In this document: piece after piece, positions 1-64,000 of the stretch | Layout: each line of letters opens with the position of its first letter | Position numbering within the stretch: the first letter of the stretch is position 1 | Origin: Phycisphaeraceae bacterium | GTDB taxonomy: Bacteria; Planctomycetota; Phycisphaerae; Phycisphaerales; Phycisphaeraceae | Assembly (NCBI GenBank): GCA_020831765.1 | Contig: JAFIFY010000093.1 | Location: 1 to 64,000, forward strand | Direction: 5' to 3' | DNA: 64,000 nucleotides | Notes under the pieces: generated by a model | Database searches by the model: none | What the model was told of the DNA's origin: nothing | What the model saw: the letters and a program-made list of their open reading frames with translations, nothing else | Program-made: the position numbers and the translations under genes

Positions 1-60
1 GACCTTCGGACGACGGTTGGGTAGGTTGCGGGTTGGCTTCGGATCGGGGTTGGATAGACT
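1..60 (+). CRISPR. Cas-proximal end of a type II-C CRISPR array (one repeat plus partial spacer)
   Basis: Bases 25-60 read as one CRISPR repeat of about 36 nt, starting GTTGCGGG and ending GGATAGACT. Bases 1-24 would be the end of a spacer whose start is outside the window. The repeat was recognised because 45-59 is a 15-nt exact reverse complement of 4699-4713 in the tracrRNA. The alignment then continues without gaps over 35 nt (27 Watson-Crick plus 4 wobble pairs). No second repeat copy follows before the cas2 stop at 111, so this is the array end next to the cas genes. Pairing with a plus-strand tracrRNA implies that the array is transcribed on the plus strand toward cas2, the reverse of the cas genes, as in several known II-C loci. 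Only one copy is visible, so the exact repeat boundaries are uncertain. Confidence 0.75.
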
Positions 61-110
61 ACTTCCCCGGCAAACGCCTTCCAGCAAGGGACTTGCGCTC
101 GATCCGGCAG

Positions 111-440
111 TCAGAAAAGCTCCAGTTGGAGCGGTGGTTCCTCGGGTTTGCGCTGTTTTTTCCCCCAGAACAGGCGCATGCGCTCGAATTGTTTGTCCGT
201 AATCGTGAGGATTCGGACCTCCCCGAGTTCGGGCACATGCGCGGCCACTCGGCTGATATGCACATCGGCGTTCTCCTCACTGGCACAATGGCGGACGTAA
301 ACGGAATATTGCATCTTCTGGAACCCATCCTCCAGCAGGAACTTACGGAACAGGGCGTAGGCGCGGCGGGCCTTCTTCGTGCTGACCGGAAGATCAAACA
401 TCGTCACGACCCACATGCACCGATATCCGCTGATGTACAT
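111..440 (-). CDS. cas2: CRISPR-associated endoribonuclease Cas2
   Basis: This 109-residue protein is the structural partner of Cas1 in spacer integration. The N-terminus MYISGYRCMWVVTMFDLPV carries the beta-1 strand and the conserved Asp of Cas2 (MFDLP). It is followed by an RRAYALFRKFLLEDGF helix and a QYSVYVRHC strand, all typical of the Cas2 that accompanies type II-C Cas9. The ATG at 440 is preferred over the upstream one at 470 because family members begin just before the CMW..MFDLP strand. The gene overlaps the 3' end of cas1 by 37 nt, so the two are translationally coupled. It is the last gene of the cas9-cas1-cas2 operon and stops about 50 nt before the CRISPR repeat. Confidence 0.93.
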   Translation of the reverse strand: MYISGYRCMWVVTMFDLPVSTKKARRAYALFRKFLLEDGFQKMQYSVYVRHCASEENADVHISRVAAHVPELGEVRILTITDKQFERMRLFWGKKQRKPEEPPLQLELF

Positions 441-1357
441 GGCCGTTGCTCCAATTCCTCCAGGCGGCACAGATCCAGCGTCTTGCGCTCTCCCAGCAGG
501 CAGTGAACCAGGGAGGCGACTGTTCGATGAAGCTGCACCATCAGCGGCCCGGACTGGCCGGCGATCTCGGCCGGGCTGGTCAGCATGGACAGAAGATGAG
601 CTTTATTTGACTGATTCATCGAGGTCCGCTTCTGCAAGTGCAGTTGCAGAACACGGCGATCGGCCAGCGGACGAAGGGGCTCGATGAGATCGTCGGCCAG
701 ACAGAACGCATTGGCCCGGTTGTGGTGGTGAATGCCCAGGGCCGGGTGGAGGCCGCCGGCGACGATCGCCCGGCCCAGCGCAGCGCGGAGCACCGCATAG
801 CCGTAGTTCAGCATGGCGTTGATGCTGTCCTGACCGTCCGGATCGCGTTTGAACCGGCCGAAACGCTCCCGCCAGCACGACCAGTAGACGCGCGCGGCCT
901 GGGCTTCGACATTGGTGGTGTCGCCGGATTTGACCTCTCCGGCCAGCACTGAGAGCCGCCTGGCTTCGGGCGAATCGGCCGGGACGTTGCAGCGCTGCGC
1001 CCGGATCTTGGCCGCGACCAACTGACGCCAGAGTTGCTTGAGAAGCGGCCGGGAAGCGTTGATCTGCGCCTTGAGCCGGGTAACCTGCTCGGTGTGCTCC
1101 GACAGGGGCAGCATGATCCCGGCGGGCAGATGATCCCGCCCGCATATGACCACCGCCGCGCCCTGCCGCATCAGTGCCTGCATGGCGCTGTGCGAGTACG
1201 TGGTTCTGGGATGATCGATCACCACCAGACCGATATCTTCGGTGGGAATGCTGTGGGCCGTTTCCTTGGGCTGGTCGAACGGCTGAATCAGCAGTTGGTC
1301 ATGCCGGATCGAAAGATGCGTGGCCTGCCTGGAAATCTCGATCGTTCGCTTGATCAT
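404..1357 (-). CDS. cas1: CRISPR-associated endonuclease Cas1 (type II)
   Basis: This is the integrase subunit that inserts new spacers into the array together with Cas2. The protein is 317 residues from the ATG at 1357; an in-frame start at 1381 would add 8 residues. The N-terminal beta-domain contains VVIDHPRTTYSHSAMQALMRQGAAVVICG, the usual Cas1 segment. The C-terminal helical domain shows the metal-site series: Glu in NVEAQAARVYW, His in GGLHPALGIHH, and the acidic ADDLIEPLRP. These match the catalytic E-H-D/E triad of the family. The gene lies 76 nt downstream of cas9 and overlaps cas2. There is no cas4 or csn2 in the locus, which fits subtype II-C. Confidence 0.95.
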   Translation of the reverse strand: MIKRTIEISRQATHLSIRHDQLLIQPFDQPKETAHSIPTEDIGLVVIDHPRTTYSHSAMQALMRQGAAVVICGRDHLPAGIMLPLSEHTEQVTRLKAQINASRPLLKQLWRQLVAAKIRAQRCNVPADSPEARRLSVLAGEVKSGDTTNVEAQAARVYWSCWRERFGRFKRDPDGQDSINAMLNYGYAVLRAALGRAIVAGGLHPALGIHHHNRANAFCLADDLIEPLRPLADRRVLQLHLQKRTSMNQSNKAHLLSMLTSPAEIAGQSGPLMVQLHRTVASLVHCLLGERKTLDLCRLEELEQRPCTSADIGACGS

Positions 1358-1433
1358 GCCCGATACCCGGTTGCGGATCACGTAACCGATTCAAAAAGTA
1401 TCGGCCTCTTGTCCGCCCGGGTTAAGGCTTCGC

Positions 1434-4400
1434 TCAATCATTTGCCCATCGGATGCGGCCAAGCGGATCGACGAGCACCTTGCGAGCCATAAGAGTATTG
1501 GCCATGAATACTGGTTTCTCTTGATCCGAACTACGTCTCGCATCGGTAGCCCGAACGAACCAAATTTGCCCCTGAGTCGAGGATGCAGTTTTGAATACCA
1601 ACAATTCCTCGTTTCCGTCCCGAAGCTTTGCCAGCACCATCTCTCCCCTGCTGAGCGAGAACAGGAATCTTGCTTCGGGAGGAATCAGCGGATGATCGGC
1701 GGGCGGGGTGCGCTCGATGATGGTCCGCTTTTCCTTGACCCGCTGAATCGCTTCGAGCATCGTGACGAACACCGCGCCACGTTTCGTTTTGCCCTTTTCA
1801 TCCCATTCAAAGAGGCAAAGGTGATGGGTGGAGCCGGGCTTGATGTACACCGGGCTGCCTGAACGCTCCCGGATCGGCTGGATGGTCTTTTCCTTGCGGA
1901 GCACGCGCACGCGATTGATCGGAACTCCGGATTCCATCGCCAAGCCGTTCAGGGCGGCGGTGATCTTCTTCGCATCAAGCTTCTTACCCCGGCCCACTTC
2001 GATGCCCTGTTCGGTCAGACGATCGGTCACGATCCGGCGGATGACCGGGTCGCGAATGAGGGGAATTTCGTTAGCCGAGAGGCTGGTGACGGCCTTGCGC
2101 ACCACGAATTCGCCGGGGTTTTCGGTCGGCCCGTAAAAGGTGTCCTCATGCAGCGCGCCAGCCACCTTTCGTTCAGCGCGATGGGAAACATTGATCGCCC
2201 GAACGGCTTTCTCGGCATCTTCGCGGAATGATTCCCATGGGTAGGGGAGCGCTTCACCGGTCGGAACGGCCTGGCTCTGTTTGCGAATCCGGCTCAATTG
2301 CTGAAGGCGGCGGCGGTCGGTCAGGGCGACCACAAGGGCATCGACGGCGTGATGGCGGTGGTCATCGCGCGACTTGATCTCCGAATCGTCCCCGGTGATG
2401 AGGTTATTCAGGCCCCACTGATGGCGGAGTTCGGCGGTGGTCTGGCCCTTGAGGCCGAGCACCGCGTGGTCGTGGTCGAAGAGGCAGCGCAGGTACTCGG
2501 CGGTCATCCGGGCGATATATCCGGTGGCCGTCAACTGACGAGCGATGAAGTCATCCAGATCAAGCGTTTTCTGGGTGAGTTTCTTGAACTTGGGGTAGGG
2601 AAAGCTGCCGGAGCGAACAAGGCTCAGGGCTGTCTGGCAGATTTCCTCGAACCTGTTCGGATCGGTGTCCGCCAGCCATTCGTAGGGCGTCTTGTTGCCC
2701 TTGTCCCGGTTGGCCTCGCGCAGACAGACCACTTTGTTCAATTGAGAGTCATCAAGGCTGCGCGAGTAGGGGAGGATATGGTCAATGTCGGTCTGGCCAT
2801 CATTGAAAAGCTGCGCGAGGCTGATCTTGCGACCCGAGTAGATACAGGTGTGGTTCTGTTGCTCCCACAGAAGAACCTTGATGATGTTGTTCCCGCGCGC
2901 CCCGTACCCCTGGTTGTTCTGGGTGAGCGTCTCCTTGGCCTTGTCCCGTTGCTGTTCGATTTCGCGGATGCGCGAGGTGTAATCGGCGCGTGCCTTGGGC
3001 CCTTGGCGTACCTGCCGGGCCATTTCCACGTGTACGGCGTCCGGCTTGCCATACTCGCGGATGATGGCGTTGACGACTTTGCGGAGCTCGACCAAGGCGC
3101 GTTTGACCACGGGGTTGGGAATGTCCCCGATCCGTGCCTCCCGGCTGCGTGCCGGGTCTGGCAATTGATCGAAAACGCGTCGCTGCAACTGGTCGCGGCG
3201 GAGGTACCCGGCGGCGTGGAGGGCTGAGTTGCGATCATCCTCGGCCATCAGAACCAGGCCGCGCTCCAGATGCGGCAGCAGTTTTTCTATCGCGGCCAGC
3301 GAATAGCTGACATAACCCTTGGTGGGGCCGGCATCCAGGTCAACCTCCAGCAGGTTCGAGGCTTGTTCCGGGGTCAGGCCGAAATCGTGGACAAGCCGTT
3401 GCTGGGTTTCATCATCATCGAGGCTGTGAATCAGCTCGCGGACAATCTGGTTGCGTTGTTCCTCGGGCAGTTTCCACCAGCCCTTGCCATACGCTTTGGG
3501 GCCGGCCAGCAGGGCATCGGTGACCATGCCTTTGAGCTTGGCTCGCTTGCCCTGCTCGAGGTTGAAGCGAATCTGTTCCTCGGGCGGAGAATCCGGCATC
3601 TTGCTGATCCACTTGCGCATCTGGTCAAAGCTCGCCTCTCCGGTCTGGGAGAGCTTGTCCAGAAGAAGCGCCCGTTCCTTGGGATTCAACGCGCGCTCCG
3701 CGGGTGGATTGAGCGATTGATCGATGAAGCGGAGGTTGTTGACCTCCTGAAGCAAACGGAATCGCTGGGCCAGCCGATCAGCGCGATGGCATCGGCGCTG
3801 CTTGGGTTCCAGTTCACAGAGGCCGATGATTTCCCTGGGTACGGGCTTGAGGGTTCGATGGAAGAAGATCAGGCCGTACAGGCCGAACGCCTCCAGATCG
3901 GAAAGCCCCGTACGCCGAGCATCCGATTTTGCGATCGGGGCGTGGATCGGCTTGAGCTGGCCCAACTTGCCATAGGCCAGCATCATCGGGAAATCGGACG
4001 GACTGAGTTCGGCTTGCTTGCGCCAGATCAAATCGAACTCATCGCGGAGCATCCGCCGCAGGGTGTGGCGATTGCGGATGTGGTCATCGTCCTGGCGCTT
4101 CATGTGCGTTAGCTGTTCAGCTTTTCGGTGGAGGTACTCGCCCAGCGTCCGGGCGCCCGACGTCTTTATGGCGGAATCCAGACCGCTCATTTCCGCGAGA
4201 ATGCCCTTAGCTTCGGCGTCCCGGGCCTGTTCCTTCTTGCGGTTGGATTCAAACCCCCGGCGCTGGTTGAGATGCAGCAATACTCGGCCCATCTCGAATC
4301 GGCTGAGGGGCTGATCCAAAGCCTTAGCGCGAAGGGCGTAGGGGTCTTGACCGATCACCGCTTCCTGCTCGTGGGGATTTTCGGGTAGTAGCCCGATCTC

Positions 4401-4634
4401 GATGAGGGTTTGACGGAGTCTTCGTCGCCTGGCCGCGCGGCGGCGAGTCTGCCGTCGCATCATTCGGGCGTCCCGGCGATCCTCATTGCGAGGCTTCTCC
4501 TTCTTGGAATCGAAATTGTCCACGCCCTCAGGAAAGACCCGTGTTCCAATGCCGAGTACCCGGCCTTCCTGATCGTCGATCAGTGCCCAGCCGATGGAAT
4601 TGGGACCGAGATCGAGTCCAAGGGTCGTTGCCAT
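1434..4634 (-). CDS. cas9: Type II-C Cas9 RNA-guided endonuclease, compact (1066 aa)
   Basis: This is the dual-RNA-guided DNA endonuclease of the locus. At 1066 residues it has the size of compact II-C enzymes. RuvC-I lies at the N-terminus (LGLDLGPNSIGWAL, Asp8) and is followed by an arginine-rich bridge helix at about 52-75. RuvC-II is HVEMARQ with Glu537. The HNH domain contains DIDHILPYSRSLDD with His619 and downstream Asn633/Asn642. RuvC-III is DDHRHHAVDALVVAL with His762 and Asp765. All residues needed for cutting both strands are therefore present. The remaining C-terminus would be the wedge and PAM-interacting region and is not recognisable by eye. The start is an ATG with GGAG about 6 nt upstream. 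The gene leads the cas9-cas1-cas2 operon and diverges from the tracrRNA gene. Confidence 0.97.
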   Translation of the reverse strand: MATTLGLDLGPNSIGWALIDDQEGRVLGIGTRVFPEGVDNFDSKKEKPRNEDRRDARMMRRQTRRRAARRRRLRQTLIEIGLLPENPHEQEAVIGQDPYALRAKALDQPLSRFEMGRVLLHLNQRRGFESNRKKEQARDAEAKGILAEMSGLDSAIKTSGARTLGEYLHRKAEQLTHMKRQDDDHIRNRHTLRRMLRDEFDLIWRKQAELSPSDFPMMLAYGKLGQLKPIHAPIAKSDARRTGLSDLEAFGLYGLIFFHRTLKPVPREIIGLCELEPKQRRCHRADRLAQRFRLLQEVNNLRFIDQSLNPPAERALNPKERALLLDKLSQTGEASFDQMRKWISKMPDSPPEEQIRFNLEQGKRAKLKGMVTDALLAGPKAYGKGWWKLPEEQRNQIVRELIHSLDDDETQQRLVHDFGLTPEQASNLLEVDLDAGPTKGYVSYSLAAIEKLLPHLERGLVLMAEDDRNSALHAAGYLRRDQLQRRVFDQLPDPARSREARIGDIPNPVVKRALVELRKVVNAIIREYGKPDAVHVEMARQVRQGPKARADYTSRIREIEQQRDKAKETLTQNNQGYGARGNNIIKVLLWEQQNHTCIYSGRKISLAQLFNDGQTDIDHILPYSRSLDDSQLNKVVCLREANRDKGNKTPYEWLADTDPNRFEEICQTALSLVRSGSFPYPKFKKLTQKTLDLDDFIARQLTATGYIARMTAEYLRCLFDHDHAVLGLKGQTTAELRHQWGLNNLITGDDSEIKSRDDHRHHAVDALVVALTDRRRLQQLSRIRKQSQAVPTGEALPYPWESFREDAEKAVRAINVSHRAERKVAGALHEDTFYGPTENPGEFVVRKAVTSLSANEIPLIRDPVIRRIVTDRLTEQGIEVGRGKKLDAKKITAALNGLAMESGVPINRVRVLRKEKTIQPIRERSGSPVYIKPGSTHHLCLFEWDEKGKTKRGAVFVTMLEAIQRVKEKRTIIERTPPADHPLIPPEARFLFSLSRGEMVLAKLRDGNEELLVFKTASSTQGQIWFVRATDARRSSDQEKPVFMANTLMARKVLVDPLGRIRWAND

Positions 4635-4663
4635 GAAAATCTCCCGAAACTGGAGGAAAGGGG

Positions 4664-4692
4664 TTGACAGCGGGATGATAAAACGAAATACT
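4664..4692 (+). promoter_or_regulatory. tracrRNA promoter
   Basis: A perfect sigma-70 -35 box TTGACA (4664-4669) is followed after exactly 17 nt by AATACT (4687-4692). The expected transcription start, about 7 nt downstream near 4698-4700, coincides with the first base of the anti-repeat. This supports both the promoter and the tracrRNA 5' end. Confidence 0.75.
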
Positions 4693-4703
4693 TAGGGCGT
4701 CTA
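4675..4703 (-). promoter_or_regulatory. Candidate cas9 operon promoter, overlapping the tracrRNA promoter
   Basis: On the minus strand TATCAT (complement of 4675-4680, 5 of 6 matches to a -10) sits 17 nt from TAGACG (complement of 4698-4703, 4 of 6 matches to a -35). The predicted start near 4668 gives a leader of about 33 nt to the cas9 ATG. The -10 lies inside the spacer of the tracrRNA promoter and the -35 lies on the tracrRNA start site. The -35 is weak, so a different cas9 promoter inside the tracrRNA gene is possible. Confidence 0.45.
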
Positions 4704-4801
4704 TCCAACCCCGGCCCGCGGCCTTCTCGTAACAAGAAGAAGAATTCGCAGGCCACGCTCCACGGAGCGACCGGCCGCACCTTAGCGGGGGCGGCCTTTT
4801 T
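4698..4801 (+). ncRNA. tracrRNA of the type II-C system
   Basis: This is an RNA of about 104 nt that would pair with the CRISPR repeat to guide Cas9. The anti-repeat spans 4699-4733. Its first 15 nt are an exact reverse complement of repeat bases 45-59, and the rest aligns without gaps to base 25 with four non-pairing positions forming small internal loops. Downstream is a CGCTC-CACG-GAGCG hairpin (4756-4769), a candidate nexus-region stem, and then a terminator hairpin GGCCGC/GCGGCC with a run of five T ending at 4801. A sigma-70 promoter lies immediately upstream. The gene diverges from cas9, a common place for tracrRNA. The secondary structure was judged by eye only. Confidence 0.85.
4773..4801 (+). 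terminator. Rho-independent terminator of the tracrRNA
   Basis: Inverted repeat GGCCGC (4773-4778) and GCGGCC (4791-4796) with a 12-nt loop, followed directly by TTTTT (4797-4801). Confidence 0.75.
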
Positions 4802-4926
4802 CATATCAGGTTGCGTTTGTGGTTGCTGTGGAAATCCGCCGCCGGAGCGACAACACTATGTCGCTGTGACCATGCGCGACTCGCAATCGGTTGGACGGAT
4901 GCCCTTGGGTTCACGCTTGCTGCACC

Positions 4927-7900
4927 TCAATTCCCATGCGGGTTGAGGAGGTTTCGTTGGGTTGGGGGTGGGAAGTCGGCTCGTTGTTGGAGCAGCCAGT
5001 CGGGGATGGGGCCGAAGTCGGTTCCCGGCTGGTGTTGGAAGAGGCCGATTTCACCTTGTGAGCGGTTGAGGTTCACATCGCGGCCGCGCAGAATCACTTC
5101 ATCCTGTCCGCCGTGGTTGACCCGGACGAGCACCGCTCCGTCGGCGATCTCACCGTCAAGCGCTGAGTTGGGGAAACTGATCACATCGCGGCGGCCGCCG
5201 GGGAAGGTGAGGGTGATCGAGTTGTCGCGGGAGGCGATTCTCGGGCCCCGGGCATCGGGATAGAGGACGGTGATGAACTGGCCGTGGGTCTGATCGGGAT
5301 CGGTGGCGGGGATGGTCAGTCGAACGCCAGTGGTGGCCTCGGGGCCGCGTGGTCCGCGCGGGTTGGTCCAGTTGAACTCCTCGAAGCCGAATTCCTCGGG
5401 ATAGGCGACGCCGAGCGTCATCGTGTCGCCGAAGGTCAGCACATTGTCCCGGCGTGAGACGTTGGCCGCATCGACGTGCAGGCAGTAAGTCGCATCGACG
5501 GCCGGGCCCTGGAACTCATCGCGAATGACCACGTAATCGGGGATGCGGCGATCGTTGGTGCGGATGAAGACCACGGTTCGCTGATAGACGATCGGTTCAT
5601 CAAAGTGTCGGTAGGGCCCGAAGTGATGGGTCGGTGCCGGTGGCAATCTGGGCACCTCGTGCATCCGGGAACTCTCGACGCGTCCGATGGCGGCATCGAC
5701 CCGGCCGGTTCGACGGAACGCGATCAGACGCTCGTAGCCGCCGATATCGGCAAAGGGCATCTGTCGCGTGGAGAAGGCCACACGATTGTGCATGTGCTCC
5801 TGCGAGGCGCGGTTTTCCGGCGTGGTCATGTGGGCCACGGCCATGCGCTGGCGATGGCCCACATAGTGGATCGCCAGTTGATCGCCCTGGTAGCCGGCGC
5901 GGTTGGGGCCGGATTTGAACGCCAGCAGGGTTTCACGCGGTCCGAGCGTGTCGTGCCGGAAGATCACGCCAAAGCCGGGAAACTCGGCGGTGTGAAGCCG
6001 TTGCATCCGTTCCTGATCGCCCATGTCGCGGATGAGTCGGATCAGCGCCTGGCCGTGAAGGCCCTTGGTCGGATCGACATCACCCAGGGGAAGCACCCTG
6101 CGGCCGTCGCCATCGGGAACACTCGATGCCATGAGGAACCGCGCCGCCGCCTGGTAGCGCGGGGTCGAGGCGATGTCGAAATCCAGGAAGGTCTGACTGA
6201 CTTCGCGCAATTGATAAAGCGTCTGAAGGGCATCGGTCATCAATCCCGGCGGATCCTGTCCCGCGCCGCCGGGCATGGTGATCGAATAGGCCATATCCGT
6301 TTCCAGCGCGTTGACCGCGAGCTGGCGGAGTTGATCGAAGCTTGGATGATCGCGCAGGCTCATGGCTTGGACGACGGGCATCCGGGTCAGAATGGTGCCC
6401 TCGGTGGCGGTGGGTGGCGACCAGCCGTTGAAGTAGTGGGGGAAGTAGTCCGGATCGAGTCGGACCTGCATATTGGAGAGGATTTCCCCGCTGCCTCGCG
6501 GGATGGATTGCTCCTGGGCGCGTCGGACCATGGAGCGGGTGATCTCTTCAATTTCGCCTCGCGGATCGGCGGCTTCGGGGCCGAGCGTCCACTCAGCGCC
6601 GAATCGTCCCTCGCGTCGGCCGAGGTATTCGGTCAGATACTGCCGCGCCAGTTTGTCCAGCGAAGCGAGGTGTTCGAAAACGACCATATGGCGTATGGGA
6701 TCGCCGGTCCCCGCGGCGCCGGTGCCGATGCCTTCGGGAACGCCGCGCGGCCCTTGGGGAACTCGCGGACCGCCGCCGGGCGGTGGCAGACGAGGGGGCG
6801 GAGCAGCCCCGGGCCGCATGCCAGGGGCCGGTCGCACACCGGGCAGCGGCCCGACCGTGCCCAGTCGCACAGGCTCGCCCGGATCATCCCGGACCATCAG
6901 CAGCCAGAACCGCTCGCCCGGCCTCGTGGGAAAGCGGAGCCAGCGCTTGCCGAACTGCTCCTGGAACAACTCGGGCATGATGCCATCGAAAGGGTTCTTC
7001 CAGAGTCCGGCCCGCGCGGCGATGACGCCGGCAAGCGTGTCGCGATCGGCGTGGCCGTAGAACCAACCCGTCCGAGGCGAGCGCAGCCAATGCGGAGATA
7101 AACGCATCTGCGCAACCTCGATCACGTCCGCTTCCGGGGGTGTCTCACGAAGCTCCATCCTGGCCTCGGCCGAATCGGCCTCGGTCTGGCCGAACGGGCG
7201 GACAACGATCGTGCCCGGATGCCATCCTTCGGAAAGGTCCAGCTTCCAGGCATGATCGCGGCCCATGTTCAGCTTTTCATGGATTTCCGCATGATTGCGG
7301 CCGGCGAACAGCGTGACCCTCATGGTCATCTCCGAGCCTTCATCATCCAGCAGACCGGGAAGGAAGCGGTAGCGGAGGACCGCCCGGGCGAAGACGGGTC
7401 CGGGTTCGGTCAACTCGACATCGAGCCGGTCGATGGGCGGTGCCTGTTCCCACCGGCTGGACATGATCCAGCGCCCGCCATCCCGCCGGATGCCCTGGAT
7501 CGGCCCGGGTCGGCCGGTCTCCGTGGGCGTGGGCAGGCGCACGGCGATGGTGCCATTGTCGAGGATGTAATCCATGCCCCCATCACGAATCACCCGCACC
7601 GTCGCTTCATGTCGCTCCGAAGCGCCGCGCTCCAGCGTGAAGGTGGCCTGGCTGAATCGGCGGCAATTGGCCAGCACCCAGATCACGCCCTGGCGGACCT
7701 CATCGGCGTCGCCGTCCATGATCTCAACCTGCCAGGGAATCTCCTGACCATCCTGCCTGACCAGCCATTCCGAGGGGCGAAACGGGACCGGCAGGGTCAT
7801 GCCCAGGCGCAGCGGCTGGTTGGTGTAGTCGTGCTCGGTCGGGTTGTGGAACGTCCAGGTCAGGCGCTGGGGCATGGCCGCGGCCGGTGCGATGTGCCAG

Positions 7901-7968
7901 CACAAGGCGAATATAAGCAGAAGGATGGCTGTGGCGAACGGCTGTCGTTTCGAAGATGCGGGGAACAT
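4927..7968 (-). CDS. Secreted heparinase II/III-like protein (putative polysaccharide lyase)
   Basis: This is a large exported protein of 1013 residues. The ATG at 7968 follows AAGGGAG and begins a clear signal peptide (basic MFPASSKRQ, a hydrophobic stretch, then PAAA-M). The C-terminal third has the look of a heparinase II/III fold: a central motif EFPGFGVIFRHD, then an aromatic and His-rich beta-sandwich with VIRDEFQGPAVDATYCLHVDA. The middle contains an alpha-helical region with DYFPHYFNGWSPP and a long helical array. The N-terminal 400 residues look like additional beta domains. A Pro/Gly-rich low-complexity linker lies near residues 390-430. By family analogy it could eliminate glycosidic bonds in uronate-containing glycans. 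The catalytic residues were not identified with certainty and the substrate is unknown. The gene is monocistronic. Confidence 0.55.
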   Translation of the reverse strand: MFPASSKRQPFATAILLLIFALCWHIAPAAAMPQRLTWTFHNPTEHDYTNQPLRLGMTLPVPFRPSEWLVRQDGQEIPWQVEIMDGDADEVRQGVIWVLANCRRFSQATFTLERGASERHEATVRVIRDGGMDYILDNGTIAVRLPTPTETGRPGPIQGIRRDGGRWIMSSRWEQAPPIDRLDVELTEPGPVFARAVLRYRFLPGLLDDEGSEMTMRVTLFAGRNHAEIHEKLNMGRDHAWKLDLSEGWHPGTIVVRPFGQTEADSAEARMELRETPPEADVIEVAQMRLSPHWLRSPRTGWFYGHADRDTLAGVIAARAGLWKNPFDGIMPELFQEQFGKRWLRFPTRPGERFWLLMVRDDPGEPVRLGTVGPLPGVRPAPGMRPGAAPPPRLPPPGGGPRVPQGPRGVPEGIGTGAAGTGDPIRHMVVFEHLASLDKLARQYLTEYLGRREGRFGAEWTLGPEAADPRGEIEEITRSMVRRAQEQSIPRGSGEILSNMQVRLDPDYFPHYFNGWSPPTATEGTILTRMPVVQAMSLRDHPSFDQLRQLAVNALETDMAYSITMPGGAGQDPPGLMTDALQTLYQLREVSQTFLDFDIASTPRYQAAARFLMASSVPDGDGRRVLPLGDVDPTKGLHGQALIRLIRDMGDQERMQRLHTAEFPGFGVIFRHDTLGPRETLLAFKSGPNRAGYQGDQLAIHYVGHRQRMAVAHMTTPENRASQEHMHNRVAFSTRQMPFADIGGYERLIAFRRTGRVDAAIGRVESSRMHEVPRLPPAPTHHFGPYRHFDEPIVYQRTVVFIRTNDRRIPDYVVIRDEFQGPAVDATYCLHVDAANVSRRDNVLTFGDTMTLGVAYPEEFGFEEFNWTNPRGPRGPEATTGVRLTIPATDPDQTHGQFITVLYPDARGPRIASRDNSITLTFPGGRRDVISFPNSALDGEIADGAVLVRVNHGGQDEVILRGRDVNLNRSQGEIGLFQHQPGTDFGPIPDWLLQQRADFPPPTQRNLLNPHGN

Positions 7969-8164
7969 GGAACACTCCCTTGAAACCGGTGGTCGGATAA
8001 GGCGCCGGTGTTGTGCCTTCAGCCTAACGAGCGGGGACGGATAATCATTCGCCCCCGGCCGAAACCGGCCCGATAATCCGGTTCCTATGGAGTACCGACC
8101 GCCCGCCGGGCGGGTTTCGTCGCCGGGAAATTTCATCGTGAGGCTTGGCCGGTTGATCTGGCGT

Positions 8165-9226
8165 TTACCAGACCCGGGCGTTGCCCAGCCCTTCCCAGAT
8201 GTGGCTGCGGATTTCCTGCACGACGCGCTCGGCGGCCTCGACCGCCGCGTAGCCCGCCTGCCCGTCCACGGCCGGCGGTGTCCGGTCGCGAACCGCGGCC
8301 AGAAAGCTGGCCAGTTCGGCGGTCAGCGGGTCATCGTGTTCGCCCTCGGGCAGGTCCATCATCAGTTTGTTGATATTGACCAGGTTGGAGTAATCGACGT
8401 TGGAGAGGTCCGCGCCGCTGGCCAGCTGTTCGCGCAGCTTGATGAAAGCTTCCTGATTGGCCGATTTGCTGATGATGATGCCGGTTCGCTGTTGATAGTC
8501 CAGGCTGACATAGGCCGTCTCGTTGAACAGGCGAAGTCGTCGGTAGGTGTCGAACGCCAGCCTGCTGGCGGTGATGTTGGCCACGCAGCCGTTGGTGAAC
8601 TCGATGCGGGCGTTGGCGATATCTTCGTACTGGCCCAGCACGGCGACGCCGGTGGCATCCAGCCGCTCGATGCTGGAATTGGCCAGCATCAGCACGATGT
8701 CCAGATCGTGGATCATCAGGTCCATGACCACGCCGACATCCAGGGCGCGGAAAACCATGGGGCTGACTCGATGCACTTCGATGAAGCGCGGCGGAATTTT
8801 CATCGCCGCCACGGCCCGCACGGCGGGATTGAATCGCTCGGTGTGCCCGACTTGCAGCACCACATCCCGTTGACGGGCCAACTCGGCCAGTTCATGAGCT
8901 TCCTGCACGGTGGGGGCGAGCGGTTTTTCGACCAGGCACGCGATGCCGCGCTCCAGAAGCGGCGTGGCCGAATGCTTGTGGCGGCTGGTGGGCACGGCGA
9001 TGCTGGCGGCGGTCAGGTCGGGGAAATCGGCCAGCATGGGCTCGATGTCCTGGTAATGCTTGCAGCCGTATTCATCGGCGATCGTCGCGGCGCGATCAGG
9101 GTTCTGATCAACAACCGCCACGAGGTCGGCTTCCTGTAGCTTGGCGTAGGTTCGGGCGTGGTGGCGGCCCATCCGCCCGACGCCCACCACGGCCACCTGC
9201 AAACGATCGGAAGCGGTCTTGCTCAT
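8165..9226 (-). CDS. Gfo/Idh/MocA family NAD(P)-dependent oxidoreductase
   Basis: This 353-residue protein is a sugar- or inositol-type dehydrogenase. An N-terminal Rossmann fold is shown by VAVVGVGRMGRHHARTYAKL (GxGxxG) at about residues 10-30. The family signature EKPLAPTVQEA contains the active-site Lys. The C-terminal alpha/beta domain includes MDLMIHDLDIVL, where the His is the usual catalytic-site His. The chosen ATG at 9226 starts just before the dinucleotide fold; upstream in-frame sequence has no family features. MDLMIHDLD and the overall length resemble UDP-N-acetylglucosamine 3-dehydrogenase-like members, but the substrate cannot be assigned from sequence alone. The gene diverges from the ATP-grasp gene across a 151-nt gap. 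Confidence 0.85.
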   Translation of the reverse strand: MSKTASDRLQVAVVGVGRMGRHHARTYAKLQEADLVAVVDQNPDRAATIADEYGCKHYQDIEPMLADFPDLTAASIAVPTSRHKHSATPLLERGIACLVEKPLAPTVQEAHELAELARQRDVVLQVGHTERFNPAVRAVAAMKIPPRFIEVHRVSPMVFRALDVGVVMDLMIHDLDIVLMLANSSIERLDATGVAVLGQYEDIANARIEFTNGCVANITASRLAFDTYRRLRLFNETAYVSLDYQQRTGIIISKSANQEAFIKLREQLASGADLSNVDYSNLVNINKLMMDLPEGEHDDPLTAELASFLAAVRDRTPPAVDGQAGYAAVEAAERVVQEIRSHIWEGLGNARVW

Positions 9227-9377
9227 GGTTCGTATCCTAACCGAATCATCATGACCGGGAGGCTTGCGGCCGATGATGGGCGACGGGCCCCCCGGGGGCG
9301 TTACCCCCACCGGATGGCCGATGATCCGGCCGGATCGTTGCCGCTCGTGAACCCCGCTGGTAGTCTCTGAATCCTGT

Positions 9378-10469
9378 TTGAACCCCTCCGAGGAATCGGC
9401 GCTGAGTAAGACCTGCAACATCCTGATTTCTTCGGCGGGTCGCCGGGTGGCGCTGGCCAGGCTCTGTCGAAACGTACTCGATGAACTGGGCCTGTCGGGG
9501 ATGGTTCTGGCCACGGACATGTCCCCATGGTCGGCCGCATATCACGATGTGGACCGCGCCTTTGCCGTCCGGCGATGCACCGATGAATCCTTTGTGCCCG
9601 ACATGCTCAAACTTTGCCGTGAGCACGAGGTCCGGCTGCTGATCCCGACGATCGATACCGAACTGCCCGTGCTGGCCGAGGCGCGCGGCGTGTTTGAAGA
9701 ACAGGGAACGGTGGTGCTCGTGCCCGATCCGCGCATCGTCTCCATCGCCCGCGATAAGCGGCTGACCCATCAATGGCTGACGGCCGCGGGCCTGCCGACG
9801 GTTCGGCAGGGCGAAGTCGATGTTGTGCTGGCGCGACCGGAGGAATGGACGTTTCCCGTATTCATCAAGCCGGTTGCCGGCAGTGGCTCAGGCGGCATCG
9901 GCGTGGCATCCGATGTTCGGCACCTTGAGGCCCTGGCATCGCGCGGCGAAATGATTGTGCAGAGCATGGCGCGCGGGGTGGAGTATTCTCTGGATGTGTT
10001 TCACGATCTGGAAGGTCGTTGCCGCGCTGTCGTGCCGCGCCGTCGGATCGAAACCCGCGCCGGTGAAATCAGTAAGGGGGTTACCGAGCGCATGCCTTCG
10101 CTGGAAGCCCTGGCCAGGGAAGCGATCGAATCGATCGAAGCCCATGCGTTGCGCACCTCAACCGTCGGAGCGTCGGACGATGTGGCCAGATCGGCGATGC
10201 TTCCTCTCTTTCGCGGGGTGACCAATCTTCAGGTTTTCGTCGATTCACAAACCGGCCGATTCCAGATCATTGAACTCAACGCTCGCTTCCCCGGCGGTTA
10301 CCCATTGACGCATCATGCTGGTGGCTGCTATTTGACCTGGATCGTGATGCAGGTGATGGGTATGGCGCTGCCTCAACTGCTTCCGGAATGGCGCGAGGGT
10401 GTGGCGATGCTTCGCTTCGATGATGCGGTCTTCACCACGATCGATCAAATCGAACGGCCGAAAGCCTGA
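9378..10469 (+). CDS. ATP-grasp family ligase (CarB-like carboxylate-amine ligase)
   Basis: This 363-residue protein has an ATP-grasp architecture. The N-terminal pre-ATP-grasp domain begins NILISSAGRRVALARL. The central ATP-binding lobe has PVFIKPVAGSGSGGIGVA (Lys plus glycine loop) and the C-terminal metal site is QIIELNARFPGGYPLTHHAGG (E-x-N-x-R). The pattern matches carbamoyl-phosphate-synthase-like ATP-grasp proteins that join a carboxylate to an amine through an acyl phosphate. The substrate is unknown. No ATG fits the N-terminus, so a TTG at 9378 is assigned with low certainty. The 3' end is 7 nt from the convergent ClpP-like gene. Confidence 0.75.
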   Translation: MNPSEESALSKTCNILISSAGRRVALARLCRNVLDELGLSGMVLATDMSPWSAAYHDVDRAFAVRRCTDESFVPDMLKLCREHEVRLLIPTIDTELPVLAEARGVFEEQGTVVLVPDPRIVSIARDKRLTHQWLTAAGLPTVRQGEVDVVLARPEEWTFPVFIKPVAGSGSGGIGVASDVRHLEALASRGEMIVQSMARGVEYSLDVFHDLEGRCRAVVPRRRIETRAGEISKGVTERMPSLEALAREAIESIEAHALRTSTVGASDDVARSAMLPLFRGVTNLQVFVDSQTGRFQIIELNARFPGGYPLTHHAGGCYLTWIVMQVMGMALPQLLPEWREGVAMLRFDDAVFTTIDQIERPKA

Positions 10470-10476
10470 CGGCCGG

Positions 10477-11808
10477 CTATCTCCGCCGCATTTCGCGCTG
10501 GAAGTCACGAATGTTGTCCAGCGTTCGATCGATGCTCTCGCGGATCTCCCCGGGCGGATCGGGGAACTCTTCCTGGATGCGCGCCGCAAGATGCGGATGG
10601 CGTTCGGCCATGTTTTCCAGCCGGACCACGATTGTCCGGAGCAAGCCCAGTGCCCGCTGCGCGCCGGAGAAATCATCGGGCTCGATACGATTCAGGGCTT
10701 CATAGGCACGGGTGAAATCACGAACCATCACATCGAATTGCCTGCCGGCCTGACGGATGGTCTGCTGATGGCGTTGGGCCAGCGAACGCCCCGCATCGCC
10801 CGCATCCCGCCACCGCTCATGGCCCAGGGCCTTGCCCAGTTCCTCGTAACCGGTGATGACGCCGTCCACGGCCCGGAACTCGCGTGCTCGATCGGCGGTC
10901 AATGTCAGCGGTTGGCCCGGTTCGACGATGCGCTCCGGTCCCGGGGCATCGGCGTCGAGGTCGGCCTCCGGTTTGGCTGGATGCCACGTCTGCCCGCCTC
11001 CCGCGCTTCCGCTGCGCCATAGCTCCACGCGCGGATCGACGATCGCTTCACCGATCAGCGGCTCACGACCCGCCGCGACCAGCGCGCTGCGAACCCGGTT
11101 TCGATAACCCGAGGCGAGACGCTCGGGCATCGGAAAATCTGTCATGGCATGGCCATCCGGTGTTGATGGGGCAGCGCCCAGGGTCGAGCCTTCCATCATG
11201 AAGGTGTGTTTCGCTGAAAGCGCAAGCACCGCCGCGGCCGAGACCGCATGCCGCTTGACGAGGATGACCACCTTGGGATGGTCCTCCTGCTGATTGATCC
11301 GCTCAAGCAGGTCGAGCATCTCGAACAACTCGCCGGCCATCCCGCCCGGGCTGGTCAGTTCAATGACGACGGTCCCGACGTTGTCCCTTCGGGCCAGCGC
11401 GAAAGCCGACTCCATGAAGGATCGGGTCAGCTCGACGCCGATTGTCCCTTCCATCGGTACCACGAGATATCGGGGTGAATCGTCGGGCTCCTCGGATGTC
11501 GGCTCCGGGGCTGGGGCATCGTCCGAGGGGGGCGAGTCCTGGGGTATTGGGGTGGGAGCTTGCGTCGGTGTTTGGGATCGGCTGACGACCACTTCCTCGA
11601 CTTCGTGGAGCGGGAATGTCCGTCGAGCGACCATGCCACCGCTGCGAATCTCGAATATCACCTCCCGCGCATCGCGCGAAATCAGCCTGCCTTCGAATGC
11701 GCGGCCGTCACGGAGCCGAATCGTGTCGGATGCGGTGGCGACATCCACCGCCAGGATCAGGCAAACGAAAGCACAGACATGGAAGGCTGCCGGGAACTTG
11801 CGATTCAT
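10477..11808 (-). CDS. Exported ClpP/NfeD-like serine protease domain protein
   Basis: The product is about 443 residues with an N-terminal signal sequence (NRKFPAAFHVCAFVCLILAVDVATA). A small beta domain (DTIRLRDGRAFEGRLISRDAREVIFEI) follows, then a Pro/Ser/Glu linker. A crotonase-fold protease domain then contains VVIELTSPGGMAGELFEMLDLL and HAVSAAAVLALSAKHTFM. The Ser in AVSAAA (Ser190 from this start) is the likely nucleophile of the NfeD/SppA/ClpP class. The C-terminal region is helical and charged. The NfeD OB-fold and its membrane helices are not evident, so this is not a full NfeD. The protease would act outside the cytoplasmic membrane. Two in-frame ATGs (11820, 11808) are possible. 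Confidence 0.65.
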   Translation of the reverse strand: MNRKFPAAFHVCAFVCLILAVDVATASDTIRLRDGRAFEGRLISRDAREVIFEIRSGGMVARRTFPLHEVEEVVVSRSQTPTQAPTPIPQDSPPSDDAPAPEPTSEEPDDSPRYLVVPMEGTIGVELTRSFMESAFALARRDNVGTVVIELTSPGGMAGELFEMLDLLERINQQEDHPKVVILVKRHAVSAAAVLALSAKHTFMMEGSTLGAAPSTPDGHAMTDFPMPERLASGYRNRVRSALVAAGREPLIGEAIVDPRVELWRSGSAGGGQTWHPAKPEADLDADAPGPERIVEPGQPLTLTADRAREFRAVDGVITGYEELGKALGHERWRDAGDAGRSLAQRHQQTIRQAGRQFDVMVRDFTRAYEALNRIEPDDFSGAQRALGLLRTIVVRLENMAERHPHLAARIQEEFPDPPGEIRESIDRTLDNIRDFQREMRRR

Positions 11809-12075
11809 GCATGTGGTCATGGTTCGGCGACTTTACGGTGGGATCGGGGCAGCGCCTGTGCGACGACCCTGAATCGTATCGCCGCAATGAGGCTGATCCA
11901 AGCCTTATTCCCGGCTGGATGGATTCCCTGCGTGGTTTGCCGGGCTTGGACCTGGGGGTTCGGATGGTCGGCGGTCAAGGCGGCAGGGGATAAACGCCTG
12001 CTTTCGATACGTTTAGCGATCGCGTGTGGTTTTGGTCCGCTGGGTTCTCGTGCCCTGCGTGATATGGTGTTGTAC

Positions 12076-12705
12076 ATGGATATACCCATCATGTTGAACG
12101 TGCGGGGTCGTCGCTGCCTGGTAATCGGTGCGGGGAAGGTCGGTCGTCGACGCGCCAGAATGCTGAGCGAAGCGGGGGCGAAGGTCGCGGTGGTCGATCC
12201 CCGTCTGCCCGTGGAGTTGGCCGATGAAGGCATCGAATGTCAACAGCGCAGGTTTGAGCCGAGCGATCTTCACGGGGCATTCCTGGTTGTCTGCGCGACG
12301 GATGATCCAGTGGTCAACGGTAAGGCCGGTGAGCTTGCGGGCGAACTGGGCATTTTGGTGAATCGCGCCGATCTTCCTGGGGAAGGCGATGTTCAAGTTC
12401 TGGCCCACCAGACGGTTGGGCCGTTTACGGTTTGTGTTCATTCCGGAGGCGCTGGAGCGCCATTGGCCGCGCGGCTGGGCCGAGAGCTGGCCGCAAGCGT
12501 CGATTCGCGACTGCTTGAGTATGCCCAGCACATCCAACGCATGCGTGAGGAAGCAGCCCGGCTGAACCAACCGATCGACCTGGTGTTTCTGGCATCGCAA
12601 GTGGCATTGGACACGTTCAGGCAGGGGGGCGCTGAAGCGCTGGAGCGGGCGCATCGTGATCAGCTTCATCCACATGGCGATCAAGGCGCTCAGGCACCAG
12701 GCTGA
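12076..12705 (+). CDS. Siroheme synthase N-terminal-type dehydrogenase/ferrochelatase (Met8/CysG-N like)
   Basis: The 209-residue protein starts MDIPIMLNVRGRRCLVIGAGKVGRRRARML, the NAD-binding GxGxVGxRR of precorrin-2 dehydrogenase/sirohydrochlorin ferrochelatase. VVDPRLP, the ATDDPVVN segment with the family Asp, and LVNRADLPGEGDV follow. The later TVCVHSGGAGAPLAARLGREL is the usual dimerisation and phosphoserine-like region. The role would be oxidation of precorrin-2 to sirohydrochlorin and iron insertion to give siroheme. No uroporphyrinogen methyltransferase domain is attached. The C-terminal ~20 residues are His/Gln-rich and unlike the family, so a small 3' frameshift is possible. An upstream ATG at 12064 is an alternative start. 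Confidence 0.8.
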   Translation: MDIPIMLNVRGRRCLVIGAGKVGRRRARMLSEAGAKVAVVDPRLPVELADEGIECQQRRFEPSDLHGAFLVVCATDDPVVNGKAGELAGELGILVNRADLPGEGDVQVLAHQTVGPFTVCVHSGGAGAPLAARLGRELAASVDSRLLEYAQHIQRMREEAARLNQPIDLVFLASQVALDTFRQGGAEALERAHRDQLHPHGDQGAQAPG

Positions 12706-12857
12706 TCTCACTGTCGGGAAGGTTTTGAGGAAAGCACGCGGTGGGATGAAGGTCGCGGAAACCTCGTGCTGGGCAGGGTTCCTATCTGTCCTGACTTCAG
12801 CAACGGCTTATAATCCCTGGGTTCGAAGCGTGCCGTAAGGCCATCGGGAACTTAGCA

Positions 12858-13862
12858 ATGAAGACCACCGCGTATGCCGCTGCCGGGCCCGGGCAACCCC
12901 TCGAACCTTGTCGAATCGAGCTGGAGCCACTGCGGCCTGACCAGATTCGAATCGAGGTGACCCATTGCGGGGTGTGTCACAGTGATCTGCATATGCTCAA
13001 GGACGACTGGGGCATGAGTAAATTTCCGCTGGTGGCCGGTCACGAGGTGGTGGGTAATGTGATCGAGGTGGGGGACAAGGTCGAGCGGCTCAAGCGTGGT
13101 CAGCGCGTGGGCGTGGGCTGGCAGAGCGGCTGCTGCGGCGGCTGTGAATGCTGCCAGGCGGGCGATGAGCATTTCTGTCCATCGATGGAGAGCACTTGCG
13201 TACATCGCCACGGAGGATTTGCCCATCATGTTCAGGTTCAGGATCGGCTGGCGATTCCCTTGCCCGAATCCCTGGACAGCGCCACGGCAGCGCCACTGCT
13301 CTGCTCGGGCATCACGATCTACAACCCGCTGATTGAAGCCGATGTGAAGCGCAACACCCGCGTGGGCATCATGGGCATCGGCGGATTGGGGCATCTTGGC
13401 TTGCAGTTCGCCCACGCCATGGGTGCTCGAACGATCGCGATTTCTTCCTCACCCCACAAGGCCAGGGAGGCCCGGGATTTTGGTGCCTCGGAGTTCGTGT
13501 TATCGACCGATCTGGCCCAGATGAAGTCGCTCCGCGGCTCGCTGGACCTGCTGCTGAGCACGATCATGGTGGATTGGGACTGGGCCGGCCTGCTCGGTCT
13601 GCTTCGGCCGCGCGGCCGCTTGTGGCTCCTGGGGCCGCCGCCTTCGCCGCTGACCATCCCCGCCTTCGCCCTGATCGGCGGCCAGCGATCGGTCACCGGT
13701 AGCCCGATCGGCAGCCCGGGTCGAATCGTCCAGATGCTCGAATTCGCCATGCATCACGGCATCAGCCCGGCCATCGAGCCGGTGCCGTTTGATCGAATCA
13801 ACCAAGCCATCGAGCGAGCCGGGCAGGGCAAGGTGCGTTACCAGACTGTTCTGCACCATTGA
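12858..13862 (+). CDS. Zinc-dependent alcohol dehydrogenase (cinnamyl alcohol dehydrogenase-like)
   Basis: The product is 334 residues long, a medium-chain NADP-type aldehyde reductase/alcohol dehydrogenase. The catalytic zinc motif is THCGVCHSDLHMLKDDWG, then AGHEVVGNVIEVG. The structural zinc cluster is GCCGGCECCQAGDEHFC. The nucleotide-binding motif is GIMGIGGLGHLGLQFAHAMG. This order matches the YahK/AdhC/CAD branch that reduces a broad range of aldehydes. An exact TATAAT at 12809-12814, about 40 nt upstream of the ATG, may be the -10 of its promoter, although no good -35 was seen. The gene is separate from its neighbours. Confidence 0.88.
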   Translation: MKTTAYAAAGPGQPLEPCRIELEPLRPDQIRIEVTHCGVCHSDLHMLKDDWGMSKFPLVAGHEVVGNVIEVGDKVERLKRGQRVGVGWQSGCCGGCECCQAGDEHFCPSMESTCVHRHGGFAHHVQVQDRLAIPLPESLDSATAAPLLCSGITIYNPLIEADVKRNTRVGIMGIGGLGHLGLQFAHAMGARTIAISSSPHKAREARDFGASEFVLSTDLAQMKSLRGSLDLLLSTIMVDWDWAGLLGLLRPRGRLWLLGPPPSPLTIPAFALIGGQRSVTGSPIGSPGRIVQMLEFAMHHGISPAIEPVPFDRINQAIERAGQGKVRYQTVLHH

Positions 13863-13962
13863 CTGGGGCGATTGGGCATCGGCGCAAATGTGGCGGGTTC
13901 GGGGCGGCTGATGTCTCGGGCGGCCTCGAGCTGGCGTTTCAGGGCGGCCGGGCAGGTTCGCT

Positions 13963-14436
13963 ATGATGCACGGACAGTCGTTCTTGAACCCGCGACAGGG
14001 TCCGCCCGATGATGGAGCCTTGGTCTTGGTTGATGAATCCAGTCAGGTCGGTGAACGGAGAACCAGTCAGCGTGAGGCCATTACGGCGGCGATCCGCCAG
14101 TCCAAAGGTCCGCTGGCTGTCGAGGAGATTCTGCACCGTGCTCGCAAGATGACGCGGACACTGGGCATCGCCACCGTTTATCGAACCCTGAAACTGCTGA
14201 CCGAATCCGGCCAGGTTCATGCCCTGACGTTGTCGGATGGCCAGATTCGGTATGAGGCGGCCGACCTCGGGCATCATCACCACTTTCACTGCCGCGCCTG
14301 CGGCAGGGTCTTTGACCTGCCGGGTTGCCCGATCAAGCGAATCGAGCAGGATATTCCCGTACCCGAGGGCTTTCAGATCGAGGATCACGAGTTGACCCTT
14401 AACGGACTATGCGCTGCGTGCGCAGCTTCGGACTGA
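13963..14436 (+). CDS. Fur-family metal-dependent transcriptional regulator
   Basis: The product is up to 157 residues. A winged-helix DNA-binding domain (QREAITAAIRQSKGPLAVEEILHRAR...GIATVYRTLKLLTESGQV) is followed by the metal-binding dimerisation domain with HHHHFHCRACGRVFDLPGC and a second CxxC (LCAACAASD). The two CxxC pairs form the structural zinc site of Fur/Zur/PerR proteins. Whether it senses iron, zinc or peroxide cannot be read from sequence. The first 25 residues are unlike the family, so translation may start later (a TTG near 14018 follows GGAG). A TATGAT at the annotated ATG could instead be a promoter element. Confidence 0.85.
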   Translation: MMHGQSFLNPRQGPPDDGALVLVDESSQVGERRTSQREAITAAIRQSKGPLAVEEILHRARKMTRTLGIATVYRTLKLLTESGQVHALTLSDGQIRYEAADLGHHHHFHCRACGRVFDLPGCPIKRIEQDIPVPEGFQIEDHELTLNGLCAACAASD

Positions 14437-14512
14437 CGATCCACCATGCGATGCCGTCCACTGGCGGCACGGTATGCGGCCAGTAATCCGCAAGCCTGAC
14501 CGGGAGTCTGGC

Positions 14513-15094
14513 ATGAAATCCGCATCAGGGCGAACCATCGAACTGTGGGCCGGGTTGATGGTCGTGTGGCTGATCGCGGTCGCGTCGATCGGTTGTGCCG
14601 GCAATGGTGCGCCGGCGGAAACAGCGCGGCAAGACGACGCCCCGGCCAATGCCGATCAGGCCGAAGCCTGGACCGAGGCATCGCGGGAGGCCGAACCGCC
14701 GGTCGCGCATCAGGTCTGGGTGTTGCGTCATGGTGAGGATGCGGGGCCGGACCGCTCCCTGACGCCGCGCGGCCGTGAGCAGGCGGCTCGCGCGGCCGAA
14801 CAGGTCGTCGATCTTGAAGGACTTCGAATTCTTTCGTCGCCTCGCCTCCGCTGCCGGCAGACCGCACGGATCGTGCGGGGCCTCGTGCCCAGAGCCACGC
14901 TCGAGGAGGTGGAATGGTTGGATTACATGCAGCCGTTGCCGGATGACTGGTGGGAAACCGTCAATAAGGAAACCAATGCCCCGGCGACACTGCTGGTCAC
15001 GCACCAGCCGGTCGTTGCGCGGATGCTGCGGGAGCGCGGCCGCGAGGGCCAGGCCGTGGGCCATGCATTCATTGCGCGGATCGATGATCCCTGA
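14513..15094 (+). CDS. Histidine phosphatase (SixA/phosphoglycerate mutase-like) lipoprotein
   Basis: The product is 193 residues. A hydrophobic N-terminal segment ends in VASIGC, a plausible lipobox that would anchor the protein to the membrane. An Ala/Glu-rich linker follows. The phosphatase domain opens VWVLRHGEDAGPDRSLTPRGREQA, the RHG motif with catalytic His and the LTxxGxxQA helix. It continues with LSSPRLRCRQTA (second Arg) and TLLVTHQPVV (second catalytic His), which match SixA-type enzymes. Membrane attachment is unusual for SixA and suggests an extracytoplasmic phosphate ester substrate (inference). The gene follows fur by 76 nt on the same strand. Confidence 0.75.
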   Translation: MKSASGRTIELWAGLMVVWLIAVASIGCAGNGAPAETARQDDAPANADQAEAWTEASREAEPPVAHQVWVLRHGEDAGPDRSLTPRGREQAARAAEQVVDLEGLRILSSPRLRCRQTARIVRGLVPRATLEEVEWLDYMQPLPDDWWETVNKETNAPATLLVTHQPVVARMLRERGREGQAVGHAFIARIDDP

Positions 15095-15141
15095 ACCGAT
15101 GTGCCGCTGTGTTATGATCGCGGCCGAAAGGTGGATGAATC

Positions 15142-15394
15142 ATGGCAAATTCGGATCAAGCCGGTCAGGGGATGCGTCTGGCGACCAAGCTGAAGAGCCG
15201 GCATCGCCATCGTCTCTTTGTTGGTACTGATCATTATTCTGCAGAACACCGAGACCGTGACCACTCGGCTGTTGTTTGTGCAGATCTCAATGCCCCGGGC
15301 ACTGCTGCTGATCGTCATGCTGGCGGTCGGGTTCGGTGTGGGCTCGCTGCTGACCGGGTCGATCTATCGTCGCCGGGAACGGCTCGGCGAGTGA
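15142..15394 (+). pseudogene. LapA-domain (DUF1049-like) small membrane protein gene with an apparent +1 frameshift
   Basis: An AGGTGG ribosome site precedes ATG 15142. The first 18 codons (MANSDQAGQGMRLATKLK) have the basic N-terminus of a LapA-like protein. The hydrophobic part lies in another frame: from 15197 it reads AGIAIVSLLVLIIILQNTE, then MPRALLLIVMLAVGFGVGSLL and a basic tail YRRRERLGE ending at TGA 15392-15394. The QNTE motif between two membrane segments is characteristic of LapA proteins. Skipping one base at about 15194-15196 joins the halves into an ~83-residue protein. The downstream frame has no start that would keep the first membrane helix. It is either a mutation, a sequence error or recoding. 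Confidence 0.65.
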
Positions 15395-15648
15395 TGGGTT
15401 CACGCTTGGTCCCGGACGGGCAGGATTAATCGGAAAAGGGAATCTTGAAGTGTTTGGGTAGGGGTGCGGGGGACGAATCCGCAACGTCAATATCCACGGT
15501 CGAACAAGGCTGATGGGAGCGGGGCCGATTTGCCGATGTACTCAAGGCGTTGGGGCGGGCAGTCGCTACCATGGCGCGCCGGCCGAGGACGTTGCGCGGG
15601 AAACCGGGTGCGGTTTCCTTGAATCACACTTTGGAGCGACCAGAACCC

Positions 15649-16440
15649 ATGTTGGGACCGATTAAAAGGGCTTGTCGAGGAGTCTTTCATCGCCTGGGCT
15701 ATGACATTGTCGAGCGCAAGCCGGCCAAGCCGGCTGAGCAGCGCCGATATCCCCCCGATTTTTCCGATGAAGAGATCGAGACGCTCAAGAAGGTCGAGCC
15801 GTATTCGATGACCGGCATCGATCGGCTCTGCATCATGACCCGTGTGGCTCGATATATCGTGGATGGGGATATCCCCGGCGACTGTGTCGAGTGCGGGGTC
15901 TGGCGCGGGGGCAGCATGATGGCGGTGGCCTACACGCTGCTGGCGATGGGCCGGGGCGATCGCGACCTCCATCTCTACGACACCTACACCGGCATGGTCG
16001 AGCCCAGCGAGGCGGATGTCGATCACACCGGTAAGCAGGCCAAGGACAAATATCAGCAGCTTCGCCGCGATGATGGCGGCTCGGAATGGTGCATTGCTTC
16101 GCGTGGCGAGGTGGAGCACAATCTGGCCGCGACGGGGTATGACATGAGCCGGGTTCACCTGATCGAGGGCCGCGTCGAGGATACGATCCCCCAATCAGCG
16201 CCCGAGCGGATCGCGATCCTGCGGTTGGATACCGATTGGTATGAATCCACCCGCCACGAACTGGAGCACCTTTTCCCCCGCCTCAGTCCCGGGGGTGTGT
16301 TGATCGTCGATGATTACGGGCACTGGCAGGGCCAGCGCAAGGCTGTGGATGAATATATCCAGCAGAACAAGCTCAAGCTGATGCTCTGCCGGATCGATCC
16401 CTACGCCCGCATGGCGATCAAACTGCCGGACGAGGTGTAG
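15649..16440 (+). CDS. TylF/MycF-type O-methyltransferase
   Basis: The product is 263 residues from ATG 15649; upstream in-frame sequence lacks family features. It belongs to the macrocin-O-methyltransferase-like, SAM- and metal-dependent family. Visible motifs are GDCVECGVWRGGSMM (SAM-binding loop), DLHLYDTYTGM, RIAILRLDTDWYESTRHELEHLFPRLSPGGVLIVDDYGHW (metal-binding DTDWY and DDYG) and a C-terminal KLMLCRIDPYARMAIK. In known enzymes the substrates are sugar hydroxyls of macrolides; in bacteria of this type surface polysaccharide or glycan decoration is equally likely. It stands alone with no glycosyltransferase neighbours. Confidence 0.85.
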   Translation: MLGPIKRACRGVFHRLGYDIVERKPAKPAEQRRYPPDFSDEEIETLKKVEPYSMTGIDRLCIMTRVARYIVDGDIPGDCVECGVWRGGSMMAVAYTLLAMGRGDRDLHLYDTYTGMVEPSEADVDHTGKQAKDKYQQLRRDDGGSEWCIASRGEVEHNLAATGYDMSRVHLIEGRVEDTIPQSAPERIAILRLDTDWYESTRHELEHLFPRLSPGGVLIVDDYGHWQGQRKAVDEYIQQNKLKLMLCRIDPYARMAIKLPDEV

Positions 16441-16697
16441 ACTCGGCTGATTGAGGTTGCTCGTTTTTTGGATCAGAACGTTGCGCGTGCGGTGCGGTCC
16501 GTTGCGGCGATATCTCTGCGCTTCCCATACTGACGGCTTGTTTTGCGTCACCACAGAGCATTCCAGCCATCGCGCTCCGCGGGGCTGAACCTCAGGGCAT
16601 TGGCGATGAGGCTAAAATGCCGGCGTTCGGCTCGTTGTGCGGCTTTTCCGGCCACGGTCCGGTTCGCCGCGCTTCGCCTGCCTGAGGAGAATTCTTC

Positions 16698-17825
16698 TTG
16701 TCCGATTTTGCCGCCATCGAAATTCCGCAGCGCATCCTTCTGGGGCCTGGTCCCTCTGATGTGCCCCATCGGGTGCTCGAAGCCATGGCCCGTCCCACGA
16801 TTGGCCATCTTGACCCGGTCTTTCTCCAGCTCATGGACCAGACGCGCGCCATGCTCCAGCGTGTCTGGCGGACTTCCAATCCGATGACCCTGGCCGTTTC
16901 GGGCACGGGCTCAGCCGGGATGGAGACGTTGCTGGTCAATCTTGTCGAGCGGGGCGATACCGTGCTGGTCGGTGTCAACGGTGTCTTTGGGGGGCGCATC
17001 AAGGACACGGCCGAGCGGTGCGGCGGCAAGGTGGTGGCGCTGGAGCGTCCGTGGGGCGAGGTGTTCGAGCCCGGTGAAGTCATCGATGCCGTCAGGCGAC
17101 ATCGACCGGCGGTCACGGCTCTGGTCCATGCCGAAACCTCCACCGGAGCCCATCAGCCGGTCGAGGGCATCGCCGAGGTGGTTCATGATGCTGGCGGGCT
17201 GCTGCTTCTGGACTGTGTGACCAGCCTTGGCGGCGTGCCGGTTGAGATCGATGCCTGGGGCGTGGATGCGGCTTACAGCGGAACGCAGAAGTGCCTTTCG
17301 TGTCCTCCCGGCCTCAGTCCCGTGACCCTGTCGCCGCGCGCCGTGGAAAAGCTGGACCGGCGCTCGGGCAAGGTGCCAAGCTGGTATCTTGATCTGACCA
17401 TGGTCCGTAACTATTGGGGCGAGGACCGGACCTATCACCACACCGCGCCGATCAACATGCTTTTTGCGCTTCATGAAGCCTTGCGGATGGTGCTGGATGA
17501 GGGGCTGGATGCGCGGTTTGAGCGGCATCGTGTGATGCACGACCGTCTGCGCCAAGGCCTGGAAGAACTGGGCATGCGCTATCTGAGCCAGTCCGGCCAC
17601 ACGCTGCCGATGCTCAACTGCGTCGCCGTGCCCGAGGGTGTGGATGAAGCTCAGGTACGGCGAACGTTGCTTGGCGATTACGGGATCGAGGTCGGCCCGG
17701 GTCTGGGCGCGTTCAAGGGCAAGGCCATCCGGATCGGTCTCATGGGCAATTCGGCCACGAGACGCAATGTTGCGCTTGTACTCGCCGCGCTCAAGGCCGC
17801 ACTGCCGCTGGCGAGCGCGGCCTGA
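16698..17825 (+). CDS. Alanine-glyoxylate / serine-pyruvate-type aminotransferase (class V)
   Basis: This 375-residue PLP enzyme has the class V fold. The N-terminus has [17 protein letters not shown] and IGHLDPVF, typical of AGXT-like proteins. [22 protein letters not shown] forms the PLP phosphate site, [15 protein letters not shown] holds the PLP-ring Asp, and [17 protein letters not shown] holds the Schiff-base Lys. It likely transfers the amino group of alanine or serine to glyoxylate. The TTG start at 16698 is chosen because GAGGAGA lies about 10 nt upstream and the protein then begins at the usual place. The next genes on the strand encode a TRAP transporter. Confidence 0.9.
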
Positions 17826-17899
17826 TCAGGGGCCATCATGATGGTGCGCGGCCAATGGTCGCCCCGGATCGTGGGTCGCGTAGGGGTTCCAATCCGTGG

Positions 17900-17956
17900 C
17901 CCGGGACAAATCCGGGGCAACTTCCCGGGCTGGCTTCCGGGGCGACTTCCGGGGGT
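17900..17956. repeat. Degenerate CCCCGGAA minisatellite, copy A
   Basis: On the minus strand a 12-13 nt unit of the form CCCCGGAAGNNN is repeated about five times, just upstream of the dctP start. The same unit occurs at 19545-19622 and 43744-43830. Confidence 0.55.
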
Positions 17957-17971
17957 GAAAGAAGGTTTGGA

Positions 17972-18994
17972 ATGAATCGAGGCTGGTCTTTTTTTGTTGT
18001 CGGGCTGGTTGCTGGCGTGCTGCTTACCACGATCGGGTTTTCCATCATGTCGCGAGGCGGTACGGGGGCCGCCACCGGTTCGTCGGATCGAATCGTGCTT
18101 CGCATGGCGCATGGCCTGGATGAATCCCACCCAGTCCATCTGGCCATGGTTCACATGAAGCACAGCGTGGCCGAGAAATCCGGCGGGATGGTTCAGATCG
18201 AGATTTTCGCCAGTGGTCAGCTTGGTGGCGAGACCGAGTGCATCGAGCAGCTTCAGCGCGGCGTGCTGGCCCTGACGAAAGTGTCCACCGCGCCGCTGGA
18301 AAGCTTCGTCCCTGAGATGGCGGTGTTCGGCGTGCCCTACGCGTTCGAGGATTCGGGTCACTACTGGCGGGTGCTCGAGGGCGATCTTGGCCGCGAGCTT
18401 CTGGAAAAGCCGATCGCGCGTGGCCTGCGAGGATTGTGCTATTACGATGCGGGCAGTCGCAGTTTCTACACCCGTGATCGTGCCGTCCACTCGCCCGATG
18501 ATCTGAGGGGTCTGAACATACGCGTCCAGGAAAGCCGCACGGCGATGGACATGATCCAGGCGCTTGGGGCATCGCCGGTGACCGTGCCTTGGGGCGAGTT
18601 GTATACCGCGTTGCAGCAGGGCATGGTGGATGGCGCTGAGAACAATCCGCCCAGCGTGCTCTCCAGCGGCCATTACGAAGTCTCACGGTACTTCTCGCTC
18701 AACGAGCACACCATGGTGCCGGACATCGTGCTGATCAGCGAATCGGTCTGGCAGGGTCTGCCCCGGCATGTGCAACAGTGGATCCGGGAAGCCGCCGAAG
18801 AATCGAGCATCGAGCAGCGCCGCATCTGGCGCGAGATGACCGAGGAATCGCTAAGTCGGATCGAAGCGCGGGGCGTCACCATCATCCGGCCGGATAAGCA
18901 GCCGTTCATCGAGCGCGTGCAGCCGATGCACCAGCGATATGTCGACACGCCCGTGGGCGCGCTGCTTGATCGCATCAGGGAGATGGCGCCATGA
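17972..18994 (+). CDS. dctP: TRAP transporter substrate-binding protein DctP
   Basis: The 340-residue periplasmic receptor binds the substrate, usually an organic or sugar acid, for the DctQM permease. An N-terminal hydrophobic segment (FFVVGLVAGVLLTTIGFSIM) serves as export signal or anchor. Family features are LRMAHGLDESHPVHLAMVHM, the GGETECIEQLQRGVLALT helix, RGLNIRVQESRTAMDMIQALGASPVTVPWGELYTALQQGMVDGAENN with the carboxylate-binding Arg, and a helical C-terminus. The nearby polysaccharide-degrading genes make a uronate-type substrate plausible (inference). dctP overlaps dctQ by 4 nt. Confidence 0.92.
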   Translation: MNRGWSFFVVGLVAGVLLTTIGFSIMSRGGTGAATGSSDRIVLRMAHGLDESHPVHLAMVHMKHSVAEKSGGMVQIEIFASGQLGGETECIEQLQRGVLALTKVSTAPLESFVPEMAVFGVPYAFEDSGHYWRVLEGDLGRELLEKPIARGLRGLCYYDAGSRSFYTRDRAVHSPDDLRGLNIRVQESRTAMDMIQALGASPVTVPWGELYTALQQGMVDGAENNPPSVLSSGHYEVSRYFSLNEHTMVPDIVLISESVWQGLPRHVQQWIREAAEESSIEQRRIWREMTEESLSRIEARGVTIIRPDKQPFIERVQPMHQRYVDTPVGALLDRIREMAP

Positions 18995-19650
18995 TGGCTT
19001 CCCCGGATAAGACGCCGGATTCCGCGACCGAAGCGGGAGCGGTTCCGCCCGATGATGCCGGCCCATGGGCCAGGCTGCTTTCGTCGCTGGATCGTGTGCT
19101 TCAATGGGCTGTCATCGTCGTGATGGGAGCGTTGGCGCTGGATGTCCTCTGGGGGGTGGCTTCGAGATATGTCCTGGGTGATCAGGCCCGGTGGACAGAG
19201 GAACTGGCCCGGCTGCTGCTGGTGTGGGTGTCGATGCTGGGCGCGGCGTTGGTGTACCGGCGGCAGGGACATCTTGGCGTGGATTACTTCGTGGGCAAGC
19301 TGCATGAGGAAGCCCGGTGTCTGGCCGCGCGGTTCGTGGCCGCGCTCGTGCTGGTATTCGCCCTGGTGGTTTTCGTCCATGGTGGATGGCTGCTGGTGAT
19401 GCGCACCCTGGAAACGGGGCAGGTGTTGCCGGCACTGGGGCTTCGCAAGGGTTGGGCCTATTCAGCGGTGCCGATCAGTGGAATATGCATCGCCCTGTTC
19501 GCCCTCGATACGCTGATCCGCGGCCCACAAACCAATCCCCTGGACGTCCCGCCGGAAGGTCCCCCGGAAGTTTCCCTCGAATCGCCCCCGGAAGTTCCCC
19601 CGGAATCGCCCCCGGAATCGCCGCGCCCGACGGTGGAAAGGGGCGTGTGA
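18991..19650 (+). CDS. dctQ: TRAP transporter small permease DctQ with Pro/Glu repeat tail
   Basis: The 219-residue integral membrane protein has about four transmembrane helices. VASRYVLGDQARWTEELARLLLVWVSMLGAALVYRRQGHLGVDYFVGKL is the conserved DctQ core. After the last helix (AVPISGICIALFALDTLI) the protein carries an unusual tail of PPE[SV] repeats, encoded by the CCCCGGAA minisatellite. Family members normally stop near the last helix, so this tail looks like a repeat expansion. The start codon overlaps the dctP stop (ATGA) and dctM follows after 4 nt, so the three genes form one operon. Confidence 0.9.
   Translation: MMASPDKTPDSATEAGAVPPDDAGPWARLLSSLDRVLQWAVIVVMGALALDVLWGVASRYVLGDQARWTEELARLLLVWVSMLGAALVYRRQGHLGVDYFVGKLHEEARCLAARFVAALVLVFALVVFVHGGWLLVMRTLETGQVLPALGLRKGWAYSAVPISGICIALFALDTLIRGPQTNPLDVPPEGPPEVSLESPPEVPPESPPESPRPTVERGV
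19545..19622. repeat. CCCCGGAA minisatellite, copy B, inside dctQ
   Basis: About six 12-nt units of the form CCCCGGAANNNN run on the plus strand and encode the Pro-Pro-Glu-rich tail of DctQ. Confidence 0.6.
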
Positions 19651-19654
19651 TTCG

Positions 19655-20950
19655 ATGGATGTCGCCGCGCTGATTCTGATTGTCAGCTTTGTGCTGCTGC
19701 TCTTGATGAATGTGCCCGTGGCATTTGCCCTGGGCATCTCGACGTTTCTGGCGATCTTCTCACTGGGCCAGGTGCCGACGTCCTACGTGGTCGCCCATCG
19801 CATGGCCAACGGCATCGACAGCTTCACGCTGCTGGCGATTCCGTTCTTCATCCTGGCGGGAACCCTGATGGGCGATGGTGGGATGGCGCGGCGGCTGATG
19901 GATTTCGCCTCGGCGCTGATGGCTCGATTCACCGGCGGCCTGGCTTATGTCAACACGCTGACCTGCATGCTGTTCGGCTCGATCAGCGGTTCGGCGGCCG
20001 CGGCGGTATCCTCCATCGGCGGGTTCATGATTCCGGAGATGAATCGGCAGCGCTACGACAAACATTTCAATGTCTCGGTGACGGTTTCCGCGGCCACGAC
20101 GGGGCTGGTCATTCCACCGAGCAACATCATGATCATCTATGCCGTGGTCGCCCCCAATGTCTCGATCGCCGCGATGTTCATGGCCGGCATCATTCCGGGC
20201 ATCGTGCTGGGCCTGTTCATCATGGCCGCCGCGGCCATCATCAGCCTGGGCAAGGGCTATGGCACCGGCGAGCGCGGCTCGATCCGACAGATTCTCACGA
20301 CCGGTCTCGGGGCAATGCCAAGCCTGGGGTTGATTGTGATCGTGCTGGCCGGCATTCTCGGCGGCGTGTTCTCAGCGACCGAGGCATCGGCCATCGCCGT
20401 GCTTTATGCCTTCTTGCTCGGCGTGGTGTTCTATCGGGAAATTCCCCTCAGACGCCTGCCTGACATTCTCCTGCGCGCCGGCCGGACCACCGCGATGGTC
20501 ATGCTGCTGATCGCGGCCAGCAGTGCGATGAGTTGGTTCCTGGCGTATGAGCGGATTCCTCAGGCCGTCAGCGGGGCGCTTTTGGCGCTATCAGAGAATC
20601 CGATCATGATCCTGCTGCTGATCAACCTGCTGCTCCTGCTGGTGGGTACATTCATGGACATGACGCCGGCGGTGCTGATCTTCACGCCGATCTTCCTGCC
20701 CGTGGCGCTGGCCATGGGGATTGATCCGGTTCACTTTGGCATCATCATGATCGTGAATCTGTGCATCGGCCTATGTACGCCACCGGTGGGCACATGCCTC
20801 TTTGTCGGCTGCGCGATCGGCCGCGCCGGCATCGTGCCCGTCGCCCGTGCCATGCTGCCGTTCTTCCTGGCCATGGTCCTGGCCCTGCTGTTGATCACCT
20901 TCCTGCCGGCGCTCTCGCTCTGGCTGCCCAGGTTGATGGGGCAGATTTGA
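19655..20950 (+). CDS. dctM: TRAP transporter large permease DctM
   Basis: The 431-residue protein has about 12 hydrophobic segments and forms the sodium-coupled transport channel. Conserved features are NVPVAFALGIS, the LLAIPFFILAGTLM stretch, FGSISGSAAAAVSSIGGFMIPEM, VTVSAATTGLVIPPSNIMIIYAVV and NLCIGLCTPPVGTCLFVGC, all of the TRAP-T large subunit. It is the last gene of the dctP-dctQ-dctM operon, 4 nt after dctQ, and is convergent with the BNR-4 gene. Confidence 0.95.
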   Translation: MDVAALILIVSFVLLLLMNVPVAFALGISTFLAIFSLGQVPTSYVVAHRMANGIDSFTLLAIPFFILAGTLMGDGGMARRLMDFASALMARFTGGLAYVNTLTCMLFGSISGSAAAAVSSIGGFMIPEMNRQRYDKHFNVSVTVSAATTGLVIPPSNIMIIYAVVAPNVSIAAMFMAGIIPGIVLGLFIMAAAAIISLGKGYGTGERGSIRQILTTGLGAMPSLGLIVIVLAGILGGVFSATEASAIAVLYAFLLGVVFYREIPLRRLPDILLRAGRTTAMVMLLIAASSAMSWFLAYERIPQAVSGALLALSENPIMILLLINLLLLLVGTFMDMTPAVLIFTPIFLPVALAMGIDPVHFGIIMIVNLCIGLCTPPVGTCLFVGCAIGRAGIVPVARAMLPFFLAMVLALLLITFLPALSLWLPRLMGQI

Positions 20951-21021
20951 TTTCACCCACCATGCAAACCCATCGTCCGCCAGCGTTCGGGCATGGAGAC
21001 TCCCGCCGTGACTGAGACCGA

Positions 21022-22374
21022 TCACGGCTGGTCCAAGTACCGGGCCACAACTTTCAGGTCGAAATCATGCATGGTGCGATAGGCGCCGCGGAGCCACAAC
21101 AACATCGCGCGGCCATCGTTGAGCCGCACCAGGCGCGGCCGCAGGTTGTCCACCGTCGAAGCCTCGGTCACCGGCGACCATGTCCACGTCTTCCCGGAAT
21201 CCCGGGTCATACCTTCGAACAGTTCATGATGAGCAAGCGGTGTGTCATCGCGCGGGTCGATCGGTGTGGAGATGTAAACCGTCCGGCCGTCGCGCGGGTC
21301 GATCGCCCCCAGGCCGGTGTAGTCCTCTTCGCTGTCATAAAGACCCGGGCCCATGCGGCAGAGTTCGGTCGTTCGCCATCGGTCACCATCCAGCCGGGCG
21401 TAAAACAGCCGATGATCCGCATCGCCGGGCGCTGGCTTGTTGCGCTTCTGGATCGGTGACCGGCCGGTCCCGAAACGGGTGGTGAACAGTGCATGCAGGC
21501 AACCGGCCGAATCCCGGCTCAGCTCCGCGGTCCATGCGGTGTGATGGGCATTCTCGGCGACATCCCGAGGCCTGAACAGCGGGGTGAACCGCTCCGGCAG
21601 CGGCGCTCGATCGCTGAAAAGATCGGGGTCGATCACCCGGCCAGCGGCATCGAAAGACTTGCTGCCCCGGATGTAGCCGTGGTAGATGCCATTGTTGTAA
21701 TCGCGGGGATGGGCTTCGGTGATGATGAAGTCGATGCGGTCCACGCCGTTGTCGCAGAACTTCGGATACCCGTTGGAATAGGCTCGCCCGCCCGCTGGTG
21801 GCAGCGTGAGGATGCCTCGATAGGTCCAGGTCTCGCCCCAGTCGTCGCTGGTCGCCATTCGCCACGTCTGCCCTGAAGCGCGAGCAATGTTGTAGAGCCG
21901 GCCCTTGGCGCCGCCCTCGGCCGAAAGGTAATGGATATTGGAGTAAGTCACGGCGACCCAGTCATTGCCCACCGGATCATCGGTTGGCCAGTCAAAGGAC
22001 TGTTCGTCCAGCCAGTCGGTGGCATCGTGTGGATTCCGCGAGATGCGGTAGAAGGTCTTCGGTAATCGATCGTTCCGGCCATGGTTGTGTCCGGTATACA
22101 TCACCAGAAATCGTCCATCCGGCCGCTGCCAGATCGCCGCGACATTGTGGTCATCACTGTCGAGGTAGGTCGGAACCTGACCGACGGCGACGGTTTCCGT
22201 GCGGCCGGTGGCCGGATCATGGCAGGTGACATCGATATCCCCCGCCCGCCGCGCACCATTGGCCCCGCCCGTGCTGGGAATGCTCGAAAAGATGATCCGG
22301 CCGGTCTGGCGATCGACGATCACCCGCGGATCCTGATACCAGCACCAGCCGCCATTATCACTCAACTCGATCAT
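21022..22374 (-). CDS. BNR-4 repeat beta-propeller protein (putative glycan-active enzyme)
   Basis: The 450-residue protein starts at ATG 22374 with a GAGG element upstream. It shows sialidase-like Asp-box elements (SDDWGETWTYRG, RDSGKTWTW) and the BNR-4 features NGGWCWYQDPRVIVD, DDHNVAAIWQRPDGRFLVMYTGHNH, GYPKFCDNGVDRIDFIITEAHP and HHTAWTAELSRDSAGCLHALF. BNR-4 proteins include ulvan and rhamnogalacturonan lyases of seven-bladed propeller form, so a lyase or hydrolase role on acidic polysaccharides is possible but not shown. No signal peptide is visible. It faces the TRAP operon tail to tail. Confidence 0.65.
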   Translation of the reverse strand: MIELSDNGGWCWYQDPRVIVDRQTGRIIFSSIPSTGGANGARRAGDIDVTCHDPATGRTETVAVGQVPTYLDSDDHNVAAIWQRPDGRFLVMYTGHNHGRNDRLPKTFYRISRNPHDATDWLDEQSFDWPTDDPVGNDWVAVTYSNIHYLSAEGGAKGRLYNIARASGQTWRMATSDDWGETWTYRGILTLPPAGGRAYSNGYPKFCDNGVDRIDFIITEAHPRDYNNGIYHGYIRGSKSFDAAGRVIDPDLFSDRAPLPERFTPLFRPRDVAENAHHTAWTAELSRDSAGCLHALFTTRFGTGRSPIQKRNKPAPGDADHRLFYARLDGDRWRTTELCRMGPGLYDSEEDYTGLGAIDPRDGRTVYISTPIDPRDDTPLAHHELFEGMTRDSGKTWTWSPVTEASTVDNLRPRLVRLNDGRAMLLWLRGAYRTMHDFDLKVVARYLDQP

Positions 22375-22401
22375 GATTCGGTTACCTCGAAGCAATGGCA
22401 A

Positions 22402-22864
22402 GCGCCATCCTCGGTTTCAGTTTGTGCCCTGCACCCGCTGACAATCCGGGTCATCATCATCCGCCACGCGCGGATCGTGTCAACCGCCAAGCATCGATCG
22501 CGTGCGGTCATGGGCGGGCCCTGATCAACTGACGTCGAAGACATCGGATCTCGCGCTCAGCGCATGGGGAGCACCAGAAGATGGGGTCGCCGCTCGGCTG
22601 GGCAGCACCCAGGCTTGTTTGGACAGCCCAGCTTAACAGTCGGATGGATCAGAACGTTAGTTCCCGTGATGTTGCGAGATCATGTCGATGAGACGAGAAA
22701 GGGTTAATCGATCAATTCATCGAAAATTTGCTTGACAAAGCTGCTTGTTTCCTGTAGGCTTTTTTCAATCTTCAGGTCGTTCCGGGCCGGGGTTTCTCTC
22801 TCCTCCGGCACTGTTGTCGTTGGCCCCGTTCGGGGATGATCTGAAATAACCGGGTAACAATCAG
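22402..22864. other. Intergenic region between the BNR-4 and giant PEP-CTERM genes
   Basis: This 463-nt stretch has no convincing gene. It holds the sigma-70-like promoter of the PEP-CTERM gene at 22732-22760 and a leader of about 100 nt. The upstream half shows no recognisable element beyond the possible promoter of the leftward BNR-4 gene. Confidence 0.6.
22732..22760 (+). promoter_or_regulatory. Promoter of the giant PEP-CTERM repeat gene
   Basis: TTGACA (22732-22737), a 17-nt spacer and TAGGCT (22755-22760). Local base composition is AT-richer than the surroundings. The start would be near 22767, about 98 nt before the GTG. Confidence 0.6.
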
Positions 22865-25800
22865 GTGCCAAAAATCTCTCTCTCTCGATGTGGCCGCGCG
22901 GCCAACGCGGCTGGATGTCCCATTGCGCCTCAAACCGCCTTGAATCGCAAACAGCGGCGCTCCAAACGACGCGACAAGGCCATGCTCGCGCTGCTGGCCG
23001 GCTGCGCCACGCTTGCCCTGACCACGGCGCCCGCGCTGGCGGCGGTGACGGCGACGGGCGAAGTGTTTCCCACCGATCCGTTACTGTGGAGAGGCGGTAC
23101 ATTTGCCTACATCGGTCGACACGGGGTGGGGTCGTTGACCGTGGAAGGCGGAAGCGGGATCACCTCATCTCGAGGGTACCTTGGTGAATTCGCCGGATCA
23201 CAGGGTATGGTGACCGTGGACGGTCCTGGATCGACGTGGACCAACGGCGGTTTGCTCTACGTCGGTTACAGGGGTCACGGCACCCTTTCGGTCCTCTCCG
23301 GCGCCGAGGTCATCGGCGGCAGCATATCGGTGGGGCTCTACCAAGGCTCGACAGGCAGCGTGATCGTCGATGGCCCTGGATCGACGCTGACCAGCCGCGA
23401 AGGCAACGCTCTGAACGTCGGCTTTCAAGGTGACGGTACACTTTCACTTCTCAACGGTGCTGAGCTGATCACGAGCACCTCGTTCATCGCACGGAGGGTC
23501 AACTCAACGGGAATGGTGACGGTTGATGGACCCGGTTCCATGTGGACCAACGCCCGCGATCTGACCGTTGGTAGCGAGGCCGACGGCGCGTTGTGGATCA
23601 CCAACGGTGGCACAGTGAGTGTCGGGTGGGCGACGTACATTGCCCGTGAAGCCGGCTCCTCAGGAGTGATTGTGTTTGATGGTGGAACACTCAACACTTC
23701 CAGTCTCCTTGCGGCTTCTGCGGAGCTTACGGGTACGGGCACAATCAATACCAATGGGATTGTTCGTGATCTGGACTTGATCTTTGACTCAACCCAAGGG
23801 TTACAACGGAGTTTTACGATCAACGACAACGTGGCTGTAAACCTGAATGTCGATGGCTCCGGTGCGATCGGCGTTGGCTTTGCGGGATCGGCGGTGATGA
23901 CGATTGCCGATGGTCGAGTGGTAAGCTCCAGCGATGGCTATCTGGGCTATCGCGCAGGCTCCGTGGGCACGGCGACGGTCCAGGGACCCAACTCGGCGTG
24001 GTTGAAAAGCAATGAACTATACGTGGGCCGCGAAGGTGAGGGCGTATTATCGATTTCCAGTGGTGGGACGGTCGCCTCACATTGGGGTTATGTCGCTTCG
24101 GAGTCCGGTTCCACGGGTTTGGTGGAAGTGGAAGGAACCGGTTCGAGTTGGAGTGTTGATACCAATCTCTCCATCGGCCGGGCCGGATTTGGCACGCTAT
24201 CGATTGCCAACGGTGGTGAGGTCAGCAACGGGTTGGGGCGCATCGCGGAATCGGCCCAGTCCACGGGCAACGTCGTTGTTGATGGCGATGGCTCGGTGTG
24301 GACCAACCTCGGAACGCTACTTGTTGGAGAGCGGGGCGAGGGAACGCTCATCATCACCAATGGGGGACAGGTTGCCAGTTCCCGCGGAATCATCGGCGAT
24401 CTGGCCGGCTCGACGGGAAGCGTGACGGTCGAAGGCGTGGGTTCGACGTGGACGATGACCCAGACTTCAGGCGCGACTAGTGCGGGCGCCCTGACAGTCG
24501 GATCATCCGGCTCCGGTACTCTGTCGATCTTGGGGGGCGGGATCGTCACGAATGTGGATGGTTGGATCGGGAGTAATGACGCCAACGCCACAGGAAGCGT
24601 GGTAGTGCATGGACCCGATTCCACCTGGACCACACGCGACATGTTCGTCGGTGGTTCCGGTTCGGGTATGTTGTCAATCCACGATGGTGGTGCGGTCAAC
24701 AGCAGACATGTAACGATCGGCCGTGGCTCTGGTTCAACCGGTACGGTGACGGTGGATGGTGTGGGCTCCGTGTGGACCAGCACCGGTGATCTGACGCTTG
24801 GACGTTACGGAAGCGCCACGCTTTCGATCAGCAACGGCGGCTTGGTCAGTGTTGCGGGTGAAACCCATGTTGCGGAACGAGCCGGTTCGGCGGGACAGGT
24901 TGTTTTTGACAACGGAACGCTCACCACCAGGGTCCTCTGGGTAAACCCGACGGATTACAGCGGCACGGGTACGATCAACGCCAATGGCCTTGTCAGTGAT
25001 CTGAATCTGGTGTTCGATGTTGATCGAGGCGCTCAGCATGGTTTTACGCTCATCGATAACGTGACGCTGAATGTAGATTTTGATGGCTCGGGCAGGTTGG
25101 GCATCGGCTACAGGGGTTCGGGCGCCATGTCCATTGCTGATGGTGTCAGTATCGGCTCGACCGAGGGTTACGTCGGCTACGAAAGTGGTTCATCCGGTAT
25201 GGTCATCGTTGATGGCTCCGGGTCGACGTGGGCCAACAGCGGCCGCCTTGACGTCGGGCGTGAGGGCGACGGTACGATGTCCATAGTGGATGGGGGGGTT
25301 GTCAGCAGCGCTGAAGGCCGCATCGCCGCTCAGTCAAAAACTTCAACGAGCACGGTGTCGGTTACAGGTCCGGGGTCGATGTGGCTGCTTGAAGGCAGTC
25401 TGATCGTCGGAAGGTCGGGCGACGGTACACTGATGATCAGCAACGGTGGAACGGTCAGCAGCGGCGGCGGCGGCATCGGCGATTCTTTTGGATCCACGGG
25501 CAAGGTGACGGTGGACGGTCCAGACTCGACGTGGACCAACACCGGCAACCTCGATCTCGGTGGGGTCGCCCCCTTTTTTTCGTCGAGCCTTGGTGGTGAC
25601 GGAGAGCTGACGATCAGCAACGGCGGTACGGTCAGCAGCAGAGAAGGACGTATCGGCAATGCTCGGCAATCAACGGGGACGGTGACGGTGGACGGTGCCG
25701 GCTCAACATGGACGAACAGCCATGACCTTCGCATCGGCCTCGCCGGGATTGGTACCCTGTCAATCACCAATGGTGGGACAGTCGTCAACCCTGGAGGAAG

Positions 25801-28093
25801 AATTGCGAGTACCTTCGGCGTGACGAGCATCGTGACGGTTGATGGCCCTGGCTCAACATGGATCAACAGCCAGTTTCTGACTGTGGGGTCGCAGGGTGAT
25901 GGCATTCTCGTGATCTCCAGTGGTGGTGTGGTCAGTAGCGAAGGCGGTACGGTCGCCGGTGGCTCCAACGCGACCGGCACGGTGACGGTGGATGGCGCCG
26001 GCTCGATGTGGACCAACAGTGGCGACCTAACCATCGGTTGGTCCGGCGCGGGTGTGTTATCGATCCTCAGTGGGGGTACGGTAAGCGCAGCGGGAGAAAC
26101 TTATGTCGCTCGAAACCCCGGTTCGTCAGGCACGATCGATTTTGGCCAGGGAACACTCACCACCGCTGGCTTATGGTCGGTTCCCGCGGCATTGACGGGT
26201 ATGGGTACCATCGACGCCAAAGGCATTGTGAGCGACGTTAACTTGGCTTTCGACTCGTTGCAGGGGCCGCAGCAGAGCTTCATCATCAACGAGTACGTCA
26301 CCGTCAACCTGCAACCAGACGGCTCAGGCAGTCTGGGTGTTGGCTACCGGGCTTCGGGTACGCTTGCGACCTCCGAGGGTGTGGCGATCGGCTCGACCGT
26401 CGGTTACCTTGGCTACGAGACCGGCTCGTCCGGTGCAGCGACCATCGACGGTCCCGGCTCGGCGTGGATCATCAGTGGCCATCTCTGGGTCGGCCGTGCG
26501 GGTGACGGTACGCTGACGATCACCGACGGTGGATCGGTCAGCAACACAACCGGTCGCATCGCCGATCTTTCCGGATCCACGGGCAAGGTGACGGTGGACG
26601 GTCCAGACTCGACGTGGGCCAACAGTGGCGATCTCTGGGTCGGCCGTGCGGGTGACGGTACGTTGACGATTACCGATGGGGGCACCGTCAGCAACGCAGT
26701 AGCCCGGATTGCCGAGCAGGACGGCACCAAGGGTGTGGTGACCGTCGACGGTCCCGGATCGACGTGGACCAACAGCGGCGATCTCCATCTTGGCGCGCAT
26801 ACTTCTTGGATGTCTGGTGGGCCGGGTGGTGACGGCACGATGACAATCAGCAATGGCGGTGCCGTTAGCAATCGATACGGAATGATCGCCGCGATGTCCC
26901 GCTCGACAGGCGCGGTAACGGTCGAGGGTGCCAACTCGACGTGGATCAATAGCGAAGGACTTGACGTTGGCCGGGGCGGCCATGGTACCATGTCGATTCT
27001 TGATGGGGGGCTTGTCAGTAGCGCAGGAGGCCGCATTGCCGCTCTAGGCAGCGTCTCAGCGGGCACGGTTGTGGTTTCAGGCCCGGGCTCGACGTGGTTG
27101 AATCACGGCGATCTCACTGTCGGAAGGTCTGACGAAGGTACGCTGACGATCGCAAACGGTGGAAGAGTCAGCAATATGAGCGGTCGCCTTGGCGAGTTAT
27201 TCCGAGGACGGGGTATGGTAACGGTCGACGGCGTCGGCTCAACGTGGACGAATAGTGGCGATCTTTACGTTGGCGACCAAGGCAATGGTACCCTGACTAT
27301 CGTCGATGGCGGTACCGTCAGTAGTCTGGCCGGCTATGTCGGCGATTATCCCGGTGAAACGAGCACGGTAGTCGTTGATGGCCTCGGCTCAACGTGGACG
27401 CTCGGTGGTATGCTACAGATGGGTCGATTGGGCGGCGAAGGAGAATTATTCATCCACGACGGTGGGGCGGTGGCCAACACCGAAGCGCGACTCGGCATTG
27501 CCTCCGGCTCAAGGGGTACGGTCGAGGTGGATGGTACGGGCTCAACCTGGACCAACAGTGGTAGGATTTTCGTGGGCATGTCGGGTGAGGCATCACTTTC
27601 GATCACCGCGGGCGGCATGGTGAGTAATACGCTCGGGTTCGTGGGTAACGGCACTGGCTCATTGGGCGTTGTGAACGTGGATGGATACGGTTCGATGTGG
27701 CTAAACAGCAACGATCTTTATATCGGCCGGGATGGCGACGGGATTCTGACCATCACCAACCGCGGCCTGGTCCAGGTTGATGGCCGGCTCCTTATCGACC
27801 CGTTCGGGCGCGGCGGCACAGATTACATCGCCATGGACACCGGCGGGATGCTGAAACTTCTGGGTGACGGTGCTGCGGATATCGATGCGTTCCTGTGGCT
27901 GGGGCTTTTCGTCGGTTCCAATGACATCCGCTATTGGGATGGCGTTGCCTGGGACAACATTCTCAACGCCACGCCGGGGATTCACTACACCCTCAGCTTC
28001 GATGGCACGCATACCACACTGACGGTCCCTGAGCCGGCGTCGCTTTCGCTGCTGGCTCTGGGCGGCATGGCCCTGCTTGGGCGGCGTCGGTGA
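22865..28093 (+). CDS. Giant T5SS/PEP-CTERM-associated repeat surface protein (1742 aa)
   Basis: A basic N-terminus and hydrophobic stretch (MLALLAGCATLALTTAPALAAV) form an export signal after the GTG start. About 24 repeats of roughly 48 residues follow, each built on VDGPGSTWTNSG-L-VG-GTL-I-NGG-VS, the T5SS/PEP-CTERM-associated repeat predicted to form a beta-solenoid. Three longer inserts (around 23610-23980, 24840-25220, 26080-26460) share DFGxGTL...GTGTIxxxGxVxDxNLxFD and give a higher-order period of about 1.24 kb. The end, VPEPASLSLLALGGMALLGRRR, is a canonical PEP-CTERM sorting signal processed by an exosortase, which is not in the window. There is no autotransporter beta-barrel. It is likely a cell-surface or matrix protein. 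Confidence 0.9.
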   Translation: MPKISLSRCGRAANAAGCPIAPQTALNRKQRRSKRRDKAMLALLAGCATLALTTAPALAAVTATGEVFPTDPLLWRGGTFAYIGRHGVGSLTVEGGSGITSSRGYLGEFAGSQGMVTVDGPGSTWTNGGLLYVGYRGHGTLSVLSGAEVIGGSISVGLYQGSTGSVIVDGPGSTLTSREGNALNVGFQGDGTLSLLNGAELITSTSFIARRVNSTGMVTVDGPGSMWTNARDLTVGSEADGALWITNGGTVSVGWATYIAREAGSSGVIVFDGGTLNTSSLLAASAELTGTGTINTNGIVRDLDLIFDSTQGLQRSFTINDNVAVNLNVDGSGAIGVGFAGSAVMTIADGRVVSSSDGYLGYRAGSVGTATVQGPNSAWLKSNELYVGREGEGVLSISSGGTVASHWGYVASESGSTGLVEVEGTGSSWSVDTNLSIGRAGFGTLSIANGGEVSNGLGRIAESAQSTGNVVVDGDGSVWTNLGTLLVGERGEGTLIITNGGQVASSRGIIGDLAGSTGSVTVEGVGSTWTMTQTSGATSAGALTVGSSGSGTLSILGGGIVTNVDGWIGSNDANATGSVVVHGPDSTWTTRDMFVGGSGSGMLSIHDGGAVNSRHVTIGRGSGSTGTVTVDGVGSVWTSTGDLTLGRYGSATLSISNGGLVSVAGETHVAERAGSAGQVVFDNGTLTTRVLWVNPTDYSGTGTINANGLVSDLNLVFDVDRGAQHGFTLIDNVTLNVDFDGSGRLGIGYRGSGAMSIADGVSIGSTEGYVGYESGSSGMVIVDGSGSTWANSGRLDVGREGDGTMSIVDGGVVSSAEGRIAAQSKTSTSTVSVTGPGSMWLLEGSLIVGRSGDGTLMISNGGTVSSGGGGIGDSFGSTGKVTVDGPDSTWTNTGNLDLGGVAPFFSSSLGGDGELTISNGGTVSSREGRIGNARQSTGTVTVDGAGSTWTNSHDLRIGLAGIGTLSITNGGTVVNPGGRIASTFGVTSIVTVDGPGSTWINSQFLTVGSQGDGILVISSGGVVSSEGGTVAGGSNATGTVTVDGAGSMWTNSGDLTIGWSGAGVLSILSGGTVSAAGETYVARNPGSSGTIDFGQGTLTTAGLWSVPAALTGMGTIDAKGIVSDVNLAFDSLQGPQQSFIINEYVTVNLQPDGSGSLGVGYRASGTLATSEGVAIGSTVGYLGYETGSSGAATIDGPGSAWIISGHLWVGRAGDGTLTITDGGSVSNTTGRIADLSGSTGKVTVDGPDSTWANSGDLWVGRAGDGTLTITDGGTVSNAVARIAEQDGTKGVVTVDGPGSTWTNSGDLHLGAHTSWMSGGPGGDGTMTISNGGAVSNRYGMIAAMSRSTGAVTVEGANSTWINSEGLDVGRGGHGTMSILDGGLVSSAGGRIAALGSVSAGTVVVSGPGSTWLNHGDLTVGRSDEGTLTIANGGRVSNMSGRLGELFRGRGMVTVDGVGSTWTNSGDLYVGDQGNGTLTIVDGGTVSSLAGYVGDYPGETSTVVVDGLGSTWTLGGMLQMGRLGGEGELFIHDGGAVANTEARLGIASGSRGTVEVDGTGSTWTNSGRIFVGMSGEASLSITAGGMVSNTLGFVGNGTGSLGVVNVDGYGSMWLNSNDLYIGRDGDGILTITNRGLVQVDGRLLIDPFGRGGTDYIAMDTGGMLKLLGDGAADIDAFLWLGLFVGSNDIRYWDGVAWDNILNATPGIHYTLSFDGTHTTLTVPEPASLSLLALGGMALLGRRR

Positions 28094-28240
28094 GATTTCG
28101 CATGGTGGCGTGACTGCTCCCTATGCGCAGGGCGCGGCTATGCCTCCTTAATGGCACGATAGCGGTTCGCAAAGCACACCTGTGCAAAACAGCCGATTAT
28201 CCTTCAACCTTCCTCAGAAATGTCCCGTGGCCGCGCTGTG

Positions 28241-28471
28241 TCAGGCTTCTTCGCCCGGCGATGCGGACCCGGTCTTGAGCACGGACTTGGCCTGAAGCCC
28301 CTTTTCACCTTCGATCAGTTCATACTCGACGACCTCGCCGTCCTTGAGACTGCGAAATCCATCACCGTTGATCTGGCTGAAGTGAACAAACACATCCGCG
28401 CCCTCCGGCCCATTGATGAACCCATAGCCTTTCTTGGGATCGAACCACTTGACTTGCCCCTTCTGTGCCAT
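28241..28471 (-). CDS. Cold-shock domain protein (CspA family)
   Basis: The 76-residue nucleic-acid-binding protein starts MAQKGQVKWFDPKKGYGFING. RNP1 (KGYGFI) and RNP2 (DVFVHFSQI) are both present, followed by LKDGEVVEYELIEGEKGLQAKSV. It is expected to bind single-stranded RNA and DNA as a chaperone. A short SASPGEEA tail extends past the domain. The gene has a long upstream region (376 nt) that may be an untranslated leader, as in other csp genes, and is convergent with the PEP-CTERM gene. Confidence 0.95.
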   Translation of the reverse strand: MAQKGQVKWFDPKKGYGFINGPEGADVFVHFSQINGDGFRSLKDGEVVEYELIEGEKGLQAKSVLKTGSASPGEEA

Positions 28472-28847
28472 GACACGACTCCTGTGAAATGAACAAATCG
28501 CTGGACCCGGGCCATGGGCCCGCCAGCTTGTCACTGATCAGCAATGCCGACTCGAGACCTGAATGCATCGTCGGTCTCCTGAATATCCCCGGCGCTGGGC
28601 TCTGGCAGGACTTCCGCGAACGCGGATCCTGTCGCCCGGCTCGACTACCGGTCCATGGCGGAATTCTTCGGCACGACCGATTCAAAAAAGGCGGTGTGCC
28701 GCAGGTTTCCACCCCGTGGGCAGGCCATGCCTACCCTTGCCTACCGGACTTGCCACAACAACAGTATATCCGCAATCTTGCGAAATGAAACAGCGAAATT
28801 CTCAAAACCACATCAGGTCTGATCATATAGCCGTAATCGGCCCGGAA
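28472..28847 (-). promoter_or_regulatory. Leader and promoter region of the cold-shock gene
   Basis: No gene is seen in these 376 nt. On the minus strand TATACT (complement of 28763-28768) lies 17 nt from a weak GTTTCA -35 (complement of 28786-28791). A start near 28756 would give a leader of about 285 nt, in the range of known cspA mRNA leaders. The AT-rich end at 28780-28847 also covers the end of the HEPN-like gene's downstream region. Confidence 0.4.
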
Positions 28848-29231
28848 TCAGATAATTCTTACGAACAGGCCGAGCGTGATCAGGAGCGCGATCAACGCGG
28901 CGAATGCAAGAAGTAGGGCTCGGCGATTCACGCGGGAAGCGCTGTGGCTGCCACCTGATCTTGCGATCCGGTCCAGTTCGCGTCGACACTGTTCGGCCGC
29001 GCGGCTGAAGCCCCGTCGATCATCCAAGCGCGTCGTGCGCTCATCATGAAGAAGTTTGTTGCGCATTGTGGCGATGAACCTTGCCCGTCGCACCCAGCCC
29101 TCGGGCAATCGATCCTCGACCGAGTTGATCTTTTCGTGCAGCCCCCGGCCGCGAGCGCCCAAGAGTCGCTCCAGTGCGCTCTCAAGCGACTTGGCCGCAT
29201 CGATGGCCAGGTCCCGATCCGACCGCTTCAT
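28848..29231 (-). CDS. Tail-anchored HEPN/DUF4145-like small protein
   Basis: The 127-residue protein is not recognised with certainty. A helical cytosolic part contains MRNKLLHDE at 56-64. RNKLLH (57-62) fits the RNxxxH (Rx4H) motif that forms the RNase site of HEPN domains and also appears in DUF4145-type proteins. The C-terminus carries one clear transmembrane helix (ALLLAFAALIALLITLGLFV) ending three residues before the stop, so the domain would face the cytoplasm as a tail-anchored protein. Its ATG overlaps the TGA of the AcpH-like gene, indicating co-translation. No antitoxin-like partner is adjacent. Confidence 0.5.
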   Translation of the reverse strand: MKRSDRDLAIDAAKSLESALERLLGARGRGLHEKINSVEDRLPEGWVRRARFIATMRNKLLHDERTTRLDDRRGFSRAAEQCRRELDRIARSGGSHSASRVNRRALLLAFAALIALLITLGLFVRII

Positions 29232-29875
29232 GCCGCATCCTCCTCGGCCAGCGCGTGAGTCGGGAAGCCGATGACCGGCCGAACCCGACTGTCGGCCGAA
29301 GCCAATCGCCGAACCAGTTCGGACCAGAGCGGAATGAAGCAGGCTCGAAGCTCACGAGGGTGATCTCGCAGCCAGTCGGCCCCGGCGGTCATGTCCACTT
29401 GTCGATTGAAGCGTGCGCTCAGGCGATCTGACATCATGGCCAGGATGCTGGCGATCCCATCGGGGGTCGCATAGAGGCCCAGCCAGTCATCATCGGCCAG
29501 ACGATGGAGCGTGGAGCGAACCTGAGGCGTGACCCGCCATGATTCGGCCTGAAGGTCGCGATATGCCTCCCGGCGGAAGTGGTCGGCCGGCTCGGTGTGG
29601 TAGCTCGACCAGTGCGCGGCCAGCTCGTGGTCGAGAAGCACATCGGCCACCACCCCGGAGAAACGTCCCACCACCGGGCGCAGCGCTGCCCGCAGACGCA
29701 GATGCGCGGCATGGCCATCGGTCAGCACATCCACCTGCCGATGCTGGCCCATGGCCTGGTTGATCCGGACGGTGGCGCTGAGCAGGTCGTGCGGACGGCC
29801 TAAGTCGGGCATCAGGCTGCCCAGGCGCGACTCGGCATGTGGGGAACAGAGAGCAAGATGAGCCAGGAAATTCAA
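29228..29875 (-). CDS. Acyl carrier protein phosphodiesterase-like (AcpH family) protein
   Basis: The 215-residue protein is assigned a TTG start at 29875, which gives the family N-terminus MNFLAHLALCSPHAESRLGSLMPDLGR; an open frame continues upstream to 29938. AcpH enzymes begin NFLAHLxLA...RLGNLMGDFVKG. The later HRQVDVLTDGHAAHLRLRAALRPVVGRFSGVVADVLLDHELAAHW matches the HD-like helical core (IxxHRxIDxFTDxHPxV...DxxFDHxLAxHW). The activity in enterobacteria is removal of phosphopantetheine from acyl carrier protein; distant homologues are of unknown role. It forms a two-gene unit with the HEPN-like gene. Confidence 0.7.
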   Translation of the reverse strand: MNFLAHLALCSPHAESRLGSLMPDLGRPHDLLSATVRINQAMGQHRQVDVLTDGHAAHLRLRAALRPVVGRFSGVVADVLLDHELAAHWSSYHTEPADHFRREAYRDLQAESWRVTPQVRSTLHRLADDDWLGLYATPDGIASILAMMSDRLSARFNRQVDMTAGADWLRDHPRELRACFIPLWSELVRRLASADSRVRPVIGFPTHALAEEDAA

Positions 29876-30168
29876 ATGACGATCCGATCTTCTGAGTCGT
29901 TGGGTCCGCGTCCGGGTCGATGATGTTCGCCGGTCCAAGCCATGGCCGGGGCTGTGTGGTCCAGCATCGGCATTTACCGAGCCGCGGTTCAGCCCGGCCG
30001 GGAAGTGGGATTGTACGCGCGGCCGGCAATGGCTACACTTTCGACGTCAACTCAAGTTCGCGACCGCGGCCGACGCCGGGCTTGGCCGCGGGCAATGAAA
30101 CCCGCCCGGTTTATTGATGAGTTTTCCCGCATCGTGGCTCCGGCCGCGACGTGGGTATCGGAGTTGAC
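29876..30168. other. Divergent intergenic region
   Basis: The 293 nt between the leftward AcpH-like gene and the rightward PSP1 gene contain GC-rich sequence without a recognisable gene, RNA or strong promoter. A GGAG at 30160-30163 is the ribosome site of the PSP1 gene. Confidence 0.5.
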
Positions 30169-31683
30169 ATGCCCATCTACCCGCTTCCCGTGCTCGAAGA
30201 AGAGGCGAATCCCCCCAAGCCCCATGAGGATCCGATTCCAAGTTCCGTGGTGGTTTCCTATGGCTACATGAAGATGATGGCGGATATTCCCTACGAAGGT
30301 GATGTCCGCCCGCTTCCTGGCCAGAAACTGGTCATCCGTTCCGGACGGGGCACGGAACTGGCCGAGATGCGCGCCACCACCTGCCAGAAGTGCGGCAGGA
30401 ACAAGATCGACCGCAAGCAGCTTAGCCAGTACATCGAGTCATCCGGCGGCAAGCACTATCCCTTCACCACGCAGGGCAAGGCCCTTCGCGTGGCCACGGG
30501 CGAGGACCTTGTCGAGCAGGTGAAGCTGGATGACCGGCGGGCGGCGATGCGTCGGTTCGCGCGGCAGCGGATCGAAGAGCTTCGGTTGAATATGCACCTG
30601 GTCGAGGTCGAGCCGCTCCTGGGCGGCGAGCGGATCATCTTCCATTACACCTCCGAGCAGTGGGTGGATTTCCGCGAACTGGTCCGCCTGCTGGCGGCTG
30701 AGTTTCAGACCCGGATCGAGATGCACCAGGTCAGCCCGCGCGATGAGGCTCGCATCACGGCCGACTATGAACGGTGTGGCCAGCAGTGTTGCTGTCAGAC
30801 CTTTCTCAAATACCTCAGGCCGGTTTCGATGCGCTCGGCCAAGGTGCAGAAGGCGACGCTCGATCCGAGCAAGATATCCGGCCGGTGCGGGCGTTTGATG
30901 TGCTGTCTGCGATATGAAGACGCCAACTATGAGGAACTGCGCAAGAACCTGCCGCATAAGCAGACCCGGGTGATGACCGGAGCCGGACCAGGGACGGTGA
31001 TCGACTCGCAGATCATCACACAACTGGTGATGGTGCGTCTGGATGAGGATGACAGTCAGATGGCGTTTGGCGTGGAAGAGATCGAGATCATGACCCGGGA
31101 GCAGATGACCGAGTACAACGCCCGGCGTGATCAGCGGATGCGTGAGGATGCCGAGCGACGGGAAGCCAATGAGGCCCGGCGCGCGGCCCGAGCCGGTCGC
31201 ATGAGCCCGCCACGTCCCCCGCGAGCCCGGCCCGATACCGAATCAACGCCCCCGGATGAGCAAGTCCCCGATGGCCAGGGCGTGCCGGATGACGAACGGT
31301 CATCGGAAACCACCGGGCTGTCGGACTCATCGACGACGCGGCAAGCTCCGGACGCCGATGCGGCCGACGATTCCCCAGGGCAGCCGGGCGCGAAGCGCCG
31401 CCGACGGCGCGGCGGTCGACGCCGAGGCCGAAGTGGAGGTCAGGGCGGAGAGGGTACCGACATTTCGTCGGATCGGCCTGCAGGGCTCGAGGGCGACGCA
31501 GGCGGTCCATCGTCTAATGAATCGCGGAATGCCGGTGGCCCGCCGCGCGGCAGCGCATCCGGTACGGCACCCGGTGGCGGCGATGAGGCAAAGGGTGGCG
31601 GACGTGGAAAGCGAAAGCGCCGTCGCCGTCGTCGGCCCGGGTCCGATCGCCCCGGCGATTCGGGTTCATCCGGCGGCGATTGA
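30169..31683 (+). CDS. PSP1-domain (RicT/YaaT-like) protein with an Arg/Gly-rich tail
   Basis: The 504-residue protein has the PSP1 C-terminal domain at about residues 100-270: RRFARQRIEELRLNMHLVEVEPLLGGERIIFHYTSEQWVDFRELVRLLAAEF, then RCGQQCCCQTFLKYLRPVSMRSAK and SGRCGRLMCCLRYE. The Cys clusters match the RicT Fe-S ligands. RicT proteins take part in RNA maturation and sporulation control in Bacillus. An N-terminal CQKCGRNK adds a possible metal site. After residue 320 the protein is disordered, with two Arg-rich patches (KRRRRRGGRRRGR and GKRKRRRRRR) separated by Gly/Ser, which suggests RNA binding. ATG 30169 is chosen over GTG 30151 because GGAG lies 6 nt upstream. Confidence 0.85.
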   Translation: MPIYPLPVLEEEANPPKPHEDPIPSSVVVSYGYMKMMADIPYEGDVRPLPGQKLVIRSGRGTELAEMRATTCQKCGRNKIDRKQLSQYIESSGGKHYPFTTQGKALRVATGEDLVEQVKLDDRRAAMRRFARQRIEELRLNMHLVEVEPLLGGERIIFHYTSEQWVDFRELVRLLAAEFQTRIEMHQVSPRDEARITADYERCGQQCCCQTFLKYLRPVSMRSAKVQKATLDPSKISGRCGRLMCCLRYEDANYEELRKNLPHKQTRVMTGAGPGTVIDSQIITQLVMVRLDEDDSQMAFGVEEIEIMTREQMTEYNARRDQRMREDAERREANEARRAARAGRMSPPRPPRARPDTESTPPDEQVPDGQGVPDDERSSETTGLSDSSTTRQAPDADAADDSPGQPGAKRRRRRGGRRRGRSGGQGGEGTDISSDRPAGLEGDAGGPSSNESRNAGGPPRGSASGTAPGGGDEAKGGGRGKRKRRRRRRPGSDRPGDSGSSGGD

Positions 31684-31824
31684 GATCGTCCATGGACCAG
31701 AGTCATGGGGAAACGATCTTCCCCGACCGCTGGCCGGCCGGGGGTGGTATTCTCTGCGTTCCAAACAGGTCGGCCGCGCGTCGCTGGCGGCGGCCATGAA
31801 GGACAGAATCAGGAGCCGGTAGTT

Positions 31825-33429
31825 GTGACCACCGAGACGGCCCAAGATATAAACGCCATGCTGGGCGGCATTGATATTCCGGATCATGTTCGCGATGAAG
31901 TCGTGGTGATTCTCGATTTCGGATCGCAGTATGTTCAATTGATCGCACGAAGGGTGCGTGAAGCCGGGGTATTCAGCGTTCTGGTACCCCCCAACATTCC
32001 GGTGGAAGCTCTTCGGCGGATTCGGCCGCGCGGCATCATCTTCTCAGGCGGGCCGGCCAGTGTTTACTCTGACGAAGCGCCGCATTGCGATCCTGCGATT
32101 CTGAAGCTCGGCGTTCCGGTCCTGGGTATCTGCTACGGCATGCAACTGGGTTGCCGGGTTCTGGGCGCAGGTATCCTTCCGGCCGAACACCGTGAATATG
32201 GGCGTGCGGCCTTGAAGATCAAGACGCCCGGAGGACTTCTGGACCATGTGCCTGATTCGACCACGGTCTGGATGAGTCATGGCGATCAGGTCCACCAGCT
32301 TGGCGATGACTTTCAAGTTCTGGCCTCGACCGATACCTGCCCCGTCGCGGCGGTCCGGCATGTGTCCGAGCCCTTTTACGGCGTTCAGTTTCATCCGGAA
32401 GTGACCCACACGCCGCACGGCACCGACATTCTGGCCAATTTCCTGAATCGAATCTGCGGCTGTGAAGGCCGCTGGCGGATGATGGACTATGTCGAGAGCG
32501 TGCAGCGGAAGGTCCGCGAGCAGGTTGGTGATCGACAGGTCATCTGCGGTCTGAGCGGTGGCGTGGATTCCTCGGTTGTCGCCGCGCTCCTGGGCGGTGC
32601 GCTGGGTGAACGGCTGACATGCGTGTTCGTGGATAACGGATTGCTCCGCAAGGGTGAACGTGCGATGGTCGAAAGCACGTTTCGCGGCCATTTCAAGGTC
32701 GATCTGCGCGTGGTCGATGCCGCGGGCGAGTTTCTGGGAGACCTCAAGGGCATCGACGATCCCCAGGAGAAGCGCCGCCGTATCGGTCACCGTTTTATCG
32801 AGGTCTTCCGCCGCGAAGCTGAATCCATACCGCATGCGAAGTTCCTGGCCCAGGGCACCCTGTACCCGGATGTCATCGAATCCGGCTTCGGTTACTCGGG
32901 GACCGCCGCGAACATCAAGCTCCACCACAACGTCGGCGGCTTGCCCGAGCAACTGGGTTTTGAACTGATCGAGCCATTGCGGAGCCTGTTCAAGGATGAG
33001 GTTCGCAAGATGGGCGAGGTTCTGGGGCTACCCGAGGCCATCGTCTGGCGGCATCCGTTTCCCGGGCCGGGGCTGGCGGTGCGGGTACTGGGCGAAGTTG
33101 AAGAGGAGAAGCTGCGGATTCTCCGCGACTGTGATGAGATTCTCCTGGAAGAGATCGTCGCCGGCTCCCTTTATCGCCGGACAAGCCAGGTCTTCGCCGT
33201 GCTGCTGCCGGTCAAATCCGTGGGGGTCATGGGCGATGGTCGGACCTACGAGCATGTGGTGGCGATCCGTGCGGTGGAGACCCAGGATTTCATGACCGCT
33301 GACTGGGCGAGGATTCCCTACGATGTGCTGGCGACGATTTCCAGTCGGATCATCAACGAAGTGCGCGGCGTCAATCGCGTGGTCTATGACATCAGCTCCA
33401 AGCCACCGGCCACGATCGAGTGGGAGTGA
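31825..33429 (+). CDS. guaA: GMP synthase (glutamine-hydrolysing)
   Basis: The 534-residue enzyme converts XMP to GMP using glutamine. The class I glutamine amidotransferase domain (about 27-212) has [10 protein letters not shown] with catalytic Cys103 and VQFHPEVTH with His190 and Glu192. The ATP-pyrophosphatase domain has the P-loop SGGVDS at 244-249, and the C-terminal dimerisation domain has [13 protein letters not shown] and the final KPPATIEWE. The GTG at 31825 is chosen because AGGAG precedes it by 9 nt and the extra upstream 40 codons have no family similarity. It sits alone between the PSP1 and oxidoreductase genes. Confidence 0.97.
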
Positions 33430-33613
33430 CCCGGACGTTGGATGGGTTCACGATATCGGAATTTTCCTCTGGCCAGCCGCGGATCGCACGATGGATGGCC
33501 AATGGCGTTTGTGGCGGATTTGCGCCCCAAGCTGGAGTGATGGCCCCGCAAACGATACACTCTTGGCGTCGAACAGCGCCGGTGTTTTTCGGCGCGGCAA
33601 GGAGATTTGATCG

Positions 33614-34663
33614 ATGTCTGCGTTGGAACGGGTCAGGGTCGCCTTCATCGGTGCCGGGGCTATCTGTACCTCACGGCATCTTCCGAATTTGATGAAGATG
33701 GACGGCGTCGAGGTGGTCACCGTCTGCAATCGAAGCCGCCAGAGCGCTGAGAAGGTGGCCGATGAGTTCAAGTTGCCGGGTGTCGAGACCGACTGGCGGG
33801 CGGTGCTGGCCCGCAAGGATGTGGATGCGGTCTTTATCGGGACCTGGCCATACATGCATGCGGAAATGTCGATCGCGGCGCTGGAGGCGGGCAAGCATGT
33901 GTTCTGCCAGTCGCGCATGTCGATGGATCTTGATGAAGCCCGGGCCATGGTGGCCGCGGCCGAGGCCCGGCCCTCACAGGTCGCCATGCTCTGTCCACCG
34001 CCGCATCGCATGCCCTGGGAACCCTACATCCGCAAGGTGATCCAGGATGGAACGCTGGGCGAGATTCAGCAGGTCCGACTGATCAATCTGAGCGATGCCA
34101 ACCTCGGTCCACTCCACTGGCGTGAGCGCATCGAGTTTTCCGGCAAGCAGATTCTCCAGATCGGCATCTGGGCCGAGACGCTCAACGCCTGGCTGGGTGA
34201 ATATGAATCGCTGGCCGCGACGTTCGATACCCCGATCGCCACCAAGCCGGATGAAGACGGCAAGGACTATTCGATCCAGATTCCGCAGATCGTTCACATC
34301 ATGGGTCGGCTAAAGAGCGGTGTGCCGATCTGCGAGATTCACAGCGGCGTGGCATTGCACAATCATCTCAACGGCCTGACGATCCTGGGTTCGGGCGGCA
34401 CGCTTCGCGTCGATGCGATGAGCAATATCTACCTGGGCCGACAGGGGGAACAGATCAAGGCGATCGATGTGCCACCGGCACTGCAGCGGCCGTGGCGGGC
34501 TGAGCAGGATTTCATTGAAGCCGTCGGCGAGGCTCACGACTCGGGTTCATGGTCGGCTCATCCGGATTTCGCCGAGGGGCTTGGCTACATGCTCAAAATG
34601 GAGGCGATGCACCTGGCCGCCAAGGAAGGGCGGATCGTGCGTCTGGATGAGTTGAAGAACTGA
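33614..34663 (+). CDS. Gfo/Idh/MocA family oxidoreductase
   Basis: The 349-residue protein has ATG 33614 with AAGGAG about 9 nt upstream. The Rossmann domain starts VRVAFIGAGAICTSRHLPNL. The usual EKP motif is replaced by HVFCQSRMSMDLDEA, so the active-site Lys of EKP is not present at that place. The C-terminal domain includes LLQIGIWAETLNAWLGEYES-like sequence (KQILQIGIWAETLNAW). Lack of the catalytic Lys suggests altered chemistry or a non-catalytic role. The substrate is unknown. It precedes the tyrA-proC pair on the same strand with an 86-nt gap. Confidence 0.75.
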   Translation: MSALERVRVAFIGAGAICTSRHLPNLMKMDGVEVVTVCNRSRQSAEKVADEFKLPGVETDWRAVLARKDVDAVFIGTWPYMHAEMSIAALEAGKHVFCQSRMSMDLDEARAMVAAAEARPSQVAMLCPPPHRMPWEPYIRKVIQDGTLGEIQQVRLINLSDANLGPLHWRERIEFSGKQILQIGIWAETLNAWLGEYESLAATFDTPIATKPDEDGKDYSIQIPQIVHIMGRLKSGVPICEIHSGVALHNHLNGLTILGSGGTLRVDAMSNIYLGRQGEQIKAIDVPPALQRPWRAEQDFIEAVGEAHDSGSWSAHPDFAEGLGYMLKMEAMHLAAKEGRIVRLDELKN

Positions 34664-34749
34664 AGCCGGGCCGGACGAACCGCCCGGGCGCGGGGTTCCC
34701 ATCGCTCTTCCGGATTACGTGCCCGCATGCTCGTGCTATCGTATCCGCC

Positions 34750-35667
34750 ATGATGCCCGTGGGCCCACCGATAGCATTCGCCCCCAGAACCCTCGCGATC
34801 GTGGGCACGGGATTGCTGGGTACCAGCCTGGGCCTGGCGCTGGGTCGATTGGAACCGGGCATCCATCGAATCGGGATCGGTCGGCGACTGGAGCCATTGA
34901 AGGTCGCCCATCAGCGTCAAGCCATCGATGAATTCAACACGGACCTGGCCGGGGCGCTTGCCGCGGATTGGATCGTCCTGGCCATGCCGTTGGCTTCGAC
35001 CGGTCGGGTGCTCTGCGATCTGGCGCGGGGCCTGGAAGCCGGCACCCGAAGCGGGCCGGGTCTGGTGGTGATGGACCTCGGATCGACCAAACGCGATGTG
35101 CTGCTTCAGGCCGACCGTTGGCTCGGGGAACTTGCCGGTGTTTATTTTGTCGGCTGCCATCCCATGGCCGGCGGTGAGCGACAGGGACCGGAGGCCGCCG
35201 ATGGAATGCTGTTTGCCGGCAAGCCGCTGATCATCACTCCGAACGCATCAACGGATGCGAGGGCCAAAGCGGAGGTCGTTCGCTTCTGGGAAGCGCTTGG
35301 AATGAGAACTCTGGAGATGGATGCGGCCGAACATGATGAGCTGGTGGCGAGGGTGAGTCATCTGCCCCACATTGCGGCGGCGGCGGTGGCCGGGCTTGCC
35401 GATTTTGGCCGCGCGGCCGAAGTGGCCTCGACCGGCTTTGCCGATATGACCCGCCTTGCGATGGGGGACAGTCGAATCTGGACTGAGATTCTGCTGAGCA
35501 ACCGTGACAAGGTCCTGGAAGCGATCGAGGCCGTGAACCATTCGATCGAAGGCTTGCGGGAGGCATTGGAGAACGGCAATGCCGGGGAGGTGTCTCGCTG
35601 GCTGGACGAGGCTCGTTCAGTCCGACAGGCGTTCGATGGACTCCGGGGCGGAGGCCAATCAGCGTGA
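34750..35667 (+). CDS. tyrA: Prephenate/arogenate dehydrogenase
   Basis: The 305-residue NAD(P)-dependent enzyme of tyrosine synthesis begins TLAIVGTGLLGTSLGLALG (GxGxxG). LVVMDLGSTKRDVL and FVGCHPMAGGERQGPEAAD with the conserved catalytic-region His follow. The helical C-terminal domain has HDELVARVSHLPHIAAAAVAGL and STGFADMTRLAMGDSRIWTEILLSN, diagnostic of TyrA proteins. There is no chorismate mutase or ACT domain, so it is the simple form. The stop overlaps the proC start (GTGA), so the two genes are coupled. Confidence 0.92.
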   Translation: MMPVGPPIAFAPRTLAIVGTGLLGTSLGLALGRLEPGIHRIGIGRRLEPLKVAHQRQAIDEFNTDLAGALAADWIVLAMPLASTGRVLCDLARGLEAGTRSGPGLVVMDLGSTKRDVLLQADRWLGELAGVYFVGCHPMAGGERQGPEAADGMLFAGKPLIITPNASTDARAKAEVVRFWEALGMRTLEMDAAEHDELVARVSHLPHIAAAAVAGLADFGRAAEVASTGFADMTRLAMGDSRIWTEILLSNRDKVLEAIEAVNHSIEGLREALENGNAGEVSRWLDEARSVRQAFDGLRGGGQSA

Positions 35668-36467
35668 GTATTCAACTGGCATTCGCGGGTTTCGGCAACA
35701 TGGCCGAGGCGATCGCCTTGGGCGCCATCAACGGCGGTGTCCGCACCGGGAACGATATCGCCGCGTTCGACCCATCGGCCGAGCGGCAATCGGTCATGAG
35801 CCGTATGGGCATTCGCGTGATGGATGAGCCAGCGAGATTGCTCGAAGCCCAGGGCCTTCTGGTTCTGGCCATCAAGCCTCAGGTGTTCGATGAACTGGAC
35901 GGATTGCTGTCTGCGGTGGGTCCGGATGGCCCCTGCGTGGTATCGATCATGGCCGGCATCACGCTGGGTCGCCTTCGCCAGAGAAGTGGAAAGGGTGCGA
36001 GGTTGGTTCGGGTCATGCCCAACACGCCGCTTCTGGTGGGTGCGGGCATGTCGGCGATCAGCGCTGCGGACAGCGCGACTTCCTCGGATATCGGGCAAGT
36101 CCGGCGGCTGTTCGAGGCGGCGGGCCGGGTCATCGAGATCGATGAGAACCTGATGGATGCGGTCACCGCCGTCAGTGGTTCGGGACCGGCTTATCTGTTC
36201 TATCTCGCCCAAGCCATGCTCCGGGCCGCGTCGGAACTGGGCTTGAGCCCTGATCAGGCCAGGTTGCTGGTCGATCAGACGTTGCTCGGTGCTTCGCGCA
36301 TGCTTGAGCGCAGCGAGGATTCCCCGGAGGTATTGCGACAGAGGGTCACGAGCAAAGGCGGCACCACGCAGGCGGCAACCACGAAACTGGATGAGTCGGA
36401 TGTGGCCGGCATCTGGGTGTCGGCGATCAAGGCGGCCGCGCAGCGCTCGAAAGAGCTGGCGGTGTAG
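35664..36467 (+). CDS. proC: Pyrroline-5-carboxylate reductase
   Basis: The 267-residue enzyme makes the last step of proline synthesis. The GTG start overlaps tyrA. Motifs are LAFAGFGNMAEAIALG (Rossmann loop), VLAIKPQVFDEL, VRVMPNTPLLVGAGMSAI and the C-terminal VTAVSGSGPAYLFYLAQAM...TSKGGTTQAA signature. Coupling of proC to tyrA links two unrelated amino acid pathways that both use NAD(P)H. Confidence 0.95.
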   Translation: MSIQLAFAGFGNMAEAIALGAINGGVRTGNDIAAFDPSAERQSVMSRMGIRVMDEPARLLEAQGLLVLAIKPQVFDELDGLLSAVGPDGPCVVSIMAGITLGRLRQRSGKGARLVRVMPNTPLLVGAGMSAISAADSATSSDIGQVRRLFEAAGRVIEIDENLMDAVTAVSGSGPAYLFYLAQAMLRAASELGLSPDQARLLVDQTLLGASRMLERSEDSPEVLRQRVTSKGGTTQAATTKLDESDVAGIWVSAIKAAAQRSKELAV

Positions 36468-36570
36468 AATGCGGGCGGATTCCGGTCGGGCCGGCTACGC
36501 GCAACGTTGAGGCGATGGATCGCCCAAGCCGCCCACAAGCCACCGGGACCGGGTCAATGAGGAGCGCACA

Positions 36571-37086
36571 ATGTCAGGTTCGCCCATGGTTCGAGGATTC
36601 ACGCACTTCGCGCTTTTTCTGTGCCGCCTGTCACTGGGCGGCATGTTCGCCCTGGCGGGTTTCAAGAAGCTCTGGCCGGAGAAGGGCATCTACGGCTATG
36701 ACTTTTCCGGTTTCTTCAAGCAGCTCTGGAATCAGGTCGTGGGCTTTGCCAACGATGTCGTGATCCCCAATGTGCCGCCCTGGATGCCCGACAATCTGGC
36801 CATGATCTATGGACGCAGTCTGCCGTTCGTTGAACTGGTCGCCGGCGGTCTGCTGGCTATCGGTTTTCTGACGCGTATCAATGCTTTCCTGATCACGCTG
36901 ATGTTGACCAGCTTTCTGATCGCGTTGGGGATCAACTTCTGGCCCGAGGCCGGCCCACCGTTCGATTTCAACCTGGTGCTGGTGACCCTGGCGTTTCTGC
37001 TGGTATTCACCGGGGCGGGTGCTGTCTCGATTGATCGTCTGATCTTCGGCGGACGCGGCGATGACGATCTTGAAGACGATGATTAG
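36571..37086 (+). CDS. DoxX-family membrane protein
   Basis: The 171-residue protein has about four transmembrane helices: LFLCRLSLGGMFALAGFKKL, LPFVELVAGGLLAIGFLTRI, AFLITLMLTSFLIALGINF and LVLVTLAFLLVFTGAGAVS. The RLxxGxxFxxxGxxKL start and FVELxxGxxLxxGxxTR motif are typical of DoxX. It ends in an acidic tail (GDDDLEDDD). Family members act in quinone-linked or thiol redox functions. GAGGAG precedes the ATG. It is convergent with a thioredoxin-like gene, which is compatible with but does not prove a redox partnership. Confidence 0.85.
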   Translation: MSGSPMVRGFTHFALFLCRLSLGGMFALAGFKKLWPEKGIYGYDFSGFFKQLWNQVVGFANDVVIPNVPPWMPDNLAMIYGRSLPFVELVAGGLLAIGFLTRINAFLITLMLTSFLIALGINFWPEAGPPFDFNLVLVTLAFLLVFTGAGAVSIDRLIFGGRGDDDLEDDD

Positions 37087-37133
37087 CCGTTGGTCGCATG
37101 GTGTTCAGAAAGCCGCGCCCGGCGGGAAACGGA

Positions 37134-37673
37134 CTATTCCACGATCGCCAGGAGCCATTTTTGAAGTTCTGAAGCGCCCATGAAGCCGGCGTGCCGGTTC
37201 AGTTCCTGGCCGTCGGGTGAAATGATCACCCAGGCCGGAATCGCGCTGATGGCGAACCGACCGCCAAGCTCGCCGAAATCGGCATGGTCAGGCGTCAGCC
37301 GGAGGCCGACGAAGTGTTCATGGATCACAGCGCGTACCCCCTCATCCGGCCAGGTCCGCGCATCCATCAGGCGACAGGGCGGGCAGCGTCGCGAATCGGT
37401 CCAGAGCACCAGGATTGGCTTGTCGGTTTGTTGGGCGGCCTCGGTTGCTTCAGACCACCGGTCAGCCCAGCCTTCGGCGGCCGCTTCGGCCAATTGTGGA
37501 GCCCGGATCAGGTCGGCGACCGGCTGACGAACCAGCAGGAACACCACCAGGGCGGCCAGGGCAATGAGCATCCACCGTGACCGGAAAAAGCAGCGACCAC
37601 GGCTATCGCAGCCCGATCGCCCGGCCGGATCATCCTCACCGGGCTCGTGATTCTTCATTTCCGTCTGGCTCAA
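37134..37673 (-). CDS. Membrane-anchored thioredoxin-like protein
   Basis: The 179-residue protein has a short cytosolic N-terminus, one transmembrane helix (WMLIALAALVVFLLV), a linker and a thioredoxin-fold domain facing outward. The active site is SRRCPPCRLMDARTW (CPPC), and IPAWVIISPDG carries the cis-Pro loop. It is of the thioredoxin_7/DsbD-C type. The TTG start at 37673 follows GGAG by 8 nt; an ATG at 37658 is the alternative. The likely role is reduction of disulfides outside the membrane. Confidence 0.8.
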   Translation of the reverse strand: MSQTEMKNHEPGEDDPAGRSGCDSRGRCFFRSRWMLIALAALVVFLLVRQPVADLIRAPQLAEAAAEGWADRWSEATEAAQQTDKPILVLWTDSRRCPPCRLMDARTWPDEGVRAVIHEHFVGLRLTPDHADFGELGGRFAISAIPAWVIISPDGQELNRHAGFMGASELQKWLLAIVE

Positions 37674-38022
37674 GACTGATTCTCCAGTTTCGCATCAAGC
37701 GTCGGCATCGTTATCGGTCCACCTTCCCTGAGGAGGATTCTAGGACAATCGTGGTCGGCAAACGCCGTGCGGAATATCGACACGAGTGCGTGGCGGCTCC
37801 GGCCGGTAGGTACCCATTTCGCCCACGAATCACGACACGCACACGGTCGTTTGGATGATTTCGGTCCGGGGCGCGATACTCAAGACGGCTGCGTGCCCGG
37901 TCGATGGCATGAGATGGAGTCGCCGATTTTTGGCGAAGGTTCTCGTGATCAGGCACGGAATCCGTGGCCGGAGGGAGGCATGGGCCGGTGCCGCCGGCAT
38001 CACGGCTCGGGGATGAACAGGG
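37674..38022. other. Intergenic region upstream of the HD-GYP gene
   Basis: The 349 nt separate divergent genes. Short open frames exist but none has a ribosome site together with recognisable protein features. No RNA gene or clear promoter was found. Confidence 0.4.
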
Positions 38023-39429
38023 ATGAAGCAGGTTCGCATCGCTGAACTTCAACCGGGTATGGTTCTGGATCTGCCCATGTATTCACCATGGGGCCAGAAG
38101 CTGCTCGATGCCGGTGTCAAGTTGACTCAATCGCACATCGCCACACTGCGGCGCGCCAATACCAGCGAAATCTTCATGGCTCGGTGTCCCCAGGAACTTG
38201 AGGAGGCGGGGATGCTTCGCCGGGTGGACCGACGTTCGCTCAAGGCCGGGCAGCGGTCCGACCTTCGGTTGGTCAACGGCACGGGACAGGTGCTTGTGGA
38301 GCCGGGTGAAGAGATCGAAGAGCATCACATCGAAGCCATGGCCGTCGATCAACGCGTTTATGGGGAAGACCGCGCGACCGGAACCGACGACCTGACGCGC
38401 CGGCGAAATTACCCCGGGCGCTTGAAGCTCACCAATCCGCGGGACATGGTGGTGGAACTGGAGCGTAGCTTGCCGCTCTCGGCTCGACGAGCCCCCGCCC
38501 ATGCGCATCCGATGGAGATGCGCAAGGAGTCCATCGCTTCTCCCTGGCCGGACCGCCAAGGCCTGGTGGCCTTTCGTCAGGGGCATATCTGGGCGGTTCG
38601 AAGGCTTTATGCCCGGATCGAAGCCGGACGTTGCGTGCCCATCGAGTGTCTCGGCGCCATCGTCGATGAGCTGTTGGATGTGCTCGGTGAGTTTCCGCGT
38701 CGCTTCTGCCAGTTGGGCATCCGCTTCCGCCATGAGCATGACCATTTGCCGGATCATGCCTTCGCCGCCGCCGTCCTGGCCATGGCCGCCGCCAGGCAGA
38801 TGAACTGGGATGAGCAGTCCATCCGGGCTGTTGGACTGGCGGCCCTGACCATGGACCTTGGCATGCTGCGCGTTCCGCGTCGCATCCACCATGGCGGGAC
38901 GGAACTGGACACGATGGATATCCGGCGAATTCATGAGCACCCGCTGGAAAGCATCGAGATGCTTCAACAGGTGTTGACCGTCCCCCCGATCGTCAAGCTG
39001 GCGGTGTATCAGCACCACGAGCGCGAGGATGCCAGCGGCTACCCGATGAAACGGCACACCGAATCCATCTGCGATCTTGCCCGCCTGCTGGCGGTGGCCG
39101 ATGCATTCACCGCCATGACCGAACGACGAAGCCATCGCGAGGCCAGGCAGCCCTACGCGGCCATGCGGGAAATCCTCGACGGCGCGACACGGGGCGAGTA
39201 TTGGAAGCCGGCGATCAAGGCGATGATCCAGGCAGCGGGGCTGTTTCCCGTTGGTTCCCGCGTCAGGCTTTCCGACGGTCGGGCCGCCTCGGTGGTCGCC
39301 GCCAATGCGCAGCGTATCGACAAACCCGTCGTGGAAATCAAGCGTGAAGACCCTGATGCCGAGCCCGTGCTGATCGATCTTTCAGATCCTGACCACCATC
39401 AGGTCAGTGTCGCTGAGGCCCTGAACTGA
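38023..39429 (+). CDS. HD-GYP-like signalling protein with altered HD motif
   Basis: The 468-residue protein has an N-terminal DUF3391-like segment (MKQVRIAELQPGMVLDLPMYSPWGQKLLDAGVKL). The HD-GYP domain lies at about 205-400 and keeps the first His (PDHAFAAAVLAMA), HEHPLES, QHHEREDASGYP (HH 331-332, GYP 339-341) and VADAFTAMTERRSHR. The central HD pair is changed to Met277-Asp278 (LTMDLGMLRVP instead of LLHDIGK), which removes a metal ligand. HD-GYP proteins hydrolyse cyclic di-GMP; this one may be inactive and act as a sensor. The C-terminus adds a short beta domain. Confidence 0.85.
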   Translation: MKQVRIAELQPGMVLDLPMYSPWGQKLLDAGVKLTQSHIATLRRANTSEIFMARCPQELEEAGMLRRVDRRSLKAGQRSDLRLVNGTGQVLVEPGEEIEEHHIEAMAVDQRVYGEDRATGTDDLTRRRNYPGRLKLTNPRDMVVELERSLPLSARRAPAHAHPMEMRKESIASPWPDRQGLVAFRQGHIWAVRRLYARIEAGRCVPIECLGAIVDELLDVLGEFPRRFCQLGIRFRHEHDHLPDHAFAAAVLAMAAARQMNWDEQSIRAVGLAALTMDLGMLRVPRRIHHGGTELDTMDIRRIHEHPLESIEMLQQVLTVPPIVKLAVYQHHEREDASGYPMKRHTESICDLARLLAVADAFTAMTERRSHREARQPYAAMREILDGATRGEYWKPAIKAMIQAAGLFPVGSRVRLSDGRAASVVAANAQRIDKPVVEIKREDPDAEPVLIDLSDPDHHQVSVAEALN

Positions 39430-39515
39430 ACAATCGCACGCATCAGGTGCGGGCCGCTTGTCCATCGCGCCGACCGGTGAAATTCGTTCGAATTCACCGC
39501 CAGATGTCCCGGGAA

Positions 39516-41072
39516 TCACCGCGTATTCGTGATCGCTTCCAAGCGGATGCTGTCTTCCGTGTGTCGAATGGTGTAGCGATATCGGCCATCAACCGTGGCA
39601 TGCGTTGAGCCGTCGGCAAGGCCCGCCAGCTCCGCGGCAAGCGTTGTGCCCTGGATGAGGATGATCGATGCTCCCCCTTCCAGATCGCCTGGCCGGCGGA
39701 CTTCAAAATGAATCGATGCCTCGCCGTTGACCCGGGCCGCGCCGGTGACGGTGAGAAGCGGGGTCGGGCCTGATCGGGAAACACGAAAAACCACCGGGCC
39801 GTGGTGGGTCAGGTCTCCCTTGATTGCGGCATTGCCGCGCGATTGGAAAAGCTCCAGCGTTCCGCGACTTTCCACGTCGGCCGTGATGTCACCGGCCATG
39901 TTGAACGTCGCCCCTTCGTCGATATGCACCCCCTCGCTTGCCAGCACCCGGGTATCGCGCACGAACCAGGCCCGCGCCCCGCCTCGCAGTTCGATCCGCT
40001 GAAGGCTCTGGGCCGAAGCCCCGCTCATCAGCAGCGATGCGCCATCGTGGACTTGGATGGTCAGGTACGGCCCGGCGCCTCGTCGGACGCGATGACCGGC
40101 GCCAGGATCGGTATACATCCGCAACATACCGGCCTTGACTTCAAAGACCGAGCCGGGCATGTAGACCTGGTCACCTTCGAGGCTCAGCATCGCCGGGCCG
40201 CGCTTGGTGATGGTCTTGTTTTCATTAAGGGTTCCGAACGTTCCGATGCTGGTGAATTCGCCGGCATCACTGAAGCCCAGGGCGTCGCGGCGACGGCCGA
40301 TATGGGTGAGGTGCGCTTGCGTGTCAATGATCCCGCTGTCGAAAAAATCAATCGATGCCGGATAGACCTGCGAGCGGCTCCGCACGTGCCAGACGCTGCC
40401 CGGCTGATGTTCAAAGACGATGTGGCCGTTGGGATAGGTGCCTCCGCGACCGTCGGGCCGCGTGTTGAACGGCAGGCTTTGGCTGTGGTGGGTGATCAGC
40501 GTTGCGCCACCAAGCCGGATCGTGCCCATGCCATCCGGCCGTGTCCCATCTTCGGCGCGATCAGCGACAAAGCCTGGATCAAGCTCAAGCGTCCCGGTTC
40601 CATCGCCGTGGACCCAGAGCTGGCGGGTGTAGAGATTGCCCGCCATGACGAAGTTCACCCTCGCTTCCGGCTCGACGGTGAAGCGCCCACCGTCGGTCAG
40701 GACCAGCTTGGGAATGCCAAGGGTCGCATCACCCTGCCAGAATCCCCGGAAGCGGATGTGGGTCTGGTCGCCGCGCACGCCGATGATGTGGCTGGACCAG
40801 TGGTCATGGGGCTTGATGTGGGCTTTGAGAATCGCCTCCCGGCCGCCGGCAAAGTGGAGGCCGCGCTCGAAGATGGCCGGGTCATAACGTTGCAGCCGCC
40901 CTTTATGGATGATCTGGCCGATCAGGGCGGGATCATCGCGGTAAAGCAGAAAGTCGCCCACCGTCAGGTCCTGCTTGATGATCTTGCGTGCCTCGGATCG
41001 GTCGGCGGGCGAGCCCGTCACGCAGCCGCCAGCCATCAGCGTCAGAAGCGCAAGCGAAATTATCCGTTTCAA
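39516..41072 (-). CDS. Secreted lipoprotein with beta-helix-like repeats
   Basis: The 518-residue protein starts MKRIISLALLTLMAGGCVTG, a signal peptide with a clear lipobox (MAGGC). The rest is beta-rich with recurring short Gly/Asp strands (for example RLGGATLITHHSQ, GASLLMSGASAQSLQRIELRGGARAW, GTLELFQSRGNAAIKGDLTHHGPVVFRVS, AARVNGEASIHFEVRRPGDLE). The latter half resembles autotransporter-type beta-strand repeats. No catalytic motif was recognised. It would be an outward-facing lipoprotein of unknown function. It is followed on the same strand, 56 nt upstream, by an oxidoreductase gene. Confidence 0.6.
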   Translation of the reverse strand: MKRIISLALLTLMAGGCVTGSPADRSEARKIIKQDLTVGDFLLYRDDPALIGQIIHKGRLQRYDPAIFERGLHFAGGREAILKAHIKPHDHWSSHIIGVRGDQTHIRFRGFWQGDATLGIPKLVLTDGGRFTVEPEARVNFVMAGNLYTRQLWVHGDGTGTLELDPGFVADRAEDGTRPDGMGTIRLGGATLITHHSQSLPFNTRPDGRGGTYPNGHIVFEHQPGSVWHVRSRSQVYPASIDFFDSGIIDTQAHLTHIGRRRDALGFSDAGEFTSIGTFGTLNENKTITKRGPAMLSLEGDQVYMPGSVFEVKAGMLRMYTDPGAGHRVRRGAGPYLTIQVHDGASLLMSGASAQSLQRIELRGGARAWFVRDTRVLASEGVHIDEGATFNMAGDITADVESRGTLELFQSRGNAAIKGDLTHHGPVVFRVSRSGPTPLLTVTGAARVNGEASIHFEVRRPGDLEGGASIILIQGTTLAAELAGLADGSTHATVDGRYRYTIRHTEDSIRLEAITNTR

Positions 41073-41128
41073 GACGGCTTCCTTTCATCGATGCATGTCC
41101 GAAGCCGGCGACCCACGTCGCCGTTGGA

Positions 41129-42196
41129 TCACTTGAGGCTGACTTCCTTACCGGTGGCCGCCGATTCGTAGATCGCCGACAGAATTCCGATCATGTGTAC
41201 GCCCTGCTCGGGAACGAAATCCGGCTTGGCCCTGCCCATGAGCACATCGACGAAGTGGTGGAGATTGGCCGCGTGTCCACCGAGCTTTTCCTTGGGCAGG
41301 ACCGGCGCGACATCCAGCAGCGCACCCGATTCTTCGCCGTAGATTTCCATCGGCCCGCCGCCGAGCTTGCAGCCGGCCTTGGTGCCGCGCAGCTCGACGA
41401 AGCTCATCTCCTTGCCGATGTTCGATGCCCAACTGAATTCGATCTGAAGCGAGGCGCCGTTCTCGAACTTGATGAAGCCGATGGCCAGGTCTTCCACATC
41501 GAACGTGCCGTCGGCCTGCTTCTCGCCGAAGCTTGAGTGAATGGACTCGGAGATATCACTCTCGGCGAATTTCGTGTACGTCGATCCGGTGACGGCCACC
41601 GGCTTGGGACTGCCCATCAGCCACATGGCCAGGTCGATCATGTGTACGCCCAGATCAATCAGCGGACCGCCGCCCGAGAGCGCCTTGGTGGTGAACCAGC
41701 CTCCCTTGCCGGGAATGCCGCGCCGGCGAATCCAGCCACAGCGGCCGGTATAAACTTCACCCATCTTGCCCTCGCCGATCAGACGCTTGATGTACCGGGC
41801 ATCGGGCCGGAACCGATTATTGCGCATCACCATCAGCGTCTTGCCGCTGGCCTTGGCCGCATCGGCCATCTTGCGGGCCTCGGCGGCGTTGACCGCATCG
41901 GGCTTCTCGCAGAAGACATGCTTACCGGCCTCCAGCGCGGCGATGGCGATCTCGCTGTGATAGACATTGGGCGTGCAGATATCCACGACATCAACCTCCT
42001 TGAGCTTGATGATGTCGCGATAGTCCTCGCTGAGCGTCTTCATGCCCCAGAGTTCCTTGGCCGGCTTGAGCTTCTCGGGGTTGGTGTCGCATCCGGCGAC
42101 GATCTGAACATTGGGGTGGTCCAGCCAGGGCTGAGCGTGCGCGGCCTTCCAGATGCCGCCAAGACCGATGCCGGCGATATTGAAACTGTCCTTCAT
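41129..42196 (-). CDS. Gfo/Idh/MocA family oxidoreductase
   Basis: The 355-residue protein begins FNIAGIGLGGIWKAAHAQPW (Rossmann). VDVVDICTPNVYHSEIAIAALEAGKHVFCEKPDAVNAAEARKM carries the canonical EKP, and GGWFTTKALSGGGPLIDLGVHMIDLAMWLMG carries the catalytic-site Asp and His (DLGVHMIDLA). These match bacterial sugar dehydrogenases of the family. The substrate is not known. The gene is divergent from the CE15 esterase, an association often seen in plant-polysaccharide loci (inference). Confidence 0.88.
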   Translation of the reverse strand: MKDSFNIAGIGLGGIWKAAHAQPWLDHPNVQIVAGCDTNPEKLKPAKELWGMKTLSEDYRDIIKLKEVDVVDICTPNVYHSEIAIAALEAGKHVFCEKPDAVNAAEARKMADAAKASGKTLMVMRNNRFRPDARYIKRLIGEGKMGEVYTGRCGWIRRRGIPGKGGWFTTKALSGGGPLIDLGVHMIDLAMWLMGSPKPVAVTGSTYTKFAESDISESIHSSFGEKQADGTFDVEDLAIGFIKFENGASLQIEFSWASNIGKEMSFVELRGTKAGCKLGGGPMEIYGEESGALLDVAPVLPKEKLGGHAANLHHFVDVLMGRAKPDFVPEQGVHMIGILSAIYESAATGKEVSLK

Positions 42197-42432
42197 GTTG
42201 CGTAATCCTCGGTATGATTGGGAAGTAAAGGGTGGCGTGGATTGTCGCCCGTTCCGATCAGGACTTCAAGTTGCGGGGATTTCGGGGCGGAAAAGCCGAT
42301 CATGAGCGGAATCGAGTCAAGGGGGAGGGCACGCCACATGGCCGGATGGCGGGGCATCGGGGCCGCCGCGAAGCGAACGCGGGATCGAACGTGCATCATC
42401 AAAGACCGTTTGCTGGTAGGGAAGGTATCGTG

Positions 42433-43749
42433 ATGCCCGTTGCGACAATGTCTCTGGCGACCGCTGGTTTCTGGCTGCTGGCCGTGCCATGGCTCGTCCT
42501 GGGTCTATCCCGGGATTCGCTGGATGATCTGGCGGTGAATCGGGCGGCTGAGATGCCGGTAGACTCAGCCTCAGCGGCGGGAGATCAGATGACCGTGGAT
42601 GGTGAACCCGAAGACGCGTTGCCGGAGTTGCTTCAGACGGCCGACGGCCGCGCGGTCCGCGATGTTCGAATGTGGGAGGAGGTCCGGCGGGGCGAGATTC
42701 TGGAACTTTTCGAGCGATGGGTTTACGGCCGATCACCGGATGCCCCGGATTCACTTGAAGTTGCGGACATCGAGATCGAAGAAGCCGCGCTCGATGGCGC
42801 GGCCACCCGAAAACACCTCCGGATCGCCGCTACGCTGGACGAGAAGACTTTCGCTTTCGAAGCTTGGGTCCTCATTCCCAACCAGCGTCCGGAATCCGGT
42901 CAGGTGCCCGCGATGCTGCTAATCAATAACCGTGGCGTGCGCCAGGCCGACCCGATGCGGCGGAACCGAAGTGGATTCTGGCCCGTCGAAGAAATCATCG
43001 AACGGGGATACGCGACCGCCGTATTCCAGACCCGAAGCGTTGACCCGGACCGGCCCGGCCACGAAGCAAGACAGGCCGGGGTGCGCGGCGTGTTTTCGGG
43101 GCCGGGTGATCCGGAATCCGACGGGTGGGCCACGCTGGCGGCATGGGCATGGGGAGCGCAGCGGGTGATGGACTACATGGAAAAAGAGCCGGCCATCGAC
43201 GCCAAACGCGTCGGCGTGATCGGCCATTCGCGCGGCGGTAAGGCCGCGCTACTGGCCGGTGCGCTGGACCAGCGATTCGCTCTTGTCGTGAGCAACAACT
43301 CCGGCTGTGGCGGTGCCGCGCTGAGCCGTCGGCGGGTCGGCGAGACCGTACGTGAAATCAACCGCCGGTTTCCCCACTGGTTCGCGGCGAATTTCAAGCG
43401 GTTCAATGATCGCGAAGAAGACCTGCCCGTGGACCAGCATCAACTCCTGGCCCTGATCGCCCCCCGGGGGCTTTATGTGGGCAGTGCCCGGGAGGATCAC
43501 TGGGCTGATCCTCAGGGTGAATTCCTCGGCCTGGCCCACGCCAGCCCCGCATGGAGGCTTTACGGCCTGTCTACTCTCGATCCTGAGCAGATGCCGCCCG
43601 TTGATGAGCCGGTCATCGAAGGCCGGACCGGGTACCACATCCGCTCGGGCGGCCACAACCTGACCGCATGGGACTGGACCAGATACCTGGATTTTGCCGA
43701 TCGGCTATGGGAAAAGCCCGCCAAGCCGCCACAGAAACCGCAAGAATGA
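42433..43749 (+). CDS. Exported glucuronoyl esterase-like protein (CE15 family)
   Basis: The 438-residue protein has a hydrophobic N-terminal export segment (LATAGFWLLAVPWLVLGL). The alpha/beta-hydrolase core shows RVGVIGHSRGGKAALLAGALD with nucleophile Ser266, VVSNNSGCGGAALSRRRVGE, INRRFPHWFA, DQHQLLALIAPRGLYVGSAREDHWADPQGEF and His408 in GGHNLTAWDW. This set is characteristic of CE15, whose members split the ester between glucuronoxylan and lignin. It would act in the periplasm or outside. ATG 42433 is used, with GTG 42430 next to it. The final codons run into a CCCCGGAA minisatellite. Confidence 0.88.
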   Translation: MPVATMSLATAGFWLLAVPWLVLGLSRDSLDDLAVNRAAEMPVDSASAAGDQMTVDGEPEDALPELLQTADGRAVRDVRMWEEVRRGEILELFERWVYGRSPDAPDSLEVADIEIEEAALDGAATRKHLRIAATLDEKTFAFEAWVLIPNQRPESGQVPAMLLINNRGVRQADPMRRNRSGFWPVEEIIERGYATAVFQTRSVDPDRPGHEARQAGVRGVFSGPGDPESDGWATLAAWAWGAQRVMDYMEKEPAIDAKRVGVIGHSRGGKAALLAGALDQRFALVVSNNSGCGGAALSRRRVGETVREINRRFPHWFAANFKRFNDREEDLPVDQHQLLALIAPRGLYVGSAREDHWADPQGEFLGLAHASPAWRLYGLSTLDPEQMPPVDEPVIEGRTGYHIRSGGHNLTAWDWTRYLDFADRLWEKPAKPPQKPQE

Positions 43750-43830
43750 CCCACCCCCGGAATCAAACCCCGGAACCAAGCCCCGGAACCAAGCCCCGGA
43801 TTCCACCCCCGGAATCGTACGCTCGGAACC
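43744..43830. repeat. CCCCGGAA minisatellite, copy C
   Basis: About six units of 12-14 nt of the form CCCCGGAANCAAN on the plus strand begin at the stop codon of the CE15 gene and extend into the intergenic region. Confidence 0.6.
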
Positions 43831-43905
43831 GTACTCCCAGGAAGCTTGGGGTCGGGAGACAATGACAGCGCCCATGCCCGGAACGGCTGTCATTCGAGGG
43901 GAAAA

Positions 43906-43988
43906 TGGGGGCGGTTGGATTCGAACCAACGAAGGCATAAGCCAGCAGATTTACAGTCTGCCCCGTTTGGCCGCTTTGGTACGCCCCC
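43906..43988 (-). tRNA. tRNA-Tyr (GTA)
   Basis: An 83-nt class II tRNA. The acceptor stem is 5' GGGGGCG paired with CGCCCCC, with discriminator A. TA at positions 8-9, a D-arm with AAGCGGCCAAACGG, anticodon loop CTGTAAA (GTA is the complement of 43952-43954), a long variable arm and the T-arm GTTGG-TTCGAAT-CCAAC are all visible. CCA is not encoded. Confidence 0.95.
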
Positions 43989-44012
43989 TCGGTTCTCCGG
44001 GGAGAACGGGGT

Positions 44013-44041
44013 ACGATATCCGCTTGGAAGCGATCGATCAA
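44013..44041 (-). promoter_or_regulatory. Promoter of tRNA-Tyr
   Basis: On the minus strand TTGATC (complement of 44036-44041) and TATCGT (complement of 44013-44018) are separated by 17 nt. The start would lie about 17-20 nt upstream of the mature tRNA 5' end. Confidence 0.5.
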
Positions 44042-44160
44042 ACGCCGGGTGTGAAGCGCGGCAAGTGGCGAATCCGCCGTTCGGCGCGCATCGAAAAGGG
44101 ACACTTGCGGCTTCCACATCATCCGTGGACGCGGACGGGGTCTGAGGCCGGGGCGAACGG

Positions 44161-44538
44161 TCAGAACGGCAGGCGCTTCTCATCGTTGGCGCGATAGACG
44201 CGGATGCTGCCGGCGGCGCTTCCTCGACTGGCCCCTCGGCCGCGCAACGGGCGCTGGCGGCGGGGCTGTTCAGCGGGTTTGGGCACCGGCTTCTGGTCGC
44301 CGGCGGCGATCATCAATCGCCGACCATCGAGCCGGGTTCGGTTCAGCTTGGTGATGGCCAATGTGCCCTCATCGCGATCAGCCATGAAAACAAAGGCGAA
44401 ACCACGCGGCTTGCCCGTTTCCTTGTCCATCGCCAGAGCGACATCATCAACCTTGCCATACCGCGCGAACAGGTCACGAACGGTTTGAGCTGAAGTGGTG
44501 CGATTCAGGTTACCAACAAAAATTTTGAACATTGCCAT
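44161..44538 (-). CDS. RRM-domain RNA-binding protein
   Basis: The 125-residue protein has one RNA recognition motif near the N-terminus. RNP2 is KIFVGNL and RNP1 is KPRGFAFVFM, with DLFARYGKVDDVALAMDKETG between them. A basic, Gly/Arg-rich tail follows (RRQRPLRGRGASRGS). It resembles the small bacterial RRM proteins (Rbp family) that bind RNA under cold or stress. A second ATG is at 44532. It lies about 170 nt upstream of the tRNA-Tyr gene on the same strand. Confidence 0.9.
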   Translation of the reverse strand: MAMFKIFVGNLNRTTSAQTVRDLFARYGKVDDVALAMDKETGKPRGFAFVFMADRDEGTLAITKLNRTRLDGRRLMIAAGDQKPVPKPAEQPRRQRPLRGRGASRGSAAGSIRVYRANDEKRLPF

Positions 44539-44870
44539 GGATACGATCCCGGCGCAGAACGCGCTAATCGCTAAGAACTATCGATCAATCGACCCCACCA
44601 AGAAGACTAAGCCGTAGGAACCCCTGTAATCTACCCCACGAATTCAGGATTGGCAACAGCCACGGCCTGATTTCGCTGAATCCTCACACGATCGGTCAAG
44701 TCACGCGAGACGCGGCAATGCATGTCGAGCCATGCCCAGCCGTAGTTCCACATCGCTAAACGGTCGCGGCTAAAGAGATTACTCATGGGCGAACGATAAA
44801 ACCAGTAGCGCTCCGTCCCGTCCGGCAATCGCCGGGGGCACGGGTTGCGGATTCATAAGGGAGGTCCGCC
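44539..44870. other. Intergenic region between the RRM gene and the small membrane protein gene
   Basis: The 332 nt are less GC-rich than their surroundings. A 65-codon open frame on the minus strand (44631-44828) lacks a good ribosome site and is not called. The 3' end has AAGGGAGG, the ribosome site of the small membrane protein. Confidence 0.4.
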
Positions 44871-44978
44871 ATGATGGCTGTGATTGTCGCGTCCCTCACC
44901 CTGTTCGCGCTGGTCGTTCTCGGCATGAACGCACTGCTTGCGGTCATCGCATTTCGCACCTTGCGCGGCGACAACTGA
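44871..44978 (+). CDS. Small single-pass membrane protein (35 aa)
   Basis: A 35-codon gene with a strong ribosome site (AAGGGAGG, 6 nt before ATG). The peptide is MMAVIVASLTLFALVVLGMN followed by ALLAVIAFRTLRGDN. It is almost entirely hydrophobic for 28 residues and ends in a short basic tail, as expected of a small transmembrane protein oriented with its tail in the cytoplasm. No family is recognised. The next gene on the strand is an ABC-2 permease 260 nt downstream. Confidence 0.5.
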   Translation: MMAVIVASLTLFALVVLGMNALLAVIAFRTLRGDN

Positions 44979-45238
44979 ACATCGCCTCCGCCGGAACAAA
45001 TCCGACCATGGTCGTTGCGGGGCGCAGAACCCACATTTATCTCTATGGACGAGGTAGGGGTGGTCGTATTCTCGGTTCGGCAAGTCGCGGTTTGCGCCCA
45101 GTGGAGGTTGGGGGGATTGCTGACTTCAGCCCTGCTGGATGAAGTCGGTATTATCTGGCCTCTCGTCGACGCAGCCTTAGTTTCTCCGTAGGGCAAGTAT
45201 CCGGGCAATGGTCGAGTTGAGCATCAGGTAATGGCTTC

Positions 45239-46084
45239 ATGATTCAGACACCCGTCCTGGAAGAACGTCCCCCTGCGGGATTTGGCGCGGCCTGGTCGCT
45301 GGCCGTGCGGGAGTGGAAGCGCTTCTATCGGCAGAAGAGCCGGGTATTCAGCGCCCTGGTGACGCCGGCGCTGTTCTGGCTATTGCTGGGCTCTGGCCTC
45401 AATCGGAGTTTCGCCCCCGGTGCGGCGGAAGGCTCACCGGGTGAAACCCTGGGGTATCTTTCGTTTTTCTTCCCCGGGGCTGTCTCGATGATCGTCCTGT
45501 TCACAGCCGTCTTCGCGACCATCACGGTGGTCGAGGATCGCCGGGAAGGCTTCATGCAGGGGGTGCTGGCATCACCAGCGCATCGATGGTCGATCCCGGC
45601 GGGGAAGGTGCTTGGGGCGATGGGCATCGCGATGGCCCATGCGATGGTGTTCCTGCTGCTGTGGCCGCTGGCCGGGGGCGGGATGGCGGCGGGGGTGGGG
45701 CTGCTGGGCTGGATTCAGGTGCTGCTGGTGCTCGTACTGCTGGGTGGCGGGCTGACCGCGCTGGCGTTTACCATCGCCTGGCGGATGAACAGTACGGCCG
45801 GTTTCCACGCCATCATGATGGTTTTCCTGATGCCGATGTGGTTCCTATCCGGGGCGGTCTTTCCGGCCGATGGGGCCTCGGGTTGGATTCAGGGCCTGAT
45901 GTTGGCCAACCCCCTAAGCTACGGACAGATGCTTTTGACCGACATCCTCACCGCCGGACAGCACGGAACGGGCCTGGGCGTGGGTGTCGGTCCCGCCTGG
46001 CTGATCACGGCCGCTTGCTGCGGTCTGGCGATGTGGCTGGCGATCCGGTCGGTGGTTAAGGTTCCAGGAACCCCTACGCTATGA
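45239..46084 (+). CDS. ABC-2 type transporter permease
   Basis: The 281-residue protein has six hydrophobic segments. The start (AAWSLAVREWKRFYRQKSRVFSALVTPALFWLLLGSGL) and VVEDRREGFMQGVLASPAHRWSIPAGKVLGAM, plus LMPMWFLSGAVFPADGASGWIQGLMLANPLSYGQ, are typical ABC-2 permease elements. No ATP-binding subunit lies next to it. The stop overlaps the SCO1 start (ATGA), so the two are coupled, which suggests a role in respiratory complex or copper-related assembly (inference). Confidence 0.88.
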   Translation: MIQTPVLEERPPAGFGAAWSLAVREWKRFYRQKSRVFSALVTPALFWLLLGSGLNRSFAPGAAEGSPGETLGYLSFFFPGAVSMIVLFTAVFATITVVEDRREGFMQGVLASPAHRWSIPAGKVLGAMGIAMAHAMVFLLLWPLAGGGMAAGVGLLGWIQVLLVLVLLGGGLTALAFTIAWRMNSTAGFHAIMMVFLMPMWFLSGAVFPADGASGWIQGLMLANPLSYGQMLLTDILTAGQHGTGLGVGVGPAWLITAACCGLAMWLAIRSVVKVPGTPTL

Positions 46085-46866
46085 GCAATCGTGAATCGGA
46101 AATGACGGAATCGAACAAGCGGAATGATGCTCCTTTGGAGTCAGGCGAGCTTGGCGCATCGGCCGCCGCGCCCCGGGGTGGCGGTCAGCGCGGCGATTCG
46201 GCCACTCGCGTACTCCAGCGGCTGCTCTGGGTGTTCCTGGCCGCGGTCATTCTGGCCACAACGCTGGCCGTCTGGGCGCTGGTGATGATGAGCCGGGGGG
46301 CGGGTGATCAGCTTGAGCGTGATGGCCCACTCTTCAGCGATCCGGCACCGATGGTGCGTTTTGAGCTGACCGAGCGTTCCGGCGGAACCTTCAGCGATCG
46401 GGAGTTTGACGATCGCATCTCCGTGGTGACCTTCGTGTTTACCCGCTGCACCGGCTTCTGTCCGGCGATGACCCAGCGCAAGAGCGAATTACAGGCCATA
46501 CTGGCGGCACGACCGGACGCCGACCGGTTTCAACTGGTGACAATCACCGTCGATCCGGAACACGACACACCCGAGGTGCTTCAGGAGTACGCGGATCGTC
46601 ATGGGGCCGATGCCCGCCGATGGCTGTTCTTGACCGGCGATCCGCGGTATCTCTACGAAACGGTGATGGCCCGGGCCTTTCGACTGCCTGTGCCCAGCGC
46701 ATTCGCCGCCGAGGAGGAACATCAGATCGCCCACAGCGATCGGTTCGTGCTGGTGGATTGGAACGGCGGCATCCGGGGCTACTACGAAGGCTTGCAGGAT
46801 GAAGGCTGGCGCTGGCTGCTGGAGGATATCGACCGCCTGGCCGCCCGGATGCCGGTATCGCCGTAA
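46081..46866 (+). CDS. SCO1/SenC-family copper chaperone
   Basis: The 261-residue protein has a cytosolic tail of about 45 residues, one membrane helix (LLWVFLAAVILATTLAVWALVMM) and a thioredoxin-like domain. The copper motif is TRCTGFCPAM (Cys123, Cys127) with His218 in AHSDRFVLVD; all three copper ligands are present. SCO proteins deliver copper to the CuA site of cytochrome oxidase. No oxidase genes are in the window. Confidence 0.9.
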   Translation: MSNRESEMTESNKRNDAPLESGELGASAAAPRGGGQRGDSATRVLQRLLWVFLAAVILATTLAVWALVMMSRGAGDQLERDGPLFSDPAPMVRFELTERSGGTFSDREFDDRISVVTFVFTRCTGFCPAMTQRKSELQAILAARPDADRFQLVTITVDPEHDTPEVLQEYADRHGADARRWLFLTGDPRYLYETVMARAFRLPVPSAFAAEEEHQIAHSDRFVLVDWNGGIRGYYEGLQDEGWRWLLEDIDRLAARMPVSP

Positions 46867-47027
46867 GCCTGAGTGGTCGGCTCCTTGAGCGGTCGGGCTC
46901 TGCAACGATGCCCGAGCGGTGAAGGTTGATCACCTGCTCGCGGAACGACTCGGCTTGTTCAATCGCCCAGAGTGCAACCGAAGCATCGGCTGCTGCGCCT
47001 GGCCGGCATGGGCGGTATTCTGTCAGC

Positions 47028-47936
47028 ATGGCCGCAACCGTCGATGTGCTCTGGATCGCCCGGTATGACTACGAGCCGGGCTGGAAGCTTCAGGAGCATC
47101 AGCACGATTTTTTTCAGGCGATCCACGCTCTGGCCGGGGATGCGAACGTGGAGGCTCATGGCCGCGCGATGAAGATCGGCGAGGGGAAACTCTGGCTCAT
47201 ACCTCCGGGCACTGGGCATGCCATGCGACTGGATGAGGATCGCGGGCTCAGGACGCTGGATGTCAAGTTCCAGGTCTCCGATCCCGCGCTGCGGGCCGCA
47301 CTGTCCGCGCTGCCGCCGATCATGCCGTGCCCCGAGGCGGAAGCCACCCTCGAGCGCATTCGGCGGGAAGGGCTTGCCAGGCGTCCTTTTTTCCGCCATC
47401 GGTGCGCGGCGATGCTTCTGGAACTTCTGATCGATTGCATCCGTTGGGGTCTTGATGATGCCGGGGATTCGATCGGCCGCGCTGAATCTGAAGACGATGC
47501 GCCATCCGCCCAGGTGTCCGGCTCAGACCCGGGTTCACCCCTGGATGAGGTCTGCCAGGCGCTGCTGCTGGTGATCGAGAATCGAATGGCATCGCCACTG
47601 ACCGGACCGGATCTTGCCTCGCTGACCGGATATTCGTACAGCCACCTGGATGAACGCTCTCGCGCGGCGTTCGGTGCCACGCCGCTGCAACTGCTCATGC
47701 GCAAGCGCATCGAGCAGGCCTGCCGCCTGATGCGCTACAGCGACTGGGAGCTCAAACGCATCGCCGCCGCCGTCGGCTTCAAGTCCATTCATCATTTCAC
47801 TCGGCGTTTCACCGAGCTTGTCGGCCGGAGTCCCGCCGCCTGGCGTCGGGCCGAGCGTGAGGGGGTCCGCCAGGATGTCTATATCGATGAGCGATTCACC
47901 AATCGCAATGTGACGATCCGGTCGGATCACCGGTAG
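47028..47936 (+). CDS. AraC-family transcriptional regulator
   Basis: The 302-residue protein has an N-terminal cupin-like sensing domain (PGWKLQEHQHDFFQAIHALAGDANVEAHGRAMKIGEGKLWLIPPGTGHAM) and a C-terminal double helix-turn-helix (LTGPDLASLTGYSYSHLDERSRAAFGATPLQLLMRKRIEQACRLMRYSDWELKRIAAAVGFKSIHHFTRRFTELVGRSPAAWRR). The second helix-turn-helix is close to the AraC signature. A C-terminal tail contains charged residues. It lies 149 nt before a dehydrogenase-GH39 pair on the same strand, which it may control. Confidence 0.9.
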   Translation: MAATVDVLWIARYDYEPGWKLQEHQHDFFQAIHALAGDANVEAHGRAMKIGEGKLWLIPPGTGHAMRLDEDRGLRTLDVKFQVSDPALRAALSALPPIMPCPEAEATLERIRREGLARRPFFRHRCAAMLLELLIDCIRWGLDDAGDSIGRAESEDDAPSAQVSGSDPGSPLDEVCQALLLVIENRMASPLTGPDLASLTGYSYSHLDERSRAAFGATPLQLLMRKRIEQACRLMRYSDWELKRIAAAVGFKSIHHFTRRFTELVGRSPAAWRRAEREGVRQDVYIDERFTNRNVTIRSDHR

Positions 47937-48085
47937 GCTGGTCAAAACCGGCGTCGACGCGGTCAAAGACGGGTGGCGCGTTTGCGGATAGGGTGATGGT
48001 CACGATGCCGGCGGTGTCGCGGTGCGCCGATGCTTTCGCGCAGCGCGATCGGCCCGATGCGGCCGCCGCGAACAGGAGACCCATC

Positions 48086-49135
48086 ATGGCAACCACCATG
48101 GCGATGGCGGATATGGACCTTGTCGAGGCCGGGACGCCCGGCGCGCAGCGCGTGGCGGTACTACAGTCGCCGGGCCATATAGAAATGCGATGGGCCCGGG
48201 TGCCTGAGCCGGGCGAGGGGCAGATCCGGGTACGGATCAAGTGGGTGGGCATCTGCGGCAGCGATCTGGAAGCCTATCGCGGCACGCGCAAGCCCGAGTT
48301 CATCTCCACGCCCGCGAGGCTGGGTCATGAAGTGGCCGGCATCATTGACCAGGTCGGGCCCGGGGTGGTGGGCGTCAAGGTCGGCGATCAGGTCACCTGC
48401 CGTTATGTCTGGGGCGCGTTCGCCGAGTACATCGTCTGCCGGCCGTTCAATGTGAAGGTGCTGCCGGCCGGCTTTCCGATCAAGGAAACCAGCCTCATCG
48501 AGGTGCTGCCCGGCGTCATTCACACCGCCGAGCTTTCCGCCATCGGCCCGAACACCCGCGTGCTGATCACCGGGCAGGGCGTCAGCGGATTGGTGCTGAC
48601 TCAGGTGCTGAGCCTCTACAGCCCGCAGGCCCTGGCGGTGACCGACCTGAAGGAGCGCAATCTCGAACTGGCCCGCCACTACGGAGCCACCCACACCTAC
48701 CGGATTCCGACGCCCGAAACGCCCACCATGGACATCGTCGGCAAGGACTTTCCAGAAGGTTTCGATGTCGTGGTGCCGTGTCTGCTTGAAGGCGATGGCA
48801 TGATCGATGCCCTGGAATGCTGCGCCCTGGGCGCTCGGATCGTCATGTACGGCTGCATCGGCGTCTGCAATCAGCCGTTCGACTTTTTCAAGGTTCATCG
48901 CAAGCGCGTGGAAATCTACTCCACCGAGCCGCGCCGGGATATCGATATGAGGCGCTTCTTCGAGGAATCGATTCGCCTGGTGCTCGATGGTCTGGTCAAC
49001 ACCGGGCAGATGGTGACCCACCAGTTTCCGCTTGAGGAAATCGACCAGGCCTTCGCCCTGCGAAACGATAAATCGGCCGATGCCATCCACGTGCTGATCG
49101 ATTGCGAACGAAAGACCCCGGAAAACGTCGCATAA
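48086..49135 (+). CDS. Zinc-type medium-chain dehydrogenase (threonine/sorbitol dehydrogenase-like)
   Basis: The 349-residue protein, with AGGAG 7 nt before ATG 48086, is a medium-chain dehydrogenase. The catalytic zinc site is shown by WVGICGSDLEAYRG and LGHEVAGIIDQVGPGVVGVKVGDQV. The structural four-Cys zinc loop is absent (CRYVWGAFAEYIV instead). A nucleotide-binding segment RVLITGQGVSGLVLTQVLSLY is present. Substrate is unknown; a sugar alcohol or aldose is plausible given the adjacent GH39 gene 54 nt downstream. Confidence 0.82.
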   Translation: MATTMAMADMDLVEAGTPGAQRVAVLQSPGHIEMRWARVPEPGEGQIRVRIKWVGICGSDLEAYRGTRKPEFISTPARLGHEVAGIIDQVGPGVVGVKVGDQVTCRYVWGAFAEYIVCRPFNVKVLPAGFPIKETSLIEVLPGVIHTAELSAIGPNTRVLITGQGVSGLVLTQVLSLYSPQALAVTDLKERNLELARHYGATHTYRIPTPETPTMDIVGKDFPEGFDVVVPCLLEGDGMIDALECCALGARIVMYGCIGVCNQPFDFFKVHRKRVEIYSTEPRRDIDMRRFFEESIRLVLDGLVNTGQMVTHQFPLEEIDQAFALRNDKSADAIHVLIDCERKTPENVA

Positions 49136-49189
49136 TGCTGATCCCTTTCCCCCTGTGCACGATCCATAATCCCGATTGAAGGAATCACC

Positions 49190-50995
49190 ATGAAAATCCA
49201 AGTCGATGCGGCCAAGACCGAGGGCCCCTTTGTCCATTTCTGGCGATCCACCGGCTATACGCCCGCCCGCTGGGTTCGCCGCGTGGACATGCGCCAGCAG
49301 ATCGATTACTTCGGCATGATTCCGTTCGACGGCGTGACCTATGTCCGTATCCACTACATGCTTAACCTGGTGCGCGGCAGCGGTTTCCACGGCGAGAGCC
49401 CTGACATCGACTGGACCCATCTCGATGAATTGCTCGATGCCCTGCGCGAGAACGGGCTCAAGCCGTTCTTCGAACTGATGGGCGGTCCGGTCGGCTACTT
49501 TGACAACTTCGAGATCGATGAACAGGCCCATGCCTGGCGGCGCTTCTGCCGTTTGCTCGCCGAGCGATACATCGAGCGTTATGGGCGCGAGGAGGTCATC
49601 TCCTGGTATTTCGAGACCTGGAACGAGCCGGACCTGAGCTGGTGGAAGCAATCGGACCTGGCGTTTCATCGCTACTGGGATGCGTGCGCCAACGGTGTGA
49701 AGGATGCCGATCCGAAGATCCGCTTTGGCGGGCCGGGCACCGCCCGTTACATGAGCGAACGGCTGACCAGCATTCTCAAGCACCTGGATACCGGCAAGGA
49801 TATCTTCACCGGCGGCAAGCCGAAGGTTGATTTCATCTCCGTTCATGAAAAGGGATCGCAGGGTCGCCCCGAGGATCTCTATCCGGATATGAAAGGCGTG
49901 GTCGAGCGCGAGGCGGACCTGGTCAATTACATCCGCAAGCACCATCCCTCGCTGGCCGATGTGCCGATCATGAATAATGAGTGCGATCCGCAGGTCGGCT
50001 GGAAGGAAGTCCATTCCTGGCGCGGCAAGCCTTACTACGCGGGGCTGATCGTCCGAACGGTCAACGATCATCTCCGGCGGCTGGTGAATGACATGGGTGC
50101 GAAGTACGAGCTTCTTGGCAACGACAACGGGTTCGCCGGGGTTTGGGGCCAGCGCACGCATCTGGCCCGGTTCGGATCCGACACCCTGCTGGAAGATGGC
50201 TATGTCGAGCAGATCAAGAAGCCGGCGCACCACGCCATGACCCTGTTGGCCATGCTTGGTGATGAGCGTCTGGCGGCATCCACCACGCCGGAGACATCGC
50301 TCTATGGCGATCTGGGCGTGATGGCCACGCGGCGGGGCGAGGGGCAGGTTGCGGTGATGGTCTATCACAGCCGTGATGCATTTGATGAAAGCGGTACGGC
50401 AACGATTGACCTGGCGATCAAGGGCCTGGGCTTCAATCGCGGCTCGGTCGCCCACTATCGAATCGACCAGCACCACACCAACCCGATGGCCGTCTGGCTG
50501 AACCAGCGTGAGCATGAATTGCCCGGCCCGCCGCGCCCCGAACATATCGGGCCGAAGCACGCTCCACTCTTCAAGGAGATGCGGCTTCGACAGGAGCTTG
50601 AACTGATCGATGGGCCGCGGACCTTTGAGAGCACCGCTGATGAGCTATCGCTCAACTTCGATCTGCCCATGCCCGGCGTATCGCTGGTCCTGGTCAGCCA
50701 GGACCCCGGCCAGGCACCGCCCGCTCCGCCGCGCATCTGGGCCAGGCGATACTTCGGCCTGACCGGCGAAGCGCAGGCCCTGATCCGATGGATCGACAGC
50801 GACAGCAGGGTGATCAAGACCTACGAAGTGTTCTTCACCCCCGCCGCCGGTGGCGAAGCCAGACGGATCAACGAACCGGACCTGGTCTGTCGCGGCTTTC
50901 TGCATGTGGCCGATGATGTCCGCGGAACGTACAAAGTCCGCGCCGTGGACCACTGGGGCCGCTCAAGCGACTTCTCTCAGTCGGTCGAAATCTGA
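49190..50995 (+). CDS. GH39-type glycoside hydrolase (beta-xylosidase-like)
   Basis: The 601-residue cytosolic enzyme has a TIM barrel of the GH39/clan A type. The acid/base is in WYFETWNEPDLSWW (Glu146) and the nucleophile in PIMNNECDPQVG (Glu264). The N-terminal RIHYMLNLV and the HEKGSQGRP segment agree with GH39, which contains beta-xylosidases and alpha-L-iduronidases. The C-terminus is a beta-sandwich. No signal peptide is visible, so it acts on imported oligosaccharides. It follows the dehydrogenase gene and is probably in the same operon under the AraC regulator. Confidence 0.85.
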   Translation: MKIQVDAAKTEGPFVHFWRSTGYTPARWVRRVDMRQQIDYFGMIPFDGVTYVRIHYMLNLVRGSGFHGESPDIDWTHLDELLDALRENGLKPFFELMGGPVGYFDNFEIDEQAHAWRRFCRLLAERYIERYGREEVISWYFETWNEPDLSWWKQSDLAFHRYWDACANGVKDADPKIRFGGPGTARYMSERLTSILKHLDTGKDIFTGGKPKVDFISVHEKGSQGRPEDLYPDMKGVVEREADLVNYIRKHHPSLADVPIMNNECDPQVGWKEVHSWRGKPYYAGLIVRTVNDHLRRLVNDMGAKYELLGNDNGFAGVWGQRTHLARFGSDTLLEDGYVEQIKKPAHHAMTLLAMLGDERLAASTTPETSLYGDLGVMATRRGEGQVAVMVYHSRDAFDESGTATIDLAIKGLGFNRGSVAHYRIDQHHTNPMAVWLNQREHELPGPPRPEHIGPKHAPLFKEMRLRQELELIDGPRTFESTADELSLNFDLPMPGVSLVLVSQDPGQAPPAPPRIWARRYFGLTGEAQALIRWIDSDSRVIKTYEVFFTPAAGGEARRINEPDLVCRGFLHVADDVRGTYKVRAVDHWGRSSDFSQSVEI

Positions 50996-51222
50996 GCACG
51001 GCTGGAAGGGGCCTGCCCGGGGAAACCGGAACCAGTCCAAGCCAAAATTTCAGCGGATCGGTTGCCCAAGTGACATTCAGAGCGAGGGCTACAGGAATCC
51101 AACGGACTCAGGCCGAGGCAGCTCTTCACCGGGCTTCAAAGGAGGACATGTGCCGCTTGATCGAACCGCGAGCTTCCGTTCCACCCGCGCGGTACATGAA
51201 CAGGAGTCAGACCGAGATCTTT

Positions 51223-52173
51223 TCAGTTCTCAGAAACCGGGTATGGCCTCTTCAGTGTCTTGATCGGTTCGGACGCCTCCGGCTTCTCTGTGAGGCCAAG
51301 GGTGAGGCCCTTGGCGAAGGCGGCCAGTTCGCACATCGAGGCGGTGTATTGGACTTTTTCGCTGGGCAGGGTGGATGAAAACTGATCGGCGTATCGGCCA
51401 CCGATGACCAGCCGACAGCCGCGCGGCAACCCGGTCAGTAGCGTCTTGAGCTGGCGGCCAAGCTCGGGAGGGGGTATCGGGACGCTGATCGACAGCCAGG
51501 CAAGTTCGGCATTGGACTGTCGCGCCGCCTGGGCGATCGCCTCGGCGGGTGTGCCCGGGCCGATGTTCATTTCCTGCCAGCCTTGCGAGGCCAGCGTCGT
51601 GGCCACCATCAGGGACGGGAGCAGGTAGGGATCACCTTCCAGCGCACCGCCGACCGCGACCGGGGCCTTGTCATCGGCCGGCGGGAAGAGCGAACGCAAC
51701 TGATTGATCGCCTGGATGCAGATGTCGGTGGCGCGATGCTCGGTGATGATGGCGGTCTGATCGTGGTGCCAGAGTTCGCCAATCTCCATCATCGCCCGCC
51801 GGAACGGACCATCGAAGAGCTTGGGTATGCTCTCTCCGCAAAGCAGCGCGGCCAGAACGATCCGCCGGACCGCAACGCCATCGCCCTGATGCAGTGCCTT
51901 GATGATCCGCTCGAACGCTTCTTCGGCATGGAAGTGAAGCTCATCAGTCTTGTCGAACTCGGCGAACCCCAGTGCCCGGGCGTAGACCACCGGGGAGCCC
52001 GATTCTCGGATGAAGCGGACGGCCTCGGTGATGGGGATGCGGCGATGGCCGCCGGCCGTGCGGGGCGCTTCGATGACCTGATCATCCACCCAGCGGGTAA
52101 GTGACGACTTGCTCAGGCCGATGGCTTTCCCCAATTCTTTGGGTGACAGGTGAAACTTCACAGACCGCTCCAA
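51223..52173 (-). CDS. MerR-family regulator with CarH/LitR-type B12-binding region
   Basis: The 316-residue protein has a MerR-type winged helix (about 8-58: LSPKELGKAIGLSKSSLTRWVDDQVIEAPRTAGGHRRIPITEAVRFI), a four-helix bundle (about 75-160) and a Rossmann-like cobalamin-binding domain (about 170-295). In the bundle Trp135, Glu145 and His146 have the Wx9EH spacing of the light-sensing CarH family. The lower-axial His region reads GALEGDPYLLPS, with no His, and no DxHxxG is present. It may therefore not bind cobalt like CarH. The gene diverges from folE, and a TTTTGAACGTTT motif lies in its own promoter. Confidence 0.85.
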   Translation of the reverse strand: MERSVKFHLSPKELGKAIGLSKSSLTRWVDDQVIEAPRTAGGHRRIPITEAVRFIRESGSPVVYARALGFAEFDKTDELHFHAEEAFERIIKALHQGDGVAVRRIVLAALLCGESIPKLFDGPFRRAMMEIGELWHHDQTAIITEHRATDICIQAINQLRSLFPPADDKAPVAVGGALEGDPYLLPSLMVATTLASQGWQEMNIGPGTPAEAIAQAARQSNAELAWLSISVPIPPPELGRQLKTLLTGLPRGCRLVIGGRYADQFSSTLPSEKVQYTASMCELAAFAKGLTLGLTEKPEASEPIKTLKRPYPVSEN

Positions 52174-52520
52174 AAAAAGTCCGTTTCTCCGGAAAGACGT
52201 TTTGAACGTTTAGGCGATTGTTGGAGTGTCGGTACGGAAAGTCAAGCGCCGGAAGGCGTTTCAGACCCATAAACCTTTGTAACCATCGAGAATACGTCGG
52301 TATCAGACGATCCCGGGCCGGGCTCCGGCCTCGGTTCGGCCAGAATCTGGAAGGAAATGATGGGTCTTAGTCGGCGGAATCCGGCTCCGATGCCATAAAT
52401 TCATTTTCCCCAGCTTCCTGCACGTGAACTTTGCCATGAGGGTTTGACTCTCCGATCGGACGTTCTACGATTGCGGGTGTTTGAACCACGTTGAACCTTT
52501 TGAACGTTTGGAGTCCTCGC
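52174..52520. promoter_or_regulatory. Divergent regulatory region of merR and folE
   Basis: The 347 nt contain no gene. The identical 12-mer TTTTGAACGTTT occurs at 52200-52211 (near merR) and 52498-52509 (near folE). Upstream of folE TTGAAC occurs three times, at 52481, 52491 and 52500, spaced 10 and 9 nt. Confidence 0.55.
52481..52509 (+). promoter_or_regulatory. Candidate MerR/CarH-type operator with three TTGAAC direct repeats
   Basis: Three copies of TTGAAC are spaced about one helical turn apart directly before the folE ribosome site. The last lies in the 12-mer also found upstream of the divergent MerR gene. Binding by that regulator is inferred. Confidence 0.45.
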
Positions 52521-53174
52521 ATGATTGTGTCCACTCACGGAATGAACGGCTCATGTCGCGCCTTGGCTTCTGAGGAAGCGGCGGTGAGGGCTCCTGACGA
52601 AGCCTCGCCCAGCCGCATTGATCTGCCTGCCGCCGAGCGAGCCGTGCGCAGCCTGCTGGAGGCTCTGGGCGAAGACCCGCGGCGTGAGGGCCTTCTCGAC
52701 ACGCCCCGCCGCGTGGCCAAGGCGCTGAGCGAGATGACCGCGGGCCGATTCGAAGACCCGGCCGTCATCCTCAGCCGCACATTCGAGCAGGAGTGCGATC
52801 AGCCCGTCATCCTTCGCGATATCGCCTTCAACAGCCTGTGCGAGCACCACCTGCTTCCATTCACCGGCAAGGCGCATGTGGCTTACCTGCCGGGTGACGG
52901 CCGCGTTGTCGGGCTTTCCAAGCTTGCGCGTCTCGTGGATACGTTCGCCAGGCGGCCGCAGCTTCAGGAGCAGATGACCAACCAGATCGCCGATGCCCTT
53001 GCCACACACCTGCACGCCAAGGCCGTGGCGGTGATCGTGGAGGGGGAGCACATGTGCATGAAGCTGCGCGGCGTTGCCAAGAACGGCGCGACCATGCGGA
53101 CATTGGCGATGCGAGGGGACTACCAGCTCGATCGCGATGCGCGAATGGAGATTCTTTCCCTGCTTCGCGGCTGA
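52521..53174 (+). CDS. folE: GTP cyclohydrolase I
   Basis: The 217-residue enzyme starts folate (tetrahydropterin) synthesis by converting GTP to dihydroneopterin triphosphate. The fold is shown by [40 protein letters not shown] with Cys107 and His110, [24 protein letters not shown] and [14 protein letters not shown] with Cys179, the third zinc ligand. ATG 52521 follows GGAG by 7 nt. An upstream TTG at 52491 is inside the operator region and less likely. Confidence 0.95.
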
Positions 53175-53211
53175 GTTCTGGCGGGGACGATCGGCCCGGT
53201 TGGTGTGCAGG

Positions 53212-54960
53212 TCAGGCCCGTGTCGAAGCAAGCCACTTGGCAAGCTCCTTTCGGTCCAGGCAATTGATGACATGCGTTTTGCCCGCGCCCGCTCGGCGCG
53301 CGGTCTGCACACCGTAGTAGAGGTTGTCCAGGTCGTTGGAATCATGGGCATCGGTGTTGATGGCCAGTGGCACGCCCATCTCGATGGCCATGCGGGCATG
53401 ATGATCGCGCAAGTCCAAGCGCCACGGACTGGCGTTGATCTCCACCGCGATGCCTCGCTGGGCAGCCTCTTTGAGCACGGCACGCATATCAGGGTTCATG
53501 CCCTCACGGCGGGTGAGCAATCGACCCGTCGGATGTCCCAGAATGGTCACGTAAGGGTTGGCGATCGCCTTGAGCAACCGGGAGGTTGCCATCTTGCTGT
53601 CCTGACCGAGCGCTGCGTGTGGCGAGGCCACGACGATATCCAGTTGCTTGAGCAGTGAGTTGGGATAGTCCAGCTTTCCATCGGCCAGAATGTCCACCTC
53701 GCTTCCGGCCAGAAGCTGAATCTGGCCCTCAAGTTCACTGGCCAGGCTCCGGATGGCTTCGACATGCCGAAGCAGCCTCGCCTCGTCCAGCCCGTGTGCC
53801 TGGACCTGGCTGCGCGAATGATCGGTGATCGCCAGCGTGTGGTAGCCCAGATCAATGGCCAGCATCGCCAGGTCGCGAAGACCCATGCGGCCGTCGCTGG
53901 CCTGGGTGTGGGCGTGAAGCTCAGCACGGATGTCCTTGACGGTCACCAGTTCCGGCAATTCGCCTTTCTCAGCGCGCTCGATCTCATCACGGCCCTCGCG
54001 CAACTCAGGTGGAATCCAGCGTACTTGCAGCGCCTTGTAGATCGATGGTTCATCTTCCGAGGCGATGAGCTTCTCCGGATCGTCGCGATCGGCCAGGCCG
54101 TATTCATTGAGCGACATGCCGCGCCGGATCGCCCGTTCGCGGAGCTTGACGTTGTGCTCTTTCGACCCGGTGAAATAAAGCAGCGCGGCCCCGAACTGTT
54201 CGGGCCGAACAAGGCGAAGGTCCACCTGGATACCGCTGCCCATGCGAACCGAAGTCTTGGTATCGCCACTGCCCAGAACCTCCGTGACCGGCTCCAGCGA
54301 GCGGAAAGCTTCGGAGATGCCGCCTCGGTGTTCATCGCCGCAGGCGACGATCAGGTCCACATCACCGATGGTTTCCCGGCCACGCCGAAGGCTTCCGGCA
54401 TATTCGATCCGCTTGATGCCCTCGGCCTTGTCGCAAAGCTCCTGGATTGCCCATTGGGCCATGGCCATGGCCTGGTTGATCCGAAACCGCTGTCCGGCCG
54501 TCTGGGCGAACGTCAGGCTCTTGCGCAAGTTCTCCAGTTTCTTGGACCCGAGGCCCGGCAGATCGGCCAGTGAATCGTTGGCGAGCTTCTTCTTGAGATC
54601 CTCAACGCTTTCAATGCCGGCCTGCTTCCAGAGCAGGGCGATGGTCTTTGGGCCAAGGCCTTGAATCTCCAGCAGTGCCGGCAGCCCCGGTGGAATGCTC
54701 GCCATCAACTGGTCGTAATCGGCCATCCTGCCGTCGCGAAGATATTCGGCGATCAGCGCGGCCAATCCCTTGCCGATGCCATCGATCTTGACCAGTGCCT
54801 TCTCATCCGGCCCGATCCTGGCCAGGTCATCACCCAAAGCTTCCAGCGCCCGGGCGGCCCGGGCGTAGCTGGCCACACGGAATCGGTTCTCGTCCAGAAT
54901 CTCCAGAACTTTGGACATCTGATCGAATCGCGCGGCAAGCTCCTGGTTGACTTCGGACAT
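53212..54960 (-). CDS. polX: DNA polymerase X family protein with PHP domain
   Basis: The 582-residue protein starts MSEVNQELAARFDQMSKVLEILDENRFRVASYARAARALE, the helix-hairpin-helix 8-kDa-type domain. HhH motifs (KIDGIGKGLAALIAEYL, EIQGLGPKTIALLWK) follow. The nucleotidyltransferase domain has GSLRRGRETIGDVDLIVAC with the metal-binding Asp pair and GIQVDLRLV with the third. The C-terminal PHP domain has AELHAHTQASDGRMG, ITDHS, GSEVDIL, ASPHAALGQ and NTDAHD, so the phosphoesterase metal ligands are present. Bacterial PolX repairs short gaps and removes 3' blocks. Confidence 0.95.
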   Translation of the reverse strand: MSEVNQELAARFDQMSKVLEILDENRFRVASYARAARALEALGDDLARIGPDEKALVKIDGIGKGLAALIAEYLRDGRMADYDQLMASIPPGLPALLEIQGLGPKTIALLWKQAGIESVEDLKKKLANDSLADLPGLGSKKLENLRKSLTFAQTAGQRFRINQAMAMAQWAIQELCDKAEGIKRIEYAGSLRRGRETIGDVDLIVACGDEHRGGISEAFRSLEPVTEVLGSGDTKTSVRMGSGIQVDLRLVRPEQFGAALLYFTGSKEHNVKLRERAIRRGMSLNEYGLADRDDPEKLIASEDEPSIYKALQVRWIPPELREGRDEIERAEKGELPELVTVKDIRAELHAHTQASDGRMGLRDLAMLAIDLGYHTLAITDHSRSQVQAHGLDEARLLRHVEAIRSLASELEGQIQLLAGSEVDILADGKLDYPNSLLKQLDIVVASPHAALGQDSKMATSRLLKAIANPYVTILGHPTGRLLTRREGMNPDMRAVLKEAAQRGIAVEINASPWRLDLRDHHARMAIEMGVPLAINTDAHDSNDLDNLYYGVQTARRAGAGKTHVINCLDRKELAKWLASTRA

Positions 54961-55217
54961 GAGCGCGATTGTAACCGCACGCATCACGATCGCCCGAACC
55001 CGCCACGAAGCCACGGCCTCCGAAGCGGCAAGGTCCAAGGTGCCCGCTTCGATGATCGGGCCAAGCCACGTCAGGCGGCCATTGCCTTGCCGCGGCCGTA
55101 GATGCGACGGATCAGGGAGACATCGAAATCGACCACCGACCCGACCAAAAACGGTCGCCCATTTGCCGACCCGATGGCCATGCGGAGGTCAGGAATCCGC
55201 GGAGCGCGGCTGAAGAA

Positions 55218-55289
55218 AGCCACCTGCGAGATTTGAACTCGCGACCTATGCTTTACGAAAGCATTGCTCTACCGCTGAGCTAAGGTGGC
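55218..55289 (-). tRNA. tRNA-Thr (CGT)
   Basis: A 72-nt tRNA with acceptor stem GCCACCT/AGGTGGC, discriminator T, D-arm AGCTC-AGCGGTA-GAGC, anticodon stem ATGCT-TTCGTAA-AGCAT (anticodon CGT is the complement of 55255-55257) and T-arm CGCGA-GTTCAAA-TCTCG. CCA is not encoded. Confidence 0.95.
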
Positions 55290-55583
55290 CGGTTGCCGAT
55301 CGGCGAACGGCGAACGGCGACTCAACAGGATAGCGGCGTATCGGCTTCAGGCAAGTTCGCCGCCGGCTGTTTGTAAGTAAAGTCCGCGGCGGCGGTTCGG
55401 TCCGCGCGTTGGCGGCCTGATTGGTGGTTCAGCCCGATGGCGTGGGCGGTCCGGGTGGCGGGGGTGCGAATTCGGCAGGTCTTGGTATGAGGCGTTGTGA
55501 CGATGTACAGTGTTGCCCTCGAGAGGGGCGGGGCAGGAGGGATGTTTGCCGGTCGGGGGTGATCATTGGGCCAGGAGTCAAGC

Positions 55584-56615
55584 ATGGCGGGTGCCGAGGC
55601 GCGGATGAGTTCGGATTGGAGCATGGAGCGATTGATGCAGTTGGCCACCGGCTACTGGGGGTCGGCGGTGCTGAGCGCGGCCGTCGAGCTGGGCATCTTC
55701 GAGCGACTGGATGAATCCGGCGATGCCCACGGACTGACGGTTGATGCGCTGGCATCAGCGGCCCAACTGGACAAGCGGTCGCTGGGCATGCTGCTGGATG
55801 CGCTTTGCGGTCTGGGGCTGGTGGTTCGTCGGGGTGATCGCTATGGGCTGGAGCCTTCGGCCAGGTCGTTTCTAAGTCGTCAAGGTTCGCATTGCCTGCT
55901 GGATGCCCTTCGACTGAACGCGGGGATGTATCAGCAGTGGGGGAATCTCGCCGAGGCGGTGCGTAGCGGCAAGCCGGTGGTCGATCCGCGTGCCCACCTT
56001 GGCCAGGATGAGCGACGAACGGCGATGTTCGTGCGGGGGATGTACAGCCGGGCACTGGGGATGGCGCCACTGGTCACGCCGGCGATCGATCTTTCCGGCC
56101 GAAGCCGGCTGCTGGATGTCGGCTCTGGGCCGGGTGTGTTCAGTCAGGCCCTTGCCCAGCGGTACGAAAGCCTGCAAGTCACGCAGTTCGATCTGCCCGG
56201 CGTATTGACCGTGGCCGAACAACTGCTACAGGGCAAGCCGGGTGTGGGTCGAATCACGTTTCACGCCGGCGATTATCGTCGTGATGCGCTGCCGCGCGGT
56301 TTCGATGCGGTGCTCTACTGCGGCGCTTTGCACCAGGAATCGGACCAGACGGCGGCGAAGCTGTTCGCGAGACTGCGTGAGGTGATTGAACCCGGCGGCG
56401 AGTTGTTCCTCGTGGACATGATGCTGGAAGAAAGCGGAACCGAGCCGGCTTTCTCCACGCTGTTTGCCCTGAACATGATGCTGGTGAGTCCGTTTTCGAA
56501 GGTCTTCCGCGCTGTCGATGCGGCCGCGCTGCTCGACAAGTGCGGATTCGCCCAGCCCAGGACCACTCGCCTTGCCGGTTCGCCGTACTGGCTGATCCGG
56601 GCAGCGCGGGCTTAG
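55584..56615 (+). CDS. SAM-dependent O-methyltransferase (hydroxyindole/COMT-like)
   Basis: The 343-residue protein, with AGGAG 8 nt before ATG 55584, has an N-terminal winged-helix dimerisation domain (LATGYWGSAVLSAAVELGIFERLDESG...LDALCGLGLVVRRGDRY) and a C-terminal methyltransferase domain. The SAM motif is LLDVGSGPGVFSQALAQRY. FDLPGVL, ITFHAGDYRRDALPRGFDAVLYCGALHQ and EPGGELFLVDMML follow, in the order of plant COMT-like and bacterial O-methyltransferases (methyltransferase_2). The substrate is unknown; a small phenol or polyketide is typical. It is monocistronic. Confidence 0.85.
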   Translation: MAGAEARMSSDWSMERLMQLATGYWGSAVLSAAVELGIFERLDESGDAHGLTVDALASAAQLDKRSLGMLLDALCGLGLVVRRGDRYGLEPSARSFLSRQGSHCLLDALRLNAGMYQQWGNLAEAVRSGKPVVDPRAHLGQDERRTAMFVRGMYSRALGMAPLVTPAIDLSGRSRLLDVGSGPGVFSQALAQRYESLQVTQFDLPGVLTVAEQLLQGKPGVGRITFHAGDYRRDALPRGFDAVLYCGALHQESDQTAAKLFARLREVIEPGGELFLVDMMLEESGTEPAFSTLFALNMMLVSPFSKVFRAVDAAALLDKCGFAQPRTTRLAGSPYWLIRAARA

Positions 56616-56720
56616 CGCGTGCAAGGGGCTATGCTTTGAAGCGGGGTGAGCGTGTCCGGTGGTGGGATCGAGTCTTGATTGTGCTGGAGTATGGCGATGT
56701 ACCGTGGACACGACGAATGC

Positions 56721-58175
56721 ATGATGCTGAGACTGTGGATTTCCGGGGCGATGTTGCTGGGCCTGGCGGTGCTTCTGGGCATGGGCCCGGGTTTCGACCC
56801 CGGACCCGGCGCACCGGAGCCGGGGGCGGAGGCCAAGCGGGAGGCGCTGCGGCTTTACGAAGAAGAGGCCCGTCGGGTCGGCGAGCATGACCACATCATG
56901 CGGATGCCCGGCATGATCGCCGATCGCAATACCCGGCGAATCACGCTCTTTGGCTCCGCGCTGGCCCCGACGCCGGATACGCCCATCGAGTTCTATGTGA
57001 CGCCGGAAAAAAGCGGCAAGGACCATGAAGCGCTGGCCACGGTTTATGTCAAGCCTTCGGATGTTCGCCGCGCTCTGGAGTTCATCGGGATGAAGCCCGG
57101 CCGGCCGATCGACTGGGATGCGTTGCACTTCTGGCCGAAGGGCGAGCGGGTCGTGATGAAGTTTCACTGGGAAGAGCCGCCGGCCGAGGGTCGAGACGGG
57201 CAGGCGCGGCAACGAACCGTCAACGCCGAAGCCCTGCTCTTCAACAAGGCCGAGCGGAAGGTTTTTGAGCCGGTGGGATTGGTGTTTACCGGTAGCCGGA
57301 TGGTCGAGGATGACGAGGGCAATCCGGTGCTGCTGGCCGACATTGCCAGTTCGCAATCGATCGCCTCGACATACAACGACCCGGCCACGGTGCTGGATGT
57401 CGTTCGCCAGGCCGGCCAATCCGAGGTCTATGAGACGATCTTTCCCAATCCCGCTTATCGCTTCAAGCGCGATCAGCCGGTCAGGGTGACCATCGAGCCC
57501 GAGCGTCGGGAAGGGCCGGCTCGGGTGATGGGTTTGACACTCATGGTTCAGGCGCACGGGGATGGTCCGATCCGTGATCTGGATCAGTTGCGTTTCAGCC
57601 TGGTCAGCAAAGGCGATGGGCAGACCATTCTGGAGCCGGGTGCGCTGGCCTCGCTTCTGCAGGCGTTGGTACAGGTGACCGAGCGCGGGCATGATCCGTT
57701 TGTGACGGTCCAGCTCGACAAGAAGATGAGTATCCTCGCGGTCGAGCGGCTCTATCGATTGCTGGATCGGCTTCAGGGACCATCGGGCATCCGGTTGGAG
57801 CGTTCACCGGAGGGTGAACCGTTCTTCCGGGCATTTCTGCCCGTGGAGGAAATGAAAGACCGTGAGCGAGCGATCTTTCCCGGCCCGGAGCTGCGCATCT
57901 CCCGCCGGGGCGATGGATTCAGCGCGAAATTTCTTGATGTGCAGAAGGACTGGACGCTCACGCCGCCGAAGCTCAGCGTCAAAGAGCACGAGGCCGCCGA
58001 TGGAAACGCCGCAGCGAGGCTGCTGGGTGAACTGAACATTCCCGGCCGAAGGCATGTGCTGGTCTTTGCGCCGCGCGAGATGACCTACGAGCAACTTCTG
58101 GAATGGATTGGCCCGATGATCAAGTCGCATCCGGTGGTATTCATCTTCCAGACCGGCGGGGCGGAAGGCCGGTAA
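56721..58175 (+). CDS. Exported YdjY-domain protein
   Basis: The 484-residue protein starts with a hydrophobic export segment (LWISGAMLLGLAVLLGM). The segment PIEFYVTPEKSGKDHEALATVYVKPSDVRRALEFIGMKPGRP matches the YdjY domain of unknown function. A long C-terminal part (GLTLMVQAHGDGPIRDLDQLRFSLVSKGDGQTI...VTVQLDKKMSILAVERLYRLLDRLQG) resembles exbD-type biopolymer transport segments but is not assigned. Another start at 56694 is possible. It lies upstream of the second PEP-CTERM gene on the same strand. Confidence 0.6.
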   Translation: MMLRLWISGAMLLGLAVLLGMGPGFDPGPGAPEPGAEAKREALRLYEEEARRVGEHDHIMRMPGMIADRNTRRITLFGSALAPTPDTPIEFYVTPEKSGKDHEALATVYVKPSDVRRALEFIGMKPGRPIDWDALHFWPKGERVVMKFHWEEPPAEGRDGQARQRTVNAEALLFNKAERKVFEPVGLVFTGSRMVEDDEGNPVLLADIASSQSIASTYNDPATVLDVVRQAGQSEVYETIFPNPAYRFKRDQPVRVTIEPERREGPARVMGLTLMVQAHGDGPIRDLDQLRFSLVSKGDGQTILEPGALASLLQALVQVTERGHDPFVTVQLDKKMSILAVERLYRLLDRLQGPSGIRLERSPEGEPFFRAFLPVEEMKDRERAIFPGPELRISRRGDGFSAKFLDVQKDWTLTPPKLSVKEHEAADGNAAARLLGELNIPGRRHVLVFAPREMTYEQLLEWIGPMIKSHPVVFIFQTGGAEGR

Positions 58176-58626
58176 CGGTTTCGCTTGAGTAGAAAGCTCA
58201 GGGCCGCTATGGATGGTCGAGCCGCTCAGGGTGAATTCCAGACGGAGCAGGCTCTCCTCGATCACGTGTTGTGGTGCCGTGGGACCGATCCTCGGGAAGT
58301 GTTCCCATGGCGGTGCGGCATGGTGAGCAAGGAGTCTCGCCCGGAGGTCAGGTGAGCAACATTGGCGTGATCTCCTCCAGGCGCTTTTTTGGAGCGAATT
58401 GGTGAAATTGCGATCCATAGGCATCGAGGAGGGTATCTTTTTGTGTCCCGGTAACGAAATTGTCGTGGAATGGGATGTCAAGCGGCGTTTTCGGTGTATA
58501 CTGAAGCAGTAGTTGATCGCATTCCCGCTCGAGGTTGGCGACAACAGTTGTGCGTCGAAAACGGTTAGACGAGAGATTTTCGACACTTTCGGTTCATGTT
58601 CAAGAGAGACAGAGGAGAGATTTAAA
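58176..58626. other. Intergenic region upstream of the second PEP-CTERM gene
   Basis: The 451 nt have no gene with supporting features; a 48-codon plus-strand frame near 58210 has no ribosome site or family match. The right half contains the promoter at 58475-58502 and a leader of about 120 nt. Confidence 0.5.
58475..58502 (+). promoter_or_regulatory. Promoter of the second PEP-CTERM gene
   Basis: ATGTCA (58475-58480), a 16-nt spacer and TATACT (58497-58502). The -10 is strong and the -35 is 4 of 6. Confidence 0.5.
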
Positions 58627-60153
58627 ATGCATTCGAAACGAACACGCCGGATCGGTATCGGGGTTGTGGCATGCGCGGCCGCCGCGCTTGTGATGGCCAG
58701 TCCGTCAAGCGCGGCCATCTGGGATTGGACTGGCGGAGCGACGGAAGTTGATCCGGTCACCGGAAACTGGAACGATGCCGACCACTGGGCGCAGGGCACG
58801 ATCCCCGCCAGCGCCAATGACACGGTGCTGGACTTCCAAAGCGGCACGGCGGGCTACACGTCGACGAATGACCTGGGCGCATTCACGCTCAACCGCATCA
58901 ATTTCTCGGCCGGTGACGGGACGGAGAACGTGACGGTTGCCGGGGGCACATTGAACTTTGATGGAGCCGGTGCGGGCATCTATTCCGACGGCGCAGCTCA
59001 GACGAGTGTCAACTCCGCCATCAATGCCGATACGCTGATTCTGAGCAGCGGCCAACTCAATTCGAACCTCCGCCTCAACGTCAGCAGTGGCAACATTGAT
59101 GTCACCGAGTTGCGGATTGCCGCAGGCGGCGCGACGATCCAGAACACGCACAACAATATCGGCCAGATCACCGTTGAGGATGGAGCCCGGTTGCGTTCGC
59201 TTGGCTCCAGTACCACCGCCGTGGTCCATTTCGAAGGTGATGGTGCGGTTACCAAGGGTGGCAACCAGGCGTTTACTACCGGCGGATGGCAATCGGAGGC
59301 AGCCGGTGCCGGCCGGATCGCCCAGGACGGCACCATTGGTACTGGCGCATGGACTATCAACGTGGCTGCCGGGCAGACCTATGAGTTCTCCGGCATCATC
59401 GGTTCTGTTCCCGGGACTGGCGCTAACGATCGCACCCACTTTATCAAGACAGGTGCGGGTACCCAGATCATCTCCGGGAACATGGTCGCCCCGGGCAACA
59501 ACAACCGGGCCCAGATCACGGTGAACGAGGGGCTGCTGGTCATTGCCAGCACCTCGACAGTGGCCGGGCAAACCGGCACGGGAACGCGCTGGGTTGAAAT
59601 CAACAACAACGGGACACTGCAGGTCGATGGTATTCTTGACAACACGCTCTCGGACAGGCACGTCGAACTCAACACCGGCGGCACGCTCACCGGCTCCGGC
59701 GAGATCCGTCGCAACGTCGACGTGGCTGCCGGCGGCATCTTCAGCCCCGGCTCGAGCATCGGAACGCTGACCATCGGCGAGGAAGATGGCATCGCCCGGA
59801 CCTTGACGCTCAACGATGCTTTCCAGTTGGTCTGGGAATACGACAACGGCCTGAGTGATCGCGACCTCGTGCGCGTGTTCGGCGAACTTGACCTGACCGA
59901 TGCCTTGACCGGTACGGTCAACCTGGTAGACCTCGGCACCGGAGATCTTCAGGAAGGCGATGTCCTGATCTCCACGACCGGCGGCATTCTGGGCGCATCG
60001 AATATCTCCGGCTGGACGCTCAACGGCGGAGGTGGACTGGTCCTGGGTGTGAGCGGCGATGGCAACAATCTTATCCTCATCCCCGAGCCGGCGAGCCTGG
60101 CGTTGATGGGCGTCGGCGCTCTGCTGATGCTGCGTCGCCGGAAGTCGGCGTAG
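58627..60153 (+). CDS. PEP-CTERM surface protein with autotransporter-type beta-strand repeats
   Basis: The 508-residue protein, with GAGGAGA before ATG 58627, starts with a signal peptide (RRIGIGVVACAAAALVMASPSSAA). WTGGATEVDPVTGNWNDADHW is the autotransporter-associated opening seen in such proteins. The middle is Gly/Asn/Thr-rich beta sequence with GSGEIRRNVDVAAGGIFSPGSSIGTLTI, the typical closing repeat. The C-terminus IPEPASLALMGVGALLMLRRRKSA is the PEP-CTERM tripartite signal. It would be processed by an exosortase and attached to or released from the outer surface. Confidence 0.9.
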   Translation: MHSKRTRRIGIGVVACAAAALVMASPSSAAIWDWTGGATEVDPVTGNWNDADHWAQGTIPASANDTVLDFQSGTAGYTSTNDLGAFTLNRINFSAGDGTENVTVAGGTLNFDGAGAGIYSDGAAQTSVNSAINADTLILSSGQLNSNLRLNVSSGNIDVTELRIAAGGATIQNTHNNIGQITVEDGARLRSLGSSTTAVVHFEGDGAVTKGGNQAFTTGGWQSEAAGAGRIAQDGTIGTGAWTINVAAGQTYEFSGIIGSVPGTGANDRTHFIKTGAGTQIISGNMVAPGNNNRAQITVNEGLLVIASTSTVAGQTGTGTRWVEINNNGTLQVDGILDNTLSDRHVELNTGGTLTGSGEIRRNVDVAAGGIFSPGSSIGTLTIGEEDGIARTLTLNDAFQLVWEYDNGLSDRDLVRVFGELDLTDALTGTVNLVDLGTGDLQEGDVLISTTGGILGASNISGWTLNGGGGLVLGVSGDGNNLILIPEPASLALMGVGALLMLRRRKSA

Positions 60154-60203
60154 GCGATGGATGCCGGCGGGATCAGCCGAGGTGGCAAAAGGCAAACTTA
60201 CGC

Positions 60204-60236
60204 AGAGGCAGTCCTTCAGGGGCTGCCTCTGTTCTT
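60204..60236 (+). terminator. Terminator-like hairpin after the second PEP-CTERM gene
   Basis: AGAGGCAG (60204-60211) pairs with CTGCCTCT (60223-60230) around an 11-nt loop and is followed by GTTCTTC. The T-run is weak. Confidence 0.5.
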
Positions 60237-60262
60237 CAATCCTGGCACATCGGGGATACAAC

Positions 60263-61429
60263 TCACGACGACAATTCGCTGATGGGTACAAGCGCAAGGT
60301 CCACCATCCCGCGTGCGGTCGTGGTGTAGATGATCAGCGAACCCCGAGGCGAGAACTGCGGATGGGGGTCGATGTGATACCAGCCTCGGGGAACCGGCGG
60401 GGCAGGCAAGGCTGAAGCGATCGTGATCCGGCGATCGGTCTTTCGATCCATGGCCATCACCTGGCAAAGCTTCTCTGGCCAGTCATATGGGTTCTGATCA
60501 GCACACCACCATCGCCCGGTCGGGTCGGCGTGGGCGTGACAGAGCGGCTGATTCCAGATGTGCTCGCGCTTGCGTGTCCGGATGTCCATCGCGAACACGC
60601 CCCGGTCGTAGTCTACCCATGCAACCCGACCATCGGCTAGCCACCACTCATGGCACGGCAGCGCATTTTTCCTGTTCAGTTCGTCAGGACACAGTGGTTC
60701 GAAGCGGTTTCCGCAAGTGGATGCCAGCCAGATGCGATGCTCATAGTCGTACCAGCGTCCGGAAACCGGATCGCGGAAGTGATCCTGCGAGATCAGGAAC
60801 AGCTCCGGATCAATTGGCGAAAACTGGGCGTGGTTGTACTCCCTGGCGAACGTTCTGAAATGGCGGTACTCGCCGGTCTCTACAGTCAGAACGCCGACAA
60901 ACCATTCGTGGCCCGCGCGGCTGTCCAGCAGCAGGTTCTGACCATCGGCTGATATCGTCAAGTGCGTTGCGGTCCGGATCAGCACGCGGCCGTCGATCAG
61001 TTTTTCGGGGATGCGGCCAACCAGGGTGGGCTGGGGGGTGGGCTCTGATGAATCGCTCGGGTTGCCGGGCAGCGCCTGAAACCAGACCTCGCCGGAGGTG
61101 GTGAAAAAGGCACCGCGACTGTCGGGCGATAGCAGGGTATTGACCGAATCAAAGCCTGTGGCCGGAAAGTGGCGTATCCATGGGTTTTCCGGGTCCAGTC
61201 CCACCGCCGCCAGGGTCATCTGGCGATTGGGCGGAAAGCCGGCATAGAACCAGCAGACCCGCTCATCCGCGCTGATGCTGCTGTGGGTAAAGTAGAAATT
61301 CTTCTGTAGCGGGGCGACCCGGCGGGTGAGGATGTAGCTGGTGGTTCCCGATTCAGGATCGCGCCAGGGCTCAAAGTAGGGGTGGTTTCCAAGTGACAAT
61401 GCTGATATCTCCTGAGGTGTCGCCAGCAT
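60263..61429 (-). CDS. Oligogalacturonate lyase-like seven-bladed propeller protein (PL22-type)
   Basis: The 388-residue cytosolic protein shows the repeated propeller strands of TolB-like folds (AFFTTSGEVWFQAL, HLTISADGQNLLLDSRAG). His-containing motifs EYNHAQFSPIDPELFLIS, CHEWWLADGRVAWVDYDRG, CHAHADPTGRWWCADQ and WYHIDPHPQFSPRGSLIIY agree with the metal-binding His pattern of oligogalacturonate lyases, which split unsaturated pectin oligomers. Related families act on other oligouronides, so the substrate is uncertain. The gene is convergent with the PEP-CTERM gene. Confidence 0.7.
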   Translation of the reverse strand: MLATPQEISALSLGNHPYFEPWRDPESGTTSYILTRRVAPLQKNFYFTHSSISADERVCWFYAGFPPNRQMTLAAVGLDPENPWIRHFPATGFDSVNTLLSPDSRGAFFTTSGEVWFQALPGNPSDSSEPTPQPTLVGRIPEKLIDGRVLIRTATHLTISADGQNLLLDSRAGHEWFVGVLTVETGEYRHFRTFAREYNHAQFSPIDPELFLISQDHFRDPVSGRWYDYEHRIWLASTCGNRFEPLCPDELNRKNALPCHEWWLADGRVAWVDYDRGVFAMDIRTRKREHIWNQPLCHAHADPTGRWWCADQNPYDWPEKLCQVMAMDRKTDRRITIASALPAPPVPRGWYHIDPHPQFSPRGSLIIYTTTARGMVDLALVPISELSS

Positions 61430-61632
61430 AACCTGTACGGGAACGGAGCTTCAAGGCCCGCTGGGGGCCGAATGGCGGCCTTGGCCGCTGTCGCGGGTCG
61501 TTGTAGCTGCCGCGAATCCCAGTCGATGAGCTGGATGGACCGCCCGGATGTCGACAGAAGGCACCGGGTTTGGTCGGCTTGGGTCGGATCGGACTGTTAC
61601 CATGGTGGTACACCGCATGGGGAAGCAGCCGC

Positions 61633-63585
61633 ATGAGCGAACGAGTCAAGCTGGATACGGAACAGGAGCAGGCTTCGATCGAGTCGTCGATGCGGAGGCT
61701 GCTGATGTTCGAGGGGCCCAGCGAGGCATTCATTCCCGCGATGCTCCAGTGGCAGTGTTCGCTGACCGAGGCCGAAGGCGGGGCGTTGCTGCGGGTCAAT
61801 CGTGATCAGGCGGTGGAAATGGTGGGCGCTCACCCGGCCACGCTTCTTGCGCCTCCCCATCCCCCGTGGGTGAACCAGGCCGCAGCGCAGGTCGCCGAGG
61901 TGATGCGCACGGCCCAGACCCGCATCGAGCCGGTCGAGGCCGTGCCAACCTTCTATGGACGAAGGGCCGAGCAGGCGGTGGTTCTGCTGCCGTTGCGCGG
62001 CGAGGGGGCGGTCCGGGGCGTGCTGGCGTTCTGCGTCTCGGGTGCTGATGAGGCTCAACTGGAGAGGCATCGCGAGCGGCTGGAGTTCTCCGCTGGCATC
62101 CTGATGCTCTATGAGATGCGCCTGGCGCTTCGTCATCGCATCGCCGACAGCCGCCGCATGCGCCAGTGCGTGGACCTCATGGCCAAGCTGAATCAGAACG
62201 GCCATTTCAAAGCCGCGGCCATGAGCTTCTGCAATGAGGTGGCCCACCGATGGTCAGCCCATCGGGTCAGCCTGGGCTTTGCCCGGGGTCGAGGGGTACG
62301 CGTCGAAGCGCTTTCCCACACCGAGAAGTTCTCACGCAAAACGAAGCTGGTTCGCTCGATGCAGGCGACGATGGAAGAATGCCTGGATCAGGACCTGGAG
62401 GTTCTCCACCCCGGCGGGCCGGAAGCGGCGACGGTCAGCCGCGCCGCACAGGGGCTGGCCGAGCAGCACGGGCCTTCCATCGTGCTCTCGCTGCCGCTTC
62501 GACAGACCGTGACCGACCGGAATCTCGTCGAGGAAATTTCGCCGGGTAAGAGCCTTGGGCGCGGAGCCCTGGAGCAGGGCGGCGCGACGCCATTCGCCGT
62601 GCTCACCGTCGAGCGGCCTGTCGATCAGCCGTTCGAGGCAACGGAAGTGGAGATGCTTCGATTGACCTGCGAACTGGCTTCGCCCCGCCTGCTTGAGCTG
62701 TATCGGACAGATCGATGGTGGGGGGCGCGAATGGCCCTGGATGCGCGGCGATTGGGCGCGGCGGTGGTCGGGCCGCGGTATACCTGGGTCAAGCTGGCGG
62801 CCCTGCTGATCACCGGCATTCTGGCTTTTGCCCTGCTCGGACGGACGACCGAAACCGTCTCGGGCAGCTTCGCGCTGCAGCCACGTTCACAGGCGATCGT
62901 CGCCGCGCCCTTTGATTCGCTCCTGGATCGGGTGCATGTCGAGCCCGGGGATGATGTGCTGGCCGGCCAGACGCTCCTGGCCGAGTTGGACACGTTGGAG
63001 GTTCGCAACCGGTTGGCGGGAGTGGTTCAACGGCAGAGAACTTTCGAGCAGGAAGCCACCGAAGCGCTTCGGGAAGGTGAAGTGGAGCGAGCGGAGCTGG
63101 CCCAGCTTCGTGCGATGGAGCTTGAGCCGGAGATTGATCTGCTTCGTGAGTTGGAATCGCGCGGCAGAATCGTCGCCCCGGTCAGTGGCCGGGTCATCAG
63201 CCCGAGTTTGCGCGAGGTTGAAGGGACGGCGGTCCAGCGCGGGCAGGGGCTGTTCATGATCGCTTCGGTGGAACAACTGGAAGTGGAGTTGCTGATTCCC
63301 GAGCGGTACATCGCGGATGTGAAGGTGGGCCAGGAGGGCCGGCTGGCCGCCACGGCTTATCCGACCCAGCCGCTGCGGTTCGAGGTTGTCCGCATCGCGC
63401 CGGCGGCCGAGGTGCTCGGTCAGATCAACGCGTTCAAGGTCGAAGGCCGGTTGCTTGAAGATGCGCCCGAGTGGCTGAAGCCGGGCATGGAGGGTGCCGG
63501 CCGGGTGGAAATCGGCCGGGCGAGCTATGCCTGGGTCTGGACGCGCGACATGGTCAACTGGCTGCGGATGCGACTGTGGTGGTAA
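61633..63585 (+). CDS. GAF-domain/HlyD-type membrane fusion protein
   Basis: The 650-residue protein has a cytosolic N-terminal half of about 390 residues with two GAF-like regions (for example AVVLLPLRGEGAVRGVLAFCVSG and FAVLTVERPVDQPFEATEVEMLRLTCELASP). A single transmembrane helix follows (VKLAALLITGILAFALLG). The outer half is a short HlyD/MFP structure: ASGSFALQPRSQAIVAAPFDSLLDRVHVEPGDDVLAGQTLLAELDT lipoyl part, a coiled-coil hairpin (LAGVVQRQRTFEQEATEALREGEVERAELAQLRAMELEPEIDLLRELES) and GRIVAPVSGRVI. It is an adaptor for export. No transporter or M50-type partner is adjacent. Confidence 0.75.
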   Translation: MSERVKLDTEQEQASIESSMRRLLMFEGPSEAFIPAMLQWQCSLTEAEGGALLRVNRDQAVEMVGAHPATLLAPPHPPWVNQAAAQVAEVMRTAQTRIEPVEAVPTFYGRRAEQAVVLLPLRGEGAVRGVLAFCVSGADEAQLERHRERLEFSAGILMLYEMRLALRHRIADSRRMRQCVDLMAKLNQNGHFKAAAMSFCNEVAHRWSAHRVSLGFARGRGVRVEALSHTEKFSRKTKLVRSMQATMEECLDQDLEVLHPGGPEAATVSRAAQGLAEQHGPSIVLSLPLRQTVTDRNLVEEISPGKSLGRGALEQGGATPFAVLTVERPVDQPFEATEVEMLRLTCELASPRLLELYRTDRWWGARMALDARRLGAAVVGPRYTWVKLAALLITGILAFALLGRTTETVSGSFALQPRSQAIVAAPFDSLLDRVHVEPGDDVLAGQTLLAELDTLEVRNRLAGVVQRQRTFEQEATEALREGEVERAELAQLRAMELEPEIDLLRELESRGRIVAPVSGRVISPSLREVEGTAVQRGQGLFMIASVEQLEVELLIPERYIADVKVGQEGRLAATAYPTQPLRFEVVRIAPAAEVLGQINAFKVEGRLLEDAPEWLKPGMEGAGRVEIGRASYAWVWTRDMVNWLRMRLWW

Positions 63586-63679
63586 GACGGATCGCTTGAC
63601 CGCGACTTCGTCTCGACCCCCGGGGCATGAGCGTATCTCGTAAGCACATGGTTCGCCAAAGGGCCTTTCGGGCGGCTCA

Positions 63680-64000
63680 TCATGTCGTGGCGGCTTGCGC
63701 GGCGGGCGAGGGCGGGGCGTCGGATTCCCAGTCGCGGCGGAAGCTCAGGTCCGGCTTGGTCTGGCGGCCCTTGGCGTATTCGGGGGTGTGCCAGCACGCG
63801 GCCCAGTGTTGGGGCCGGACTTCCAGCAGCGGCGGATTCGTGGCCGTGCATTGCGGGTCATCGTTCACCTGGCTGCATCTGGGATGGAAGGGGCAGCCGT
63901 CGGGCAATCGTGTCGGATCGGGCACGCTGCCGGGAATGGTCACCAGGCGTTCCTGTGACTTGCCAATGACCGGCATGGAACTGAACAGCCCCTGCGTGTA
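63680..64000 (-). CDS. Oligopeptide/dipeptide ABC transporter ATPase, C-terminal fragment
   Basis: The gene enters from the right edge, so only the C-terminus of about 106 residues is visible. YTQGLFSSMPVIGKSQERLVTIPGSVPDP and LPDGCPFHPRCSQVNDDPQCTATNPPLLEV...HWAACW form the C-terminal region of the OppD/DppD ATPases, with the conserved PxGCxFxPRCxxxxxxC cysteine motif. The nucleotide-binding core is outside the window. The partner subunits, if any, would be to the right. Confidence 0.88.
   Translation of the reverse strand, partial: YTQGLFSSMPVIGKSQERLVTIPGSVPDPTRLPDGCPFHPRCSQVNDDPQCTATNPPLLEVRPQHWAACWHTPEYAKGRQTKPDLSFRRDWESDAPPSPAAQAATT

What the first reader, a model, noticed from the sequence alone, without database searches (positions are those of the whole stretch)
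1..4801. Type II-C CRISPR locus with tracrRNA-to-repeat match that sets array direction
The visible repeat (25-60) and the tracrRNA anti-repeat (4699-4733) are 4.6 kb apart and pair over 35 nt without gaps: 27 Watson-Crick and 4 G-U pairs, including 15 consecutive exact positions at the repeat 3' end. The tracrRNA has its own promoter and terminator. The compact 1066-residue Cas9 keeps all five catalytic residues. The locus is therefore apparently complete and functional in a planctomycete-like genome. The pairing means that crRNAs run toward cas2.
Basis: partly seen in the sequence, partly recalled or inferred. Interest (0 to 1): 0.7.

Follow-up and report, generated by a model that had tools for sequence, protein, structure and literature searches.

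The report
Ordinary type II-C CRISPR-Cas9 locus
The window starts with a normal, probably working CRISPR-Cas9 immune locus of a planctomycete bacterium; the unexpected result lies in its relatives, eight of which carry a built-in Cas9 guide next to cas9 that appears aimed at the promoter of a toxin-like gene, in six cases a mismatched tRNA.

Summary
Repeat 25-60 pairs with 4699-4733 (27 Watson-Crick, 4 G-U, 15 exact in a row), the best off-array match in 64 kb. Cas9, Cas1 and Cas2 are intact. The locus is type II-C-like and ordinary. In about 80 related loci the tracrRNA lies divergent from cas9, and repeat and anti-repeat co-vary over 15 pairs. The array follows cas2 after about 49 nt and is transcribed toward cas2: the published II-C arrangement. 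The rest of the array cannot be seen, because window base 1 is the contig end.

The comparison turned up something else, not in the window. Eight relatives have a repeat-like element between tracrRNA and cas9. The 8-16 nt 5' of it recur, flush, beside or in a nearby promoter (combined p about 1e-9). In six loci a tRNA or tRNA-like gene lies between element and cas9. Four have the alanine mark G3:U70 with a non-alanine (in two cases tentative) anticodon; two have leucine bodies with Ser or Trp anticodons. A seventh has a mini-ORF resembling a known CreT toxin. This looks like a Cas9 version of CreTA, so far described for type I systems. Toxicity and repression are inferred.

The parts
1..24 (+). 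last 24 nt of a spacer (spacers are about 30 nt in relatives), cut by the contig end
   Evidence: contig C96 starts at window base 1; 65-66 nt repeat period in relatives; no exact match in viral contigs
25..60 (+). 36-nt CRISPR repeat, crRNA strand; the cas2-proximal (3'-most) repeat of the array
   Evidence: 36-nt repeats at the same place in relatives; sister locus L041 differs at 2 of 36 and has a second copy 66 nt on
55..60 (+). TAGACT, possible -10 element inside the repeat (most relatives have TACACT or TACAAT)
   Evidence: sequence; repeat promoters in II-C are published (PMC12080349); not tested here
61..110 (.). 50-nt junction between array and cas2 stop; likely leader/acquisition end
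   Evidence: stop-to-repeat distance 47-51 nt in 73 of 80 loci; conserved AA..CCtT..TT positions, also in the window
111..470 (-). cas2 (119 aa, GTG start)
   Evidence: TIGR01573 2.5e-20, PADLOC Cas2_II 2.4e-46
404..1381 (-). cas1 (325 aa)
   Evidence: TIGR03639 cas1_NMENI 9.3e-74
1434..4634 (-). cas9 (1066 aa), catalytic residues D8, E537, H619, N633, H762, D765
   Evidence: TIGR01865 1.5e-201; motif positions; nearest solved chains are ~1083-aa Cas9s such as 6jdq, 6kc8 and 8ja0, E about 1e-72
4664..4692 (+). tracrRNA promoter TTGACA-17-AATACT
4675..4703 (-). cas9-direction promoter-like TAGACG-17-TATCAT, overlapping the tracrRNA promoter
   Evidence: consensus match only
4699..4733 (+). tracrRNA anti-repeat
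   Evidence: co-variation over 81 loci
4734..4801 (+). tracrRNA tail: nexus-like TTCGCAGGC region, hairpin, then terminator hairpin 4773-4796 and T-run 4797-4801
   Evidence: fold -42.1 kcal/mol, z -2.65; same tail in relatives

Best explanation
A type II-C CRISPR-Cas system of a planctomycete. Cas9, Cas1 and Cas2 are transcribed leftward as one block. The tracrRNA is transcribed rightward from the cas9 upstream region. The array lies left of cas2 and is transcribed rightward, toward cas2. crRNA pairs with the tracrRNA anti-repeat and guides Cas9 to cut invading DNA. New spacers most likely enter at the cas2-side repeat. Shown: genes, tracrRNA, pairing, co-variation, and the conserved layout in relatives. 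Inferred: promoters inside repeats, spacer entry at the cas2 side, activity.
For: Family matches. Pairing. Co-variation over 81 loci: pairs 2-15 are 96-100% paired with up to four WC types at one position, pair 1 is 85%. In the loci with a readable repeat and upstream DNA the anti-repeat lies upstream of cas9 on the opposite strand, mostly 44-171 nt from cas9. Array polarity: cas2-proximal repeat unmutated in 67 of 67 arrays, distal repeat mutated in 6 of 38. The nearest named Cas9 locus is a Planctomycetota MAG, in the same family as the window genome.
Against: Only one repeat is present in this genome. II-C subtype was not tested with a tree containing named references. Rfam gave no tracrRNA match. 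No expression data.
Confidence: 0.92

Rival explanations
1. A decayed locus: one leftover repeat, no array.
For: Only one repeat copy in 4.71 Mb.
Against: Base 1 is the contig end, exactly where a short-read assembly breaks in an array. The 24 nt before the repeat fit a spacer. All three cas genes are intact. Sister locus L041, with the same repeat type, has a second copy 66 nt on, also at its contig end. L037-L045 have up to about 40 repeats at this place.
Confidence: 0.04
2. The array is transcribed with the cas genes and the pairing at 4699-4733 is a by-product of an old repeat copy.
For: Anti-repeats probably derive from repeats (general knowledge; no tool result supports this rival).
Against: Co-variation in 81 loci, a tracrRNA promoter and terminator and a conserved tail.
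Confidence: 0.02
3. For the module in relatives: the built-in guide only tunes cas9 expression (like tracr-L in type II-A or CreR), and the tRNA genes are neighbours or insertion sites.
For: The targeted promoters point toward cas9. tracr-L of S. pyogenes represses the cas promoter, and an 11-nt match suffices there (PMC11417352). L147 has no recognisable toxin.
Against: Six of eight loci have a tRNA or tRNA-like gene there, against none found between tracrRNA and cas9 in the other scanned upstream regions. All six have Ala- or Leu-type bodies; the four clear anticodons do not fit the body. In L038 an inverted repeat followed by Ts stands between the tRNA and cas9. L173 has a CreT-like mini-ORF.
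Confidence: 0.3

Closest known systems
Type II-C CRISPR-Cas (Neisseria/Campylobacter type)
   Same: Compact Cas9 with cas1 and cas2; nearest solved structures by sequence are ~1083-aa Cas9s (6jdq, 6kc8, 8ja0; N. meningitidis Cas9 from my own knowledge). Array transcribed toward the acquisition end; promoters in repeats proposed.
   Different: Nothing essential found. The tracrRNA sits divergent, upstream of cas9, with overlapping promoter matches.
CreTA, type I (compared with the relatives' module, not the window)
   Same: Ectopic repeat-like element; guide with a short match at a toxin-gene promoter; L173 mini-ORF ATG AAG CAC ATA CTA ATA GGC TGA plus stem-loop resembles the H. hubeiense CreT (six-codon ORF with two consecutive AUA codons and a stem-loop, PMC8501985).
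   Different: Effector would be Cas9 with tracrRNA, not Cascade with Cas6. In six loci the toxin candidate is a tRNA or tRNA-like gene, not a mini-ORF.
tracr-L natural single guide (type II-A, S. pyogenes)
   Same: Guide upstream of the tracrRNA, short match at a promoter upstream of cas9.
   Different: A distinct repeat-like element 2-9 mismatches from the array repeat; its promoter target leads to a tRNA or mini-ORF first. Whether guide and tracrRNA share one transcript is unknown.
scaRNA (Francisella novicida Cas9)
   Same: Degenerate repeat plus a short match lets active Cas9 repress transcription (cited in PMC9458426).
   Different: scaRNA represses a lipoprotein operon elsewhere; here the target lies within the CRISPR locus.

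Membership tests
Type II-C CRISPR-Cas | Cas9 with RuvC and HNH, all catalytic residues | tested here: met
Type II-C CRISPR-Cas | Adjacent type II cas1 and cas2 | tested here: met
   TIGR03639, Cas2_II
Type II-C CRISPR-Cas | No csn2 or cas4 gene | tested here: inconclusive
   none in the cas block; the next gene with a family match beyond the tracrRNA is an oxidoreductase; the far side of the array is not in the assembly
Type II-C CRISPR-Cas | tracrRNA pairing with the repeat | tested here: met
Type II-C CRISPR-Cas | Array of several repeats | tested here: inconclusive
   contig ends 24 nt beyond one repeat; met in relatives
Type II-C CRISPR-Cas | Cas9 in the II-C clade of a reference tree | not tested
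   only nearest solved relatives by phmmer
Type II-C CRISPR-Cas | Spacers acquired at the 3' (last) repeat | tested here: inconclusive
   polarity and conserved junction in relatives fit; no strain series
CreTA (relatives' module) | Ectopic repeat-like element outside the array | tested here: met
   8 loci
CreTA (relatives' module) | Guide partly complementary to the toxin promoter | tested here: met
   flush matches, combined p 1.2e-9; individually weak in L279 (p 0.10), where no clear promoter was found
CreTA (relatives' module) | RNA toxin, growth arrest when released | not testable with these tools
   chimeric tRNA or mini-ORF by sequence only
CreTA (relatives' module) | Type I Cascade as repressor | tested here: not met
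   the systems are type II; so 'works like CreTA', not filed as a member

The most novel reading that the evidence does not exclude
In relatives of this locus (not in the window), Cas9 with a built-in guide represses the promoter of an RNA toxin placed between the tracrRNA and cas9. In six loci the toxin would be a tRNA with the charging signals of one amino acid and the anticodon of another, so that losing or blocking Cas9 would release mistranslation. That would be a type II counterpart of CreTA, with a new class of toxin.
Probability: 0.6. Interest if true: 0.87.

Novelty: new member of a known kind. Interest (0 to 1): 0.55.

Why it matters
The window locus itself adds one more planctomycete II-C system with a predictable dual-RNA, of modest value. 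The family comparison matters more. If the relatives' module works as the sequence suggests, Cas9 systems too can make themselves addictive to the host, with mischarged tRNAs as the toxin. AlaRS and LeuRS do not read the anticodon (established knowledge), which would explain why only Ala- and Leu-type bodies occur. The claim can be tested directly in E. coli.

Tried and rejected
More repeats in the genome: none with up to 3 mismatches; a 20-nt core gave only the repeat, the anti-repeat and one 3-mismatch hit in C22, taken as chance. Spacer remnant against viral contigs: no match. Cas9 in viral contigs: none. Cas9 by peptide patterns in genome contigs: one locus only; the whole-genome search worked better. 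Rfam on the tracrRNA region: none. An unusual array direction as the surprise: rejected, it is the described II-C layout. A built-in guide in the window: rejected, cas9 and anti-repeat are only 64 nt apart, and no chimeric tRNA was found in the window's genome. Regex scan for degenerate tRNAs elsewhere: only loci already known. Long-Cas9 search of the class: three new upstream regions, no tRNA in them. Literature: CreTA papers found concern type I; none combining CreT with Cas9 or chimeric tRNA turned up. The original tracr-L paper and some CreR papers were not read, so absence from the literature is not proven.

Full report
WHAT WAS CHECKED. At 4699-4733 the tracrRNA strand pairs with repeat positions 1-35: 27 WC, 4 G-U, 4 mismatches, 15 WC in a row. 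Ungapped, this place scores 29.0 against 23.5 for the next place in 64 kb on either strand, apart from the repeat itself. Cas9, Cas1 and Cas2 match type II models strongly and the catalytic residues are present. A promoter precedes the anti-repeat, and a hairpin followed by U5 ends the tracrRNA. A weaker cas9-direction promoter match overlaps the tracrRNA promoter.

WHAT IT COULD NOT SHOW. The window is contig C96 from base 1, and the repeat occurs once in 193 contigs. The first 24 bases are the end of a spacer.

RELATIVES. The same Cas9 family was searched in relatives, order, class and phylum and about 100 loci were fetched. In nearly all loci that hold the whole block, the order is tracrRNA (divergent), cas9, cas1, cas2, about 49 nt, array of 36-nt repeats with about 30-nt spacers. 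In 81 loci the repeat 3' half and the anti-repeat 5' half co-vary: pairs 2-15 are standard in 96-100% and show up to four Watson-Crick types. That fixes the crRNA strand, toward cas2, also in the window. The cas2-side repeat is never mutated (0 of 67 arrays); the far repeat is mutated in 6 of 38 and followed by a degenerate one in 3. Position-specific bases are conserved in the 50 nt before the array. Both fit spacer entry at the cas2 side. PMC12080349 describes exactly this for II-C: acquisition through the last repeat, a promoter in each repeat; PMC12638026 says the same and calls II-C peculiar. The window locus is thus ordinary. Its genome has two more type II loci (C49 and C136).

A SEPARATE RESULT, NOT IN THE WINDOW. 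In most relatives the anti-repeat lies 44-171 nt from cas9. Six loci had gaps of 361-839 nt (L014, L038, L044, L045, L147, L173), and all six hold a repeat-like element, 2-9 mismatches from the array repeat, in tracrRNA direction, inside that gap. No locus with a gap under 250 nt had one. The element was noticed in three loci, and the seed match was then predicted for and found in the other three. A scan for repeat/anti-repeat pairs without using the array repeat added L279 (the same locus as L265) and L304. In all eight, the 8-16 nt directly 5' of the element recur in the same gap, flush with the element or one base off (combined p 1.2e-9; L279 alone p 0.10, L038 and L304 about 0.04). In six the match lies in, or next to, a cas9-direction promoter, for example TTGACA-17-TATTAT in L014, TTGACA-16-TAAAAT in L044 and TTGACA-17-TATGAT in L173. 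L045 has a weaker promoter match (TTGCGA-17-TACGCT); for L279 no clear promoter was found.

TOXIN CANDIDATES. Between the element and cas9 stands a tRNA in L014, L038, L044 and L279 by ARAGORN, and a degenerate tRNA in L045 and L304 by hand. Where a promoter was found, it ends 39-53 nt before the tRNA. In no other scanned upstream region did ARAGORN report a tRNA between tracrRNA and cas9. L044 reads Trp (CCA) but its closest relatives among 127 tRNAs of five genomes are all Leu, and L014 reads Ser (TGA) but is closest to Leu and has A73. L038 (anticodon CCT, Arg), L279 (GAT, Ile), L045 and L304 have G3:U70, which 4 of 4 normal tRNA-Ala have and no other isotype has; the one Asp hit is a trimming error. 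The anticodons of L045 and L304 (TAA and CTA by eye) are uncertain. In G077 the real tRNA-Trp and in G002 the real tRNA-Ser(TGA) exist besides. L173 has instead an ORF ATG AAG CAC ATA CTA ATA GGC TGA after a strong ribosome site and before a stem-loop, much like the H. hubeiense CreT. L279 compared with L046 of the same genus shows the module as an insertion of about 345 nt between cas9 and the tracrRNA promoter, with a nearly identical tracrRNA.

READING. The simplest reading is a CreTA-like guard run by Cas9: the guide keeps a toxin RNA silent, and loss of Cas9 frees it. Shown: positions, seed matches, tRNA identity signals. Inferred: transcription, repression, mischarging, toxicity. Rival: plain autoregulation of cas9, with tRNAs as neighbours.

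SCORES. Window locus alone about 0.2. The module, if it works, about 0.87. The overall 0.55 reflects that the second is well supported by sequence but lies outside the window and is untested. The novelty section refers to the window locus.

Noticed in passing
L014:64-99, L038:7401-7436, L045:461-496, L173:1274-1309; L044 7717-7752 and L147 1227-1262 (both in the reverse complement of the locus); L279 and L304 upstream of cas9: Repeat-like element between tracrRNA and cas9 whose upstream 8-16 nt recur flush in or near a promoter between element and cas9: a built-in Cas9 guide in eight relatives.
   Followed up: yes
L014:252-339, L038:7585-7657, L045:632-702; L044 7920-8007 (reverse complement of the locus); L279 and L304 upstream of cas9: tRNA or tRNA-like genes between that guide and cas9 with Ala (G3:U70) or Leu bodies and, where clear, anticodons of other amino acids: candidate mistranslating toxins.
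   Followed up: yes
L173:1438-1461: Mini-ORF ATGAAGCACATACTAATAGGCTGA after a strong promoter and ribosome site, followed by a stem-loop; resembles type I CreT toxins.
   Followed up: partly
L147 1345-1587 (reverse complement of the locus): Built-in guide and promoter present, but the RNA between promoter and cas9 is neither a tRNA nor an obvious mini-ORF.
   Followed up: no
L035 (contig C49) and L036 (contig C136): The window's genome has two more type II loci. The C136 Cas9 has a 1402-aa open frame, yet its Cas1 (56%) and Cas2 (69%) and its repeat are close to the window's: effector exchange.
   Followed up: partly
window 61-110: The 47-51 nt between cas2 stop and array are nearly constant in length in 73 of 80 loci and have conserved positions (AA, CCtT, TT): likely leader/integration signal at the cas2 side.
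   Followed up: partly
window 4664-4703: Promoter matches for tracrRNA (+) and cas9 (-) overlap; the complement of the anti-repeat start supplies the cas9-side -35 match.
   Followed up: no
window 4927-8136 (-): 1069-aa ORF next to the tracrRNA with no Pfam match.
   Followed up: no
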